Positions 1 to 64,000 of a stretch of 64,000 nucleotides of DNA are shown here, one piece after another. The notes under the pieces were generated by a model. That model ran no database searches. It had not been told where the DNA came from and saw only the letters and a list, made by a program, of their open reading frames with translations. Numbering within the stretch: the first letter of the stretch is position 1; each line of letters opens with the position of its first letter. A program made the position numbers and the translations under genes. Origin of the DNA: Pseudanabaena sp. BC1403 (lineage in GTDB: Bacteria; Cyanobacteriota; Cyanobacteriia; Pseudanabaenales; Pseudanabaenaceae); contig NZ_PDDM01000021.1 in the NCBI RefSeq assembly GCF_002914585.1, positions 1-64,000 of the forward strand. Reading direction: 5' to 3'.

Positions 1-85
1 AATATCGGGAGCCGAGTGCAGTGAAAGTTGCACGCTCGGATCTAATAGAGAGGGGCTGGGGATAATACCCCACCTCGACTCTAAC
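1..85 (+). mobile_element. 3' end of a group II intron (domains V and VI)
   Basis: Positions 9-42 form a 34-nt group II domain V: it opens GAGCCG, carries the GTGAAAGT tetraloop region and closes with the complementary CTCGGATC, which matches the canonical length and the catalytic AGC near the 5' side. Positions 46-83 fold as domain VI, with a bulged A at 78. The 3' end AAC at 83-85 fits the 'AY' ending of group II introns and puts the branch-point A 7 nt from the splice site. The rest of the intron, and any reverse transcriptase, lies outside the window. The downstream reading frame opens directly at the predicted splice site. Confidence 0.85.
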
Positions 86-806
86 AGAACTCCTCGAACC
101 CGCCAACATAGCCCTCCAAGAACGCGGACAAAAAGGCATAGTCGCGATCGTCGATAGCCTCGATCGCCTCGAAAACACCAAAGAACGCAACCAAGCCGAA
201 TATATCTTCGTCACACGCGGCGAAAAACTCCGTCAATTCCATTGCCACATCGTCTATACCACCCCCCTCGTCCTCAACTTCTCTAACTCGATCGCACCCC
301 TCAGCGATCGCTTCGGCGGCGCACCCAAAGTCCTACCAATGGTGCGCGTCAAAAATCGCGATAACCAACTCCACGCCGAAGGCATCCACCTATTACGCGA
401 CATGGTTCTCGCCCGTGCCTTTCCCGACCTCCCCTCAGAGGAACGCGCCCAATATCTCGACCAAGTATTTGAAAATCAAGAAACTTGCGATCGGCTCTGC
501 ACCGTCAGTGGTGGTCACGTCCGCAACCTCCTCGTTCTCCTATACGGTTGTCTCCAAAAACAAGACCCACCCATCGATCGCGATACCCTCGAAGAAGTAA
601 TCGCCACCCAACGCGATTCCCTCGTCAGAGCGATCACCGCCAATGAATGGGAACTTCTGCAACAAGTCAAAGCCCAAAAAGCAGTAGTCGGTGAAGAAGG
701 CTATCAAACCCTCCTCCGCAGCCTCTTTGTGTTTGAGTATCTCGACGAACTTGGCACATGGTTCGGACTTAACCCGATCCTCGCCGAAGCCGAGCAATTA
801 AAATAG
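86..806 (+). CDS. 3' exon of an intron-split P-loop ATPase gene
   Basis: An open frame continues from the predicted 3' splice site to the stop at 804-806, about 240 residues. The first ATG (339) is well inside it, so the exon probably starts at 86, on the third base of a codon. Near its start it has a Walker-B-like hydrophobic strand IVAIVDSLDRL, then a region resembling the sensor and lid parts of AAA/KAP-like ATPases. The Walker A part must lie upstream of the intron, outside the window. Function is unknown; a cytoplasmic ATPase role is inferred. Codon use is unlike the neighbours: C-ending codons (CTC, ACC, GCC, ATC) dominate, which may mean a foreign origin or a different expression class. 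Confidence 0.7.
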
Positions 807-910
807 ATTTTTGCCCCAATTATTGCAACTCTTTAAAAATTATTACAAATATATTATGTATTTTTGTATACTGGTAGGTTGAATGGGATATAAAAAAGGT
901 ATTTATCAGC

Positions 911-2605
911 GTGAGTCAGCATCCCCTCGAACAGCTAAATCGCTACGACGCAAAAGCCAATGCCGAATATTACGGTCGTCGTCCTTGGTTAGCGATCGCA
1001 CGTATTTTCAAAATCATTTATTTTGCATTGAGCTTTGCGATCGCCTTTGGCTGGGATGTCTTGACAGGCAACACAGTCAGTCAGCCGAAGCTAGCTGAGC
1101 AGTTGCGCCGCATTATAACGGCTCTTGGCCCCACCTATATCAAAGTCGGGCAAGCACTATCGACAAGACCTGACTTGGTGCGGATCGATTTCCTAGAAGA
1201 ACTCACTAAACTCCAAGACCAGTTACCACCGTTTTCTAACGAACAGGCTTTTGCAATTATTGAGTCAGAGCTAGGCAAACCAGTAAATGCAGTTTATCGC
1301 AACATCTCTGAAGATGCAGTCGCGGCAGCAAGTTTAGGACAGGTTTACAAAGCCACGCTTTACACTGGCGAAGAAGTAGCCGTCAAGGTGCAGCGTCCCG
1401 CATTAGTGCCTACGCTCACCCTCGATCTCTATATCATGCGGGGCATTGCAGGCTGGCTGGGACCACTATTACCACTTAACCTCGGTAATAGTTTAGAAGC
1501 GATCGTCGATGAGTTCGGCTTAAAGCTATTTGAAGAAATCGATTACGTCCATGAGGCAACCAACGCGGAACGTTTCGCTGGTTATTTCAAAAACGATCCT
1601 GATGTCAAAGTTCCATCGATTTATCGTCAATTTAGCACTCATCGAGTTTTGACACTTGAATGGATTAATGGTATCAAGCTCACTGAAATCGACCAGATTA
1701 AATCCGCAGGACTAAACACAGACAATCTCGTAAAAATTGGTGTTATGTCTGGTTTACGTCAACTTCTAGAATTTGGCTTTTTCCACGCTGATCCACATCC
1801 TGGCAATCTCTTCGCCACCTACGATGGCAAGATGGCATATATCGATTTTGGCATGATGGATCAATTAGACCTCACTACCAAAGAGCAGTTGGTTGACTCA
1901 GTTGTTCACTTACTGAATAAGGATTACGATGAACTTGGTCAGGACTATGTGAGACTGGGATTCCTGCAACCTGACATCGAGATGAAGCCAATTGTCAATG
2001 CTCTCGAATCAGTGCTAGGCGATATCATGTCCGAGAAAGTAAAAGACTTCAACTTTAAAGTTGTGACCGATCGCTTCTCGAAAGTGATGTATGACTATCC
2101 TTTCTGTTTACCCGCCAAGTTTGCGCTCATCATTCGCTCTGTAATTACCCAAGAAGGTGTTGCTCTGAGCCTAAATCCAGAGTTTCAAATCGTGCAGGTT
2201 GCCTATCCCTACGTGGCGAGACGTTTGCTTACTGATGAATCGGAAAGTCTGCGTCAACGTTTAGTTGGAATTCTTTTCAAAGACGATAAGTTCCAATGGG
2301 CAAGATTAGAGAATTTATTGGCGATCGCTAAATCCGATAATGATTTTGACATTATCCCCACCGCAAGCATGGGATTAAAATTCCTTACTTCCAAAGATGG
2401 CGAATATATCCGCCGCCGCATTTTGTTAGCTCTTACCGAAGATAATCGCCTTCATACCGAGGAGCTAATGCGTATATGGCAAATGATTGGCGCAGATCTC
2501 GAACCTGCGAAGCTATGGGATATGGCAGTTAAGACATTAACTGGAGCAGTTCCTAAAGCGATCGCAGCGGCTCTCCCCTTCGCTGCTTTTCAAAACATCA
2601 ATTAA
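911..2605 (+). CDS. ABC1/UbiB-family atypical kinase
   Basis: The 564-residue protein has all the ABC1/ADCK/UbiB family signatures: KVGQ (78-81), the alanine-rich AAASLGQVYKA segment, the ATP-binding lysine in AVKVQRP (K159), HADPHPGN (292-299) and the metal-binding YIDFG (D312). The family consists of protein-kinase-like ATPases tied to prenyl-quinone (ubiquinone, plastoquinone, tocopherol) metabolism, usually membrane-associated. Two hydrophobic segments in the C-terminal part would suit that. The start is GTG at 911; no strong Shine-Dalgarno is visible. It is a monocistronic gene followed at once by a 19-bp hairpin. The family is certain; the substrate cannot be read from sequence. Confidence 0.93.
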   Translation: MSQHPLEQLNRYDAKANAEYYGRRPWLAIARIFKIIYFALSFAIAFGWDVLTGNTVSQPKLAEQLRRIITALGPTYIKVGQALSTRPDLVRIDFLEELTKLQDQLPPFSNEQAFAIIESELGKPVNAVYRNISEDAVAAASLGQVYKATLYTGEEVAVKVQRPALVPTLTLDLYIMRGIAGWLGPLLPLNLGNSLEAIVDEFGLKLFEEIDYVHEATNAERFAGYFKNDPDVKVPSIYRQFSTHRVLTLEWINGIKLTEIDQIKSAGLNTDNLVKIGVMSGLRQLLEFGFFHADPHPGNLFATYDGKMAYIDFGMMDQLDLTTKEQLVDSVVHLLNKDYDELGQDYVRLGFLQPDIEMKPIVNALESVLGDIMSEKVKDFNFKVVTDRFSKVMYDYPFCLPAKFALIIRSVITQEGVALSLNPEFQIVQVAYPYVARRLLTDESESLRQRLVGILFKDDKFQWARLENLLAIAKSDNDFDIIPTASMGLKFLTSKDGEYIRRRILLALTEDNRLHTEELMRIWQMIGADLEPAKLWDMAVKTLTGAVPKAIAAALPFAAFQNIN

Positions 2606-2629
2606 TAAACTTGGCGTAATCAAAAACAA

Positions 2630-2670
2630 AAAAAGGAAAATCGACCGCTACGCGGTCGATTTTCCTTTTT
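2630..2670. terminator. Palindromic terminator after the ABC1 kinase
   Basis: A perfect 19-bp stem with a TAC loop (49-51 of the 2600s). The arms begin with an A-run and end with a T-run, so the hairpin could terminate transcription from either side. It follows the kinase stop by 24 bases and precedes the RluD-like gene. Confidence 0.8.
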
Positions 2671-2691
2671 ACATGTACAATCAAATTTGAT

Positions 2692-3648
2692 ATGAATCTA
2701 GAAATCATCCCTACAGCGAATAATAATACTAACTTGATTGAAGTCGGGACAGATTTGATTAAATCTGAGCGAATTGATCGCTTCTTAGCACATCACCTCA
2801 CCGAACTATCCCGCTCGCGAATACAAACATTAATTGATGAAGGGCATGTCACCGTTAATGACGTTCTTTGTAACAACAAAAAGGATTTAATCAAAGCAGG
2901 CGATCGCATTCAAATCATTACTCCCGATGCAACGCCCCTCGATATCGTTGCCCAAGAAATTCCCTTAGATGTTCTGTACGAAGATGAGCATTTAATTGTA
3001 ATCAATAAATCTGCGGGAATAGTCGTCCATCCTGCGGCGGGACATAGTGATGGAACTTTAGTGAATGCGCTTTTAGCACATTGCAATGAGCTTTCGGGGA
3101 TAAATGGAACTCAGCGCCCAGGAATTGTGCATCGTTTAGATAAAGATACCAGTGGCGTAATGGTGGTTGCCAAGAGCGATCGCGCTCATCAAGATTTACA
3201 AGCCCAGATTCAAGCAAAAACGGCACGACGGGAATATCTAGGCATTGTGCGCGGCGTTCCCAAAGGTGAATCAGGCATAATTGACGCTGCGATCGCCCGA
3301 CACAAGAGCGATCGCAAAAAAATGGCAGTCATTTCCGATGGCAGAAAAGCGATTACACATTGGCAAATTCAGGAACGTTTGGGAAATTACACGCTTGTTA
3401 AGTTTGATTTAGAAACAGGACGTACCCATCAAATTCGCGTTCATTCCGCATATATGGGCTGGGCGATCGCTGGCGATCCTGTCTATGGATATCCGAATAA
3501 GGAAACTTCGCAATATCTGTCAGGTCAGGCGCTACATGCATGGCGGCTTACATTTACCCATCCAGTCTCAGGCGTATTAATTGAAAATACTGCCCCAATA
3601 CCTGAAGGGTTTGAGAAGCTATTAGTATTTTTACGACGCAGAAAATAA
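2692..3648 (+). CDS. rluD: 23S rRNA pseudouridine synthase, RluA/RluD family
   Basis: This 318-residue protein isomerises uridine to pseudouridine in RNA, probably 23S rRNA. An S4 RNA-binding domain (about residues 25-85: SRIQTLIDEGHVTVN) is followed by the RluA catalytic domain with the signature HRLDKDTSG (147-155; catalytic Asp150) and the later GRTHQIRVH motif. Length and order match RluD. The ATG start at 2692 lies 22 bases after the upstream hairpin. The gene converges on rsmI, another rRNA-modifying enzyme, across a cluster of hairpins. Assignment to RluD rather than RluC rests on the S4 domain and general similarity only. Confidence 0.9.
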   Translation: MNLEIIPTANNNTNLIEVGTDLIKSERIDRFLAHHLTELSRSRIQTLIDEGHVTVNDVLCNNKKDLIKAGDRIQIITPDATPLDIVAQEIPLDVLYEDEHLIVINKSAGIVVHPAAGHSDGTLVNALLAHCNELSGINGTQRPGIVHRLDKDTSGVMVVAKSDRAHQDLQAQIQAKTARREYLGIVRGVPKGESGIIDAAIARHKSDRKKMAVISDGRKAITHWQIQERLGNYTLVKFDLETGRTHQIRVHSAYMGWAIAGDPVYGYPNKETSQYLSGQALHAWRLTFTHPVSGVLIENTAPIPEGFEKLLVFLRRRK

Positions 3649-3652
3649 AACC

Positions 3653-3766
3653 CTGCACTCAAGTGCGGGCTGAAAGCTAAAACCCGTTGAAACGGGTTAA
3701 AGAGAAATTTTTTTAGTCCACTTCAGTGGACTTGAGCTTTTAGCCAAGAACTTGATTTCTTGGCTT
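3653..3766. repeat. Cluster of four hairpins between convergent rluD and rsmI
   Basis: Four short inverted repeats follow one another: GCACT/AGTGC (3655-3666), AACCCG/CGGGTT (3680-3697), AGTCCACTTCAGTGGACT (3715-3732) and AGCCAAGAA/TTCTTGGCT (about 3741-3765). GCTAAAA (3675-3681) and TTTTAGC (3738-3744) also pair across the middle pair, making a nested structure. The AACCCGTTGAAACGGGTT plus AGTCCACTTCAGTGGACT combination resembles repeats I remember from other cyanobacterial genomes. It sits where both genes need a terminator. Confidence 0.6.
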
Positions 3767-4607
3767 ATTCTTGTAGAGTCAGCGCTAGCTGATAAATTTG
3801 GCGGCGTGGTAAATCGGCTAGTTCGGCTAATTGGCGACTTGCATCTGATCGCGAAACACCAGAATTAATCAAATCTTGCAACTCTTTTAAAATTACTTCC
3901 TCTGTCCAAACTGGCTTTAGACTAGCTTTCGCACCTTCTAAAACCAACGTGAATTCCCCTCTAGGAGCCTGTACCGTAAAATAGGCGATCGCATCTTCAA
4001 TGGAACCACGCCAAAATTCCTCATGTAATTTGGTTAATTCCCTAGCGATCGCGATTTGACGTTCTTTCCCCAAACTTTCGGCAAGTTCTTCGAGAGTTCG
4101 TAATAAACGATGTGGCGATTCATAGAGAATCATCGTGCGGGTTTCTAAACGCAAAATCTCTAAGCGATCGCGTTTTTCTTTTTTATCAGTTGGCAAAAAT
4201 CCATCAAACCCAAAATACTGAGTAGCAAAACCCGAAGCGGTCAAAGCAGCAATTCCTGCGGTGACAACAGGAATCGGGACAATCCGAATTCCTGCCGCGA
4301 TACAACCCTGCACCAGTTCTACCCCAGGATCAGAAATCGCTGGCATTCCTGCATCGGTGACTAAGGCGATCGCCATACCTTGCAACAACTTTTCTACTAG
4401 TTCGGGGACACGCTTAAAAGCATTATGTTCGTGATAGCTTGTCTGCGGAGTCTCAATTCCAAAATGATGCAACAGCTTGCCCGTATGTCTAGTATCCTCC
4501 GCCGCAATTAAATCAACCTGTTTCAGCGTCGCGATCGCCCTGAAAGTCATATCCTCCAAATTACCGATCGGCGTTCCCACTAAATACAGAATTCCTGAAG
4601 CTTCCAT
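3765..4607 (-). CDS. rsmI: 16S rRNA (cytidine-1402-2'-O)-methyltransferase RsmI
   Basis: A 280-residue SAM-dependent tetrapyrrole-methylase-fold enzyme that 2'-O-methylates C1402 in the decoding centre of 16S rRNA. The diagnostic N-terminus YLVGTPIGNLEDMTFRAI is followed by AAEDTRHTGKLL and LVTDAGMPAISDPG, all typical of RsmI/YraL; length is normal. The start ATG (4607) lies only three bases after the stop of the phasin-like gene upstream, so the two are probably cotranscribed. The gene converges on rluD. Confidence 0.95.
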   Translation of the reverse strand: MEASGILYLVGTPIGNLEDMTFRAIATLKQVDLIAAEDTRHTGKLLHHFGIETPQTSYHEHNAFKRVPELVEKLLQGMAIALVTDAGMPAISDPGVELVQGCIAAGIRIVPIPVVTAGIAALTASGFATQYFGFDGFLPTDKKEKRDRLEILRLETRTMILYESPHRLLRTLEELAESLGKERQIAIARELTKLHEEFWRGSIEDAIAYFTVQAPRGEFTLVLEGAKASLKPVWTEEVILKELQDLINSGVSRSDASRQLAELADLPRRQIYQLALTLQE

Positions 4608-4610
4608 TAA

Positions 4611-4934
4611 TTAGCGCCACTGCTTATTTTCTAAATCACGCATCTGACGCTCTAGGCGATCGATTCGTCCACGCAATTCATCCATTTCATTTTGACGTGG
4701 TACACCCAAATCTTGCATCACATTACGAATCTGCCGCTGAATTAAAGTTTCCAGATTTCCCTGCTCTGACTTGAGTCGGCTTGCAATATCATTGAGGATC
4801 TCTGAAGCCTGTTCAGGATCGATTTTGCCATCTTTGACCCAATCTTCACTAGCTTCTTTTATTTTTTCTAGCACCATCGAAGTCGTGCCAACTCCAAGCA
4901 TGAGTAACTGCTTGAGCAAATTATTGCTATCCAT
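4611..4934 (-). CDS. Phasin-like small coiled-coil protein
   Basis: A 107-residue charged protein. The N-terminal third has the LLMLGVGTTSMVLEKIKE stretch typical of phasin/PhaF-like and related small cyanobacterial proteins. The middle is amphipathic helix with a DPEQASEILNDI motif, and the end (residues 75-105, MDELRGRIDRLERQMRDLENKQ) is a clear heptad coiled coil that probably drives oligomerisation. No signal peptide is seen. It is first in a two-gene unit with rsmI, separated by three bases. Family-level resemblance to phasins is moderate; a granule-binding role is not shown by the sequence. Confidence 0.7.
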   Translation of the reverse strand: MDSNNLLKQLLMLGVGTTSMVLEKIKEASEDWVKDGKIDPEQASEILNDIASRLKSEQGNLETLIQRQIRNVMQDLGVPRQNEMDELRGRIDRLERQMRDLENKQWR

Positions 4935-4993
4935 AACTATATGTGATCCTCAAAGCCGATCTATCACTCCATCATACTACTTCCTTCTCTGTC

Positions 4994-5034
4994 AAAAACA
5001 GTGGAGTGGGGCTAAGCCCCACTCCACTGTTTTT
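4994..5034. repeat. Palindrome, 19-bp stem
   Basis: Perfect inverted repeat with a TAA loop (5013-5015); arms start with an A-run and end with a T-run. It is the first of three palindromes in this divergent intergenic region. Confidence 0.8.
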
Positions 5035-5055
5035 AATTATAGAAATGCAAATTCT

Positions 5056-5108
5056 AAACCCATAAGAATAATGGCGGCGCAAAGCGCCGCCATTATTCTT
5101 ATGGGTTT
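5056..5108. repeat. Palindrome with GGCGC-AAA-GCGCC core, 25-bp stem
   Basis: Perfect 25-bp arms (5056-5080 and 5084-5108) around an AAA loop. The central GCGGCGC-AAA-GCGCCGC recurs at many other gene ends in this window, while the outer arm is unique to this copy. Confidence 0.85.
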
Positions 5109-5146
5109 ATGTCCTATTTCCTTCCCACAAAAAAATAGACGTTGCA

Positions 5147-5199
5147 AAACCAAGAATTAGTGTTACGAGGCGAAGCCCCGCATCACTAATTCTTGGTTT
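5147..5199. repeat. Palindrome, 16-bp outer arms with degenerate GC core
   Basis: Perfect 16-bp outer arms (5147-5162 and 5184-5199) surround a decayed GGC-GAA-GCC core. It looks like a member of the same palindrome family with mutations near the centre. Confidence 0.75.
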
Positions 5200-5359
5200 A
5201 GAAGGACGGAACTAATTTGAGCATTACTATAAAAAACAAACAAAAGCGTGGGTAATTCATGAATTAACGCAGCTTTTGAGGTTTTGCATCTTAACCGCCT
5301 TGGCGGTTGCTATACTTTAAGCTGATTTAAAATTCAAAAACTTTTAGGTAAGTCTACTT

Positions 5360-5842
5360 ATGATCCGTGCTGTAATCGAGACCGCTAAGGGAACTATCCG
5401 TGCTGAGTTTGATGATCAACACGCCCCAATCACTGTCAAAAATTTCGTAGACCTAGCCAAGCATGGTTTTTATGATGGATTAACTTTTCATCGTGTCGAA
5501 CCAGGATTTGTAATTCAAGGCGGCGATCCTCTTGGTAATGGTACTGGTGGATCGGGCGATCGCATCAAACTCGAAATCTGGGCAGAAGGTGATACTGAAG
5601 CCACTATTGGCAACATCTTAACTGGTGGCAAAAAACCCGTGATTAAGCACAACAAAGCAGGTGTTTTCTCCATGGCACGCACTAATGACCCTAATAGTGC
5701 CACTAGTCAGTTTTTTATCACTCTTGGTGATGCATCATTTTTAGATGGTCAATATGCAGCTTTTGGATATACAGAAGATACCGAAGTTGCGCAAGCAATT
5801 CGTCGTGGTGACAAAATCCTCTCAATTAAAGTTGAAGAATAA
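5360..5842 (+). CDS. Peptidyl-prolyl cis-trans isomerase, cyclophilin type
   Basis: A 160-residue single-domain cyclophilin that catalyses cis-trans isomerisation of proline peptide bonds. Visible family motifs are FHRVEPGFVIQGGDP (catalytic Arg in the FHR motif), GVFSMARTNDPNSATSQFFI (active-site and substrate-pocket residues) and LDGQYAAFGYT. There is no signal peptide, so it is cytoplasmic. The ATG at 5360 is preceded by a weak purine stretch (TAGGTAAG). Monocistronic, closed by a 30-bp palindrome that starts at the stop codon. Confidence 0.95.
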   Translation: MIRAVIETAKGTIRAEFDDQHAPITVKNFVDLAKHGFYDGLTFHRVEPGFVIQGGDPLGNGTGGSGDRIKLEIWAEGDTEATIGNILTGGKKPVIKHNKAGVFSMARTNDPNSATSQFFITLGDASFLDGQYAAFGYTEDTEVAQAIRRGDKILSIKVEE

Positions 5843-5904
5843 AAACTACTCCAAAAAAGCAAAGCGCCCGCGTAGCGGGCGCTTTGCTTTTTTGGAGTAG
5901 TTTT
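5842..5904. terminator. Palindromic terminator, 30-bp perfect stem
   Basis: Perfect 30-bp arms (5842-5871, 5875-5904) around a GTA loop, the longest stem in the window. The left arm begins on the last base of the cyclophilin stop codon and the right arm ends just before the hmpF stop (5906), so one structure serves two convergent genes. Confidence 0.88.
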
Positions 5905-5905
5905 C

Positions 5906-7591
5906 TTAAGAAGAAACTAAACTTTGAATAACAGATTGTAGATCAGTGAGAATTTGTGCGGAGCTATTACCATTTGACATAACTCCCAGATCCTGAATCG
6001 CTGCCTCTAGCTGTGGGCGTAACGTGTCCACAATATCCTGCACAGGACGTAAAAGCTGCTCTCTAGCACTAATTTGTCCTAACAATTCAGCAACAACTCT
6101 AACCTGATCTTGCTGTTGAGCCTCGGCAGCACGAATTGATTGTTCTTGTTGCTGATGTTCATGCGTTTGCTTTGCAAGAACATCTTGCTGCTGCTGCGTA
6201 TAGTTTCTCACTGTCTCAATTTGGCTTTCCATCTTACGAAGCTCTTGTTCTTGACGATTCTTTTGAGCTTCAATTTGCGATAACAAAGGCAATAAATTCT
6301 GGACTGGATTTAAATTAACCGCAATTCCTTTACGGCGATCCAGAATCGCCTTTTGTTTATTTAGTACAGAAAGGCGCTGTTGCATCCCCCCTCGTGATCC
6401 CATAACGCTTTCTTCAAGAACCTTGTATTGTTCCTCAGCAAAATCCTTATTGCTTTCTAGTTCAATACGCTCAAATTGATCCGCAGTTTCAACCTGACTC
6501 TGTAGATCCGCTATTTCGCCTTCTAGCCCAGCTAGCTCATCTTCTTGAGCACTTACATAATTGGCTAACCTATCAAAATCAGCTTGCAATGCCTTAATTG
6601 TTGATTCTAGTTCTTCAATAGACATTGACTGTAAGCGACTTTCTTCTTCAGGACTAAGTACATCCATACAGCCAGGCCCCCCAAACTCCTCGATCGCTTT
6701 GAATGTCTGCTGATAGAGGTCAATTTGAGCATCTAGTTGTAACCTAGACATCGCCATATTATTTTCTTGTAGCTTTAGGATGCCACGCTGAGCTTTAAGC
6801 TCCGCTTGAGCATCAGCAAGTGCAATTTGAGTCTGCTGCCAATGAGTTTTACGAGCGTTAAGTTCTTCTGTCGATTTGCTTAGACTACTTTTTTGCTTCT
6901 CAGCTTCATTTTTTATTCTGTCTAAACTTTGCCAAAATCCTGTAAGTATTTCTTGACGCTGGTTGAGAAGATCAATAGCACTATGGATTCTGTCTCTAAG
7001 AGAATCAGGATTTGTAAACCCAGTTGACAATTGACTGATCAGCGTTTTGATATGCTCAGCCTGATCGACAGTTAAGGCTGCTGCCTTAGCTTCAAACCGC
7101 CCCCGTTCTGATTCAATATTCTTGCGTAATTCCTCAATTTCACTACGCTCTTTGCTAAATTTTGATTCTAACTCCTCAATTTCTTGTTTTCTATCATTAA
7201 GATGTTCTAGCTCTAGCTCTTTTTGTTCTAACTCTTGCTCACGCCGATGCAGCTCTTGACTCTGAAAATTAAGAGATTGCTTCCACTGCTCGACTTCTTC
7301 TTCGGCAGATTTATATTTATCTTGTGATCGTGAAAAAGCCTGCAAGATATTGACAATTTTTTTTGAAGCATCTTGGATACTTTGCACTTGGTTACTACCA
7401 GTAACCTCAGCAATTACTAACTGACCATCTTTAAAATCTTTTGCCATAGCCGAGTCAATTGGCAATGTTTGCTCGTTAGTAATCGGCTGCCAAACATTTT
7501 CACCCGTATTACGTGCTAATAGACGGATTGACGAATTACCGCCTAATCCAAAAGCTGCTTTCGATATTTGAAGTTCCGCTAAGTACTGCAC
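5906..7591 (-). CDS. hmpF: Pilus motility taxis protein HmpF
   Basis: A 561-residue protein. The N-terminal 90 residues (YLAELQISKAAFGLGG ... FKDGQLVIAEV) form a small globular domain characteristic of HmpF, followed by the conserved WKQSLNFQSQELHRREQE segment. Nearly all the rest is long alpha-helical coiled coil. In filamentous cyanobacteria HmpF works with the Hmp chemotaxis-like system and type IV pili in gliding and phototaxis. The start is GTG at 7591 with AGGAG about 9 bases upstream. No hmp or pil genes adjoin it here. The family call rests on recognition of the N-terminal part. Confidence 0.85.
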   Translation of the reverse strand: MQYLAELQISKAAFGLGGNSSIRLLARNTGENVWQPITNEQTLPIDSAMAKDFKDGQLVIAEVTGSNQVQSIQDASKKIVNILQAFSRSQDKYKSAEEEVEQWKQSLNFQSQELHRREQELEQKELELEHLNDRKQEIEELESKFSKERSEIEELRKNIESERGRFEAKAAALTVDQAEHIKTLISQLSTGFTNPDSLRDRIHSAIDLLNQRQEILTGFWQSLDRIKNEAEKQKSSLSKSTEELNARKTHWQQTQIALADAQAELKAQRGILKLQENNMAMSRLQLDAQIDLYQQTFKAIEEFGGPGCMDVLSPEEESRLQSMSIEELESTIKALQADFDRLANYVSAQEDELAGLEGEIADLQSQVETADQFERIELESNKDFAEEQYKVLEESVMGSRGGMQQRLSVLNKQKAILDRRKGIAVNLNPVQNLLPLLSQIEAQKNRQEQELRKMESQIETVRNYTQQQQDVLAKQTHEHQQQEQSIRAAEAQQQDQVRVVAELLGQISAREQLLRPVQDIVDTLRPQLEAAIQDLGVMSNGNSSAQILTDLQSVIQSLVSS

Positions 7592-7760
7592 GCTGAATAT
7601 ACTCCTATTTTGCTGATGCTAACTTTCAGATTGACACGACGAAAGAGCAAAAACCCTTCACAAACAATACAAAATAGCCTAAGTCCTAGTCTCATACTAC
7701 CTAATTGCCTAAGCATTTTGGCGACAAATTTTCAGACTGTTGGGATTTTTTTTAAAAAGT

Positions 7761-8789
7761 CTATTGCCTAATGTTTTTGGGGTCAAGGGCATCGCGCAAA
7801 CTATCACCCAAGAGATTAAATGATAGCACCGTCAATACGATCGCAAATGCAGGAACCCATACTAGCCAAGGTTGCAGAATTACAATCGAGGCATTTGTAG
7901 ACACTGACAGCATATTACCCCATGAGGGATCAGGAGGTTGTATACCTAGTCCAACAAGACTTAAAACTGCCTCTACAACAATAAATCGGGGGATATCGAG
8001 GGTTGCAGAGATAATAATAAATGTGATTGTTTGTGGTAAGACATGATTGACAATGATCCGTAATGGGCTTGCTCCTGAAGCACGAGCTGCCAAAATAAAA
8101 GTTTGTTCTTTGATGGACAGTACTTGCCCTCGAATAATTCTTGCTAAGCCTGCCCATGATACAAATGAAATTATCGCAATGATTAACGCGAATCGCTCAG
8201 TATTACTGATTTCAGCTGGCAAAATTGCAGTTAATGCTACTAACAAATAAATTGAAGGGACTGACATCAGAACCTCAACAAAACGCATTAACACCACATC
8301 AAGCCATCCGCCAACATAGCCTGAAATACCACCGACAAGGCAGCCCACAGTATAAGAGATAATTGTACCGATAAAGCCGATTAGGAGACTAATCCTACCG
8401 CCATACAGTAATCTGGTCAATTGATCCCGTCCTTGCTCATCTGTTCCTAGTATATTCAGTTGAGCACTACTAGTGGTACTAAACAAATGTCCGCCATGAA
8501 AAATCTGAATCTGTGAAGGCTTGGTGTAGTCAACGATTAAGGCACGATCGCCTGTTTCCATATCGACTTTGCCCTGAGTAGTCGGATAGACATGAGCACC
8601 AATATATTGACCTTGACGATCGCGCCAATGAATTTGGGTAGGTGGTAGCAGTGCACCATTTTTAGCCGATTCATTAACACCATAGGGGGTTACAAAATTA
8701 GCAAATATAGCCAAGCCATAGAAAGTCGTTAAAATTACAATACCAATCCAAGCAAGAGGATTGGTTCTGAGTCGTTTCCACCAAGTCAT
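7761..8789 (-). CDS. Peptide-type ABC transporter permease (DppC/OppC family)
   Basis: A 342-residue inner-membrane permease. There is an N-terminal membrane segment (WIGIVILTTFYGLAIFANFV), a large periplasmic loop (about residues 35-115), then five hydrophobic segments. The cytoplasmic EAA loop RASGASPLRIIVNHVLPQ, which contacts the ATPase, is clear, as is the family tail GDSLRDALDPK. Partner genes (binding protein, DppB-type permease, ATPases) are absent, so the transporter must be assembled from dispersed genes. The ATG at 8789 overlaps the upstream gene's stop by one base (TAATG), a sign of translational coupling. Confidence 0.9.
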   Translation of the reverse strand: MTWWKRLRTNPLAWIGIVILTTFYGLAIFANFVTPYGVNESAKNGALLPPTQIHWRDRQGQYIGAHVYPTTQGKVDMETGDRALIVDYTKPSQIQIFHGGHLFSTTSSAQLNILGTDEQGRDQLTRLLYGGRISLLIGFIGTIISYTVGCLVGGISGYVGGWLDVVLMRFVEVLMSVPSIYLLVALTAILPAEISNTERFALIIAIISFVSWAGLARIIRGQVLSIKEQTFILAARASGASPLRIIVNHVLPQTITFIIISATLDIPRFIVVEAVLSLVGLGIQPPDPSWGNMLSVSTNASIVILQPWLVWVPAFAIVLTVLSFNLLGDSLRDALDPKNIRQ

Positions 8790-8974
8790 TAGGAGCCTTT
8801 AAGTGCTTTAAAGAAATTTTTGCGGTAGTTGCCATTCATGGCGAATAAGACTGGCCAGAGCAATGCTAGTCCAATCTGATTTCCTTCAAAATCGGTACGA
8901 CGAAAACCTAACAAAAATTTTATAACGCCGAATATATAGGCGATCAGTAGCAAAATTCCAATTAGCTGTGGCAT
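8789..8974 (-). CDS. Small conserved two-helix membrane protein
   Basis: 61 residues with an N-terminal transmembrane helix (LIGILLLIAYIFGVIKFLLGF), a short charged stretch and a second hydrophobic segment (IGLALLWPVLFAMNG), ending NYRKNFFKALKGS. I recognise it as a type of hypothetical protein common in cyanobacteria but know no function. Its stop overlaps the start of the permease gene by one base, so it belongs to the same transcript and may be an accessory of that transporter, which is an inference. Confidence 0.75.
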   Translation of the reverse strand: MPQLIGILLLIAYIFGVIKFLLGFRRTDFEGNQIGLALLWPVLFAMNGNYRKNFFKALKGS

Positions 8975-8992
8975 ATATCAATTTCTCTCGAC

Positions 8993-9739
8993 TTAGTTAT
9001 CTAATTTAACATCAAAAACTCCAGACCATTCTGCCCATAGCTGATCGCCTATTATTGCGCCTTTGGTCAAGATATCCTGATTCTGATTAGCTATATTTCC
9101 AATTTCACCCAAATATGCCGAGGCGATCGCCACCGCTTGTAGTGCGATTTGGAGATTATTAAGATTATTTGATTGTGGACAGCTTTGAGCGCGTTCAGTG
9201 ATTAAGTGCAAACTATGAGGTGTGCTCAGGAAATAATACAAACTACTAGCGATCGCATCGGATAATCCATTTGCACTATGGGCTGTGATCGCGCTTGCAC
9301 CTTGATTAACAAATTCATGTGCTAGCTGTAATTGTTCCAAGCATTTTTGTTGAGATTTAAGATCGCGACTGAGAGCTCTTCTTTTATTAAAATCATGACA
9401 AACCTGATTAATAAATGATTGCGGTTTCAACTCATTCTGACAAGCCAAGGCGATCGCATAGGCTAACACCAATTCTTGAATATCAGCATTGCTGTGGGAC
9501 TGCAATCCTAATATTCGCGATCGCACTTCTTGTAAGTCTTGATGCCAGTATGCACCGATGGCAATCGTGACTATAGTTATATCTATTTCGTTTATGAGTT
9601 CTAGATTTCTCAGCTCGTCATTAATTACGGAGTTTGTCAGCGCTTTTATGTGACAGGCAAAATTTGGCGGTGCAATTAGCAAAATGCTTGTAAAAATAGC
9701 TCTAAATCGACTTTTTAAAGATCTTTGTGTTGTTAACAT
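8993..9739 (-). CDS. Possible degenerate ADP-ribosylglycohydrolase-like protein
   Basis: I chose the ATG at 9739 (248 residues), five bases after the stop of the GIY-YIG gene; a longer frame would overlap that gene by 130 bases. The protein is helical. It has an RFRAIFTSILL opening and a C-terminal region (NGLSDAIASSLYYFLSTP ... ALQAVAIASAYLGEIGNI) that recalls the ADP-ribosylglycohydrolase fold, but the acidic metal-binding motifs of active enzymes are not visible. It is either a degenerate relative or an unrelated helical protein. It probably forms an operon with the GIY-YIG gene. Confidence 0.5.
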   Translation of the reverse strand: MLTTQRSLKSRFRAIFTSILLIAPPNFACHIKALTNSVINDELRNLELINEIDITIVTIAIGAYWHQDLQEVRSRILGLQSHSNADIQELVLAYAIALACQNELKPQSFINQVCHDFNKRRALSRDLKSQQKCLEQLQLAHEFVNQGASAITAHSANGLSDAIASSLYYFLSTPHSLHLITERAQSCPQSNNLNNLQIALQAVAIASAYLGEIGNIANQNQDILTKGAIIGDQLWAEWSGVFDVKLDN

Positions 9740-9744
9740 AGAAT

Positions 9745-10152
9745 TCAATTTGATAGCAAATAGATAAGAGCTGTGATCGCAAGAAGTAGCAGCAAAACAT
9801 AAATGACTACTCGTCCCCACACTGCCACAAACAGACATAGTAAATCCCCAAAGGTCACTCTTGCCGTGCCATTCCATGCAGGACGCAACCTCGCAATCTC
9901 AGCTTTTTCGTAGGAATGGATCTGAGTAGTTGTCAATACTTTGTAATGTAGTCTTCCAAACGGATGGAGTAGTTTAAATTGTTGATAACGATGATGGGCA
10001 GTTTTCCAGCGATTGCGTAAATTCTTTGCTTTACCAACATATAGCACGATCCATAAAGCCGTAATGTAATATACGCCTGCATCTTGAGGTAACTCCTTTA
10101 ACTTCTGTATGGGTTTAGATGGTAGCCAAAAAATACGAAGCCATTCAGTCAT
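9745..10152 (-). CDS. GIY-YIG nuclease-fold protein with C-terminal membrane segment
   Basis: The N-terminal domain shows the GIY-YIG elements GVYYI and LYVGKAKNLRNRW, the HHRYQQF helix and the later EKAEIARLRPAWNG with the metal-binding Glu. So it is a nuclease fold like UvrC and small homing or repair nucleases. The C-terminal 35 residues contain a long hydrophobic helix (VVIYVLLLLLAITALIYLL) that would anchor it in the membrane, which is unusual for this fold. I prefer ATG 10152 (136 residues) over the upstream TTG 10170. The substrate is unknown. Confidence 0.8.
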   Translation of the reverse strand: MTEWLRIFWLPSKPIQKLKELPQDAGVYYITALWIVLYVGKAKNLRNRWKTAHHRYQQFKLLHPFGRLHYKVLTTTQIHSYEKAEIARLRPAWNGTARVTFGDLLCLFVAVWGRVVIYVLLLLLAITALIYLLSN

Positions 10153-10282
10153 AGGTAATTTACTATCCAAGCTCGCTGATTCCCAGAGATTTGATTATTT
10201 TTGCGCGATCGCTATAAAAGTTGAGCTATAACTAAATTGTTTTGCTTAGGCAATCTAAATCATTTAGTTAGGATTTGCTTGT

Positions 10283-10417
10283 ATGACAGATTTTAATCGC
10301 GGCATCATGAAGTTTGAAAATGCTGATAGCCCTTTGTCAATTGTGCTTTCTAGCGTTGTTGTTTTGAGTGCGATCGGATTCTTACTCTGGTGGGGATTCC
10401 AGACTGCTTACGTCTAG
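10283..10417 (+). CDS. 44-residue single-pass membrane protein
   Basis: ATG at 10283, TAG at 10415-10417, with AGGA eight bases upstream of a short spacer. The product has a short hydrophilic N-terminus (MTDFNRGIMKFENADSPL), one transmembrane helix (SIVLSSVVVLSAIGFLLWWGF) and the tail QTAYV. Size and layout are those of small subunits of photosynthetic or NDH-1 complexes, but I do not recognise the family. A palindromic terminator follows within 11 bases, which supports it as a real monocistronic gene. Confidence 0.65.
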   Translation: MTDFNRGIMKFENADSPLSIVLSSVVVLSAIGFLLWWGFQTAYV

Positions 10418-10427
10418 GCTTATATTT

Positions 10428-10460
10428 AATAAAAAGCGGCGCAATGCGCCGCTTTTTATT
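10428..10460. terminator. Palindromic terminator, 16-bp stem
   Basis: Inverted repeat with GCGGCGCA/TGCGCCGC core and A-run/T-run arms, 11 bases after the stop of the 44-residue protein. It is a short member of the GGCGC-cored palindrome family. Confidence 0.8.
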
Positions 10461-10505
10461 TGCTAGGTTAAGCTAAGACAACTCTTTATCTGATTTTAGT
10501 AAATA

Positions 10506-10994
10506 ATGACCGTTACCATTCCTCAAGATGAACAGCTTGGAGCCGCAATTGGCGCGATCCCCAGTGGCTTATTCATTGTTACCTCTCAACAAAATGGCAA
10601 AACTGCCACCATGCTAGCTTCATGGGTACAGCAGTCTGGGTTTACTCCTCCTTCCGCAACAATAATTGTTGCCAAAGGCAGACCAATTGAGTCTTTTTTA
10701 ACAATCGGTAGTCCTGTCGTGGTTAATATTGCCGAAAAGGGACAGGGCAAAATCATCGGACATTTTGCCAAGGGTTTTGCTCCAGATATCGATCCTTTTG
10801 ATGGTATCGAAACTGCTACTGCGCCAAGCGGACAGCCATATCTAACCGATGCGATCGCCTATCTTGATGCAACTGTTGTAGGTAGTCTTGATGCAGGTGA
10901 TCACACAGTAATTTTGGCAACCATTAACGCAGGTGAGCGCCTCCGTGAAGGCGAATCAGCTATCCACACTCGCAAAAATGGTTTCAAGTATTAA
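10506..10994 (+). CDS. Flavin reductase-like FMN-binding protein
   Basis: A 162-residue stand-alone flavin-reductase domain. Family features are AIGAIPSGLFIVTS near the start, TATMLASWVQQSGFTPP (flavin contact loop), GSPVVVNI and the late DGDHTVILATI-type strand (here DAGDHTVILATI). It resembles the C-terminal NAD(P)H:flavin oxidoreductase module of cyanobacterial flavodiiron proteins, without the diiron and flavodoxin parts. Likely reaction: flavin-dependent reduction in the cytoplasm; the partner is unknown. The last three codons and stop are part of the terminator palindrome. Confidence 0.85.
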   Translation: MTVTIPQDEQLGAAIGAIPSGLFIVTSQQNGKTATMLASWVQQSGFTPPSATIIVAKGRPIESFLTIGSPVVVNIAEKGQGKIIGHFAKGFAPDIDPFDGIETATAPSGQPYLTDAIAYLDATVVGSLDAGDHTVILATINAGERLREGESAIHTRKNGFKY

Positions 10995-11036
10995 AATAAG
11001 GCGGCGCAAAGCGCCGCCTTATTTTAATACTTGAAA
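10982..11036. terminator. Palindromic terminator overlapping the flavin reductase stop
   Basis: Perfect 26-bp arms (10982-11007, 11011-11036) around AAA, with the GCGGCGC-AAA-GCGCCGC core. The left arm contains the last three codons and the TAA stop (10983-10994), so coding sequence is mirrored in the right arm. Confidence 0.88.
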
Positions 11037-11044
11037 AAAAATAG

Positions 11045-11073
11045 TTGACATTGTTCCCAATGTTTGTCATATT
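11045..11073 (+). promoter_or_regulatory. Candidate promoter of tRNA-Gly
   Basis: TTGACA at 11045-11050 and CATATT at 11068-11073, separated by 17 bases, resemble a sigma-70 type promoter. The predicted transcription start near 11080 lies about 25 bases before the mature tRNA. The position right after the upstream terminator fits. Confidence 0.5.
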
Positions 11074-11105
11074 AGTAAAGCGCTAAACGCAGAAGACCAC
11101 TGAAT

Positions 11106-11177
11106 GCGGGTGTGGCTCAGTGGTAGAGCATCTCCTTGCCAAGGAGAATGTCGTGGGTTCGAATCCCATCACCCGCT
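11106..11177 (+). tRNA. tRNA-Gly (GCC)
   Basis: A 72-nt cloverleaf. The acceptor stem GCGGGTG/CACCCGC is perfect, with discriminator T. D stem GCTC/GAGC, anticodon stem TCTCC/GGAGA with loop TTGCCAA (anticodon GCC), and T arm GTGGG-TTCGAAT-CCCAT. CCA is not encoded. A hairpin terminator follows 10 bases downstream. GCC reads the GGC and GGT glycine codons. Confidence 0.97.
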
Positions 11178-11186
11178 TAATAATTG

Positions 11187-11225
11187 ATAAAGTAAAAGGG
11201 ACGCATTGCGTCCCTTTTACTTTAT
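11187..11225. terminator. Terminator hairpin after tRNA-Gly
   Basis: A 19-bp perfect stem with a one-base centre, core GGGACGCA/TGCGTCCC, ten bases after the tRNA and twelve before the tldD start. An intrinsic terminator so close to the next start implies tldD has little leader of its own, or is transcribed by read-through. Confidence 0.8.
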
Positions 11226-11236
11226 GGATTTTCCTG

Positions 11237-12679
11237 ATGCAATTTGATTTAAAAGCTGCCTTATCTCATATTGATCTACCATCTGCCGAATGGATCGGCT
11301 TGCGTGAAGTCAAAGAAATTAATACAACTCGATATGTACGCGATCGCAAGCCACAGTCAAATGGACGTAGCCAATCCCATGGCGTAATGATCGAAGTGCT
11401 AGCAAACGGACAATTTGGCTATGCCAGCACCAATCATCTTGATCTCAAAAATATTCAATTAACGGCTCAGAAAGCCTATCAACAAGCGAAAACATCAGCA
11501 CAGTGGGCAGTACATCACTTTACGATCGCTCAAAGGCCAAAGGCGATTGGGCAGTATTTCTCACCATTTCTCAAATCATCAGATGCGATCGCCCCAAAAG
11601 AAATAAATGAACTCCTAATCGAAATCTGCGACACCTTAAAGGTTTCCGATCAAATCGTTAAAACTAGTGCCTATGCAGTAATTACTGAAATCGAGACAAG
11701 ATTTGTCAGCAGTAACGGTTCTGACATTTATCAAAAATTTCTCGCCATCGCTACGGACTATGCTGCTACAGCCCAAGATGGTGCAATTATTCAAAAACGT
11801 GGGGATAATGGACAACTGGCTCGTTGCAATCAGATTGGGATGGAAGTATTTGATCGTGAGGAAATCTTGCAAAGAGCGCAAGTTGTCGGTGAGCAAGCAG
11901 TTGAATTACTCACCGCTGTAGAATGTCCCACGGAGACTACAGCACTAGTTTTAGCACCAGATCAAATGTTGCTACAAATCCATGAAAGCATCGGACATCC
12001 CTTAGAAATTGATCGCATCTTAGGCGATGAGCGCAACTACGCAGGCGGCAGCTTTATCAAGCTCGAAGACTTTGGCAACATGCAGTATGGCTCATCGCTA
12101 ATGAATGTCTCCTTCGACCCCACAATGGCTGGCGAATTTGCTAGTTATGCCTTTGATGATGCTGGGATTCCAGCCACCAAAGAATATTTAATTAAAGAAG
12201 GTAAATTATTGCGCGGTTTAGGCAGTTCTGAGAGTCAAGTGCGCTCTGGCATTGAAGGTGTAGCTAATGCCAGAGCCAACTCATGGAACCGTCCTGCGAT
12301 CGATCGCATGGCAAATATTAATCTTGAGTCGGGAGAATATGCTTTTCAGGAGATGATCGCCGATATCGAACGCGGCGTATATATGGAATCAAATCGCTCA
12401 TGGTCAATTGATGATTATCGCAACAAGTTCCAATTTGGCTGTGAATACGCGAAACTCATTGAAAATGGCAAATTAACCAAAACTCTCCGTAATCCTAACT
12501 ATCGCGGCATCACCAATCAATTCTGGAATAGTCTTACTAAAGTTGGCGATCGCCACACAGTCGAAGCTTATGGTTCTCCCTTTTGCGGTAAAGGTGAACC
12601 TAACCAAGTGATTCGCGTTGGACATGCTTCGCCTGTTTGCTTATTTGCAAACATTGAAGTCTTTGGCGGTGCTACCTAA
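11237..12679 (+). CDS. TldD/PmbA-family metallopeptidase
   Basis: A 480-residue protein from ATG 11237; a longer frame runs back into the tRNA and is not credible. The TldD zinc motif HEXXXH is present as HESIGH (His249, Glu250, His253), followed by the family's glycine-rich region with SSLMNVSFDP and RANSWNRPAIDRM. TldD acts with TldE/PmbA as a protease on unfolded or peptide substrates, for example in peptide-natural-product maturation. No TldE partner is adjacent. The stop codon is the first triplet of the terminator palindrome. Confidence 0.88.
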   Translation: MQFDLKAALSHIDLPSAEWIGLREVKEINTTRYVRDRKPQSNGRSQSHGVMIEVLANGQFGYASTNHLDLKNIQLTAQKAYQQAKTSAQWAVHHFTIAQRPKAIGQYFSPFLKSSDAIAPKEINELLIEICDTLKVSDQIVKTSAYAVITEIETRFVSSNGSDIYQKFLAIATDYAATAQDGAIIQKRGDNGQLARCNQIGMEVFDREEILQRAQVVGEQAVELLTAVECPTETTALVLAPDQMLLQIHESIGHPLEIDRILGDERNYAGGSFIKLEDFGNMQYGSSLMNVSFDPTMAGEFASYAFDDAGIPATKEYLIKEGKLLRGLGSSESQVRSGIEGVANARANSWNRPAIDRMANINLESGEYAFQEMIADIERGVYMESNRSWSIDDYRNKFQFGCEYAKLIENGKLTKTLRNPNYRGITNQFWNSLTKVGDRHTVEAYGSPFCGKGEPNQVIRVGHASPVCLFANIEVFGGAT

Positions 12680-12711
12680 AAAAGAAGGGCGCTGCGCGCC
12701 CTTCTTTTTTA
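12677..12711. terminator. Palindromic terminator bounded by two convergent stop codons
   Basis: Perfect 16-bp arms (12677-12692, 12696-12711) with a TGC loop. The first three bases are the TAA of tldD and the last three are the TAA of the minus-strand 51-residue gene, so the two stop codons are mirror images in one palindrome. Confidence 0.85.
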
Positions 12712-12864
12712 ATTTAAGCCCAGTTGCTTCATTTCTTGTTCAAGGACATTTATTAATCCAGCATCATTATTGGTACGAGCAACTTCCATACGGCGTTTAA
12801 TTGAAGCTGATAGACTAGCTTTATGATTTGCAGCGGCTTCAGCCTTTCTTTGAATAGTATTCAT
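12709..12864 (-). CDS. 51-residue charged helical protein
   Basis: ATG at 12864, stop at 12709-12711, with AAGGGA about nine bases upstream. The product (MNTIQRKAEAAANHKASLSA..., ending EQEMKQLGLN) is highly charged and predicted helical, without a membrane segment. Similar short cyanobacterial hypothetical proteins begin in this way and contain an arginine-rich middle (IKRRMEVART) and an acidic end (INVLEQEMKQ). No function is known to me. The clear ribosome site and a terminator exactly at the stop support a real gene. Confidence 0.65.
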   Translation of the reverse strand: MNTIQRKAEAAANHKASLSASIKRRMEVARTNNDAGLINVLEQEMKQLGLN

Positions 12865-12986
12865 TACTAAATATCCCTTAAATTACACATTGTTTATATA
12901 TAGCTACCATAACATATAATTATTTAAACGGTAACATACACTACTAAAATTTCATTAAAAAAAGGTTAAGAAAAGCTTCAGAATAT

Positions 12987-13039
12987 AAAACAGAAAAGAG
13001 AGCTGCGGCGCTTCGCGCCGCAGCTCTCTTTTCTGTTTT
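12987..13039. terminator. Palindromic terminator for the GH57 gene, 25-bp stem
   Basis: Perfect arms (12987-13011, 13015-13039) with a TTC loop and GCGGCGC/GCGCCGC core. It lies 17 bases beyond the stop of the GH57 gene, in the direction of its transcription. Confidence 0.87.
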
Positions 13040-13055
13040 GGGACTATAGCTATAA

Positions 13056-14654
13056 TTAGCCAGCCGTCAATGGACGATAAGTTCTGTAATTGATATCGGG
13101 AAATATATTGTCAATATATTCAATTTTTTCTAGCCAGCCAGCATCGATTGTGCCAGCCTCAATATCATCAAATAGTTTCTCCAATCGCATTAAATGCGAT
13201 CGCGTCCTTCTAATTGCATAGGGAACCATCGTGCCAGTGCGCATAATGAAAGCCCAATCAGAGGACTGCGCTAAAAGCAACTCACGCGCTGCTTGATTAA
13301 GCGCTCGCCATTCTAGCTCGTCAACAGGCTCACGATAGGACAAATGAATCATCCTCTCCGCACCTTTATGCAGATGTTGATAAACCCAAGCATTCGTCTC
13401 ATTTAGCCAGTATTCATGGAAGCCCTTATAGCCCCAACTAGATTGAGCAGGACGAGATACCTGTTGAGTTGGATTGCCACGTAGATAGTCGGCAAGATGC
13501 GTCATCTCAAAAGTGGTTTGATCGTAATGAGACTTACGAATCAGAAAATCAATAAACCAAGGACCCTCATACCACCAATGCCCAAACAATTCTGCATCAT
13601 AAGGAGATACCACTAGTGGCGGGCGACCCATCATGTCATGCAGATAACCGATCTGACTTTCACGATTTTGCATGAAATTAGTCGCATGTTCAGCTGCTTT
13701 CTCCTTTGCCCAATATGGATCATAAAGCTGCTTTGCATCTAGCCCAAAATCACTTCCTGTAATGCGGTGATACTTGACACCTGTATTTTTGCGCTGACCG
13801 TTAGGCATGATAAACGGCTTGATATATTCATACTCTGCCTCCCATCCTAGGTCTTTATAAAATTCTCGATAAACAGCATTACCAGGGTAGCCAACTTTTG
13901 ATGACCATACTTGCTGTGAAGACTCATGATCACGGGCAAATGCAGCTACGCCTGTCTCTGTAAAAATAGGTGCATATGTCCCAAAACGAGGTCGGGGCTG
14001 ACCATACAAAAGCCCATGCCCATCAGTCAGAAAATAGCGCAATCCTACATCCGCCAATAATCTCTCTAGCCCATCGTAATACGCACATTCTGGCAACCAA
14101 ATTCCATTAGGTGCTCGTCCAAACTCTTGCGTGTAATGTTCAACGGCGACTTCTAATTGTGCCCAAACTGCCTCTGGATACATTTTCATCAGCGGCAGAT
14201 AGCCATGCGTTGCACCACAGGTGATGATCTCAAGGTTATTTGTATCTTGGAACTGTTTGAATGCAGTTATAAGATCGCCACCATATTTTTCCCAAGTTTC
14301 GCGAGTTTCTGCAAATTCTTTAACGTAGTATTCAGCAAGATACTTGACATGACCATTATGCTCATTGCGAATTACTTCAAGTTCAACCAATTGCTGTAGC
14401 ATCGCTAGATGCTTGTCATACCGTTCTTGCAGAAGTGGATCACGCAGCATTGAGACAAGCGGCGGTGTCATGCTCATGGTCATCTTGAAATCAATGCCAT
14501 CTCGCCTAAGTCCCTCGTAGACTTTGATGAGGGGAATATAAGTCTCGGTGATCGCCTCATATAGCCATTCTTCTTCAAGTACGTAGTCGCTTTCGGGGTG
14601 GCGGACGTAAGGCAGGTGAGCGTGTAAGACCAGCGCGAGATATCCAATGCTCAT
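13056..14654 (-). CDS. GH57 family 1,4-alpha-glucan branching-type enzyme
   Basis: A 532-residue glycoside hydrolase of family 57 with the usual opening YLALVLHAHLPYVRHPE. The probable nucleophile Glu is in GIWLPECAYYDG and the acid Asp in SPYDAELFGHWW, and a DUF1957-type helical C-terminal domain follows. GH57 branching enzymes make alpha-1,6 branches in glycogen, which fits cyanobacterial storage metabolism; amylase or glucanotransferase activity is the alternative. Monocistronic on the minus strand, with a 1-kb gene-free region behind its start. Confidence 0.88.
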   Translation of the reverse strand: MSIGYLALVLHAHLPYVRHPESDYVLEEEWLYEAITETYIPLIKVYEGLRRDGIDFKMTMSMTPPLVSMLRDPLLQERYDKHLAMLQQLVELEVIRNEHNGHVKYLAEYYVKEFAETRETWEKYGGDLITAFKQFQDTNNLEIITCGATHGYLPLMKMYPEAVWAQLEVAVEHYTQEFGRAPNGIWLPECAYYDGLERLLADVGLRYFLTDGHGLLYGQPRPRFGTYAPIFTETGVAAFARDHESSQQVWSSKVGYPGNAVYREFYKDLGWEAEYEYIKPFIMPNGQRKNTGVKYHRITGSDFGLDAKQLYDPYWAKEKAAEHATNFMQNRESQIGYLHDMMGRPPLVVSPYDAELFGHWWYEGPWFIDFLIRKSHYDQTTFEMTHLADYLRGNPTQQVSRPAQSSWGYKGFHEYWLNETNAWVYQHLHKGAERMIHLSYREPVDELEWRALNQAARELLLAQSSDWAFIMRTGTMVPYAIRRTRSHLMRLEKLFDDIEAGTIDAGWLEKIEYIDNIFPDINYRTYRPLTAG

Positions 14655-15697
14655 AGATCTTCTTTTCCTAAAAAGTCTTTAAATTAGCCGATAGTGCTAA
14701 AAATGGCAGAATTTCACTATCACAACTGACAACGCTATATGTTGCCTATCTTGATATTGAAACCTACTCATTAGTCTGACAACAATTTTCAAGCAAATTA
14801 AGTACGTTAGAGCCTGACTACACGAATTTAAATGTGGGTAGGGGCTAAGTACCTTGGCGATGCATATGAAAGGTGCTGTCTACAAATGTGATTTCATTTT
14901 TTAAGGCATTTTTAAAGTAATTTTAAGCTATTCCTGTACCCATTGTGATTATGTATACATCTTGATAATTGCGAGTAAGATCAAAACCAAAAAGAGAGTT
15001 GCGGTGCAAAGCGGCGTAACTCTCTTTTTGGTTTTATGTTTTCAAAGTGGCGATCAGTTAGAGTTTTTAGACGAGCCAGTCTCATCCAAAAATTCTAACC
15101 AAAAGATAAAAAAATCCTGTAAATCGCCAACTTGAGATTTATTTTGTAAATTTTTTCCAGCAAATTGTTAAAAAATGATTACACAATAGAATAAATTGAT
15201 TTCAATCGTTAAACACAGTAAACAGCAGCAAAATGGAGATATTAAGAGCTAACCCCTATGAAAAACTATAATAGCTGCTATTGCTATCTGTGGAGATGAG
15301 AGATACCTTAAGAACTCGAATTAAGCAAAATCATCTTCTAGACTCAAAAAAGGGATCGATTCGGAAATAAGGTTTTTAACAAAAACTATCTTTAGGTATA
15401 GTTAATTACAAATTGATTTTTTACAGATTTTGCAAGATTATTTTACCAAACTGATGGTTGACACAACAAACCTCCATATGCATTAAGCAAATGCGAAGGA
15501 TTGAATGCACAAAATCAAGTTATTTACTGTTCATCATGAACTTGTTTTAAGGAAAAAAGCAAGGTAACTTATGATCTGTAATTGCTCCTTAAGCTGGGTT
15601 AATGATTTACTTATTTTAATAGGTTTAAATTATTTAACTCGCTTTATTCTCACACTTGATTTATCAGGAGCAAAGCTAGTTAAGAGGAGGCAGTTTT
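14655..15697. other. 1.04-kb divergent intergenic region
   Basis: The longest gene-free stretch in the window, between two divergent genes. It holds an imperfect palindrome (14983-15035) and A/T-rich sequence. A possible promoter TTGACA (15458-15463), 17 bases, CATTAA reads towards the M23 gene and would give a leader of about 200 nt. A 55-codon frame (15571-15738) overlaps the M23 start, but I see no support for it beyond an AAGG upstream. An untranslated or regulatory RNA could fit here; none is recognised. Confidence 0.55.
14983..15035. repeat. Palindrome with decayed core, 18-bp outer arms
   Basis: Outer arms 14983-15000 and 15018-15035 are perfectly complementary; the centre GCGGTGC-AAA-GCGGCGT has mismatches. 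It stands alone in the divergent region, about 330 bases from the nearest gene. Confidence 0.75.
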
Positions 15698-18214
15698 TTG
15701 AAAAAGATATCTTCCAAAGACGAGGATCTAAAGCCTAATGTTTCCCTGACATTAAGCGACAAGATGTCCTCTTTGAAGGTGCGTCGTTCGCTTGCAGTTT
15801 TAGGATTCGCGCTATCTGCTGGAACCGTGGGGGTGTTGGTCAACCAACAAACAGCGAATAATAATCTGAAGGCTTTGCCTGTTGCGGCTTCATCGCAAAC
15901 CCTGACTGATGTAATGGCGCAAAATCAGGATCGCAAATATGAAATGGCAAGAACTGCGATCGCCTCAGGTATATGGGACAACTCCCAAGGCGTTATTGTC
16001 CATGAGGTTCGAGAAGATGAGACCTTATGGAAATTAACCCAAGTCTATCAAGTTGATGCAGCTGCGATCGCAGCTTCAAATAACATCAGTGCAAATACTG
16101 AGTTGCAGCCAGGCACAAAGCTAGTAATTCCACCTGTGAACGGGTTAGTTCACAAGGTTAAATCGGGAGACACTCTAGAAGCTATCTCCAGCTACTACAA
16201 CGTTCCTAAGAGCGAAATTATTAAGTATACGTCTTTAAGTTCTGGCGACTTTTTGGCTATCGACCAGTCTCTAGTAATTCCAGGAAATGTATCGACTTTA
16301 ATGCAAGTTAAAGAAGGTCATGTAAAGAGACAATTAGTGGCAGAAAAAGAGCGCTTAATGCAGCGCTTGCAGGAATTAGAAGGTAAAAAAGCTGTAGCGA
16401 CCCTAGCTAGCAACAGTTCCAAGCCAACATTGGCTGAGAATGCGATCGCTAAGCAACCAAAGTATACTTCCTACCGAGTTCAGAATGGCGACACAATCGA
16501 GACAGTTGCACGTCGCTATGGGATTACTCAAAAATCAATTATTGAAGCAAATAAGCTAGAAAACCCTCAATGGTTAGAGCTTAATCAAGAGTTAAAGCTT
16601 CCTCAAGAGCGCAACCTACCTTCAACCCAGACAGTTGCATCTGTAAATGAAAAGCCAATCAAGCAGATTCCATCACCTGTAGCATCTTTGTCTGAGACTA
16701 CTAGATTAGAGCCCACTAGAGTAGAAGCAGTTAGAGTTACTGCGGCAACACCGATGGTTTTGCCCAAAGATGCAGTAAAAATTGCAGCAGCTAATCGCGT
16801 TTCTCCTTGGGACGGCTTAATGCAGCTAACTGGAACAGAGGCTTCTGCTAATCTGCCAATTGCTCCTGCTCAAGAGCAGTCAAATAGCTTGCAAACTAAA
16901 GCAACGGCTATCCAACCAAGCTTACCTGTCGCTGGTGAGCCAGCAATTAAGGTTGCAGTTGCGCTTTTCCCTTTTGCGCCCAATCAGCTATTGGGAGAAT
17001 TAGGTGCGCCTAATAACAAGAAAAGTCCTGCGATGTCTTCAACGGCACTTAATTTGCCAGCCAGATCGATCGCAACACCATCGATTCCTGCAGCAAGCGC
17101 ATCTGAGCAGTTCAATAACAATCGCTCAATTCCCATCGAAGCCAACTTTGCTCAGCCAGTAGCTGAACCAAAGATCCAATTCTCACCTAGAGTTGCAGCA
17201 GCGTTATCGATACCACAGATTCCTACAGCCCTGATAAAGGAACAAAGAGTCAATGTGGGTAATACTCCTGCGGAAACATTAAATCAACCAGCCGCCGAGC
17301 CAGTTACAAAGCCTACGCCAGTAGCCGCAATCTCGACTCCGACTATTCCCGCAAATCAAGCGATCGAGCAAAGCAATAACTCTAACTCCGAGCCAATATC
17401 TGCCATCTCCCAACCTGCTTCTGAGCCAAACGTTCAGATTCCTGCAAGGCTAGCAGCTAATCTCGCACCGAAAGTGCCTGCTTCAGCTTCTGTTGAGCAA
17501 CAGGGAGGAAGCATAGCACAGCCCAATCAAGTTGCGCTATTACCTGAGTCTGAAGCAAGGGTCACTTCTCTTGAAGTGAAGCTTTTGGAGTCGGAAGTGG
17601 ATCAACTTAACAAAAAAGTCCGTGATGCTGAAATCAAGGAAGCATCTCGTAAAGCTGAAATGGCTAAGATTGCCGCAGCAAATTTAAATGCCTCACCTAA
17701 TCCCGATCGCAATTTCGATAGTAATCGTAGTGCGATCGCAAATCCAGGTGATCGCTCAGGCATTTCTCCACAGTTGCCACAACTGACAGCTAGTGCTTAC
17801 TTACCTGATGTCCAAGACTATGGATTATCGACTGGGTTTATCTGGCCCGCCGATGGTGTATTTACCTCTGGATACGGATGGCGTTGGGGCAGAATTCATG
17901 CAGGTATTGACATTGCCGCACCTGTTGGCACGCCAATTTTGGCAGCAGCATCAGGCGTAATTGAGTATGCTACTTGGAATGATGGTGGCTATGGCAATAT
18001 GATCGATATTCGTCATGCTGATGGCACAATCACCAGATATGCTCACATGAATGAACTCTATGTCAAAGAAGGTCAAACCGTTAGCCAAGGTCAAACCATT
18101 GGTGCAATGGGAAGTACTGGTTTTAGTACTGGTCCTCACCTACACTTTGAAATCCGTCCAAACGGTGGCAGTGCGATTGATCCAATGGCATTCTTAGCTA
18201 GTGCCAAAAGATAA
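15698..18214 (+). CDS. LysM-repeat M23 peptidoglycan endopeptidase
   Basis: An 838-residue envelope protein. It has an N-terminal membrane or signal segment (about 29-48), three LysM domains (about 103-150, 150-196, 258-305; each with an xVxxGDTL-type start), and a long Pro/Ala/Ser-rich linker (about 310-620). Then come a short coiled coil (about 625-665) and a C-terminal M23 domain with HAGID (His734, Asp738) and HLHFE, the zinc ligands of active LytM-type enzymes. It probably binds and cuts peptidoglycan during growth or division. The start is TTG at 15698, supported by the strong site AAGAGGAGG seven bases upstream. Confidence 0.92.
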   Translation: MKKISSKDEDLKPNVSLTLSDKMSSLKVRRSLAVLGFALSAGTVGVLVNQQTANNNLKALPVAASSQTLTDVMAQNQDRKYEMARTAIASGIWDNSQGVIVHEVREDETLWKLTQVYQVDAAAIAASNNISANTELQPGTKLVIPPVNGLVHKVKSGDTLEAISSYYNVPKSEIIKYTSLSSGDFLAIDQSLVIPGNVSTLMQVKEGHVKRQLVAEKERLMQRLQELEGKKAVATLASNSSKPTLAENAIAKQPKYTSYRVQNGDTIETVARRYGITQKSIIEANKLENPQWLELNQELKLPQERNLPSTQTVASVNEKPIKQIPSPVASLSETTRLEPTRVEAVRVTAATPMVLPKDAVKIAAANRVSPWDGLMQLTGTEASANLPIAPAQEQSNSLQTKATAIQPSLPVAGEPAIKVAVALFPFAPNQLLGELGAPNNKKSPAMSSTALNLPARSIATPSIPAASASEQFNNNRSIPIEANFAQPVAEPKIQFSPRVAAALSIPQIPTALIKEQRVNVGNTPAETLNQPAAEPVTKPTPVAAISTPTIPANQAIEQSNNSNSEPISAISQPASEPNVQIPARLAANLAPKVPASASVEQQGGSIAQPNQVALLPESEARVTSLEVKLLESEVDQLNKKVRDAEIKEASRKAEMAKIAAANLNASPNPDRNFDSNRSAIANPGDRSGISPQLPQLTASAYLPDVQDYGLSTGFIWPADGVFTSGYGWRWGRIHAGIDIAAPVGTPILAAASGVIEYATWNDGGYGNMIDIRHADGTITRYAHMNELYVKEGQTVSQGQTIGAMGSTGFSTGPHLHFEIRPNGGSAIDPMAFLASAKR

Positions 18215-18225
18215 GGTTTAATCGT

Positions 18226-18276
18226 AAAAACGACAGAGAGTTGAGGCGCTTTGCGCCTCAACTCTCTGTCGTTTTT
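18226..18276. terminator. Palindromic terminator after the M23 gene, 24-bp stem
   Basis: Perfect arms (18226-18249, 18253-18276) around TTT with the GAGGCGC/GCGCCTC core, A-run before and T-run after, 11 bases past the stop. Confidence 0.87.
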
Positions 18277-18390
18277 TGACTAGCTATATTTAATCCATAC
18301 CGAGGAAATTTAGTAATCACCACAGAGTTTGTATTTTTTCTGCTAAAGTTATGACAGAAAAGATTCTTCATAAACAAATAGGAAGCGTTG

Positions 18391-19395
18391 ATGGCAACGG
18401 ACTTAGAGGGCTTAACCGCTCAATTGCAATCTCTAGCAGAACTCGCTACAAAATCAGTTGGAGATGTGCAAACTCCCGAAGAATTAGAGCAGTTAAGAGT
18501 TGAGTATTTAGGTAAGAAAGGTACACTTTCTCAGATACTTGGAGCGATGGGTAAATTATCAGCTGAAGAACGTCCTCAAGTTGGCGCGATCGCCAATCAG
18601 GTTAAGCAAACATTACAAACACAGCTAGAAGAACGCAAAACTACAATCCAGCAATTATTAATCGCCAAGCGTTTGGAAGCAGAAACTCTTGATGTGACAA
18701 TGCCAGGAATACTGCATTCATATCAAGGTAGACAACACCCAATCCAAAGCACAATTGACCGTATGTTGGATATTTTGGTGGGGTTGGGATTTACCGTTGC
18801 TCAAGGGCCAGAGATTGAGACCGATTATTATAACTTTGAAGCCCTAAACACCCCTGCCGATCATCCAGCCCGTGACATGGCAGATACCTTGTATTTAAGC
18901 GATGGTAAATTACTGCGATCGCAAACTTCTTCAGTGCAAATTCGCTATATGGAAGAGAACGATCCCCCTTTAAGAATCGCTTGTCCTGGACGTGTTTATC
19001 GCAAAGATGATATCGATGCTACCCACTCACCAATTTTCCATCAGATCGAGCTTTTAGCTGTCGAAGAAGGGTTAACATTTGGGGATCTTAAAGGTACAGT
19101 CAAAACCTTTGTCGAAGAATTACTCGGTGAATGCCCAATTCGCTTCCGTCCTAGCTACTTCCCTTTCACTGAGCCATCTGCTGAAGTCGATGTGATGTGG
19201 AATGGACGATGGCTCGAACTTGGCGGCTGTGGTATGGTTGATCCCAACGTTTTCAAGGCTGTGGGCTACGATCCTGAACTAGTCACTGGCTTTGCTTGGG
19301 GATTTGGAGTAGATCGAGTTGCTATGGTTTTACATAAAATAGACGATATCCGCCGTCTATTTACAAGTGACTCACGATTTTTACGTCAGTTCTAG
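18391..19395 (+). CDS. pheS: Phenylalanine-tRNA ligase alpha subunit
   Basis: This is the catalytic alpha subunit of the class II alpha2-beta2 PheRS that charges tRNA-Phe. An N-terminal coiled coil (about 1-90) is followed by motif 2 ([12 protein letters not shown] region, with [17 protein letters not shown]) and motif 3 ([16 protein letters not shown]). Length 334 is normal. ATG 18391 is preferred to the TTG one codon earlier and has GGAAG upstream. pheT is not adjacent, as is common in cyanobacteria. Confidence 0.96.
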
Positions 19396-19589
19396 CAATT
19401 AATTTTAATCAATTCCATTAACATGATGTCTAATATAAAACTAATCAAACATATCTTGTAACTATACTTTCAATGCTATTGAAAAAAGGGACTTATTTGT
19501 AAAATCTGCGTTTAAGCTGCTAATAGACAGATCAGCACAATGCTTTAATAGGGTTTAAGATTAATTATCTATTTCTCAAGTAACATCAT

Positions 19590-21437
19590 ATGCAGAATGT
19601 CTTCGCATCCTTACGAAGCCTAATTAAGGTTACTTCATTTTGGAAAGAAAACCATGTTTTTCTACGAGAATTTAAGTATTTTTGGGGCGTAGCAGTTCTT
19701 GCGATTGTATTCTCATTTCTAGGTGCATTTTTTGAAGGCGCAGCACTTGCTGTGATAAATGCTTTTCTCCAAGTTTTAACTAGCCCTGATAAACCATCAG
19801 TCAAGTTGGGAATTGATTGGCTAAATTTATGGGCGCTTGGCAATCAATCTAACACAAGTGATCGACTCTCACGTCTTGGTTTTTTAGTAATCTTTTTGTC
19901 TTGGCTAAGATCGCTTTTTGCATATTTGGGTCCAGTTTATGCCAAATTAACCGACGCATCCTTTGCCGACCGAATGCGGAAGTCGATGTTTGAGCAATTA
20001 ATTAGTTTAAGTCTTGGATACTATTCTCAAACGAGATCGGGTGATTTAGTAAACAGCCTAAATAACGAGATTGCCACTATTCAGAGAGGATTTGGTTCTG
20101 CATCTGCATTTGCAATTAGAGGGTCAACCCTGCTCGTTTATATTGTTGCTATGTTTTTGATATCTTGGCAGCTCTCGATTGTATCTCTAACGCTTTTTGG
20201 AATGCTCTCAGTAATGATATCCAGCTTTGTGGTACGGGTAAGAGAAGCAAGTTTTCCAGTATCTCAGGCTGGGGCAGATTTTACATCTTCAGGCATTGAG
20301 TTAATTAGCGCAATGCGAACAATCCAGACATCATCTACACAAGATTTTGAGAGGGTTCGCTTTTATAATGTTTCCGAAAAAGTCAAAAAAGCATTATATA
20401 AACTGAATAAAGCAGTAGATATTATTCGTCCTCTAGCCGAGGCTATTTCTACAACGATTTTAATCTGTGTGATTGTTTTTGCCTTTAATATTTTTGTCGT
20501 GAGTGGTCAATTGCAGACCGCTTCTTTACTTACTTTTATGTTCGTTCTATTTAGAATGATGCCTCTAATTGAACAAGTAAATGGATTGAGAGTTGAACTA
20601 GGAAGCTATGGCGGCTCGATCGCCAAGATCAAAGAAATTTTGACAACAGAAGATAAGATTTATCTCAAGGATGGAGAATTAGAGTTTACACATCTTGAGA
20701 ATTCAATTGATTTCGTTTCTGTTGACTTTAGTTATAATGCCTTTGACAATCCTGTATTACATGATATCAATTTGTCAATTAAAAGGGGGCAAACAACCGC
20801 TTTGGTGGGAACTTCTGGGGCTGGGAAGACAACCTTAGCAGATCTAATTCCCAGATTATATGATCCGACCAATGGGGAAATTTTTATAGATGGCATTGAT
20901 TTAAAGGATATTAAAATTAACTCATTGCGCCGCCGAATGGCAATCGTCAGTCAAAGTACATTTATTTTCAATGCTTCAGTGCGCTATAACATTGCCTATG
21001 GAGTCGATGACATTGATGAAGATCTTGTGGTACGGGTGGCTGAGCAAGCCAATGCTCTTGATTTTATTTTAGATATGCCGCAAGGTTTTGACACTGTACT
21101 AGGCGATCGCGGTGTGCGGTTGTCAGGTGGTCAATGTCAAAGAATTGCGATCGCCCGTGCGTTACTCCGTAAGCCAGATATTTTAATTTTAGATGAAGCA
21201 ACAAGTGCGCTTGATTCTGTGACAGAACGATTGATTCAAGAATCGCTCGATCATCTATCCAAAGGATGTACTGTAATTGCGATCGCCCATCGTCTTTCGA
21301 CCATAGTTCGAGCAGATAAGGTTGTTGTGCTGGAGAAAGGCAGAATAGTTGAGCAAGGGAAATATCAAGAACTAATTGAAAGAAAAGGGGCATTATGGAA
21401 ATACCACCAGATGCAAAATTCTTCTGCTCAAGGATGA
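19590..21437 (+). CDS. ABC exporter (fused membrane and ATPase domains)
   Basis: A 615-residue half-transporter. The N-terminal domain has about six membrane helices (residues 30-330). The ATPase domain has Walker A GTSGAGKTT, signature LSGGQCQR, Walker B ILILDEATSALD and the switch His in AIAHRLST. It is of the MsbA/HlyB-like lipid or polysaccharide exporter type and would act as a homodimer in the plasma membrane. The ABC-2 permease gene follows after 21 bases, so a shared transcript and a role in cell-surface glycan or lipid export are likely but unproved. Confidence 0.9.
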   Translation: MQNVFASLRSLIKVTSFWKENHVFLREFKYFWGVAVLAIVFSFLGAFFEGAALAVINAFLQVLTSPDKPSVKLGIDWLNLWALGNQSNTSDRLSRLGFLVIFLSWLRSLFAYLGPVYAKLTDASFADRMRKSMFEQLISLSLGYYSQTRSGDLVNSLNNEIATIQRGFGSASAFAIRGSTLLVYIVAMFLISWQLSIVSLTLFGMLSVMISSFVVRVREASFPVSQAGADFTSSGIELISAMRTIQTSSTQDFERVRFYNVSEKVKKALYKLNKAVDIIRPLAEAISTTILICVIVFAFNIFVVSGQLQTASLLTFMFVLFRMMPLIEQVNGLRVELGSYGGSIAKIKEILTTEDKIYLKDGELEFTHLENSIDFVSVDFSYNAFDNPVLHDINLSIKRGQTTALVGTSGAGKTTLADLIPRLYDPTNGEIFIDGIDLKDIKINSLRRRMAIVSQSTFIFNASVRYNIAYGVDDIDEDLVVRVAEQANALDFILDMPQGFDTVLGDRGVRLSGGQCQRIAIARALLRKPDILILDEATSALDSVTERLIQESLDHLSKGCTVIAIAHRLSTIVRADKVVVLEKGRIVEQGKYQELIERKGALWKYHQMQNSSAQG

Positions 21438-21458
21438 TCACAAGTAAAAGTTAAATGT

Positions 21459-22301
21459 ATGAAAGAGCAAAATGTTGCTTCCACAAAGGAACTAGTGATT
21501 GAAGCTGGACGAACTGAGAAGCAGTATTGGAAGGATTTGTGGCGCTATCGAGAACTATTCTATTTTTTAGCATGGCGCGATATTTTAGTGCGCTACAAGC
21601 AAACAGCGATCGGGATTACTTGGGCTCTGATTAGACCATTTCTGACTATGGTTGTGTTCACTGTAGTTTTTGGACAATTAGCTAAATTACCTGATCAGGG
21701 AGTACCCTATCCAATTCTTGTTTTTGCAGGAATGTTGCCTTGGCAGTTTTTTTCTAATGCATTGGGTGAATGCAGCAACAGCTTAGTTGGAAATGCAAAT
21801 TTGATTTCTAAGGTGTACTTTCCGCGATTGATTGTGCCGACTAGTGCTGTGATTGTGAGTTTTGTGGATTTCTTGATTTCAGGGATGATTCTGTTGGGAT
21901 TAATGGCATATTATAGTTTTGTCCCTGATTGGCGCATTTTGACTTTGCCGATTTTTATCCTAATAGCCTTTGCGGCTTCTATGGGTGTAGGTTTATGGTT
22001 GGCGGCGCTGACTGTGCAGTATCGAGACTTTCGGTTTGTTGTACCTTTTATTATCCAATTTGGGCTGTATATTTCGCCAGTTGGTTTTAGTAGCAGTATT
22101 GTGCCCCAGCAATGGCGTTTACTCTATTCCATCAATCCAATAGTAGGTGTGATTGATGGTTTCCGTTGGGCTATTTTAGGTGGCGAATTTAGTCTGTATT
22201 TACCTGGCTTTATTCTATCTTTGGTACTTGTTTTCTTGTTTCTTTGGAGTGGTATTTGGTATTTTCGCAAAATGGAGCGAACGTTTGCTGATGTTATCTA
22301 A
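21459..22301 (+). CDS. ABC-2 type polysaccharide export permease (Wzm/TagG-like)
   Basis: A 280-residue permease with an amphipathic N-terminus (YWKDLWRYRELFYFLAWRDI), the family segment LVRYKQTAIGITWALIRP and six hydrophobic helices ending LFLWSGIWYFRKMERTFADVI. Such permeases export O-antigen or other surface polysaccharides together with a separate ATPase (Wzt/TagH). That partner normally follows directly but is missing here; a terminator and convergent genes come next. The ATPase must come from elsewhere. Confidence 0.88.
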   Translation: MKEQNVASTKELVIEAGRTEKQYWKDLWRYRELFYFLAWRDILVRYKQTAIGITWALIRPFLTMVVFTVVFGQLAKLPDQGVPYPILVFAGMLPWQFFSNALGECSNSLVGNANLISKVYFPRLIVPTSAVIVSFVDFLISGMILLGLMAYYSFVPDWRILTLPIFILIAFAASMGVGLWLAALTVQYRDFRFVVPFIIQFGLYISPVGFSSSIVPQQWRLLYSINPIVGVIDGFRWAILGGEFSLYLPGFILSLVLVFLFLWSGIWYFRKMERTFADVI

Positions 22302-22312
22302 TTGTTAAGAAC

Positions 22313-22369
22313 TAAACATCAAAAGAGCAAAGCGCCAGCTACATGGGAGCTTTGCTCTTTTGATGTTTA
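22313..22369. terminator. Palindromic terminator after the ABC-2 permease
   Basis: Outer arms of 21 bp (22313-22333, 22349-22369) around a partly paired centre with the remains of a GCGCC core. It follows the permease stop by 11 bases. Confidence 0.8.
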
Positions 22370-22388
22370 AGCGTTCTTCTGTCTAGTT

Positions 22389-22491
22389 ATACCAATTCAC
22401 AAAAGTGTGACAACACTTCTGTGAATTAAAAAGCAAACCCTGTAAGGATTTTAAAAACACAAAGTGGCGTAGCCACTTTGTGTTTTGGTAT
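22389..22491 (+). repeat. ATACCA/TGGTAT palindromic element, copy A
   Basis: A compound repeat of about 103 bp. The terminal inverted repeat ATACCAA/TTTTGGTAT encloses a first palindrome (AATTCACA...TGTGAATT), a spacer with AACCCTGTAAGGATTTT, and a second palindrome (ACACAAAGTGGC/GCCACTTTGTGT). Similar copies are at 26662-26760 (inverted), 53485-53587 and 57789-57893. There is no coding capacity; it may be a non-autonomous transposable element. Confidence 0.8.
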
Positions 22492-22494
22492 TAC

Positions 22495-23274
22495 TTAGTA
22501 ATCGTATGGGTTTTTCGGCTCAGCGATCGCAGTGATATTACTCGCGACGATCACAACTTGGCGCTTACCGCTGGATGTTTCCACATCGGCTTGACCTTCT
22601 ATTTGTAACCAGCGATCAGGTGGATAGCTGGAACGACTTTCGGTAATCTTGACTGGCAAGCTGACAGGATATACATCAGCAGCACAACAGGTAATCACAA
22701 ACCGCGTAATCAGAAACATATTGTCTGGCTGATCTGGGGCATGGACAACAAAGCCTGTGAGTTTTACCTTTTGCCCTTTATAGGCATCAGGTTCAGGATA
22801 AGCACTGATTGTACGCACCCATTCTACGAGAGTCCGCTCTTCAGGACGATTACTAGCTCGAAATGATTTGGGAATAGTTCTGGCATCGGCAATATTGTCA
22901 ATTACGCCACGATGAATTGCTTTTTCGCTGGTGAAAGGGCGAGGATTGATGCATAAAGATGCGATCGCTACTATCAAAAGTAAGCTACTGCTCAAGGATG
23001 GCTTGATCAATGTCACATGTTGCTGATTATTGGTATAGCCTCGTCGCCGCTTAGTTACGCGCCAAGCCTCAGCTATTCCAACAACAGTTAGTCCTATACC
23101 TGCAATTACAGTTAGGGGAATGTAGTTGGGATGGACTAAGAGATATAGCTGCCCTGCTAGCCATAGCTTCAGCAGCGTGATTCCCCAAGCAGCGATCGCA
23201 CAGGATTCTAGCCAAGGTGAGAACTTTTGCCAGTACTTATTTATAAGCGACGAATTCGCGGAACGAGATGGCAT
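22495..23274 (-). CDS. TIGR03943-type (DUF1980) membrane protein
   Basis: A 259-residue protein with two or three N-terminal hydrophobic segments (IAAWGITLLKLWLAGQLYLL; VIAGIGLTVVGIAEAW; LLLIVAIASLCI). A soluble C-terminal domain includes LTGFVVHAPDQPDNMFLITRFVITCCAADVYP, the conserved cysteine-pair segment of this family. The family is usually encoded next to a DUF318 (YraQ-like) permease and is presumed to be its partner; no such permease is adjacent here. Function is unknown, possibly in transport of a small metabolite or metal. Confidence 0.8.
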   Translation of the reverse strand: MPSRSANSSLINKYWQKFSPWLESCAIAAWGITLLKLWLAGQLYLLVHPNYIPLTVIAGIGLTVVGIAEAWRVTKRRRGYTNNQQHVTLIKPSLSSSLLLIVAIASLCINPRPFTSEKAIHRGVIDNIADARTIPKSFRASNRPEERTLVEWVRTISAYPEPDAYKGQKVKLTGFVVHAPDQPDNMFLITRFVITCCAADVYPVSLPVKITESRSSYPPDRWLQIEGQADVETSSGKRQVVIVASNITAIAEPKNPYDY

Positions 23275-23316
23275 GGAGAAAGACTGCTAAATAGGGACTA
23301 GTTTGTATCTTATCCC

Positions 23317-23349
23317 AATTCTCAAAATGGCGTTGCCATTTTGAGAATT
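23317..23349. repeat. Short palindrome related to the right half of the ATACCA element
   Basis: AATTCTCAAAATGG/CCATTTTGAGAATT around CGTTG. Its AAAATGG-GTT-CCATTTT centre resembles the second palindrome of the 103-bp element, so it may be a solitary half. It lies between two minus-strand genes. Confidence 0.55.
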
Positions 23350-23432
23350 TAGTATTACAGCGATTTACGCTGAGATAAATGCCAAAAAGTGTTGCGCCCG
23401 CATAGCGAGCGTAATAATTTTTGAGATACTGA

Positions 23433-24629
23433 TTAGATTTTATTCAAAAGAATAACTTGTTGTTTTTGAAGCGATCGCACATCTTCTAAACTTGCATCTA
23501 CAGACTGTAAGATCTGAGCAACAGTTTGCTGTTTAGTTTGGTTTTCGTCACAAGCTCGCAAGAACTTCCACGCAGCATCACCAATTTTCGCAAGTTGATA
23601 ATTATAGTCAAAGAAGTTAGGGCTATCTTTCCAGCCATAGATACAGGGACTAGGTTCAGGAACTGCCGCTAGTAAATCTGCATCAACTTTCCAAGTTTGC
23701 TTAGGAATTGGAGGACGTGCCAAAAAGAACTCATAATGGGAAATCGTCTGGGGATCGAGCACTTCAATGAGTCTGTAGCGCTGACGTTCAGAGAGATGCT
23801 GCGATCGCTCAATTAAGTTTGGAACTTTCCCAATTAAGCGATCTAAATCCCACACATGAGGATTTGAAAAACCGAGAAACTCCAAACCCGATGCATCAAT
23901 TAATTCAAACAGCGTATTAACGTTGTAATCAATTTCTTGGGGATGCACATACATATCGGCAAAACAAGCATCCTGAGCGTTTTCCATTGACCATCGTTCT
24001 TTCTCACGACGACTTAGAGCATTAGTCTCAGGAAGATTCGCAAATAGCTCTCGTCCAATTTTTACACCATCGACATAATCTCCACGTTTGTCACCTTGCA
24101 ATAGAGCGATCGCTTCTTGCATTAGTCTGATTTCCCATCGACCTAATTCGCCATAGACAAAGATATGCAACAGTCCTCCAGGAGCCAGCTTATTTGCCAA
24201 AGCTTGGATTCCTCGAATGGGATCGGATGTATGGTGTAGTACTCCCACTGAGTTGATTAAATCAAATTCGCCTTCGAGTTGATCGGCATCAAATAAGCTG
24301 AGATGATGGAATTCTACTCTAGTTGCTCCCGATCTTTTGCAACGTTCCTTGGCAACGGCAAGAGTTCCTTCGCTGAGATCAATTCCCACGACGGTGGCTT
24401 CAGGATTCAGGTGGACTAAATATTCTGTACTAACTCCCGATCCACAACCAGCATCAAGAATCCGAATATTATCTTTTGCAGGCTTTTGCCCAGTACAAAA
24501 GCTATAAGCCGCTTGCCAATTCCATCGCCAGTTATACCCTGGTGGTGGTTCATCCAAGATTGGCTCTGGAGGAAAAGGATAAGTATTATAGAGGCTGGCT
24601 ACGGCGGCGCTAACTTTGGGATCTGACAT
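23433..24629 (-). CDS. SAM-dependent methyltransferase
   Basis: A class I methyltransferase of about 398 residues. The conserved leader SLYNTYPFPPEPILDEPPPG precedes motif I (ILDAGCGSGVSTEYL), motif II region (VVGIDLSEG) and the GVLHHTSDPIRG motif. A helical domain of about 200 residues of its own follows. The substrate is unknown. ATG 24629 is chosen over an upstream TTG (24653), because homologous starts I know begin at the MSDPKVSAAV position. The gene follows cpeZ by 47 bases on the same strand, so read-through from the phycoerythrin genes is possible. Confidence 0.85.
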   Translation of the reverse strand: MSDPKVSAAVASLYNTYPFPPEPILDEPPPGYNWRWNWQAAYSFCTGQKPAKDNIRILDAGCGSGVSTEYLVHLNPEATVVGIDLSEGTLAVAKERCKRSGATRVEFHHLSLFDADQLEGEFDLINSVGVLHHTSDPIRGIQALANKLAPGGLLHIFVYGELGRWEIRLMQEAIALLQGDKRGDYVDGVKIGRELFANLPETNALSRREKERWSMENAQDACFADMYVHPQEIDYNVNTLFELIDASGLEFLGFSNPHVWDLDRLIGKVPNLIERSQHLSERQRYRLIEVLDPQTISHYEFFLARPPIPKQTWKVDADLLAAVPEPSPCIYGWKDSPNFFDYNYQLAKIGDAAWKFLRACDENQTKQQTVAQILQSVDASLEDVRSLQKQQVILLNKI

Positions 24630-24675
24630 GGTATTCGGGAGATTTTCCTTCAAAAAAGACTGCTAGCATATTAAC

Positions 24676-25290
24676 CTAAGCTTGTCCTCTCTTAAAACCT
24701 GCCATCATCTCTAGCCTAGAGAATGCGCTAGTTGCAGTCTCTCTCACATAGGAATCCGCCGACTCATCATTAATAATTGCTTGTAACACGTCAATGCCAC
24801 GGCTATCTCCAATTGTAGCGATCGCATTGACTAGAGAAACCGCCAAAGCAGGATTATCGGTCTCCGTCAAAGCCTCAATCAAAATATCCACAACAGGCTC
24901 ACCGATCTCGCCCATCGCCATTACCGCCGCAATATTAACGACAGGATTAGGATCTTGCAACGCTGTTTTTAAACCTTGAACGCCTTCTGAGGACAATGGC
25001 TGCTCAGGATGGCAAATCACCACTTGCGCGATCGCCTTCGCAGCACTGCCTCGTACCGTCACATTTTCACTATTGAGCATCGCTTCAACCAATTGAGTCA
25101 CGGTCGCATGACCAATTTCGCCTAGGGTTTTGACGGCTGCTCGCCGATAGGTCGTATCTTGCTCATCAAGGATGCTCATTAACTTGGCGATGATTGCTTC
25201 ATCATAGTTTTCAGCAAGTTCCCACATCGCTTGATTGCGAAGATTAGGATTGGGATGTTTGAGTTGTTGAAATAGAGTTTCAGTTGACAT
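24676..25290 (-). CDS. cpeZ: HEAT-repeat phycoerythrin lyase/chaperone CpeZ
   Basis: A 204-residue protein built of HEAT/PBS-lyase repeats (for example LGEIGHATVTQLVEAML, MGEIGEPVVDILIEAL). It belongs to the E/F-clan of bilin lyases. In phycoerythrin producers CpeZ assists CpeY and the folding of phycoerythrin during phycoerythrobilin attachment. It lies directly downstream of cpeY, 66 bases away across a palindrome. The identity comes from length, repeats and gene order; a CpcF-type lyase would be the alternative. Confidence 0.85.
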   Translation of the reverse strand: MSTETLFQQLKHPNPNLRNQAMWELAENYDEAIIAKLMSILDEQDTTYRRAAVKTLGEIGHATVTQLVEAMLNSENVTVRGSAAKAIAQVVICHPEQPLSSEGVQGLKTALQDPNPVVNIAAVMAMGEIGEPVVDILIEALTETDNPALAVSLVNAIATIGDSRGIDVLQAIINDESADSYVRETATSAFSRLEMMAGFKRGQA

Positions 25291-25318
25291 GGGTTAATCA
25301 AGGTAAAAGGTAAAAGGT

Positions 25319-25373
25319 AAACCAAGAGACATTAATGGCGGCGCAAAGCGCCGTCATTAATGTCTCTTGGTTT
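25319..25373. terminator. Palindrome overlapping the end of cpeY
   Basis: 26-bp arms (25319-25344, 25348-25373) with a GGCGGCGC-AAA-GCGCCGTC core and one wobble pair. The right arm is the coding end of cpeY (last five codons and stop), so its mirror lies between cpeY and cpeZ. It may attenuate transcription into cpeZ. Confidence 0.85.
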
Positions 25374-26628
25374 TGTTTTTTTCGCGAATTAATAGGTCGC
25401 TATCGTTGGCTAGTATTTTGTAGGCGCTGCGATCGCCAAATTTTTCTAATGCCATCAGGGCAGCATATTTGAGATCCCAGATGGGTGTATTTAGGCAGGC
25501 TTTGATCTCGGGGATGGCTCTTTCATCACCGATTTCAGCAAGGGCGATTGCGGCGGCAGCGCGTGATTTTTGGAACTGTGGTTGCTTATTGTGCAAAGCA
25601 GTCAGCAATAAATCATAAGCGGGAGCATATTTCAGCCAGCCGAAAAGTTTCATCACATGGAAGTGCGCACCATAGTCATTGTGAGCCTCTTCTGCATATG
25701 TTCCAAAAAGTGCTTCAGGAGCTTTATCAGCATAGCTTTCTAAGATTGTCTTGATGGCAAGATAGCAACGTCCAAAATCTGTCTCGTACAACTCTCGTAG
25801 TAAAAAAGAAAGCTCAGGCAAAGTATCGTAACTATGCACCAAAATCAAATCTTCTGGATGGTCGCGTAAGGACTTTTCTAAATAAGGTTGCATATCGGAG
25901 AAGGCGATCGCGCCCGCTTTAATCCCTTCTTCGCCTAACATTCTAATTCCGCGCAATCGAAATACTAGGGATACTGGACAAGTCGAAATATCAGGAATCG
26001 CCGCGTGATAATTTGCATCAATCAAATCTTGAATTGATAAGCGTCTGGCAATCACACTAGCGTTATGCAATAGATCGACCACTTTCTCCATTTGCGAATA
26101 GTCTTTAGTCAAACGACAAACTGCTGTGATGGCAGCGCTAGCTAAAGACAGATCACTTTCAGTTGTAAATTTGCGAATCCGATCTAATGCTGGTTTGTAA
26201 TCTAGTTTGGCTAAAGTCTGAATAATAGCGCGATAGGATTGTCCCGATCTATCTAACAACTGTGCGACTTCTTCTAATATCCGTAAGTCATCAGTGCCAA
26301 TTTCACCGATCGCCCAAACGGCATTTTCTACTAAAAAACAATCAGGCTCACTTAAACATTCACGAATCACAGGTAACGCTTGTGATGCTCGCAGTCTTCC
26401 TAATGTTTCAACAGATTTTCGCCGCACAATCCGATTATCCATCGCATCGTCTTTTTGTTGAATAGCTCTACTAAGAGCAGCAATCGATTTATCCGTTGAG
26501 AAATTTATTAAATGTGAAGCAGCAATATAGCGAGAATCCTCCTCACCTATTTGATCTTGAGGTGTATCTAAAAGGGCGATCGCGTGATCTTCTGTCAAAT
26601 TAAAAAAACTATTAAAGCGTTTATCCAT
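25357..26628 (-). CDS. cpeY: Phycoerythrobilin lyase CpeY
   Basis: A 423-residue HEAT-repeat protein with the CpeY hallmarks: SRYIAASHLINF, RRKSVETLGRLRA, CFLVENAVWAIGEIGT, RRLSIQDLIDA, ELYETDFGRCYLA, ARAAAAIALAEIG (here SRAAAAIALAEIG). CpeY attaches phycoerythrobilin to phycoerythrin, mainly Cys82 of CpeA, with CpeZ as helper. It follows cpeA on the same strand, 233 bases away, beyond a terminator and a 103-bp repeat, so it may need its own promoter. Confident. Confidence 0.93.
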   Translation of the reverse strand: MDKRFNSFFNLTEDHAIALLDTPQDQIGEEDSRYIAASHLINFSTDKSIAALSRAIQQKDDAMDNRIVRRKSVETLGRLRASQALPVIRECLSEPDCFLVENAVWAIGEIGTDDLRILEEVAQLLDRSGQSYRAIIQTLAKLDYKPALDRIRKFTTESDLSLASAAITAVCRLTKDYSQMEKVVDLLHNASVIARRLSIQDLIDANYHAAIPDISTCPVSLVFRLRGIRMLGEEGIKAGAIAFSDMQPYLEKSLRDHPEDLILVHSYDTLPELSFLLRELYETDFGRCYLAIKTILESYADKAPEALFGTYAEEAHNDYGAHFHVMKLFGWLKYAPAYDLLLTALHNKQPQFQKSRAAAAIALAEIGDERAIPEIKACLNTPIWDLKYAALMALEKFGDRSAYKILANDSDLLIREKNKTKRH

Positions 26629-26661
26629 AATCTTAAAATTATATCAATCGCTAACCAACCT

Positions 26662-26760
26662 ATACCAAAGTACAAAGTGGTGTAGCCATTTTGTACTTTT
26701 AAAACCCTTACTGGGTTTGGCTTTTAATCCACAAAAGTGTGACAACATTTTTGTGGATTA
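26662..26760 (-). repeat. ATACCA/TGGTAT palindromic element, copy B (inverted)
   Basis: This is the 103-bp element in the opposite orientation: ATACCAAAGTAC... palindrome first, then AACCCTTACTGGGTTT, then the CCACAAAAGTGTGACAACATTTTTGTGG palindrome (26729-26756). It separates the cpeBA transcription unit from cpeY. Confidence 0.78.
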
Positions 26761-26778
26761 GCATTAACTAGCAACACC

Positions 26779-26819
26779 AAAAAAGAAGAGGAAGCACTAA
26801 GTACTTCCTCTTCTTTTTT
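26779..26819. terminator. Terminator of cpeBA
   Basis: Arms AAAAAAGAAGAGGAAG (26779-26794) and its complement (26804-26819) with a part-paired centre. It lies 43 bases beyond the cpeA stop in the direction of transcription, with a T-run on the transcribed side. Confidence 0.82.
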
Positions 26820-26861
26820 CTCAAGAGCAGCGCTTAGCTCTGCCCTTATCAAATCAATTGA

Positions 26862-27356
<495 letters not shown>

Positions 27357-27452
27357 TTATTAAATCTCCAAACTGGATTCTTTTTATACTAGTGAGCTTA
27401 GTTTTAGTCGGGCTGAGCAAGTCTCAATCAGTAAATTGCAATCAGCAATCAA

Positions 27453-28106
<654 letters not shown>

Positions 28107-28147
28107 TCATCTATTGGAAACAAAGTAACATTCCTTAATAAACTAAT

Positions 28148-28202
28148 AAAGAAGCCATTTGTTGTGGCGCGGCGAAGCCGCACCACAACAAATGGGTTCT
28201 TT
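28148..28202. repeat. Palindrome between divergent cpeB and sugar ABC ATPase
   Basis: 26-bp arms with two mismatches around a GAA loop (GCGGC-GAA-GCCGC core). It sits between two divergent promoters, about 140 bases upstream of cpeB and 56 upstream of the ATPase gene. Confidence 0.75.
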
Positions 28203-28257
28203 TACTGAGGGGATTTCGAGATAAAATCGTTCAGGCTAATTTTTAGGATGTTTTGCG

Positions 28258-29403
28258 ATGGCTCCCGTTCGTTTGTGTGGCATTACCAAGAAATTTGGAC
28301 AAAATATAGTTCTTCGAGAGATTGATCTAGAAGTACAAGATCGGGAGTTTATGGTATTGGTGGGGCCATCGGGCTGTGGCAAAAGTACTTTGTTACGGCT
28401 GATTGCAGGATTGGAGGAGGTGACCGACGGGTCTATATATTTGGGCGATCGCCAAATTAATCATTTGCCGCCCAAGGTACGTGATATCGCGATGGTTTTT
28501 CAAAGTTATGCGCTTTATCCGCACATGACTGTATATAACAATATTGCTTTTGGTTTGAGGCGACAGCGATCGCGCCAATTAGCTGCATGGTTTGTGCCTC
28601 TGCCTAAAAAACAACGCGCAGAAATTGATCAGAGGGTGCAGGAGGTTGCTAAGTCTTTGCAAATCTCTCATTTACTTGATCGCAAACCCAAAGAATTATC
28701 GGGCGGACAAAAACAGAGGGTTGCACTAGGTCGGGCGATCGCCAGAAATCCCCAAGTTTTTCTAATGGATGAGCCGCTATCCAATCTCGATGCTCAGTTA
28801 CGCAGTGATACGCGATCGCAAATTGTCCAGTTACAAAAGCAATTGCAGGTTACGACGATTTATGTAACCCATGATCAAGTTGAAGCGATGACTATGGGCG
28901 ATCGGATTGTGGTTTTAAATAAGGGAGATATTCAGCAAGTAGATACACCTCTGAATATCTATCGCAAACCCGCAAATCAATTTGTGGCTGGATTTATGGG
29001 TTCTCCACCGATGAATTTTCTGTCCGTAAAAGTTGATGCTAATGGATGTTTGCAAGGAGAAAGTCTGCTCAAGACCATTTCTATTAACAAGTTCTCAATT
29101 AATGAAATTGGTTGCGATCGTCCATTTACATTGGGATTTCGTCCCGAAGATTTGCAACCTACAACGGCTGATATGGCACATATTGAAGGAACTGTAGAAC
29201 TAGTGGAAGCTCTTGGCTCAGAAACAATTGTGCTATTGAAACTGCAAGATAGCGAATTAAGAGCGCGAGTCTCAGCGGATATTGGTTTAGAACATCATTG
29301 GCAAATTGGCGATCGCAGTTTCTGGCGCTTAGATCTAAATAAGCTCTATGGCTTTGATGCCGAGTCAGGCGTTACCTTGCATCATCCTTATAACAAAATT
29401 TAG
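28258..29403 (+). CDS. UgpC/MalK-type ABC transporter ATPase
   Basis: A 381-residue ATPase with Walker A GPSGCGKST, Q-loop MVFQSYALYPHMTVYNN, signature ELSGGQKQR, Walker B VFLMDEPLSNLDAQLR and H-loop TIYVTHDQVEAM. A TOBE regulatory domain (about 240-375, LGFRPEDLQP) follows. This is the ATP-hydrolysing subunit of carbohydrate or glycerol-3-phosphate importers, often shared by several systems in cyanobacteria. No permease or binding protein is adjacent. The substrate is not determinable. Confidence 0.92.
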   Translation: MAPVRLCGITKKFGQNIVLREIDLEVQDREFMVLVGPSGCGKSTLLRLIAGLEEVTDGSIYLGDRQINHLPPKVRDIAMVFQSYALYPHMTVYNNIAFGLRRQRSRQLAAWFVPLPKKQRAEIDQRVQEVAKSLQISHLLDRKPKELSGGQKQRVALGRAIARNPQVFLMDEPLSNLDAQLRSDTRSQIVQLQKQLQVTTIYVTHDQVEAMTMGDRIVVLNKGDIQQVDTPLNIYRKPANQFVAGFMGSPPMNFLSVKVDANGCLQGESLLKTISINKFSINEIGCDRPFTLGFRPEDLQPTTADMAHIEGTVELVEALGSETIVLLKLQDSELRARVSADIGLEHHWQIGDRSFWRLDLNKLYGFDAESGVTLHHPYNKI

Positions 29404-29430
29404 CTTTTTAGTAGGAAGGCTTAATTTTTA

Positions 29431-29509
29431 CAGGATGCGTTAGTGCAATGTAACGAATCCATTAGTCATCAATGATGGGTTACGCTATCGCTAACCCATC
29501 CTACATTTA
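29431..29509 (-). repeat. GGATGGGTTAGCGATAGCG repeat, copy 1
   Basis: About 79 bp with GGATGCGTTAG at the left and TGATGGGTTACGCTATCGC then TAACCCATCCTACA at the right. It is the reverse complement of the repeat at 57705-57786. It follows the sugar ABC ATPase gene. Confidence 0.75.
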
Positions 29510-29524
29510 ATTCCAACAACTTAC

Positions 29525-30100
29525 TTACCAAATAGAGGCTAAATCTAGAACAAATTCGGGTAATACGGTTTCACCAGAGAGCGAAATTGGTGATTGGAGA
29601 ATTTCCACAGGTTGTCCAATGCGGTAAATTTCTACTTGGCGATCGCGACGATTGATCAGCCAACCGAGTCTTGCACCGTTGTCTTGATATTCTTGCATTT
29701 TGGCTTGCACGGTGGGCAAGCTATCAGTTCTCGACATTAACTCGATTACAAAGTCTGGACAAATTGGTGCAAATTTAGATTGCTGCTCTGGAGTCAGCAC
29801 ATCCCATCTTTCTTGTAATATCCAACAAGCATCAGGCGATCGCATTGCACCATTAGGCAAGATAAAACCTCCAGAAGAACCAAATGCTACACCTAACTTT
29901 TTGCGACGATTCCAAATTACCAAGTCTGCACTAAGCTCGATGCTACGCATACTTGTATCGCTACCTTCTGGAGCCATGATCGTAATATCTCCTTGAGCGC
30001 TACGCTCGAATCTTAAATCGCGATTTTTTTGGCAGAGTTGAAAAAACTTTTCTTCGGTCAGTTCAAATATTGGCTCTAGGCTTATAGTTAGGGCGTTCAT
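29525..30100 (-). CDS. Uma2-family (DUF820) endonuclease-fold protein, copy 1
   Basis: From ATG 30100 (191 residues; an upstream TTG at 30142 is less likely, while GAGG precedes the ATG). PD-(D/E)XK fold features are LEPIFELTEEKFFQLCQ at the start, SPDACWIL (active-site Asp) and FVIELMSRTDSL (Glu strand), then the GARLGWLINRRDRQVEIY core. Uma2 proteins are expanded in cyanobacteria; their role is uncertain, with links to toxin-like or mobile-element functions suggested. The window has three. Confidence 0.88.
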   Translation of the reverse strand: MNALTISLEPIFELTEEKFFQLCQKNRDLRFERSAQGDITIMAPEGSDTSMRSIELSADLVIWNRRKKLGVAFGSSGGFILPNGAMRSPDACWILQERWDVLTPEQQSKFAPICPDFVIELMSRTDSLPTVQAKMQEYQDNGARLGWLINRRDRQVEIYRIGQPVEILQSPISLSGETVLPEFVLDLASIW

Positions 30101-30187
30101 AAAGAATATTTGCCTCTTGCTGCTAGGTATTGCAGATCCCAATTTTCATTATGACAGAATTACAGCTATCCTATAGGCGATCGCCTT

Positions 30188-30394
30188 CTAATCGTCGGGA
30201 AATTGCCAGCACATAATCCGTTCGACACTTTTGGAGCCGCATCGACATGCCTCGGCATGGGAGGCAACCCATTCATAATCACATTTACGACAGTGATGTA
30301 GGACGTTGTTAATATTAGCGGCGGCAATGCGATCGCGTCCAGCTTTTAATTCTTCAGGTGTTAGCAAAGACTCAGGATAATTTGGCTCAGTCAT
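30188..30394 (-). CDS. Small zinc-ribbon protein
   Basis: 68 residues. CRKCDYEW and CRCGSKSVERIMCW supply two Cys pairs spaced for a zinc ribbon (C35xxC38 and C50xC52, with C62 and His nearby). The N-terminal part ESLLTPEELKAGRDRIAAANINNV is helical. Small cyanobacterial hypothetical protein; nucleic-acid or protein binding is a guess from the ribbon. It stands 88 bases upstream of the Uma2 start on the same strand. Confidence 0.7.
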   Translation of the reverse strand: MTEPNYPESLLTPEELKAGRDRIAAANINNVLHHCRKCDYEWVASHAEACRCGSKSVERIMCWQFPDD

Positions 30395-30664
30395 TATGAA
30401 ATCTCCTTTTTTGGACAGCTTATCGATTGAATCATCTTTTATAAATTATCACTATAGAAAAGGATTTTGGATTTCTCCAACAGGCTGACAGCTCTGAATA
30501 TCTAAGCAAAGCGACTCTTTCCCCCTCCTCCATATACTATAATGAATTTATTATTAAACTTTTCAACTTCTATATTCACTACTTCATTTTTTTCTCTGCG
30601 ATTGTGTTACAACAACATCGGAAATAATTATAATTTTCCATTGCCTAATAGCTTCTAAGAGTTA

Positions 30665-33460
30665 ATGATTAGCGATAAAAATCGAACACAAAAGAAAAAT
30701 CGCCAAATCTCCCTGAGATTAATATTGATCATCCCCTTTGTTTTACAAATTGTCGGCTCAGTGGGTCTAGTAGGCTATCTTTCTTATCGCAGTGGACAAA
30801 AAGCGGTAGAAGACATTTCTGAATCTTTAATGAAAGAGGTGGGCGATCGCATTCATGAGAACCTAAAAAATTACTTTCGTAAACCTACAGAAGTTCTCCA
30901 AAGTAATGCTAATGCTATTAAACTTGGCATGATTCCTTCGCAAGATTTTGTGGACTTAGAGCAGTACTTTCGGCAACAACTGCAAGCTTTTGATGGCATC
31001 GGTTCTTTAGGGATTATTAATGAACAAAAAGAGCTTTTGATTTTACAAAAAAATGATGATAATTCTCAGACTATTAGTATCAGAGATCAATCAACTAATT
31101 ACTTTTTCAATAGTTACATTGCTGACAATCAAGGAACCCGACTTAAACTAGTTAGAAGTTCCAACAAATCTGACACCCATAAATATCCACCTAACGACCC
31201 TTGGTATGAAAAAGCAAAAAAAGCCAATCGTTTAATTTGGATAATTAATGTTGAACGCATTAAAACTGATAAGTCTCCTTTTGTTGCTTTAAACTTTATG
31301 CCTTATTACGATCGCAACAATGTCTTTCAAGGAATTGTTGGTTCGTCAGTATCCTTAACACAACTGGGGAATTTCTTGAAAAGCCTAAAAATAGGCAAAA
31401 CTGGTCAAGCTTTTATTATAGATCGAGAAGGATTACTAATTGATAGTTCTACCAACGAAAATCCTTTGATATCGGAATTACCTGTAACTAATCCTAAGCA
31501 AACCGTAGGGAAGAATAAGCTCGCTAAACCAGAGCGTTTAAATATTATTAATAGTAACAACTTGGTATTTCAAAAAGCAGCCATTTATTTGAAAAAGTAT
31601 TTTACTGATTTTTACCAAATTAAAAATAGTCAAAATCTTAGCGTAGTTATTGATAACAGGAAATATTATATTCAAATTGTTCCATTTCAAGATCAAGTAG
31701 ATTTGGATTGGTTAACAGTTGTGATCGTTCCTGAATCTGATTTCATGGCAGAAATTCAGGCAAATACTCAATGGACAATTGTTCTATGTAGTTTTACCTT
31801 GCTAATCGCTACTGGAATCGGTGTTTTGACTGCAAGGCGAATTACCAAGCCGATCCAAAAATTAAGTCAAGCAAGCCAGACTTTAGCCCATCAAGAATGG
31901 CAAAAATCTACTCTCGAACAAGGCTTTTTAGGATTTGAAAATATTACAGAATTAGCAATCTTATCGGACTCTTTTAATCAAATGGCGACCGAGTTACAAA
32001 CGTCCTTTGAAACCTTGGAAAATCGAGTGGAGGAACGTACCGTAGAGCTAGTTATTGCTAAAGACAATGCAGAAGTAGCAAATCAGGCTAAAAGTACTTT
32101 TATCGCTAACATGAGCCATGAACTGCGATCGCCTCTTACTGCAATCATTGGTTTTTCGCAGCTTACGTTACGCACCAAACATTTACCATCCGCACAGTAT
32201 GAAAATGCAGGAATTATTCAGCATAGTGGAGAATATTTACTAACTTTAATCAATAATGTATTGGATTTTTCTAAAATTGAGGCAGGGAAAACGACTCTCA
32301 ATCAAAAGGATATTGACCTCTATCAATTGCTTGATGATTTGGACGATATGCTGCATCTGCAAGCGGTAAATGCTGGATTAGAGCTAATCTTCGATCGCTG
32401 TGATAATTTGCCCCATTATATTTATACAGATGGAGTGAAATTACGTCAGGTTTTACTAAATTTATTGAGTAATGCGCTGAAATTTACGCATCAAGGCGAA
32501 GTGGTTTTGAGTGTCAATTCTATAGAAAATCAAGATCCTCAAGAATATACTTTAAATTTCAGCGTTCGTGATACGGGAGTGGGGATTTCCTCTACAGAAT
32601 TAGACAAATTATTTGAGGCTTTTAGTCAAACAGAATCAGGACGAGAATCTCAAGAAGGTACAGGATTAGGATTAGCAATTAGTCATCAGTTTGTACAGTT
32701 AATGGGAGGAGATATTACGGTCGAGAGTCAATTGGGTAAAGGTACAACTTTTAGCTTCTCAATTCAGGCGCAATCGGGTAAGGAAACTAGTAATGAAGAA
32801 GCCGATCTAAGACGAGTAATTGCGATCGCCCCAAATCAACCGACTTATAAACTTTTGGCGGTGGATGATAAAGCGATTAACCGTCAGTTATTAATGAGGA
32901 TCCTCGCCCCTTTAGGATTTGAGATCAAAGAAGCCAGTAACGGACAAGAGGCGATCGCAATTTGGGATGAGTGGGAACCGCATTTAATCTGGATGGATAT
33001 GCGGATGCCCGTGATGGATGGTTATGAGGCGACTAAATATATTAAATCCACCACCAAAGGTAATGCTACGGCAGTAATTGCTTTAACTGCAAGTGTGTTA
33101 GAAGAAGAAAAAGCGATCGTGATGTCGGCGGGATGTGATGACTTTGTTCGCAAGCCTTTCAAAGAACATGTAATTTTTGATACTCTTGCGAAGCATTTAG
33201 GCGTGCAATACATTTATCAGGAGATAGCTCCTGAAGGTACAATTAGCGATCGCTACGATCCTGTATTGGTATCTATAGATTTAGCCGTAATGTCTGATCA
33301 ATGGCGATCGCAAATATACGAAGCTTTACTTGAAGCTGATAGTAATCGCGTTACAGAACTGATTCAAGAGATCCCTAACCAAGAATCACATATAGTAAAA
33401 GTCCTCAAGAAACATAATCGACAATATAAATTTGATGAATTACTAGAGTTATTATCTTAG
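30665..33460 (+). CDS. Hybrid sensor histidine kinase with periplasmic dCache-like domain
   Basis: 931 residues. There is a membrane helix (about 19-38), an extracytoplasmic dCache-like sensor (about 40-365, with [12 protein letters not shown]), a second helix (about 370-390), HAMP and coiled coil (390-470). HisKA follows with phospho-acceptor His485 in [18 protein letters not shown], then HATPase with N-box [21 protein letters not shown] and [10 protein letters not shown] receiver domain with Asp778 in [12 protein letters not shown] and a tail of about 90 residues end it. It would sense a small external ligand and pass phosphate to its receiver. The response regulator gene starts 12 bases downstream. 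Confidence 0.93.
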
Positions 33461-33471
33461 ATGAGAAAACC

Positions 33472-34875
33472 ATGTATCAATTAGTTAAAGGAGCTTTAGT
33501 GAATCTTGATTCTCTATCTAAGAAAAAAGGCAATATTCTCTTAATTGACGATTTACCAGAAAATTTAAAGTTGTTAACTGATTCACTCTCTAAGCTTGGC
33601 TACACAGTTCGTTGTGCTATCAGTGGAAGTAGAGCACTCAAGACTATAAAGTCGAAACTCCCCGACATAATTATATTAGATGTGAAAATACCAGAGATGG
33701 ATGGATATCAAATTTGTGAAGCTTTTAAAGCCGATCCCGATTTGTGTGATATTCCCATACTATTCATCAGTGCGTTAGACGAAGCTTTTGACAAATTAAA
33801 GGCATTTCAAGTGGGTGGTGTGGATTATATCACGAAGCCCTTTCAAATAGAAGAAGTCGTGGCTCGTTTAGAAGCTCATTTAACGATTCAGAAACAACAT
33901 AGAATCTTGCAAGAAGAAATTATAAAACGCAAGGAAATTGAAGAAATCTTATATCAATCCAGAGCTATCCTTTCTGGTATTTTAAATAGTTCTTTAGATG
34001 GAATTGCGGCTATGCAAGCAGTCCGAGATCCGCTTACGGGCGATATTCAAGATTTTTGTTGCTTGGTGGTTAATCCCATAGTATCTAAAGTCCTCAACCG
34101 TAAGCGTGAAGATTTAATTGGCAAATCATTTCTGAAAGAGCTTCTTAAAAATATTTCTCCAGACCTATTCGATCGCTTTGTGAAAGTTGTTGATTTGGGC
34201 GAACCTTTAGATGAAGATTTTAACTATGTTTCAGGGGATTCTTATTGGTATCACTATGTTGTTGTGAAGTTAGGCGATGGGTTTGCGATTACGATCCGCG
34301 ATATTACCACCCGCAAGCAAACTGAACTCGCTTTACAGAACTCAAATGACAAATTGGAATTGATTGCTAATTTAGATGGTTTAACCCAGATAGCCAATCG
34401 TCGCTGCTTTGATGATTACCTAGCAACAGAATGGCTACGTCATCAAAGAGAACAAAATCCTCTCTCACTAATCCTGATCGATATTGACTATTTCAAACGC
34501 TACAACGATAGTAATGGGCATCAGGCTGGAGACAATTGTTTAATTCGAGTTGCACAGGAAATTGCTAGAGTCACACAGCGTCCAACTGATTTAGTAGCTC
34601 GCTATGGTGGTGAAGAATTTGCCGTGATCTTGAGCAATACAAATATGGAAGGGGCGCTAAAGGTTGCCGCAGTCACCCAAACCGCGATCGCCAATCTCGC
34701 AATTCCTCACGATAATTCTGATATAAGCGATCTTATTACCCTGAGCATTGGTGTCGCTAGCCTGATTCCCACATCGGAACGGAGTATCGAAGGCTTAATT
34801 TCCCGTACCGATCAAGCGATGTATGAGGCAAAAAACCGAGGACGAAATCGAGTGATCGCATCACTTGTACGATAA
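33472..34875 (+). CDS. Response regulator diguanylate cyclase (REC-PAS-GGDEF)
   Basis: 467 residues. A receiver domain (about 20-135) has phospho-acceptor Asp70 (IIILDVKIPEMDGY). A PAS-like domain covers about 165-285. The GGDEF domain (about 300-465) opens DGLTQIANRR and carries an active GGEEF loop (379-383). An RxxD inhibitory site (RPTD) sits exactly five residues before it, so product inhibition by c-di-GMP is expected. It would make c-di-GMP when phosphorylated, probably by the adjacent hybrid kinase (12-base gap, same operon), linking an external cue to surface or motility behaviour. Confidence 0.93.
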   Translation: MYQLVKGALVNLDSLSKKKGNILLIDDLPENLKLLTDSLSKLGYTVRCAISGSRALKTIKSKLPDIIILDVKIPEMDGYQICEAFKADPDLCDIPILFISALDEAFDKLKAFQVGGVDYITKPFQIEEVVARLEAHLTIQKQHRILQEEIIKRKEIEEILYQSRAILSGILNSSLDGIAAMQAVRDPLTGDIQDFCCLVVNPIVSKVLNRKREDLIGKSFLKELLKNISPDLFDRFVKVVDLGEPLDEDFNYVSGDSYWYHYVVVKLGDGFAITIRDITTRKQTELALQNSNDKLELIANLDGLTQIANRRCFDDYLATEWLRHQREQNPLSLILIDIDYFKRYNDSNGHQAGDNCLIRVAQEIARVTQRPTDLVARYGGEEFAVILSNTNMEGALKVAAVTQTAIANLAIPHDNSDISDLITLSIGVASLIPTSERSIEGLISRTDQAMYEAKNRGRNRVIASLVR

Positions 34876-35028
34876 ATCGTCATCTCACTCATCTCCAAAT
34901 AATGCTCTTGCTGTAAGACTTTAAAAAATCGAATTTCTTGGTAACGAAAAATTAAAGACACCGACGGCAATTCTGATCTCATAGTCACGCCACCATATTT
35001 TGGGGATCAATTATTTTATGTAAGCCCC

Positions 35029-35083
35029 TAAAACCCAAAGGAGAGTTGCGGCGCTTCGCGCCGCAACTCTCCTTTGGGTTTTA
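35029..35083. repeat. Palindrome with GGCGC-TTC-GCGCC core, 26-bp stem
   Basis: Perfect arms (35029-35054, 35058-35083), core GCGGCGC-TTC-GCGCCGC. It lies 153 bases after the diguanylate cyclase and 54 before the DUF2839 gene, possibly terminating the two-component operon. Confidence 0.85.
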
Positions 35084-35137
35084 AGAAACCGAACTGATAT
35101 CATGGGATAAATTATTTAGTTAGTAGGAGCATTAGCT

Positions 35138-35356
35138 ATGGGCGAGTCAAAGCGCCGTAAGGAAGTCATGGGTGAAAAGTATGGAAGCTCAGAGCCGATC
35201 GCATCTTGGATACCTTTTTTAACCAAAGACAAGGCTGACACATTTGTGAAAGTTTCTACCCAAGCGGCTTGGTATGGTATTGGTGCAATGGTAGTCATTT
35301 GGGTGACAATTCGGTTTATTGGTCCCGCCTTTGGTTGGTGGCATCTTGCCGATTAA
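35138..35356 (+). CDS. DUF2839 small membrane protein
   Basis: 72 residues with the family opening MGESKRRKEVMGEKYG, a central amphipathic segment and one transmembrane helix (AWYGIGAMVVIWVTIRFIG), ending PAFGWWHLAD. It is conserved in cyanobacteria with unknown function, placed in a membrane by the helix. It is followed after three bases by ispD, so the two are cotranscribed; whether this reflects a functional link is unknown. Clear AGGAG upstream. Confidence 0.85.
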   Translation: MGESKRRKEVMGEKYGSSEPIASWIPFLTKDKADTFVKVSTQAAWYGIGAMVVIWVTIRFIGPAFGWWHLAD

Positions 35357-35359
35357 CCT

Positions 35360-36046
35360 ATGACCTGTCATTTATTAATTCCTGCGGCGGGTAGCGGCAA
35401 ACGCATGGGAGCTGATTGCAATAAATTGCTGCTACCACTGCTAGGCAAACCAATTTTGCAATGGACTCTCGAAGCTGCGATCGCATCCGAAGCGATCGCT
35501 TGGATCGGAGTAATGGGACAACCCCATGACTATCCAGAATTTCAAAAGATTTTTAATGAGATTAGTCAACTTAAACCAATTCGACTAATTCAAGGTGGAG
35601 CAACCCGTCAAGCTTCCGTATTTAATGGCTTAAAAGCTTTACCAATAGACTGCGATCGCGTTTTAATTCATGATGGCGCAAGATGCCTAGCCACGCCTGA
35701 ATTATTTGATCGCTGTGACGAAGCTTTGCAAAAAATGCAAGGTTTCATTGCGGCTGTTCCCGTCAAAGATACTATTAAAATCGTCGATGGTCTAACCATT
35801 GTCGATACCCCCAACCGAGATCATCTCTGGGCTGCTCAAACTCCCCAAGGGTTCCAATTAGAAGTGATCAAAAATGCTCATCTCACAGCAATAGAGTTAG
35901 GATGGGAAGTTACCGATGACGCAGCTTTATTAGAAAAAGTTGGCTTGGCAGTACAGATTGTGATGGGAGAAGAAACTAATCTCAAAATAACCACTCAACA
36001 GGATTTAGCGATCGCTGAATTTATCTTGAAACAAAGAGATTCATAA
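35360..36046 (+). CDS. ispD: 2-C-methyl-D-erythritol 4-phosphate cytidylyltransferase
   Basis: A 228-residue enzyme of the MEP isoprenoid pathway: MEP plus CTP gives CDP-ME. Motifs are LIPAAGSGKRMG (CTP-binding loop), LIHDGARCLATPEL, AAVPVKDTIKIVD, AAQTPQGFQ and TDDAALLEKVG. This pathway supplies carotenoids, phytol and quinones in cyanobacteria. The last codon and stop are part of the terminator palindrome shared with the broken SH3 gene on the other strand. Confidence 0.95.
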   Translation: MTCHLLIPAAGSGKRMGADCNKLLLPLLGKPILQWTLEAAIASEAIAWIGVMGQPHDYPEFQKIFNEISQLKPIRLIQGGATRQASVFNGLKALPIDCDRVLIHDGARCLATPELFDRCDEALQKMQGFIAAVPVKDTIKIVDGLTIVDTPNRDHLWAAQTPQGFQLEVIKNAHLTAIELGWEVTDDAALLEKVGLAVQIVMGEETNLKITTQQDLAIAEFILKQRDS

Positions 36047-36087
36047 AAAAGAGATGGAGTGCTTTGGCACTCCATCTCTTTTTTATG
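36042..36087. terminator. Palindrome shared by ispD and the convergent SH3 pseudogene
   Basis: Perfect 21-bp arms (36042-36062, 36067-36087) with a four-base TTTG loop. ispD's TAA (36044-36046) is in the left arm, and its mirror (36083-36085) is the stop codon of the minus-strand pseudogene. Confidence 0.87.
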
Positions 36088-36463
36088 GATTAGGACATTT
36101 TAGTCTCAAGAAATCTGCTCTAATCCAGCCCTTATAATCACTTGCTCTAAATCTTGTGGTCAAGTACCAGACATCTCCTTGGCTATCTTGGCGACTAAGT
36201 GGAGAGACAACACCACTTGTTTCTCGGTCGTCATTGGCGACAATCACCAGATTGCCTACCGATACCGTACCTATGACGTTAAAAATGGTTCCTGCACCCG
36301 ATCAGATATTAACTTGAGAGCCAATATCTTCACCAATAATATTAGCAACGCAGCTTTTGTCTGTAATAGATTGAGCACTGACACTAGAGGTAAATTGTGG
36401 TGCAAATGTGGCTAGAGTAGCAATCTCTGCAAAGATGAAAGCACAAATTTTGATAGATTTCAT
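36083..36463 (-). pseudogene. Secreted SH3b-domain protein broken by a single in-frame TGA
   Basis: From ATG 36463 the frame reads MKSIKICAFIFAEIATLATF... with a signal peptide ending about SVSAQS. It then reads CVANIIGEDIGSQVNI, a TGA at 36304-36302, and continues SGAGTIFNVIGTVSVGNLV ... VWYLTTRFRASDYKGWIRADFLRLKCPNP to a TAA. The combined product is a 126-residue type-3 SH3 protein. The stop falls where SH3b domains normally have Arg (VNIRSGAGT), so CGA to TGA is the simple explanation. Both halves are otherwise intact, so the mutation may be recent, a strain polymorphism or a sequencing error. Confidence 0.8.
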
Positions 36464-36953
36464 AGGTGACATCCCAAACTAATTTTTGAGATTAAGATGA
36501 GCTCTGATTTAATCTGTCCATCTTAAAATCCTATAGATTAAGACTTCGCAATATCATTGGGAGTTCCACAACAGAGCCTATTCTGAAACAGCACAAGATT
36601 AAAAACACAAAAGGATAAGTCGCTTTACGACCTAATTCTTCCTAGTAAATAAGTTAGTGGTGCGCGGCAAAGCTGCGCACCACTAACTTATTTACTAGCT
36701 ATTGCGGTTTTTAGATAAGTACGGTACTAGATTCAGTCTCAATAAAATAGCCAAGAAGGTCTTTTCGCTGAAGAGAGGCGTTAAAAAAAGTAACCTCTGC
36801 CATATAAATCTGTGATTGTATCTATGATTATGTAAACAAGTCTTAAGCGATTATATCTTTTGGGGTGCGACAATACACAATCTTGCTTATTGACTCTAGA
36901 TTCATACTAAAAAATGACTAGCAACATTACCAACAATTTTTAAGAATCTGACG
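36464..36953. other. 490-bp gene-free stretch
   Basis: Region between two minus-strand genes. It holds a 27-bp-stem palindrome (36642-36698) and A/T-rich sequence; no credible small gene was seen. The palindrome is about 255 bases beyond the stop of the TOPRIM-like gene. Confidence 0.6.
36642..36698. repeat. Palindrome, 27-bp stem, CGCGGC-AAA-GCTGCG core
   Basis: Arms 36642-36668 and 36672-36698 around AAA with one wobble pair. It is the same design as the other GC-cored palindromes but not next to a stop codon. Confidence 0.83.
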
Positions 36954-37463
36954 TTAATTAAAGAGAAATGGTTTGACAGCCAGACGTACACGCTTCAGCT
37001 CATTTTCGTTATGTCTAAGAAGGTGATGCTCCCATGTTTCATTCATATTTTCAACACAATCCTTAGCAAGAGCTTCGCCAATGTCTTCAAAACTCTTTTT
37101 CATATCATTCTTCAGTTTCTCTGGTGCAGTCCGAGAGCCAAGAATAAATACCCGTTCTTGTAGCTCCTCTGGAACTTGACTCTTGATATAAATTAGTCGA
37201 TTTTCATAACTCAATCCATCTGGTTCCTTATAATCATCAAAATCGATAACCAAGACAATCATTCTCTTTGGGAATTTTCCCATCTCAGAAACATGATCGT
37301 TCTTGAATTTATCTACCACTTTTTTCCAGCCATTAGCGATCGGTAAAACCTGAATAGCAGTTTCGTTAACGTTTGAATTAAGAATAAATCCATTGATAAT
37401 TTGGCGATTAGCATCATCTTCAGGTAGCACAAGAATATGCTCAACAAACTTATTCACGCTCAT
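36954..37463 (-). CDS. TOPRIM-like partner of an AAA ATPase
   Basis: 169 residues. The N-terminal strand HILVLPEDDANRQIINGF (Glu15) and a second hydrophobic strand MIVLVIDFDDY (Asp74, Asp76) have the spacing of a TOPRIM fold (E ... DxD), as in DUF4276, OLD nucleases and PARIS AriB proteins. The later FILGSRTAPEKLKNDM region may be the third strand. Its ATG overlaps the stop of the upstream ATPase gene (ATGA), so the two are translated together. Predicted nuclease or nucleic-acid effector; the fold is my reading of motifs, not a search result. Confidence 0.65.
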   Translation of the reverse strand: MSVNKFVEHILVLPEDDANRQIINGFILNSNVNETAIQVLPIANGWKKVVDKFKNDHVSEMGKFPKRMIVLVIDFDDYKEPDGLSYENRLIYIKSQVPEELQERVFILGSRTAPEKLKNDMKKSFEDIGEALAKDCVENMNETWEHHLLRHNENELKRVRLAVKPFLFN

Positions 37464-38557
37464 AGTTCTATGTCGCCAAGAATCAAGCTATTCACAAGAT
37501 CGCCATTTATAGGTATCTCACTAAGCATCCTAATCAAAGTTGGCTCTGAGTGACTTTTGCGATCGAGTATAAAAGTATTTTCGTTAGAAAACTTGCGAAT
37601 CGCTTCTTCGTTATGCGACGTTACTAAAATTTGTCCACTATTCTTAAATGAGCGCCGTAAAGTTGTGATGAAATGTCCAACTTCTGATAGTGAAAGATAG
37701 TTGTCAGGCTCATCCCAGAAGCAAAAAGGACTATAGTATTTGTTGGCTGCTAGAACGACAGCACAGAGAAAAAAGCATTTTTCGCCATCAGATAAGTCTT
37801 TAAAATCCAGACTCAATATTTGATTATTTGCTTCAAACTGAACAATCATGCTTTTAGCATCTTTGCCAATTAGTTCATTCTGGATATCCTGAATATCGGG
37901 CATGACTTCTCGAAGATATCTGTCAACTTGTGTATAAGCGGCGGGGTATCGTCTCAGTAAGCCAGAAAACCATTCGCCAAAATTTGATCCATCCCGCTTT
38001 GGTTCCAGAGTCTCACCACTAGATTCTCCTGTCATCAAGCTTGGGATCGGAGCTAAAATAATCATGCGCGATAGCCAATTCTTGAAAATATAAAGAGGAT
38101 CAGTCTCTGATTGCACCTGAATTAATGTAAGAGCAACAAGATTCCAGCCTAATTGAAACAGAGCTGGACTGGTGTAAAGGCTGACCTGTGAAGCTTCACG
38201 CGAATAAATTGGAATTCCAGCAACTAACAAATGCTCTTCAAATATGCGGATTTCCTTGGAATTTTCGGTCGATAATTCTAACGCTAGGACATACTTATAT
38301 AATTGCTCTTTAAGTAATACTTCTATTTCAAAACGGATTGGAATACCAGATCTACCATTATTAAAGTCCTTAGTCTGTATAAGCTGACTAACTCTATTAA
38401 TGCCTCGACCTATACTTTGTAATACTTCTAACGCCGAAGCGATCGTTGACTTGCCTGTGCCATTTTTGCCAATTAAAAGTGAAGAGGGCAGATCTTTTAG
38501 ATTTAGTTCAAAATTCTCCAAGCATCTAAAATTATGTACATAGAGTCTTTGAAGCAT
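37460..38557 (-). CDS. AAA/ABC-type ATPase (AAA_15/21 class) of a two-gene module
   Basis: 365 residues. It starts with the RecF/SMC-like LQRLYVHNFRCLENFELNL, Walker A GKNGTGKST (33-41), a variable central region, ABC signature DLSDGEKCFF, Walker B FCFWDEPDNYLS and a His switch in LVTSHNEEAI. ATPases of this class act in overcoming-lysogenisation-defect, PARIS, Gabija-related and other phage-defence modules. The overlap with a TOPRIM-like gene downstream strongly suggests such a two-component system. It does not match a named system clearly. Confidence 0.82.
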   Translation of the reverse strand: MLQRLYVHNFRCLENFELNLKDLPSSLLIGKNGTGKSTIASALEVLQSIGRGINRVSQLIQTKDFNNGRSGIPIRFEIEVLLKEQLYKYVLALELSTENSKEIRIFEEHLLVAGIPIYSREASQVSLYTSPALFQLGWNLVALTLIQVQSETDPLYIFKNWLSRMIILAPIPSLMTGESSGETLEPKRDGSNFGEWFSGLLRRYPAAYTQVDRYLREVMPDIQDIQNELIGKDAKSMIVQFEANNQILSLDFKDLSDGEKCFFLCAVVLAANKYYSPFCFWDEPDNYLSLSEVGHFITTLRRSFKNSGQILVTSHNEEAIRKFSNENTFILDRKSHSEPTLIRMLSEIPINGDLVNSLILGDIEL

Positions 38558-38633
38558 AAAAAACTATTCCAATAAATTTTAATGAGTATTAAAGTATTTT
38601 ACAAGATCTGCGATCGCGCCATAATTTCTCAAT

Positions 38634-38822
38634 TCACCATTCTAATGTCTCGCTACATTCACTAATGGGAGTTGCTAAACCTTCTACAATTGACTCTCCC
38701 ACTTCAGGGATTGAAAGTAAATAGATTGTTTCTTGAATCCCTTTCCAATCTTGAGACTGTGAAACTTCATTTATTAGATATTGAAGCTTAACTTGAGCTT
38801 CGGTTAAAGGTATAGTTCCCAT
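38634..38822 (-). CDS. Internally deleted Phd/YefM-type antitoxin
   Basis: 62 residues from ATG 38822. The start MGTIPLTEAQVKLQYLINEVSQSQ is the Phd/YefM N-terminus. It joins directly to the cyanobacterial Phd C-terminus DWKGIQETIYLLSIPEVGES ... TPISECSETLEW. The usual middle segment (about 20-25 residues, the ITRKGKPVAVLI-type strand of the dimer) is missing. No RelE/YoeB toxin gene is adjacent. It is either a remnant or a shortened antitoxin. It follows the PIN gene by 43 bases on the same strand. Confidence 0.72.
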   Translation of the reverse strand: MGTIPLTEAQVKLQYLINEVSQSQDWKGIQETIYLLSIPEVGESIVEGLATPISECSETLEW

Positions 38823-38865
38823 TTGTTGTTCCCTAGTTGTCGAGTTTTGCTTAACAAACTTAGTA

Positions 38866-40134
38866 CTAACTATCGTCACTCTCAGCAATCTTTGCCTGTT
38901 CATGGACTTGTGATAAATCATCTGCCGTTTGGGCTAGGGCATTAATTCCATTAGACCGATCAGCCAGTATTTGATTAGACGCAGCAAGTATTTGAGAAAC
39001 ACCAGCCAAATTATACTGCTCAGCCAGTATTTGATTAGACGCAGCAAGTATTTGAGAAACACCAGCCAAATTATACTGCTCAGCCATTGCCTTAGCCACC
39101 AAATTAGACCCAGCAACCATTTGTGAAAATGCTTTAGACATCTTATTCTGCTCAAGAGACTGCGTTGTAGAGTCAGAAATTTGTATTTGTTCGAGATCTT
39201 GTCTTAGAGATTCGTCATCAGTTTCAAGATCGGCAATTGCGATTGTTTCATCAATTGATCTTTGCTCAATCTTAATTTTTAACCTCTGAACAACTAAATC
39301 AAGGAAATCCTGCGTTTGATATATCCAAAATGGTTGCTGAGTAACCTCTAGAAATTCGCACCTTAGATCTTCACGCGGAGAGACTGGTTTTCCATTTCGC
39401 TTTATCCACCAATCATCTTTCTTTTCCCCAGTCACAAAAATAATTGGTCGAGATTCTTTTTTTGCAAAATTTAGTATTTGTTTCCAAAGAAGAAAATCTC
39501 CGTATTCTCGTTCATCTTTTTTATTTTTATCCTTAAATCCAGGGGCTTGCAATCTTTGATATCTTTCATCAGCTTCCTTTTTTAGATTTGTCAAATCTTC
39601 TTCTGGGAAAGGTTCTCCTACTTTGGTGTCAAATAGCAAGAGAAGTTTTTCCAGAATAAAATCTTCATCTGGATTAAGTGAAGCATGATCTTTTTCTAGT
39701 TGCTCTATCTTTTCTCTAAAAGATTTCTCTACCTGTTCAATCGAGTCAAAATATGTTTTCTGATCATTAAATAAGCATTCCACCTCAGATGAAACTATCC
39801 TTCCTGCTTGACTAAGACAGCCACGAAGCCTACTAAAGCTTTGCTGCTCAGCTTTCCATTTCTCAAGCTCTGATATAGCCTTTTGAAAAGATTCTGCCTC
39901 TTTTTGTATGACACCTTCACGACGATCAAAAAATTCACTAGCTACTTGGTGAGGCAACCAAACTCTATTTTGAATATGCTCCAATATGTTATTTAGATAA
40001 TCTTCTGCCGTAAAACGTGATACTCGATATAAGTCGAGGAGAAAATTTGTATCAAAAACAAATGTGGCGTTTTTCCATAAATCAGAAAATTCAGCTTCAG
40101 ATGGTTTTATTCTCCAAGAAAATAAATTTTTCAT
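38866..40134 (-). CDS. PIN-like domain protein with repeat-bearing tail
   Basis: 422 residues from ATG 40134, which overlaps the upstream stop (ATGA). The N-terminal half is a PIN_8-like RNase fold: FVFDTNFLLDLYR (Asp28), WLPHQVASEFFDRREGV, then a long charged helical insertion, and RPIIFVTGEKKDDWWIKRNG near residue 250. The tail (residues 350-400) holds two identical 20-residue units, AEQYNLAGVSQ..., plus a third related half. Likely an RNA-cutting toxin or effector. It pairs with the small protein upstream. The exact family is inferred from motifs. Confidence 0.8.
   Translation of the reverse strand: MKNLFSWRIKPSEAEFSDLWKNATFVFDTNFLLDLYRVSRFTAEDYLNNILEHIQNRVWLPHQVASEFFDRREGVIQKEAESFQKAISELEKWKAEQQSFSRLRGCLSQAGRIVSSEVECLFNDQKTYFDSIEQVEKSFREKIEQLEKDHASLNPDEDFILEKLLLLFDTKVGEPFPEEDLTNLKKEADERYQRLQAPGFKDKNKKDEREYGDFLLWKQILNFAKKESRPIIFVTGEKKDDWWIKRNGKPVSPREDLRCEFLEVTQQPFWIYQTQDFLDLVVQRLKIKIEQRSIDETIAIADLETDDESLRQDLEQIQISDSTTQSLEQNKMSKAFSQMVAGSNLVAKAMAEQYNLAGVSQILAASNQILAEQYNLAGVSQILAASNQILADRSNGINALAQTADDLSQVHEQAKIAESDDS
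38961..39080. repeat. Exact 60-bp tandem duplication within the PIN gene
   Basis: The 60-base block at 38961-39020 is repeated without any change at 39021-39080 and keeps frame (20 residues twice). Complete identity suggests a recent duplication. A diverged third half-unit lies at 39081-39130. Confidence 0.95.
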
Positions 40135-40391
40135 ATACGTATGCTCCAACCGCTAATTGAATTTATTTCACTAGCTAAAATTTCTTCATCTCTATCTGAA
40201 ACATCTTTTTCAATAGAACTTCCTATCCCAGCAATTGAAAGCAGAAAGTTGGGTTTAGGCTCCTCAGGCTTTTGCTCAACTGACTTGTAACGCAGATATC
40301 CAATAAAACTAATAAGTTCAGAAAAAGCATCATCTGGCAATGTGTCTATCACCTCAATAACCTGTTGCCTTGATAAAGTTGAAGTATCCAT
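40131..40391 (-). CDS. Small antitoxin-like protein upstream of the PIN gene
   Basis: 86 residues. It starts MDTSTLSRQQVIEVIDTLPD and continues DAFSELISFIGYLRYKSVEQ, the helical opening seen in DUF2281-like and other cyanobacterial antitoxin-type proteins. An acidic tail EKDVSDRDEEILASEIN follows. The stop overlaps the PIN start by four bases (ATGA), the arrangement of an antitoxin-toxin pair. DNA binding is not evident. Antitoxin function is an inference from position and size. Confidence 0.65.
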   Translation of the reverse strand: MDTSTLSRQQVIEVIDTLPDDAFSELISFIGYLRYKSVEQKPEEPKPNFLLSIAGIGSSIEKDVSDRDEEILASEINSISGWSIRI

Positions 40392-40509
40392 CGTGATTAT
40401 TTTGTATTGCTTTGATTGGATGAAGCCCGAAACTTCTGTGTAATTATTTTAGCTCTACCGCAAGCCGAAAAAGATCTGATTTTTGCTGAAATAGCGATTG
40501 CACTCAAGT

Positions 40510-41214
40510 TTAAACTTCCCCTTGCTGTGAATAATTTGCCCTCACCCATCCACGAAACTCTTTTAAAGTCTTACTTTCGCCTAATATCAATCGCTTCTGC
40601 ACATATTCCACAATAATTGCGGCGGGTAAAGTCGGAAACGATAAACTATTTTCTATCGCCACATATACCCCATTTTGCAAAGCTAAAAACTCTAAACTAT
40701 AACCATCATAAAGCCAGACTTCAGGCACACCGAGAAGCGCATAGATCGGTAAACGGCGATCGCTAGGATTCGTGATATCCACTTCTAAAACCAGATCAGG
40801 AGGAGGATCTTGTCCAACGATGACATTTTCTTGAGCGCGAATAGCCAACTCATTTTTGATGTAATAACAGGAATCTGGCTCCCCACCAATTTTTAGTTCT
40901 GAGCTTTTCATTAATAGCGAGCCTAAACATCGCATATCGATATCCAGTTCATCAACGAAAATAGTCAATAGCTTATCGAAAAAACGACTGCTTCCTTCAT
41001 GGAGTGAGAGCGGAGACATAATCTCTAAATTACCTTTAATATAATTGAATAGAGTTTTACGACGATCACCAACATCTGCAAGTAAGCACTCAAAAGTTTC
41101 CCAACTCACCCCATGAAGCAAGACCCGATTTTCAGATAGTGGTCTGGATTTCTCGATTTCTTCACTTACTGATGTAGTAGCTTGCTCTCTTGGTAAGGTT
41201 GGAGTATTCATCAT
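40510..41214 (-). CDS. Uma2-family (DUF820) endonuclease-fold protein, copy 2
   Basis: 234 residues. Core features are LLHGVSWETFECLLADVG, GNLEIMSPLSLHE, EPDSCYYIKNE (active-site Asp) and PDLVLEVDITNPS (Asp/Glu-x-Asp strand) followed by VPEVWLYDG. The family is PD-(D/E)XK. Start ATG 41214 or 41211. It is convergent with nothing and sits at the edge of the accessory island, upstream of apcE on the opposite strand. Confidence 0.87.
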   Translation of the reverse strand: MMNTPTLPREQATTSVSEEIEKSRPLSENRVLLHGVSWETFECLLADVGDRRKTLFNYIKGNLEIMSPLSLHEGSSRFFDKLLTIFVDELDIDMRCLGSLLMKSSELKIGGEPDSCYYIKNELAIRAQENVIVGQDPPPDLVLEVDITNPSDRRLPIYALLGVPEVWLYDGYSLEFLALQNGVYVAIENSLSFPTLPAAIIVEYVQKRLILGESKTLKEFRGWVRANYSQQGEV

Positions 41215-44286
<3,072 letters not shown>

Positions 44287-44328
44287 TCAATAAAAAACAG
44301 ATGAAATACGCATAGCCTATTTTATCTA

Positions 44329-44380
44329 AAAATCAAAAAGGTAGGGGCAATTCATGAATTGCCCCTACCTTTTTGATTTT
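44329..44380. terminator. apcE terminator: loopless 26-bp palindrome
   Basis: Perfect dyad with no spacer (centre CAATTCATGAATTG), arms with A- and T-runs, 43 bases after the apcE stop. Being a true palindrome it can also form a cruciform. Confidence 0.83.
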
Positions 44381-44490
44381 AGAAAGATTCAAAATTTTGC
44401 TTGAATAGACAATAAATTGGTGACGGTTTTTCGGTATCATAAGCATCAGATTAAAGTAAAAAGTTAAATTTATATAAAGGGCGATAAGAA

Positions 44491-45504
44491 GTGACTATCA
44501 GGGTAGCGATTAATGGATTTGGGCGTATCGGACGTAACTTTCTCAGATGCTGGGCTGGTCGCTCAGAGACAAACATAGAACTAGTTGGACTTAACGATAC
44601 GTCCGATCCCCGTACCAACGCTCACTTGCTAAAGTACGACTCCATGCTCGGCAAATTTGCTGGAGAAGTTAGTGCTGATGACACCACAATTACTGTCAAT
44701 GGCAAAACCATCAAAACGGTTTCTGATCGCAATCCTGACAATTTACCTTGGAAAGATTGGGGCATTGATTTAGTCATCGAATCTACGGGTGTATTTATCG
44801 ATAAAGTTGGAGCTGGCCGACATATTGGTGCAGGTGCTAAGAAAGTTCTAATTACTGCCCCTGGTAAAAACGAAGATGGTACATTTGTCGTTGGTGTTAA
44901 TGATAAAGATTACAACCATGATATTCACCACATCATCAGTAATGCTAGTTGCACCACCAACTGTTTAGCACCCGTTGCCAAAGTCTTGCTAGAAAACTTT
45001 GGCATTGTTAAAGGTGTAATGACTACCACCCACAGCTACACTGGTGACCAACGCTTGCTTGATGCTAGCCACCGTGATTTGCGTCGTGCTAGAGCTGCTG
45101 CTTTGAGCATTGTACCAACCTCCACAGGTGCGGCAAAAGCAGTTGCACTCGTATTACCACAACTAGCTGGCAAATTGAATGGTATTGCTTTGCGAGTGCC
45201 AACTCCTAACGTTTCAGTCGTTGACTTTGTGGTCGAAGTGGAAAAAGCCACGATCGCTCAAGAAGTTAATGAAGCATTCCGCGTTGCTGCCGAAGGTCCA
45301 ATGAAAGGCATTTTGGAATATAACGAATTGCCTTTGGTGTCTATCGACTATCGTGGTGTTGATGCGTCTTCGATCGTTGACTCTTCTTTGACGATGGTTA
45401 TGGGTGGCAATATGGTTAAAGTTGTTGCTTGGTATGACAACGAATGGGGCTATAGCCAACGTGTTGTTGACTTAGCTGAAATTGTTGCTAAAAACTGGAA
45501 ATAA
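44491..45504 (+). CDS. gap2: Type I glyceraldehyde-3-phosphate dehydrogenase (Calvin-cycle type)
   Basis: 337 residues. N-terminal nucleotide-binding motif [13 protein letters not shown], catalytic SNASCTTNC with Cys154, and the photosynthetic-type region [25 protein letters not shown]. It reduces 1,3-bisphosphoglycerate with NADPH or NADH in carbon fixation. It lacks the C-terminal CP12-like extension of plant GapB. The start GTG at 44491 is preceded by AAGGGCGATAAGAA. The sequence around position 34 of the Rossmann loop (LNDTSDP) fits the dual-cofactor Gap2 class. Confidence 0.94.
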
Positions 45505-45512
45505 TTTCCCCG

Positions 45513-45543
45513 AAAATGGTCGGTGCAAAGCACCGCCCATTTT
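45513..45543. terminator. gap2 terminator hairpin
   Basis: 14-bp arms with one mismatch around AAA, core CGGTGC/GCACCG, followed by a T-run on the + strand, eight bases after the gap2 stop. Confidence 0.8.
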
Positions 45544-45626
45544 TTGTTCACGCAATTTCGCTGATGTATGAGTATCCAGAGATGTAGATAGAATATTGTG
45601 AAGTCAATGTTCTTATAGCGATCGCA

Positions 45627-47594
45627 ATGAAACTTCCTGGTGCTTTGGTTAATTTCGGAGCTTTTTGTAAACGTAATCATCAGCAATTAGTAGCTGGATT
45701 GATTACGTTTTCATTGTCTTTAGGGGTATTGGGCTTAAGGGAAAGCGGAGCTTTTAAGGAAGTGGAGCTTTGGGTTTATGACAGCTTGATGCGATCGCAG
45801 CTCAAAGAACCTCCCGATCGCCGTGTTGTGATTGTCGAGATTTCGGAAGCAGATATTCAAGACTTCTCTAAGTTGTATTCTGAGCGATGGCCAATTTCGG
45901 ATCGCTTATTTGCCAGACTGATTAACCAAATTTCCGTAGCTAAACCAGCCGTGATCGGCATTGATAAATATCTGGATTTACCAGTTCTAGAAGGACGTAG
46001 TGAGTTAGTTGCCGCAGTTAAAAATGCTGGAAATGTAGTTAATGCTAAATTTATTGCAACAGTCGAAGGTCGGAGTGGTGTCGATCCTGCAAAAGATTTA
46101 GAACCAATTAGCAGCTATGGATATGTGAATTTACCCACCGACAAAGGGGCACTTGTGCGGCGGGCTTCAATAGTTGGAGATTCAGGTTCTTTAGCCTTTG
46201 AAATCGCCAATTTATATTTAAAAAAATTACACGGCAAGCAACTTGAATTTAACCCAGCCGCAATTCAATTTACGGCGGGCAAACAAATTATTCCGAGGGT
46301 AACGGCAAATTACGGTGCATATCGTAAGGAGGATGATAGTGGATATCAAATGATGATTCGCTATCGAGGGAAATCGAGAGCTTTTGAGCATATTCGAGCG
46401 ACTGATGTACTTGAGAAGCGAGTTGATCCTGAGAAACTGCGCGATCGCATTGTCCTTATTGGGGTGACTGCGGAAAGCCTCAAAGATAGCTTCCCCACTC
46501 CTGTCAGTGTTGATGGTGATGTGATGTATGGAGTGGAAATCCATGCAAATATTGTCAGCCAGTTGATTAGTAGTACTTTAGACGATCGCAAATTTATTCA
46601 GGTGTGGTCAAACGATATTGAAAATATTTGGATTTTGTTTTGGGCGATCGCTGGTGGTGCAATGGCAGCATTTATTGCTCATGCTGGTAAAAATATAGGG
46701 CTTTTAGTTCTCTTCTCTGGTGGTTTAGTTTGGGCTAGCTATTTTGCCTTTGGTCAGGCTCTGTGGATACCATTATTTCCAGCCTTGTTGGGTTTAATTT
46801 CTTCAAATGTACTAGTCATGGCTTATCAGCTTGCAATTCAGCAATCAGAACGCAAAGTGCTGATGGGATTATTCTCACGACATGTCTCCAAGGAATTAGC
46901 CGATATTATTTGGTCAAACCGTGAAAAATTTTTGCTAGAGGGTCGGATCACGGGACAAGAGGTATATGTTACGGTCTTGTTTACGGATATGCGAAACTTT
47001 AGTACTGCGGCGGAGGCGCAAGCTCCAGGCGAGACACTAAATTGGCTCAATAATTATTTGGGAACGATTGCTAACGAAGTTTTAGCCCATGGCGGCATGG
47101 TCGATAAGTATATTGGAGATGCGGTGATGGCAGTATTTGGCGTGCCTATTCCCCATAGCAATGAAGTGGAACGTACCCGCGATGCTCAATGTGCTGTTGC
47201 TGCGTCTTTAGCGATCGCTCATAAATTAGCAGAAATGAATGAGGTATGGGTAGCCCAAGGTCTACCTCCTGTCTCGACAGGAATTGGTATTAACTCTGGG
47301 CTTGTAATTGCAGGAAGTTTAGGAAGTTCGGAGCGACTGGAATATTCTGTATTAGGAGATGCGGTGAATGTTGCATCGCGCCTAGAAAGCTTTAATAAAG
47401 AAGTCGATGGTGGACCTCATCATATTTTGATTAGTGAAGAAACGCATCGGCGCTTAGATAATAATTTCCAGACTGAGTTTGTGGGTAAATTCGCTCTCAA
47501 AGGGAAAACACAAGAAACAGGGATTTACCGAGTTTTGGATGTCCAAAAGAAGTCTAATCAACTTAGTCCCACAAGCGCGTTTGAAAATAGATAA
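45627..47594 (+). CDS. CHASE2-domain class III adenylate/guanylate cyclase
   Basis: 655 residues. An N-terminal membrane helix, an extracytoplasmic CHASE2 sensor (about 45-325, opening DSLMRSQLKEPPDRRVVIVEI) and three membrane helices (about 330-400) precede a class III cyclase domain (about 445-635). The metal-binding aspartates are in LFTDMRNFS and YIGDAVMAVFG, and the substrate and transition-state region is LEYSVLGDAVNVASRLE. It would make cAMP (or cGMP) in response to an unknown external signal. The final codons form the left arm of the terminator. Confidence 0.92.
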   Translation: MKLPGALVNFGAFCKRNHQQLVAGLITFSLSLGVLGLRESGAFKEVELWVYDSLMRSQLKEPPDRRVVIVEISEADIQDFSKLYSERWPISDRLFARLINQISVAKPAVIGIDKYLDLPVLEGRSELVAAVKNAGNVVNAKFIATVEGRSGVDPAKDLEPISSYGYVNLPTDKGALVRRASIVGDSGSLAFEIANLYLKKLHGKQLEFNPAAIQFTAGKQIIPRVTANYGAYRKEDDSGYQMMIRYRGKSRAFEHIRATDVLEKRVDPEKLRDRIVLIGVTAESLKDSFPTPVSVDGDVMYGVEIHANIVSQLISSTLDDRKFIQVWSNDIENIWILFWAIAGGAMAAFIAHAGKNIGLLVLFSGGLVWASYFAFGQALWIPLFPALLGLISSNVLVMAYQLAIQQSERKVLMGLFSRHVSKELADIIWSNREKFLLEGRITGQEVYVTVLFTDMRNFSTAAEAQAPGETLNWLNNYLGTIANEVLAHGGMVDKYIGDAVMAVFGVPIPHSNEVERTRDAQCAVAASLAIAHKLAEMNEVWVAQGLPPVSTGIGINSGLVIAGSLGSSERLEYSVLGDAVNVASRLESFNKEVDGGPHHILISEETHRRLDNNFQTEFVGKFALKGKTQETGIYRVLDVQKKSNQLSPTSAFENR

Positions 47595-47628
47595 AGGGCG
47601 GCGCTAAGCACCGCCCTTTATCTATTTT
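47584..47628. terminator. Palindrome shared by the cyclase and lipoprotein genes
   Basis: 22-bp arms with one mismatched pair around a CTA-type loop, core GGCGGCGC/AGCACCGCC. The left arm contains TAG (47588-47590) and the cyclase stop TAA (47592-47594). The mirror of TAG (47622-47624) is the stop of the convergent lipoprotein gene. Confidence 0.85.
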
Positions 47629-49481
47629 TTAGTTAACACTTTAATTGGTGATGTTGTAGTTGTAGACAAATCCGTTAATGCTGGAGGCTTGTCTGTTGAT
47701 TTAGCGTCAGATTTATTTTCTGATATGTCTTTGGTCTCGGAAGACTTATTTACAGGTTCTGTTTCTTCAGTTTTGGTTGGGAAAAATTTACTTGGATCAA
47801 AGTTGAAATTTTTGAATACATCTGTTGGAGCAGCAGTTGGTTTGAACTTCTTCGGTTCCTTCTCAGGCAAAACATCTTTGGGTGGTTCAGATTTTGGTAT
47901 TACCAGAGTTGTATTTTTAGAGACTTCTTTGGCGGCTTCCTGATGAGCTTCTTTAGGTGTTGTTACTTGAGGTGAGACTTTGGGTGCGATCGGTCTTCCT
48001 GGTATTGCAATAGGGGCATATTTACTCCTAACTGGAGCAGGAGCGCTCTTGACAGGTTCTACAACATTTATAGATTTAGCCTTGGCAGATTCTGAAGTAA
48101 CCTTTTCTGACTCAGTAACTGGTGTGTTTTTAGCCTTGATGGGCGCAGTTTTTACAGGTTCGGTAGACACAGGAGCATCTTTGACTTTAATTGGTTCAAC
48201 TTTGACTGGTTCTGGGACTGGAACTGCCTTAGTCGGAATAGGTTCAACCTTGACTGGCTCAGCTACTGGTGATGATTTTGTAATAATTGGTGCAGCTGGA
48301 GCAACAGGAACTACAGGAATTACAGGAACTACAGGAATTACAGATGATGCTTTATCAACAGGTTTAGTCTCTTCCTTGGGTGCATCTACTGGCGTAGATG
48401 TGGGGCTAACAACCTCAGCTTTAGGTGATTCGGTTGGCTTTTCCGTAGGAGTGACGACTGGTGCGACAGACTCAACAGGCGAAGGTATAACTTCAGGAGC
48501 AGGTGGCACATAGTCTGGGTTAACGATCGCATCGATATTGGCAATCTTTTCCCCACGGACTAGACGCGCTAGGGTGTCAGTACCATTTGGTTGATAGTTA
48601 ATGACATGGGCAGTGCTGTTAAATACATTCGCGATCGCATCGCCATCTGGTTCTAGCAATTCCAGTTTTACCCAATTTTGTCCAGTTTTAAAGCCTTTGA
48701 GATAGATTGGCTCCCAGCGATCAAAGGTAAAGCTTTGTCCATCAATGGTGGCGCGAACTTGCCAATCATCGATCGCCTCATCATCTTTGCCGAGTAAATG
48801 CAACGGTGCATTTTGGAGATAAAAATCAAGCATGATTGGCTCAGCACCATAGGTTCCTACAGGACGGCTGTAGGTGAGCAAAGGTGTTTTTGCTTCGGGA
48901 GTATTTTCGCCAGTCTTTGTCAATACATTAAAGGTCGTCTGTGCATACGCACCTTGGTTTTTGAAGCTTTCATGCCAAGGTCGCGAAGCAAAGGCTCGAA
49001 TTGTATGAGTTCCCGCGCTGAGGTGATCAAATGTTGCGGTTTGATTTAGGTCGTAAATTGCTTTGTATTCTTGGTTATCCAAAGTCACATGGATATGTGG
49101 CCCTAAGCCAAAATCAGCATTTTTAAAAATCGGCAAATTTTTGACATCAAACTTCACTGAGACTTGGGTGTCGTTTAGCACTTCATCAGGTTTTGGGCTG
49201 ACAATGCTGACCTGAGGTGCGTAGCCATCGAGTAGGCGACTGAGGCGTTGAATTTCAGTGGGTGGCGAAACTTCGGTGATGTTGATGCTAGTTACAACTT
49301 TTTTGTCTGTGGCTTTACTGACTGGCTTATTATTACCACCGCAAGCTGTGAGGTAAAAGCACAGGGCGATCGCCATGACCAAACTGGATAACTTTTTCCA
49401 AGGGATATTTCGCCAATAAGATGAAACTCGCGAAGTCTTTGGCTTGTCTTCGGGTTGGTTAGAGTTTGCGATCGCGCTCAT
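47622..49481 (-). CDS. Lipoprotein with long proline-rich tail
   Basis: 619 residues from ATG 49481. An N-terminal basic stretch and hydrophobic helix end in a lipobox LTACGG (Cys47), so it is probably lipid-anchored. A globular domain (about 75-320) has Ig-like strands (PQVSIVSPKPDEVLNDTQVSVKF; GPHIHVTLDNQEYKAIYDL; LSAGTHTIRAFASRPWHES). The tail (about 330-600) is Pro/Val/Lys/Ala-rich with irregular PVKxEPI/KAxPV repeats, likely an extended spacer across the cell wall. I do not recognise the family. The convergent gene end is shared with the cyclase. Confidence 0.75.
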   Translation of the reverse strand: MSAIANSNQPEDKPKTSRVSSYWRNIPWKKLSSLVMAIALCFYLTACGGNNKPVSKATDKKVVTSINITEVSPPTEIQRLSRLLDGYAPQVSIVSPKPDEVLNDTQVSVKFDVKNLPIFKNADFGLGPHIHVTLDNQEYKAIYDLNQTATFDHLSAGTHTIRAFASRPWHESFKNQGAYAQTTFNVLTKTGENTPEAKTPLLTYSRPVGTYGAEPIMLDFYLQNAPLHLLGKDDEAIDDWQVRATIDGQSFTFDRWEPIYLKGFKTGQNWVKLELLEPDGDAIANVFNSTAHVINYQPNGTDTLARLVRGEKIANIDAIVNPDYVPPAPEVIPSPVESVAPVVTPTEKPTESPKAEVVSPTSTPVDAPKEETKPVDKASSVIPVVPVIPVVPVAPAAPIITKSSPVAEPVKVEPIPTKAVPVPEPVKVEPIKVKDAPVSTEPVKTAPIKAKNTPVTESEKVTSESAKAKSINVVEPVKSAPAPVRSKYAPIAIPGRPIAPKVSPQVTTPKEAHQEAAKEVSKNTTLVIPKSEPPKDVLPEKEPKKFKPTAAPTDVFKNFNFDPSKFFPTKTEETEPVNKSSETKDISENKSDAKSTDKPPALTDLSTTTTSPIKVLTKK

Positions 49482-49660
49482 AAAAACTATGCTCAACTCA
49501 CATTACACAGGCAAATATACCGAAAAATGAGCGCTTTGCTTGTAAAGAAACCTCATAATTTATAAAGTAATTTGCTAAAAAGTAACCATAGGCGGCTTTT
49601 TGATAAATTGCTTTATGCTAAAAGCTATATCTTTTTACACGATCAACCAAATTCTCATCA

Positions 49661-50530
49661 ATGCAAGTACGCCGCCAATCTGAAACCGCTAGTAGCAAAG
49701 GCTATGCGATCGCTGCCCTAACTGAAGCGCCCCAAAACATTTTAGAAAAAATCGTTTGGCATAAGGAGCAAGAGGTTGCGCAGATGTATGCCACCGAGCC
49801 GATTGAGTCAATTAAAGCTAAATTAACTAGCGTTAGTCCGCCGCGAGATTTTTATGGCAAGTTGCAAAATTCCCCGATTAAGCCTGCCCTAATCGCCGAA
49901 GTCAAAAAAGCCTCACCTAGCAAAGGTTTATTTCGTAAAGACTTTGATCCTATAGCGATCGCCCAAGCCTACGAACGCGGCGGCGCGAGTTGTCTCTCAG
50001 TATTAACTGATCGAGAATTCTTTCAAGGTGGTTTTGAAAATTTACAACTGGTACGCCAAGCCGTTGATTTGCCTCTACTGTGCAAAGAATTTATTATTGA
50101 TCCCTATCAAATTTATCTGGGGCGATCGCATGGTGCGGATGCAGTTTTATTAATCGCCGCAATTCTTACTGATACTGAATTAACCGAACTGCAAGCATTA
50201 ATCCATGAGTTAGGCATGACTGCACTAGTTGAAGTGCATACTCAAGCTGAGCTAGATCGTGTTTTACAAATTCCTGATGTGCGCTTAATCGGGATTAATA
50301 ATCGCAATTTAGAAAATTTTGTCGTAGAGCTTGAACAAACTAAAATTTTAATGGATAGACTAGATCCATTAACTAGAGATAAATACCTTTGGGTGAGCGA
50401 GTCTGGCATTTATACCCGTCAAGATCTAGATTTTGTACAAAGTTGTGGAGCGAGTTCTGTGCTAGTTGGCGAGTCTTTAATCAAACAAGAAAATATTGAA
50501 GATGCAATCACAAATTTGCTAGAAAAATAA
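49661..50530 (+). CDS. trpC: Indole-3-glycerol phosphate synthase
   Basis: 289 residues. It is a (beta/alpha)8 enzyme converting CdRP to indole-3-glycerol phosphate in tryptophan synthesis. Motifs are ALIAEVKKASPSKGLF (catalytic Lys in the EVKKASPS loop), LSVLTDREFFQGG, LCKEFIIDPYQIY, IGINNRNLE, VSESGIYTRQDL and VLVGESLIKQ. The first 25 residues are an additional N-terminal stretch common in cyanobacteria. It is a lone trp gene, first of a run of four same-strand genes. Confidence 0.95.
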   Translation: MQVRRQSETASSKGYAIAALTEAPQNILEKIVWHKEQEVAQMYATEPIESIKAKLTSVSPPRDFYGKLQNSPIKPALIAEVKKASPSKGLFRKDFDPIAIAQAYERGGASCLSVLTDREFFQGGFENLQLVRQAVDLPLLCKEFIIDPYQIYLGRSHGADAVLLIAAILTDTELTELQALIHELGMTALVEVHTQAELDRVLQIPDVRLIGINNRNLENFVVELEQTKILMDRLDPLTRDKYLWVSESGIYTRQDLDFVQSCGASSVLVGESLIKQENIEDAITNLLEK

Positions 50531-50557
50531 ATCTCTAATCTTAAGAGCTAGGAATTA

Positions 50558-51211
50558 ATGGTCACAACATTAGCAATTTCTAAACATGTTAATAGTTTGC
50601 TGGAAGTAGAAACTAGATTCTCAGCACAACAAGCTATCGGCGATCGCTTTTTCAGTGAATGCTATGAAGACTTACCAGAGTTGACGGAACTTGAAAAAGA
50701 ACGCTGCGATCGCCTGAAGGAGCGATATCTTTACCATCGTCATCATGGACATATCAGTGAAGGGTTAATTAATCAAATTGCGATCGCACCTTTATTGGAA
50801 ATGGCAAAATTTTATGATCCACCTTTTGATATTAGATCTGAGTATCCTGTTCAAATTGAATCTATAGAATTTGATGTAGACGAAAACGAACAAACTATTT
50901 ATCAAGGTCGTATTGATACGCTTGTGATTCACAAAAAACTATGGGTGCTGGTAATCGAATCTAAAGGTCAATCGTTTAGTATCGAATCAGGCATGGCGCA
51001 GGCGCTTACTTATATGATGAGTAGTCCCAATCAATTGCAGTCAACCTATGGATTTATTAGCAATGGTGGGTTTTCGATTTTTCTTAAGGTGACTCAAGGA
51101 GAGGTTTTTCAATATCAATTCTCTAATGATTTTTCGCTATACAATCGCAATGCAAATGAATTTTTGACTGTACTTCAGATTCTTAAAAAAATCGCTCAGT
51201 TATTTCAGTAA
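50558..51211 (+). CDS. PD-(D/E)XK nuclease-fold protein (HsdR N-terminal-like)
   Basis: 217 residues. After a helical N-terminus (about 1-85), GRIDTLVIHKKLWVLVIESKG has the D ... ExK spacing of the restriction-nuclease active site (Asp ~127, Glu ~141, Lys ~143), as in the N-terminal domain of type I restriction subunits. The HsdM/HsdS genes are absent, so a restriction role is not supported. It is placed 27 bases after trpC and two before the hydrolase. Function unknown. Confidence 0.75.
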   Translation: MVTTLAISKHVNSLLEVETRFSAQQAIGDRFFSECYEDLPELTELEKERCDRLKERYLYHRHHGHISEGLINQIAIAPLLEMAKFYDPPFDIRSEYPVQIESIEFDVDENEQTIYQGRIDTLVIHKKLWVLVIESKGQSFSIESGMAQALTYMMSSPNQLQSTYGFISNGGFSIFLKVTQGEVFQYQFSNDFSLYNRNANEFLTVLQILKKIAQLFQ

Positions 51212-51213
51212 AA

Positions 51214-52092
51214 ATGAACCCGAATTTACAGCCAGTATTGCAAATATTACAAAAGTTTTTATTGCCAGTTGGTCGTATTCTGGTGCTTGCTTATATTGGC
51301 TTGGCGATCGCTTTATATCTCGGACAATCAAACCTAGTCTATATGCCGAGTCAAGAGCTAATAGATACGCCTGCAACCATAGGCTTAAAATTTGATGATG
51401 TACAGCTCACAACTAAAGATAATGTCAATTTAGATTCTTGGTTTGTGCCAGCTAAAGATAACGATCAAATTGGTAAAGGTGTGATTTTGTTTTGTCATGG
51501 CAATGGTGGCAATATTGGCAATCGTGTTAGTTATTTACCAATTTTTAAAGATTTGGGGCTTGCTACTTTCCTGTTTGATTATCGTGGCTACGGTAAGAGT
51601 GAGGGTAAACCCAGCGAAGAAGGAACCTATAACGATGTCGAAGCTGCGTGGCAATATCTCACTCAAGAGAAACAAATTCCACCTCAAAAAATTATTATCT
51701 ACGGTGAATCATTAGGAGGTGCGATCGCCTCTTACTTAGCTCAGAAAATCTCACAACAAGATGGTAAAAATTCAGCAGGTGGTTTGATTCTTGCTTCAAC
51801 ATTTACCTCAATTAGCGATCGCGCGGCTGAGCTTTATCCATTTTTGCCAATTCGGTTTCTCTCGCGATTTTCCTACAACTCCATTGATCGCTTACCCAGT
51901 ATCAAAACTCCTGTTTTAATTATTCATAGCACCGATGATGAGATCATTCCCTTTCATCATGGCGATCGCAATTTTCAAGCAGCCAATCAGCCTAAAAAAT
52001 TAGTCAAACTACGCGGCGATCATAACGGTGGCTTCCTAGACTCTCTCGAAACCTATCGCAAGGGGCTGAAGGAATTTGTCCAAAGTATATAA
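51214..52092 (+). CDS. Alpha/beta hydrolase
   Basis: 292 residues with an N-terminal membrane helix (about 18-36), the oxyanion segment LFCHGNGGNIGNR, DYRGYGKSEGKPSEEG, nucleophile elbow GESLGG (Ser ~174), a late acid in HSTDDEIIPFHHG (Asp) and catalytic His in GDHNGGF. It resembles the serine hydrolases of the BEM46/YfhR-like type, membrane-anchored. Substrate unknown. It is cotranscribed with the preceding nuclease-fold gene (two-base gap). Confidence 0.9.
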   Translation: MNPNLQPVLQILQKFLLPVGRILVLAYIGLAIALYLGQSNLVYMPSQELIDTPATIGLKFDDVQLTTKDNVNLDSWFVPAKDNDQIGKGVILFCHGNGGNIGNRVSYLPIFKDLGLATFLFDYRGYGKSEGKPSEEGTYNDVEAAWQYLTQEKQIPPQKIIIYGESLGGAIASYLAQKISQQDGKNSAGGLILASTFTSISDRAAELYPFLPIRFLSRFSYNSIDRLPSIKTPVLIIHSTDDEIIPFHHGDRNFQAANQPKKLVKLRGDHNGGFLDSLETYRKGLKEFVQSI

Positions 52093-52112
52093 TTGTGGAC
52101 AGCGTAAACAAA

Positions 52113-52176
52113 AATTACGAATTACGAATTACGAATTGAAATCTCCTTGATAATTCGTAATTCGTAATTCGTAATT
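52113..52176. repeat. AATTACG heptamer inverted repeat
   Basis: Three copies of AATTACG followed by AATT (52113-52137) face an exact reverse-complement copy (52152-52176) across a 14-base loop. It is 25 bp perfect. The position, between the hydrolase stop and the next start, overlaps the leader of the downstream gene. Confidence 0.92.
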
Positions 52177-52194
52177 ATCAATTCAGGAATATCC

Positions 52195-52596
52195 GTGCTG
52201 TTAGGTTTCGATCCAGGAAAACAAAAATGTGGTCTTGCTGTCATGGGCTTAGATCGCAAGATTCACTTTCAGGCTGTTATTCCAAGCAAAGATGCGATCG
52301 CTAAAGTTGGCAGCTTATTAGATAGCTATCCCATTTCGCTGATGGTGATGGGTGATCAAACTGCCTCTAAGCAATGGAAAGCTGAACTACAGTCAACATT
52401 CCCCGATTTGCGAATCATCACCGTTGATGAGCGTTATAGCAGCGAAGAAGCTCGCCTACGATTTTGGGAGATTTATCCCGCACAAGGCTTAAAGAAATTA
52501 GTCCCACTTGGAATGCGATCGCCTGATCGTCCAATCGATGACATTGTTGCCATTATCCTAATTGAACGTTATCTCAGTCGCTTAATTAGCTCATAA
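52195..52596 (+). CDS. RNase H-fold YqgF/RuvX-like protein
   Basis: 133 residues. It opens LLGFDPGKQKCGLAVM, the first strand of the RuvC/YqgF RNase H fold (Asp5), and has ITVDERYSSEEARLRFWE and a terminal IDDIVAIILIERY with a catalytic-type Asp. YqgF proteins take part in pre-16S rRNA maturation or act as Holliday-junction-like nucleases. GTG start at 52195, supported by CAGGA at 52183-52187. The previous gene's inverted repeat ends 18 bases upstream. Confidence 0.75.
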   Translation: MLLGFDPGKQKCGLAVMGLDRKIHFQAVIPSKDAIAKVGSLLDSYPISLMVMGDQTASKQWKAELQSTFPDLRIITVDERYSSEEARLRFWEIYPAQGLKKLVPLGMRSPDRPIDDIVAIILIERYLSRLISS

Positions 52597-52607
52597 GTAT
52601 AAATTAC

Positions 52608-52652
52608 AAACCCGTAAAGTTGCGCCCCGCAGGGGCGCAACTTTACGGGTTT
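52608..52652. terminator. Terminator hairpin after the YqgF-like gene
   Basis: 21-bp perfect arms around GCA with a GCGCCCC/GGGGCGC core, 11 bases past the stop. Flanking TTACAAA and TTTGTAA extend the pairing with an internal bulge. Confidence 0.83.
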
Positions 52653-52685
52653 GCGTTTGTAATTAATTATGCTTAGCTACTTAGA

Positions 52686-52719
52686 CAAGAAAATATCTTG
52701 CTTCACGAGATATTTTCTC
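52686..52719 (+). promoter_or_regulatory. Inverted repeat upstream of psaD
   Basis: AGAAAATATCT and AGATATTTTCT form an 11-bp hairpin about 120 bases before psaD, outside the downstream promoter box. It may be an operator or a remnant terminator; I cannot decide. Confidence 0.4.
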
Positions 52720-52741
52720 TAAAAGTTTTGTCAAGCTTCGT

Positions 52742-52759
52742 AAAGTAACGTTAAGTAAG
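52742..52759 (-). promoter_or_regulatory. Candidate HLR1 (RpaB) box upstream of psaD
   Basis: On the minus strand this reads CTTACTTAACGTTACTTT: two TTACTT-type octamers with a two-base spacer. The RpaB HLR1 consensus is a direct repeat of (G/T)TTACA(A/T)(A/T) separated by two bases, so the match is imperfect (T for A at position 5). It lies about 80 bases before psaD and upstream of a TATATA box at 52772-52777. RpaB is known to activate PSI genes in low light. Confidence 0.4.
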
Positions 52760-52837
52760 CTTGAAGCAGGGGTATATAGAAATGATATCTTTGCTCTTGA
52801 TATCAAAAGCATATACGCAATTTGGGAGAACATCTCA

Positions 52838-53281
52838 ATGTCAGAAGAAACAGCAACCTTTACTGCACCTGCCCCTAAAGGCAAAACCCCTATCTGGGGT
52901 GGTAGCACAGGTGGTTTGCTCAACTCCGCCTTCACCGAAGAAAAGTACTTAATCTCTTGGAATAGCCCAAAAGAGCAAGTATTTGAAATGCCCACAGGCG
53001 GCGCTGCAACTATGGTCAGTGGCGACAACTTGCTTTACTTAGCTAAGAAAGAGCAAGCTCTTGCTTTGGGTACACAGTTGCGTAAATTTAAGATCACCAA
53101 TTACAAAATTTGGCGCGAATTTCCTAATGGCGACCAAGTTTATCTACATCCTAGCGATGGTGTATTCCCTGAGAAGGTGAATGCTGGTCGTGTTGCCGCT
53201 AATAGCGTCAGCCGCAAGATTGGTGATAATCCTAATCCTATAAGCGTCAAGTTTACAGGTAAGGCAACTTACGATGTCTAA
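52838..53281 (+). CDS. psaD: Photosystem I reaction centre subunit II (PsaD)
   Basis: A 147-residue extrinsic PSI subunit on the stromal/cytoplasmic side that forms the ferredoxin dock. Typical stretches are [55 protein letters not shown] and the basic [20 protein letters not shown]. The ATG at 52838 has a GGGAGAA site. It is monocistronic with a probable light-responsive promoter (HLR1-like box). The following 480 bp are gene-free. Confidence 0.97.
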
Positions 53282-53328
53282 TTAATGGCCTTGGCTATTA
53301 ATATCGCTCTCATTTATTTTTATTTTCA

Positions 53329-53368
53329 CAAAAGCTAATGCGATCGCTAGATGGCATTAGCTTTTGTT
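53329..53368 (+). terminator. Candidate psaD terminator
   Basis: CAAAAGCTAATG (53329-53340) pairs with CATTAGCTTTTG (53355-53366) across a GCGATCGC-containing loop, followed by TTTGTC. It is the first strong hairpin after the psaD stop. Confidence 0.6.
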
Positions 53369-53484
53369 TGTCAAGGCAGGTTTCGATCAAGCGAACCACC
53401 ATCAGTTATTGAACGCATTGCTTTGCAACACCTTCAAAAACTTATGAGTTTGGTGTTGAGTCTAAAGCACTGCGAGTCTCTGTA

Positions 53485-53587
53485 ATACCAATTTACGAAA
53501 GTGTGGCAACACTTTTGTAAATTAAAAACCAAACCCAGTAAGGGTTTTAAAAGCACAAAATGGCTACGCCATTTTGTGCTTTGGTAT
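53485..53587 (+). repeat. ATACCA/TGGTAT palindromic element, copy C
   Basis: Same element as at 22389: ATACCAATTTACGAAAGTGT..., spacer AAACCAAACCCAGTAAGGGT, second palindrome GCACAAAATGGC/GCCATTTTGTGC, TTGGTAT. It is flanked by TA on both sides, which could be a 2-bp target duplication. Confidence 0.85.
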
Positions 53588-53588
53588 A

Positions 53589-53624
53589 AAATAGGTAGAT
53601 GGCAAAAGTGCCATCTACCTATTT
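53589..53624. repeat. Hairpin adjoining element copy C
   Basis: 16-bp arms (53589-53604, 53609-53624) around AAAG, core GATGGCA/TGCCATC. It begins two bases after the end of element C. Confidence 0.75.
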
Positions 53625-53761
53625 GCTTTTGTAATTAATCTCATAACTTTGTCGAATCTACCTTTAGCGGTATAGCATATTAAGAAATATAAAGTAATAT
53701 TAAAAAGAGCAAAGATTATTAACATCTACTTAATAGTTAAACCACCAAGGAGATTACTGAA

Positions 53762-53908
53762 ATGGAAAACACTACAGAGCCAAAATTCGGTTTCAACAAC
53801 TTCGCTGAAACTTGGAACGGTCGCCTCGCAATGCTAGGATTCGTTATCGGTTTGGCAACAGAATTAATCACTGGACAAGGCATTCTTACTCAAATTGGCT
53901 TGATGTAA
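53762..53908 (+). CDS. High-light-inducible protein (Hli/Scp)
   Basis: 48 residues. The chlorophyll-binding helix motif is clear: ETWNGRLAMLGFVIGLATE (ExxNGRxAMxGF). The C-terminus LITGQGILTQIGLM is typical. One-helix Hli proteins protect photosystem assembly and dissipate energy under high light or stress. Its ATG at 53762 follows AAGGAG by ten bases. Too short for a general ORF cut-off but unmistakable. Confidence 0.95.
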   Translation: MENTTEPKFGFNNFAETWNGRLAMLGFVIGLATELITGQGILTQIGLM

Positions 53909-53916
53909 TTTCATCA

Positions 53917-53967
53917 CATAAGCAAACAAAAAGGGAGCGCTTAGCGCTCCCTTTTTGTTTGCTTATG
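53917..53967. terminator. Palindrome after hli, ends inside the ATP-grasp gene
   Basis: Perfect 24-bp arms (53917-53940, 53944-53967) around TTA, core GGAGCGC/GCGCTCC. The right arm includes the last codons of the convergent ATP-grasp gene and its TAA (53963-53965), which mirrors a TAA at 53919-53921 in the left arm. Confidence 0.87.
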
Positions 53968-54799
53968 CACATTCCAAATATCTTAAAATCTTTTGGAAAA
54001 GCCCTATGATCGGCTCTTCTCCATTATCTCGAATAAAAATATCAAAATTTGGATGCGAATTCGCCTCAATCAGCCAGTAAACACCACGATCATCTATTGC
54101 AACATCTAGCCCTACATAAGCGATCGCAGGCATCTTCTGGAAAATTGGTTTGATAAACTCATCGATCGCTGCAATAGTTTCGTGATTACTAACTTGTTTC
54201 GCGATCGCCCCTTCCCAATGCAAAGGACTGAGATTTCCTGTAAACTCAGCCTGCGAAATATCTTTGTCATACAGAACTATTTGCTCATGATTGAGACATA
54301 CGGAGCGATATTCTTTAACGATATTAATTGGCTCCTGTACTAGAGCAACATAGTCATAGTTTTTGCTATTAACATTAAAAATACAATCTAAAGCACTCCG
54401 AATCTGTAGTAAATCAAAACACTTAAAGACATTATTCCCCCCCGATCCCCGATTCCGCTTTACAATGATTGGCAACTCAAAGTTGCTTTCAATCTCTGCA
54501 ATAATTTCCTCGATAGTCGAGAATTTTAAATACTCTTTGTATTTCTGATCACAATAGGGTGAGATAAAAGACAACGTGCGAGGCATCTTCACGATATCTT
54601 GAAATACTTGATAAAAATATTGCTTATCCTTAAAGATTTCCGCTATAGATTGCGGCGTGAGAGGGGTTGAATAGTTGGTAAAGTAATATTCGCGATCGCT
54701 GAGTTTAACCTTAACTAGATTCTGATTCGGATGCAAAATCTCATATTCAATGGATAGCTTTTTACAAGCTTCCAATAACATTTTGATGTTTGTGAGCAT
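53963..54799 (-). CDS. ATP-grasp enzyme
   Basis: 278 residues. ATP-grasp elements are a lysine-containing strand LPIIVKRNRGSGGNNVF with the glycine-rich loop (about 118-134), VALVQEPI with EYRSVCL, and the metal-binding AYVGLDVAIDDRGVYWLIEANSHPNFD (E and N at ~253-255). These enzymes ligate an acyl-phosphate to a nucleophile (peptide, amino acid or glutathione-type bonds). The lack of the RimK N-terminal motif leaves the substrate open. It is followed by alaS upstream on the same strand. Confidence 0.85.
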   Translation of the reverse strand: MLTNIKMLLEACKKLSIEYEILHPNQNLVKVKLSDREYYFTNYSTPLTPQSIAEIFKDKQYFYQVFQDIVKMPRTLSFISPYCDQKYKEYLKFSTIEEIIAEIESNFELPIIVKRNRGSGGNNVFKCFDLLQIRSALDCIFNVNSKNYDYVALVQEPINIVKEYRSVCLNHEQIVLYDKDISQAEFTGNLSPLHWEGAIAKQVSNHETIAAIDEFIKPIFQKMPAIAYVGLDVAIDDRGVYWLIEANSHPNFDIFIRDNGEEPIIGLFQKILRYLECA

Positions 54800-54825
54800 A
54801 TTTACTTGATTCTATTTCAAAAAAT

Positions 54826-54850
54826 AGAGGAGGCACTTTGAGCCTCCTCT
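54826..54850 (-). terminator. alaS terminator
   Basis: AGAGGAGGC/GCCTCCTCT hairpin with an ACTTTGA loop, eight bases after the alaS stop in the minus direction, followed on that strand by ATTTTTT: a classic intrinsic terminator. Confidence 0.8.
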
Positions 54851-54857
54851 CCAACTT

Positions 54858-57494
54858 TTAAGCTAGCGTATTTCTGAGCTGAGCTTCAGCAGCTTCTAGA
54901 GCTTCGGGCAACTTACTGGCATCTTTCCCACCTGCTTGAGCGAGGTTGGGGCGACCGCCGCCGCCGCCGCCACAGATTTTGGCGATCGCACCAATAAATT
55001 TGCCAGCTTGCAGACCTTTATCAATAACTTCCTTACTGAAGGAAGCAACTAGCGTTACTTTGCCATCATCGCTAAAGGAACCAAGCACAACTGCACTATG
55101 TCCAAGCTTTGCCGAGAGCTTTTCGGCAGCCGCTTTCAATGCTTCGGCTTCGATATCAGGAAGCTGAGCAACCAGAATCTTAAATTCGCCAACAGCTTCC
55201 GCTTCATGGATGAGAGAATCCGCTTTAACTAGGGCTAGTTGCTGTTTGAGATGTTCGACTTCCTTCTGAGCAGTTTTTAGCTCATGCTGCAAGCCTGTAA
55301 TCCGATCGCTAATTTCTTCAGGCTTGATTTTAAAGCGATCGCTTAAATCCTTGGCAATATTGTCGCGCAGGGTGAGATATTCCAACACAGCTTGACCTGC
55401 GATCGCTTCGATTCGACGTACACCAGAAGCAACACCTGCTTCAGAAATGATTTTGAATAGTCCAATTTCGCTTGTGTTTTTTACATGCGTACCGCCGCAA
55501 AGTTCCATTGATACATTAGGAATATCCATAACACGGACTTCTGCGCCATATTTTTCACCGAACATCGCGATCGCACCTTTGGCTTTTGCTTGGGCGATCG
55601 GCAATACTTCGATTACTGATTCATGGGCTTCGGAGATCCAGTTATTGATCTGCAATTCGATTTGCTGAAGCTCTTCAGAAGTGACCGCTCGATTGAGATT
55701 AAAGTCAAAACGCAGGCGATCGCTATCAACTAATGAGCCTGCTTGAGAAACATTAGGATCAACGATTTTCTTCAGGGCTGCTTGTAAGAGGTGCGTGGCG
55801 GTGTGATGTGCCTGAATGCGCCGACGTTCAGATACTGCAACTTGAGCATTGACGTTATCACCAACAGCAATTTCACCACGCTCTACTTGTCCAATGTGAA
55901 TGAATAGATCGGCTTGCTTCTGGACATCATTAACCTTGGCGATCGCTTCACCAATAGCGAGATAACCTGTATCGCCAACCTGTCCACCTGATTCGGCATA
56001 GAAAGGAGTGCGATCTAAAACAATTTGAAATTTGCTACCAGCGATCGCAGTTTTAACCAGTTCGCCATTGACGAGAATTGCTTTCACGGTCGCAGTGCTA
56101 CTAAGTTCCGTATAGCCAAGAAATTCAGTCTTACCAATTTCTTTAGCGATATTCACCCAGCTATCTTTCGCCATGAGATCAATATCTTCGTGGGCGGCTT
56201 GCGATCGCTCCTGTTGCTTCTTCATTTCCGACTCGAAGCCGACCGCATCAACAGTAAAGCCTTCTTCTTCGGCGATCTCTTGGGTTAATTCAAGTGGAAA
56301 TCCGTAAGTATCATAGAGAGTGAAAGCATCTATGCCCGAAATCGTCTTGCCAGATTGCACTTCAGGTTTTGTCAGAATCTCTTCAAGCAGCTTTTCTCCA
56401 CGTTCTAGGGTTTGCAAAAAGCGAACTTCTTCGATTTTGATCTCATCTTTGATTATTTGCTCTCTTTCGCGAGTATTGGGATAAACGGATTCTGAAAGTG
56501 CGATCGCAACTTCAGCTACTTCAGACGCAAATGTGCCTGAGATGCCTATCAACCGTCCATGACGAACTACACGGCGCAAGAGACGACGCATAATGTAACC
56601 GCGTCCTACATTCGACGCATTGATTCCATCGGCAATCATATGGACAACGGAGCGAACATGATCTCCAATCACCTTCAGCGAAGTTTTTACTTTTTCATCG
56701 CTCTGATGATAATCAATTCCTGCAATATCCGCAGCTTTTTTGATAATTGGGAAGATTAAATCTGTCTCGTAGTTATTGGGAACAGCCTGCAAAACCTGCG
56801 CCATGCGCTCTAAGCCCAAGCCTGTATCAATATTTTGCTTCTTTAGTTTTGTAAGATTGCCAGCCGCGTCACGATTTAACTCCATGAAGACCAGATTATA
56901 AATCTCCAAGAATCGTGAATCATCTTCCAAATCAATCGCATCGTCACCCAATTCAGGATGAAAATCATAATAGATTTCTGAACAAGGCCCACAAGGTCCC
57001 GTCGCACCCGAAGCCCAGAAGTTATCATCGCCCATTCGTTGAATTCGATGCGCTGGAATTCCGATCGCATCGCGCCAAATTGCAAAGGCATCTTCATCGG
57101 TATGATAGACGCTGACAACTAGGCGATCGGGCGGTAGTTGAAATACTTTAGTGACTAATTCCCATCCCCAAGCGATCGCTTCTTTTTTGAAATAGTCGCC
57201 AAAACTGAAATTCCCTAACATTTCAAAAAATGTGTGGTGACGCGCTGTTCTACCGACATTCTCGATGTCATTGGTACGAATACATTTTTGAGAGGTAGTA
57301 GCGCGAGGAACCTCAGGCTCCTGCTGCCCCAAAAAAATCGGCTTAAATGGTAGCATTCCCGCGATCGTTAGTAGCACTGTAGGATCAGCAGGTACGAGTG
57401 ATGCGCTAGGCATTACCTTATGACCGCGCTCCTCAAAGAAATTGAGAAACTTCGCGCGGATTTCAGCACCAGTAAGAGAGGGAAGGCTAGCCAT
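54858..57494 (-). CDS. alaS: Alanine-tRNA ligase
   Basis: 878 residues from ATG 57494 (an upstream TTG at 57545 is less likely). The class II aminoacylation domain carries [42 protein letters not shown]. The editing domain carries the zinc site [12 protein letters not shown] and CGGTH. A C-terminal oligomerisation domain with a [15 protein letters not shown] loop closes it. All parts are present. Charges and proof-reads tRNA-Ala. Confidence 0.97.
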
Positions 57495-57704
57495 AAAAGT
57501 TTGAATTAATGCAGACAGTAATATAGATTCAGGAAAACTCAACAAGTTTGCAACATGAAATGAATATGTTGGGCAAACCTAATATAAATTCTTACAAATT
57601 TTAACAATTTTCTACTTGTATTATAGCGATTAGGGCATCCTTGCCCAAAATTTTGGCGATAATACCAATCCTCTAAATAGTGTTGCCAGTTAGTTGAAAT
57701 TAAA

Positions 57705-57786
57705 CGTAGGATGGGTTAGCGATAGCGTAACCCATCATTGCTGACTACTTGATGCGTTACGCTATCGCTAACGCATCCTACATTTA
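57705..57786 (+). repeat. GGATGGGTTAGCGATAGCG repeat, copy 2
   Basis: GTAGGATGGGTTAGCGATAG through TGATGCGTTACGCTATCGC to AACGCATCCTACATTT: internal dyads GATGGGTTA/TAACCCATC and GATGCGTTA/TAACGCATC. Copy 1 at 29431-29509 is on the opposite strand. I recall this sort of repeat in other cyanobacteria; an exact family name is not asserted. Confidence 0.8.
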
Positions 57787-57788
57787 GT

Positions 57789-57893
57789 TATAACAATTCA
57801 CAGAAGTGTGACAACACTTCTGTGAATTGAAAACCAAACCCTGCAAGGGCTTTAAAAGCACAAAATGGCTACGCCATTTTGTGCTTTGATATG
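57789..57893 (+). repeat. ATACCA/TGGTAT palindromic element, copy D
   Basis: ATAACAATTCACAGAAGTGT..., AACCAAACCCTGCAAGGGCT spacer, then GCACAAAATGGC/GCCATTTTGTGC, ending TTTGATATGAT. The terminal ATACCA is diverged to ATAACA here. It abuts the other repeat at 57705-57786. Confidence 0.82.
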
Positions 57894-57921
57894 ATGTCTT
57901 CCTACTGATTATCGTGAAAAG

Positions 57922-58767
57922 CTAGAAATCTCCGTAGTCAACTTGTAGGCAAGTTAAACCCAGATCTCGCCAAACTTTGACAACCTGATCGCGATCGTCT
58001 AATACAAACGCCACATTGTATTTATCAAGAATAAATTCATCATAAATCTCTCTCTTAACAATGCTGTCTTTTCTCATGTCACCAGACTTTCGCATATGCA
58101 GAGCCTCAAAACATATACCATGCTTCTCTAGCCATGCTAATGTCTGAGGCTTGGACTTGTCCTCTCTACCAGACACAAATACGATCGCCTTTCCTGATGT
58201 CTGCAAAATTGATCGCACGGGTTCATTAACCAAATCTTTCTCACAGCTAGCGCCATCATAGGGACTGCGATCGCCAATCAAAGCAAGCGTTCCATCCAAA
58301 TCACAGATAATCGCTTCAGGCAAGTCTGGATTATGAACAGGTTTTGGGTTTCTAGGCGGTGCGATAAATTGGTTGTACATATCGCGAATCACCTTCTCCC
58401 CAACTGAGTTAAATCGCTGTAAATCTCGCTTAATGCAGGTTTCTAAATCTACATGCCGAAAGTCTACGATTTCTAATACTGCCAAGCCCTTGATCAACTC
58501 TCTAATTCTCGCTTCGTGTTTAGGAGCAAGGTGCGTATTATCTACAATTACATGCTTTCCTTCTTCTAAAGCCGCTTTAATAATCTGATCTTGTATATTT
58601 AAAACAAATTTCTCATTACCTTTGGAGAAATAAGAATTATCTAGCATGGCTCGAAGTTCGTCTTTATTAACCCTCTTAATTCCATTGGGTGATTTATCCA
58701 CTTTTGCCTTTGCCCATGTGGATTTGCCAGAAGCGGGCAACCCAATCGTGAAATAAACTGTCAGCAT
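57922..58767 (-). CDS. T4-Pnkp-like polynucleotide kinase/phosphatase
   Basis: 281 residues in two domains with the order of bacteriophage T4 Pnkp. The N-terminal P-loop kinase has GLPASGKST (9-17) and the phospho-acceptor Asp in NKDELR. HVIVDNTHL and ETCIKRDLQRF continue it. The C-terminal HAD phosphatase has CDLDGTLAL with Asp156 and Asp158, SGRED and VLDDRDQVVKVWRDLGLTCLQV. It would phosphorylate 5'-OH ends and remove 3'-phosphates in RNA (or DNA) repair. No RNA ligase is adjacent. The start is immediately after the third Uma2 stop. Confidence 0.88.
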   Translation of the reverse strand: MLTVYFTIGLPASGKSTWAKAKVDKSPNGIKRVNKDELRAMLDNSYFSKGNEKFVLNIQDQIIKAALEEGKHVIVDNTHLAPKHEARIRELIKGLAVLEIVDFRHVDLETCIKRDLQRFNSVGEKVIRDMYNQFIAPPRNPKPVHNPDLPEAIICDLDGTLALIGDRSPYDGASCEKDLVNEPVRSILQTSGKAIVFVSGREDKSKPQTLAWLEKHGICFEALHMRKSGDMRKDSIVKREIYDEFILDKYNVAFVLDDRDQVVKVWRDLGLTCLQVDYGDF

Positions 58768-59343
58768 TTATTCAAAAATCTCGGTGAGCTTACATACGAA
58801 ATCTGGTAATAGAGGCGAAGTTATAGAATCATTCTCAAACAGAGTTGCTACTAAACCTAGAGCAGCATTCTCTCTTCTATATACTTGGATTGACTTCTTT
58901 CTCCAATCCACAATCCAATATTCAAGTACACCTTGAATGGAATACAGCTTTAACTTCAACTCGCGATCGCGTCGCTCTTGTCCTGCCCCTTCTGATAATA
59001 CTTCCACTACTAGATCAGGTGCGGCAGTTAAATGTCCCTGATCATCAAGTATTTCTCTTAAGCGTCCTTGTCTTAACCAAACCAGATCTGGTATGACATT
59101 ATCAGAATCAGTAAAAACTATCCCTGGAGTTGTGGCAATTACGCCTAGTCCAGTTAAGCGATTCCAAGACTTTAAGGCAAAACAAAGATTGTCGATCGCA
59201 GTTTGATGATGCCAATGCGGCGCTCTAGCCACTAATAATTCTCCATCAATGATTTCATAGCGAGTATTATCATCAGGGAAAAGCTCTAAATCAGAAGCTG
59301 TCCAGCGTACTTTGGCGATGTTAGCCTCTGTCGTTATTGCCAT
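58768..59343 (-). CDS. Uma2-family (DUF820) endonuclease-fold protein, copy 3
   Basis: 191 residues from ATG 59343 (MAITTEANIAKVRWTASDLE); an upstream start would overlap minE more. Core: RYEIIDGELLVARAPHWHHQ, NVIPDLVWLRQG (Asp), PDLVVEVLSEGAGQERRDRE (Glu strand) and GVLEYWIVDW. PD-(D/E)XK fold. The gene overlaps the end of minE by 23 bases and is followed at once by the Pnkp-like gene, so it may be cotranscribed with the min operon. Confidence 0.87.
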   Translation of the reverse strand: MAITTEANIAKVRWTASDLELFPDDNTRYEIIDGELLVARAPHWHHQTAIDNLCFALKSWNRLTGLGVIATTPGIVFTDSDNVIPDLVWLRQGRLREILDDQGHLTAAPDLVVEVLSEGAGQERRDRELKLKLYSIQGVLEYWIVDWRKKSIQVYRRENAALGLVATLFENDSITSPLLPDFVCKLTEIFE

Positions 59344-60094
59344 GATTCTCTTCCTCTTGATTATAAAGTTTTGGAGATTCTTCAACTACCACTTCTTGAG
59401 ATTCTAGAGAGTTAGAAAAACCTAAAGACAACTCTAACTGATCGCTTGCTTGCTCATCTAATCCTTCTGATTTTTCATTGATAGAATTTTCTAATGATGC
59501 ATCAGACGAAACTAAATCAGAATTACTGGAAACATCTGTAATTACAGTGGGGGCTGTATCAGTTTCTACTCCGTTGCGATCGTTGATCCCCTCATTTTGA
59601 TTCTTATTAGCAGCTGTTCTTATTTTGCTGGTTACTTCGATAGTCCGCTCCGCAATTACAGCAATACGCTCTGGAGAAATATCTTCAGTTGGAGCTTTGA
59701 TGTTTTCTTTGGATAGGATCGCATCCAGAGCATCTTCTGCCGATTGATCCATTTCTAAGATACTAGAGATATTTGCTGAATCTACTTCTTCAGTGGGCTC
59801 ATCAAAAAGACTTACTAGATCAGGCAACTCTTCTCGCACCATCCGAATTGGCAAGTTGGCAATCAATGCTGTCATTCGCTTGTCAGACTCTAAGCGAATA
59901 TCTAATGAGCCTTCATCAAGTTCTACATACTTAGAGACTACACGCATAATCTCATGGCGCATATTTTCAAATACCTGAGGCTCGATCGCAGCTCGATCAT
60001 GGGCAAGGATAAATTTCAAACGCTGCTTGACTTTTGCCCCACTAGGGACATTACTTCTTTGAAATAGGCGATCGAGCAGTGTTGAAATCATCAC
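59321..60094 (-). CDS. minE: MinE with a long acidic C-terminal extension
   Basis: 257 residues. The first 100 are MinE: the membrane and MinD-binding helix STLLDRLFQRS, then the dimer domain QRLKFILAHDRAAIEP ... MRVVSKYVELDEGSLDIRLES. MinE oscillates with MinD to place the division site. Usual length is about 85-130, so residues 110-257 are extra: an Asp/Glu/Ser-rich, low-complexity tail with no recognisable fold. It is third in minC-minD-minE, six bases after minD. Tail function unknown. Confidence 0.9.
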   Translation of the reverse strand: MMISTLLDRLFQRSNVPSGAKVKQRLKFILAHDRAAIEPQVFENMRHEIMRVVSKYVELDEGSLDIRLESDKRMTALIANLPIRMVREELPDLVSLFDEPTEEVDSANISSILEMDQSAEDALDAILSKENIKAPTEDISPERIAVIAERTIEVTSKIRTAANKNQNEGINDRNGVETDTAPTVITDVSSNSDLVSSDASLENSINEKSEGLDEQASDQLELSLGFSNSLESQEVVVEESPKLYNQEEENHGNNDRG

Positions 60095-60099
60095 AAACC

Positions 60100-60903
60100 T
60101 CAGGAGTTCCCACTAATCCAACTTGACAGACGGGCAAAAAATCCTTTAGGAGGAGCTTCGAGTTTTAAAAACTCAATATTTTTTCCTTCAAGGCGTTTTG
60201 CTACGTTTTCATAGGCAGTGCCTGCCAACGATGGCTTATCTGACAACACCAATGGTTCCCCTTTATTTGTAGAAACGATCACCTGTTCATCATCAGGAAT
60301 TACACCAATCAATTTAACTGACAAAATATCCAGCACATCTTCGACACTCATCATGTCGTTGTTTTGTACCATCGCAGGACGAATACGATTCAGAATTAAT
60401 TTAATATCCGTAATTCGATTGGCTTCGAGTAACCCAACTACGCGATCGGCATCTCGCACAGCCGAAATTTCAGGAGTCGTTACTACGATAGCCTCTTTTG
60501 CCCCAGCGATCGCATTTTGAAATCCTGACTCAATGCCTGCGGGGCAGTCAATCAAAACGTAATCAAAATATCTGCCTAAAACCTCTACTAGAGCCTTCAT
60601 GTGTGCTGCTGTAATAGCCGTTTTGTTTCGCGTTTGTGGAGCTGCCAATAAAGATAAGTTTGGTTGACGCTTATCTTTGACTAGGGCTTGGTCGAGTTTA
60701 CATTCTCGCGCAATAACTTCTAGAGCCGTATATACGATGCGATTTTCTAGTCCCAATAAAAGATCAAGATTGCGTAAGCCAAAGTCAGCATCCACCAAGA
60801 CCACTTTGCGTCCTAGTTTGGCGAGCGCCATGCCGAGATTTGCTGAAGATGTGGTCTTGCCGACACCACCTTTACCAGAGGTAACAACGATAATGCGACT
60901 CAT
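60100..60903 (-). CDS. minD: Septum-site-determining ATPase MinD
   Basis: 267 residues. The deviant Walker A is SGKGGVGKTT (9-18), switch I VLVDADFGLRNLD, Walker B VLIDCPAGIE, and the C-terminal membrane-targeting helix (GFFARLSSWIS). MinD binds MinC at the membrane and recruits it away from mid-cell under MinE control. It starts two bases after the minC stop. Confidence 0.96.
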   Translation of the reverse strand: MSRIIVVTSGKGGVGKTTSSANLGMALAKLGRKVVLVDADFGLRNLDLLLGLENRIVYTALEVIARECKLDQALVKDKRQPNLSLLAAPQTRNKTAITAAHMKALVEVLGRYFDYVLIDCPAGIESGFQNAIAGAKEAIVVTTPEISAVRDADRVVGLLEANRITDIKLILNRIRPAMVQNNDMMSVEDVLDILSVKLIGVIPDDEQVIVSTNKGEPLVLSDKPSLAGTAYENVAKRLEGKNIEFLKLEAPPKGFFARLSSWISGNS

Positions 60904-60905
60904 GT

Positions 60906-61991
60906 TTACGAATTACTGATTAACGAGGGATAGTTGAGCGAATAATGATTAAATGCTGAAAAATCAACAACTTGGACAATTTTAATGGCAGGCGTGCCTT
61001 GCGTACTTACAAATGCGACTTCTGGGCAGAAAGATGTACTCGGACTCTCAACACGGGCAATAAAACTAGCAATCCTAATTTGGGTTGCATCTAGGTGCAA
61101 AGCCATGACTACCGCTTGGGCGTTGCCTTTTACACCTGCATGAGCCATGCCTTTTAGCTTGCCACACACAATAATATCGCCTTCAGAGATAAGCTCTGCA
61201 CCAGCATTAACATCACCGAAGATAATAATACTGCCAGAATGACGAATTTCTGTGCCAGATCTTACCGTCATCTTAATGTATAGAGGATCATCCGTCGGTG
61301 CATTAGGAATTGGATTAAACCCTAACAGCTCGCGAAAGACCGTACCTTGCTCTACACAGAAGCCCATGCTAGCAGCATTAACCGCAGTTTGGCGACGATT
61401 GGTGACAATACAATGTAGCAAAAGCTGATAATTTTGCAGTGACTCGGATAACTCTTGGAGTTGGCGTGTATCCAACAGGCGATCTCCTGCTTGCAAATGC
61501 ACCTGTGTGCGCGGCTTCCAATCATGACCACTCGCTGCCATGCGTTGCTCTAACTGAGAAAGTATTTCTTCCCAGTTTAAAGTTAGAAGCGAAGTCTCAG
61601 AATTATTTGACTGACTACTATCTAAGTCAAATGATCTAAATTCGCCATCATCGTTTGATTTGCTAAATGGCAACTTGACTTTTTTGTCAGTTGGTAAAAG
61701 CAGATTCAGTTTCCCATCAAGCGTTTTAAAACGAACCTGCGAGATCTCTGGATCGGGTTCTGGATCCGGCTGAGATCTCGCAGGTTTGCTGATAGGAATA
61801 GGCTTAAGTTCACCACCTTCGACATCTGCGACAGTTAGAGGTGCAGGCACATTACCGACATACTCTTCATTTTGAGTTACGACAATGACTTCAGGCATCT
61901 CCGCAGATGACAAATCCCCAGCGACCGACTGTAATTTTGTAGGATGCAGAGGATTAGATTTCACGGCAATATTACGCTGGTTGGCATTCAT
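60906..61991 (-). CDS. minC: Septum-site-determining protein MinC
   Basis: About 361 residues from ATG 61991 (MNANQRN); an in-frame ATG at 62036 lies in the terminator palindrome and is less likely. The N-terminal FtsZ-inhibiting region is preceded by an unusual long leader (about 150 residues, charged and low-complexity). The C-terminal beta-helix domain (about 240-361) carries VRSGTEIRHSGSIIIFGDVNAGAELISEGDIIVCGKLKGMAHAG. Inhibits Z-ring formation away from mid-cell. First in min operon. Confidence 0.9.
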   Translation of the reverse strand: MNANQRNIAVKSNPLHPTKLQSVAGDLSSAEMPEVIVVTQNEEYVGNVPAPLTVADVEGGELKPIPISKPARSQPDPEPDPEISQVRFKTLDGKLNLLLPTDKKVKLPFSKSNDDGEFRSFDLDSSQSNNSETSLLTLNWEEILSQLEQRMAASGHDWKPRTQVHLQAGDRLLDTRQLQELSESLQNYQLLLHCIVTNRRQTAVNAASMGFCVEQGTVFRELLGFNPIPNAPTDDPLYIKMTVRSGTEIRHSGSIIIFGDVNAGAELISEGDIIVCGKLKGMAHAGVKGNAQAVVMALHLDATQIRIASFIARVESPSTSFCPEVAFVSTQGTPAIKIVQVVDFSAFNHYSLNYPSLISNS

Positions 61992-62030
61992 GAAGCTTGT
62001 TTTAAATTTAGCGCTATGCAAATTACCTAC

Positions 62031-62083
62031 AGCCATATAAAGGTAGACCCTGCGCTTTGCGTAGGGTCTACCTTTATATGGCT
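62031..62083. terminator. Palindrome between clpC and minC, 25-bp stem
   Basis: Arms 62031-62055 and 62059-62083 around TTT with one wobble pair. It ends on the first base of the clpC stop (62083-62085). The minus-strand order makes it the clpC terminator and leaves little space for a minC promoter. Confidence 0.85.
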
Positions 62084-64000
62084 TAAGCTGATGGCAGCAA
62101 CTGAAGGTTATTTTCAGAGCCGCTTAGAGCTTCTTGTTCGATAACTTTGACCTTGCCATCGTCATCGACATCCACTTGTACAGATGCGCCTTCACGCACT
62201 TTACCTGTCAGGATCTCTTCTGCAAGAGAATCTTCTAGTAAGCGCATAATCGCTCGACGTAATGGACGTGCACCGTAGCTAGGGTTGTAACCTTCTTGGA
62301 CAAGCAGATCTTTAAATCGCTCAGTTACGGTAAGGACTATATCCTTATCGAGCATCCGCTTGAAGAACTCATTGAGCATGAGATCGGCAATCTCTTTGAC
62401 TTCGGGCTTAGTCAACTGACGGAAGACGATGATTTCGTCAAGACGGTTGAGAAACTCTGGGCGGAAGTATTGCTTCAGCTCTTCATTAACTAGCGATCGG
62501 ATGCGGGTATAAAGCGCATCTTCTTGGCTAGCCGCGAAGTCAAAGCCGAGTCCACCACCACCTTTTTCGATTACCTTAGAGCCGACATTGGAGGTCATAA
62601 TCAATAAGGTGTTCTTGAAGTCAACAGTGCGACCCTTAGAGTCAGTCAAGCGACCATCTTCAAGTACTTGTAGGAGTAAATTGAAAACATCGGGGTGAGC
62701 TTTTTCGATTTCGTCGAATAGCACCACGGTGTAAGGACGACGACGCACAGCTTCAGTAAGCTGACCACCTTCGTTATAGCCAACATATCCTGGAGGTGAA
62801 CCGATCAATTTAGATACGGTGTGACGCTCCATATATTCAGACATATCGAGGCGGATCATCGCATCTTCAGATCCGAAGAAGTAAGCGGCGAGAGCCTTAG
62901 TTAGCTCAGTCTTACCAACGCCTGTAGGCCCTGAGAAGATAAAACTAGCGATCGGACGGTTGGGACTCTTAAGTCCAACACGGGCGCGACGGATCGCACG
63001 GGAAATAGCTTTAACCGCTTCATCTTGTCCGATTACGCGGCTATGCAGAGTTTCTTCCATCTGCATGAGCTTGACAGATTCAGATTCAGTGATTTTGAGG
63101 ACAGGTACGCCAGTCCAAGAACTGACGATATAGGCGATGTCTTCTTCGGTTACATGGATCTCAGGTGCATCTTCGGCAGGTGTTTCCGCCTTTTTAGTTT
63201 GGCTGAGGGCACGAATTTGTTGCTTGAGATCAATTTCCTTATCGCGTAATTCGGCGGCTTTATCAAAGTCCTGTTTGCGAACTGCGTCATCCTTATCTTT
63301 GAGAGTTTGACGCAATTCTTTGTCTAGTTCTTTGGCTGCGGGAGGTAACTGTGAGTTGATCAGGCGCACACGAGAACCTGCTTCATCCACTAGATCGATC
63401 GCTTTGTCTGGCAAGAAGCGATCGCTAATGTAGCGATCAGCTAGTTTTGCAGCGGCAACTAATGCTGCATCATCAATCTTGAGTTTGTGATGTTCTTCGT
63501 AGCGCTGACGCAAGCCAATCAAAATTTCGATGGTTTCTTCGACGCTAGGCTCACCAACCATGACAGGTTGGAAGCGACGTTCTAGAGCCGCATCGCGTTC
63601 GATGTGTTTGCGATATTCATCAAGGGTTGTTGCGCCGATGCATTGTAGTTCGCCACGAGCAAGGGCTGGCTTAAGAATGTTAGCGGCATCGATCGCACCT
63701 TCAGCTGCACCAGCACCGATCAAGGTGTGAACTTCATCAATTACCAAGATCACATTGCCAGCAGTGCGAATCTCTTCCATGATCTTTTTGAGGCGTTCCT
63801 CAAATTCACCCCGATACTTTGTACCAGCGACTAGCAAGCCAATATCTAAGGTGACAACGCGCTTTTCTTGAAGGATATCTGGTATGTCACTGTTAGAAAT
63901 ACGTTGTGCTAGACCTTCAGCGATCGCAGTTTTACCAACACCAGGTTCACCGATCAAAACAGGGTTGTTTTTGGTGCGGCGACCGAGGATTTGGATTACT
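62083..64000 (-). CDS. clpC: ATP-dependent Clp protease ATPase subunit ClpC (5' end outside the window)
   Basis: Partial, about 638 C-terminal residues. The first AAA+ domain begins at the right edge with Walker [10 protein letters not shown] and [22 protein letters not shown]-type middle motif [14 protein letters not shown] follows, and then the second AAA+ domain with [12 protein letters not shown] and [15 protein letters not shown]. ClpC unfolds substrates and delivers them to ClpP; in cyanobacteria it is essential. The start codon and N-domain are to the right of the window; the frame is open to base 64000. Confidence 0.95.

What the first reader, a model, noticed from the sequence alone, without database searches (positions are those of the whole stretch)
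1..85. Group II intron interrupting an ATPase gene
A canonical 34-nt domain V and a domain VI with bulged A78 end exactly where an ATPase reading frame opens. Most bacterial group II introns lie outside genes or in mobile DNA; one inside a conserved chromosomal ORF would have to splice for the protein to be made, as with the few intron-split genes of cyanobacteria such as Trichodesmium.
Basis: partly seen in the sequence, partly recalled or inferred. Interest (0 to 1): 0.62.

Follow-up and report, generated by a model that had tools for sequence, protein, structure and literature searches.

The report
Mobile intron splitting an ATPase gene
In a Pseudanabaena cyanobacterium a mobile, self-splicing type of intron sits inside the gene for an accessory ATP-binding protein, so the protein can only be made if the intron is cut out of the RNA; this is a clear new example of something already known in cyanobacteria.

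Summary
Window 7-85 is the 3' end (domains V and VI, bulged A78) of a group II intron (Rfam RF00029, 54.4 bits). The window begins at the first base of contig C21, so only this end is visible. The rest of the host gene is in the same assembly: the 5' exon, with Walker A, ends contig C7 and is followed directly by GTGCG, the 5' splice signature. Three Pseudanabaena relatives hold the uninterrupted gene, joined exactly where C7's exon ends and window base 86 begins. The joined exons give 450 codons without a stop, with 21 silent and 1 replacement own-specific changes. A second copy of the 5' end closes contig C26; its flank shares 13 of 14 bases with the ATPase site, as target choice by base pairing predicts. 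Complete relatives are 2144-2186 nt; the four translated encode a reverse transcriptase/maturase-like protein. In them EBS2 pairs with IBS2 at 35 of 35 positions. Such introns in cyanobacterial genes are a known kind (PMC4424553). The own intron's interior and splicing itself were not observed.

The parts
1..85 (+). 3' terminal 85 nt of the group II intron; window base 1 is also base 1 of contig C21, so the rest of the intron is not in the window
   Evidence: Rfam; window = C21:1-64000; boundary 85|86 from empty sites
9..42 (+). domain V, 34 nt: AGC triad 10-12, GAAA 23-26, bulge 32-33, G11-A40 mismatch where the consensus has G-U
46..85 (+). domain VI with the unpaired branch-point A78 and 3' splice site ...CTCTAAC|A after base 85 (seven bases after the branch A)
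86..806 (+). 3' exon: C-terminal part of an ATP-binding P-loop protein (Walker B-like IVAIVDSLDRL, motif name recalled), stop codon 804-806; its first base completes codon 211 (phase 2)
   Evidence: the 5' exon is G000:C7:196804-197435 (L043/L090) and the intron's first 86 nt are C7:197436-197521
911..2605 (+). ABC1/UbiB-type kinase-like gene downstream (name by eye, no family search); used as a synteny anchor
   Evidence: same order in lw0831 and M085

Best explanation
This is the 3' end of a mobile group II intron of about 2.2 kb (length inferred from relatives) that retrohomed into codon 211 of an accessory P-loop ATPase gene in a Pseudanabaena strain. Shown: exact insertion without duplication or loss of target bases, sense orientation, a GUGCG 5' end, a domain V with intact triad, a bulged-A domain VI, both exons open and with the marks of purifying selection, and a second copy of the intron's 5' end with a matching 5' flank. 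Inferred: the intron RNA recognised the target through EBS1/EBS2 pairing with IBS1 (CAACAA) and IBS2 (ACTCA); an intron-encoded RT/maturase helped it insert and helps it splice; splicing removes it and restores the 450-residue protein. Unspliced transcripts stop 17 codons into the intron, between Walker A and Walker B. The stated confidence covers the element and its insertion in the gene; I put efficient splicing in vivo at about 0.75.
For: Rfam match. 5' exon followed by GTGCG at the end of C7. Uninterrupted orthologues in three relatives with an exact junction, and colinear flanks on both sides in two of them, lw0831 and M085. Rejoined frame of 450 codons, phase 2, 21 silent to 1 replacement own-specific changes, pairwise dN/dS 0.044, 0.046 and 0.081. 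Second 5' end at the end of C26, both contigs stopping 86 nt into the intron. The two 5' flanks agree at 13 of 14 positions. Ten complete relatives of 2144-2186 nt; four translated, each with an RT-like ORF, the G015 one matching RVT_1, RVT_N and GIIM. Of the 10 copies, 6 lie in sense inside ORFs that rejoin in frame by the same 3' boundary rule, though in 3 of these only 12 codons follow the junction. EBS2-IBS2 complementary in 35 of 35 pairs over 7 distinct sites; only the true assignment among 5040 permutations reaches this.
Against: The intron interior (domains I-IV, IEP) was not found in the held assembly: one domain V (150 of 211 first-look candidates scored) and no group II-type RT. The link from C7 to C21 is inferred from orthologues, not from a spanning contig, and SR411's 5.3 kb downstream of the gene do not match the first 20 kb of the window. 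A recombination between intron copies could have re-paired the flanks. The 3' end of the second copy was not found. No RNA data. The triad partner is A where the consensus has U, although this is a subfamily trait. Purifying selection may predate a recent insertion.
Confidence: 0.9

Rival explanations
1. The intron is real but is a recent, poorly spliced insertion that effectively knocks out a dispensable gene; the open exons are left over from before the insertion.
For: The gene is patchy in the genus and has 4 further matches in the same genome. A homologue in G013 is already broken by stops. The second copy lies in intergenic repeat DNA.
Against: Own-specific changes are 21 silent to 1 replacement, with no frameshift or stop. 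Sister copies in sense lie in ORFs that rejoin in frame (6 of 10 copies, 4 of 7 distinct sites), which suggests that the family splices.
Confidence: 0.25
2. The two gene halves are no longer adjacent: recombination between the two intron copies has separated them, and the gene is lost or needs trans-splicing.
For: C7, C26 and C21 all break inside the intron, so the assembly cannot say which 5' flank joins which 3' flank. Such exon shuffling was proposed for TeI4f/TeI4g in Thermosynechococcus (PMC2882425, passages).
Against: Gene order on both sides matches the unbroken locus in lw0831 and M085, so no rearrangement is needed. Both halves remain open.
Confidence: 0.04
3. The domain V/VI match is a fossil intron 3' fragment upstream of an unrelated ORF start.
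For: Only the 3' end is in the window, and many bacterial copies are truncated (PMC4424553, passages).
Against: The 5' end with GTGCG exists, joined to the other half of the same gene at the exact empty-site position.
Confidence: 0.02

Closest known systems
CL/IIB group II introns of Thermosynechococcus elongatus, TeI3/TeI4 (PMC2882425; passages read)
   Same: Cyanobacterial multi-copy introns; RT-type IEP; families set apart by their EBS; some copies in genes, one family at a conserved site inside an insertion element. The best match of the G015 IEP among solved structures is the maturase reverse transcriptase of PDB 6ME0 (220.9 bits, residues 59-562 aligned); that this is TeI4h is recalled.
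   Different: Different host genus and host gene; own IEP and domain I unseen; domain V position 32 is A in this subfamily (the T. elongatus base was not checked). An endonuclease domain in the relatives' IEP is judged by eye and by the length of the 6ME0 alignment; Pfam gave none.
In-gene group II introns of Trichodesmium erythraeum (PMC4649490; passages read)
   Same: Introns inside protein-coding genes that must splice; some genes carry several introns.
   Different: There splicing was documented in vivo for 17 introns, ten of which lack an ORF; here splicing is inferred and the complete relatives translated carry their own ORF.
Sister copies in unnamed congeneric genomes (G012, G015, G022-G025)
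   Same: 78-87% identical over the end with domains V and VI, GTGCG start and the same spacing from branch A to 3' end.
   Different: Different target sites and host genes: ThiF-like (by eye), helicase-like (Helicase_C), intergenic.

Membership tests
Group II intron (Rfam RF00029) | 34-nt domain V with AGC/CGC triad, tetraloop and two-nt bulge | tested here: met
   triad intact, triad partner at position 32 is A where the consensus has U
Group II intron (Rfam RF00029) | domain VI with bulged A seven or eight nt from the 3' splice site | tested here: met
   A78, seven bases before the end at 85
Group II intron (Rfam RF00029) | 5' end GUGYG | tested here: met
   GTGCG directly after the 5' exon at C7:197436 and again at C26:81386
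Group II intron (Rfam RF00029) | domains I-IV | not testable with these tools
   only the first 86 and last 85 nt of the own copy were found in the held assembly
Mobile (retrohoming) group II intron | precise insertion without target-site duplication or loss | tested here: met
   junction equals the empty site in three relatives
Mobile (retrohoming) group II intron | target choice by EBS-IBS pairing | tested here: inconclusive
   own copies share 13 of 14 flank bases but the own EBS is unseen; in relatives EBS2-IBS2 pairs 35 of 35 at 7 sites with permutation control; EBS1 38 of 42 without control
Mobile (retrohoming) group II intron | intron-encoded RT/maturase | tested here: inconclusive
   none found in the held own assembly; four relatives' ORFs read, the G015 one matches RVT_1, RVT_N and GIIM, and TIGR04416 at 278.5 bits, below its cut-off of 300
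CL2/IIB class | place of the IEP in the class phylogeny | not tested
   no tree was built; CL2 is suggested only by the host phylum (PMC4424553, passage: CL2 almost exclusively in Cyanobacteria)
Intron that splices in vivo | ligated exon RNA | not testable with these tools
   no RNA data

The most novel reading that the evidence does not exclude
This cyanobacterial intron subfamily is splicing-active although the triad G faces A in place of the consensus U in domain V, in every copy that I compared, and it often lives in sense inside ORFs, once as two introns in one gene. It would be a natural active-site variant of the group II ribozyme; my one targeted paper search turned up no description of it.
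Probability: 0.3. Interest if true: 0.5.

Novelty: new member of a known kind. Interest (0 to 1): 0.33.

Why it matters
It is a well-delimited natural case of a bacterial protein gene that depends on group II splicing, with empty-site relatives 94-96% identical in the exons for comparison. Together with sister copies in several host genes it gives a small comparative set for asking how bacteria tolerate introns in coding sequence, and whether the triad wobble pair can be replaced by G-A. It is otherwise ordinary for cyanobacteria.

Tried and rejected
Rejected: a fossil fragment with an unrelated ORF. Rejected: that the two RVT_1 genes found in the genome are this intron's IEP. C20 matches retron models best (Ec67 238 bits, St85 217 bits, both under cut-off) and C40 the Drt4 model (121.6 bits, under cut-off); the group II model TIGR04416 gives them 57 and 56 bits. 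Led nowhere: locating the 3' flank of copy 2 through the G018 orthologue; the 13 own-genome matches were short pieces, 190 bits at best. Reading the own EBS: the interior is not held. Why the interior is missing: no contig under 3,000 bases appears among the loci listed, so a 2-kb repeat contig may have been filtered out; this is inference. A DNA search of the 85 nt in E. coli genomes gave no match. Nine of the 17 relatives' loci scanned showed a 3' end but no 5' end with my queries and were left out of the in-gene counts. Literature: group II intron + cyanobacteri + Pseudanabaena gave one paper, seen as a listing only and not about this by title and abstract; a search for domain V, catalytic triad, G-A and cyanobacteri (four of five terms) listed five papers, of which I read passages of one, PMC4424553, and saw no report of the A variant in them. 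Searches were listings, followed up only in PMC4649490 and PMC2882425; of PMC8919778 passages were seen.

Full report
Observation. The first 85 bases of the window match Rfam RF00029 from model position 1 to 77 at window 7-85 with 54.4 bits (gathering score 40). Domain V (9-42) has the AGC triad and GAAA loop letters, and in the fold G77-A78 are unpaired in domain VI; the stretch folds with z -4.32 against 200 shuffles. The window is contig C21 from its first base, which is why only the intron's 3' end is seen. It is the only RF00029 match reported in the held genome (150 of 211 first-look candidates were scored).

The 5' half. The 3' exon protein (window 87-806) was searched in 77 genomes, own included. 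Their DNA runs ...AACAA|AGAACTCC..., joining exactly at window base 86. The corresponding 5' exon DNA of lw0831 finds one strong place in the own genome, C7:196801-197435, 96% identical; the only other match is 38 bases. There the exon ends ...CTCATCAACAA and is followed by GTGCGATTCG..., 86 bases before the contig ends (contig length). The junction cannot be slid: the last exon base (A) differs from the last intron base (C), and the first intron base (G) from the first base of the 3' exon (A).

Adjacency. In lw0831, C7's exon end maps to L093:2767 and window base 86 to L093:2768; the region upstream lies on C7 and the downstream genes on C21, in the same order. M085 (L094) agrees on both sides. 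SR411 (L034) holds the exons together and shares the upstream side, but its 5.3 kb downstream of the gene do not match the first 20 kb of the window. In UBA1465 (L037) only the 3' part of the gene matches (all). The insertion is exact, without duplication or loss.

Reading frame and selection. The joined exons are 1353 nt: 450 codons and a stop, intron in phase 2 of codon 211. Unspliced translation ends 17 codons into the intron. Pairwise dN/dS to G019, G018 and G005 is 0.044, 0.046 and 0.081; among those three it is 0.054-0.099. Changes found only in the own sequence are 21 silent and 1 replacement; the other three show 17:3 (G019), 16:2 (G018) and 14:9 (G005) (ungapped comparison from the junction). 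The insertion cannot be dated against these changes. Walker A (GHIGCGKST) is in the 5' exon and a Walker B-like strand (IVAIVDSLDRL) in the 3' exon (motif names recalled). Pfam gives only matches below cut-off to AAA/STAND/KAP-type NTPases for the intact lw0831 protein, and nothing relevant for the 3' exon alone.

Second copy and target. The 86-nt 5' end occurs once more in the genome, 100% identical, at the end of C26, which also stops exactly 86 bases into the intron. A repeat that breaks the assembly would explain these ends. The last 75 bases or so of C26's flank belong to an intergenic repeat, whose empty copies read for instance ...AACTCATCAACGA|AGC.... At positions -1 to -14 the two own flanks agree in 13 of 14; by my arithmetic the chance is about 1.6e-7 at fixed positions. 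An exact target GAACTCATCAACRAAG occurs at one place in the genome (C20:45268) among 30 places with up to two mismatches, which include the two occupied sites (control pattern: 14). By eye the C20 place is a copy of the repeat.

Relatives. The 85-nt end was found in 15 of 58 genomes searched, own included. From 17 fetched loci 10 complete copies could be delimited; 9 loci showed no 5' end with my queries. The 10 are 2144-2186 nt long. In the four that I translated, a stop-to-stop ORF of 539-568 codons was read. The G015 one matches RVT_1, RVT_N and GIIM and TIGR04416 below its cut-off (278.5 against 300). With the rule 'branch A plus seven bases', 6 of 10 lie in sense inside an ORF that rejoins in frame, 1 of 10 in antisense in an ORF, and 3 of 10 showed no convincing ORF. 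In three of the six (the same site, in G012 and twice in G024) only 12 codons follow the junction, and a one-base shift would still give 8, so the frame argument is weak there. The copies are not independent: they represent 7 distinct sites, of which 4 are sense, 1 antisense and 2 intergenic. In G024 one helicase-like gene (Helicase_C 25.8 bits, cut-off 23.5) carries two introns, both sense and phase 0.

Base pairing. Over the 7 distinct sites a single alignment column pairs with exon positions -12 to -8 in 35 of 35 positions. Among all 5040 reassignments of exons only the true one reaches 35 (best other 33), and 300 random reassignments searched over all columns and offsets reach at most 30. 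A gap-tolerant search for EBS1 gave at best 38 of 42, without a control. The family thus chooses sites by EBS2-IBS2 pairing; for the own copy the EBS is unseen.

Domain V variant. Position 32, opposite the triad G, is A in 11 of 11 copies (10 relatives and own). Among the 23 matches over cut-off in the list, I read A in 10, T in 12 and could not parse 1 (L177); the 5 listed rows below cut-off were left out. The 10 A rows are own and Pseudanabaena copies; the T rows come from G043, G044, G014 and G009, one of these (G009) having both kinds. Three plasmid relatives in Dolichospermum, Anabaena and Oscillatoria also have A, read by eye (loci, letters). So it looks like a lineage trait, not decay.

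Comparison with the known. [quoted passage not shown] PMC4649490 (passages) mentions 17 introns documented to splice in vivo in Trichodesmium, many introns there lying in protein genes. PMC2882425 (passages) describes 28 introns in T. elongatus, few in genes, one family at a conserved site in an insertion element. The present case is a new member of this kind. The gene is accessory: 4 of 25 other congeners have a match of 81% or more, one of them broken.

Limits. No RNA evidence, no interior sequence, no 3' end of the second copy, and adjacency inferred from synteny.

Noticed in passing
L136:1656-8354 (G024:C1): One helicase-like gene of a congener carries two complete group II introns in sense, so it is split into three exons that rejoin in frame.
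   Followed up: partly
window 40; copies; L148-L150: Domain V position 32 is A (opposite the triad G) in this intron subfamily, while other introns found by the Rfam search, mostly in other genomes, have U.
   Followed up: partly
L091 end (G000:C26), L107, L108, L115 (G000:C8, C20), L109-L113: A frequent intergenic repeat in Pseudanabaena (...AATAACTTCTCGGAACTCATCAACGAAGC...) holds the target of the second intron copy.
   Followed up: partly
window 791-806 against L093:3486-4341 and L094:8651-9509: Two relatives have about 860 bp more between the ATPase and the next gene, with two small ORFs that look by eye like a PIN-type toxin-antitoxin pair (no family search run); the window lacks them.
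   Followed up: partly
L041 (G000:C20:37097-38536): A retron-like reverse transcriptase gene (best NCBIfam match retron Ec67, below cut-off) in the own genome.
   Followed up: no
L042 (G000:C40:19149-20687): A Drt4-like reverse transcriptase gene (below cut-off) in the own genome.
   Followed up: no
L037 / L008 (G013): The homologue in Pseudanabaena sp. UBA1465 matches only residues 35-239 and has in-frame stops: apparently a decayed copy.
   Followed up: no
L148:2455-6182 (Dolichospermum plasmid pDol_DET69_01): Two genes annotated with a reverse-transcriptase N-terminal domain follow each other beside a related domain V, suggesting tandem or nested introns.
   Followed up: no
L085 (G015:C233): A sister intron lies antisense within an ORF that looks by eye Rpn-like, where it could not splice out of the gene's own transcript.
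   Followed up: no
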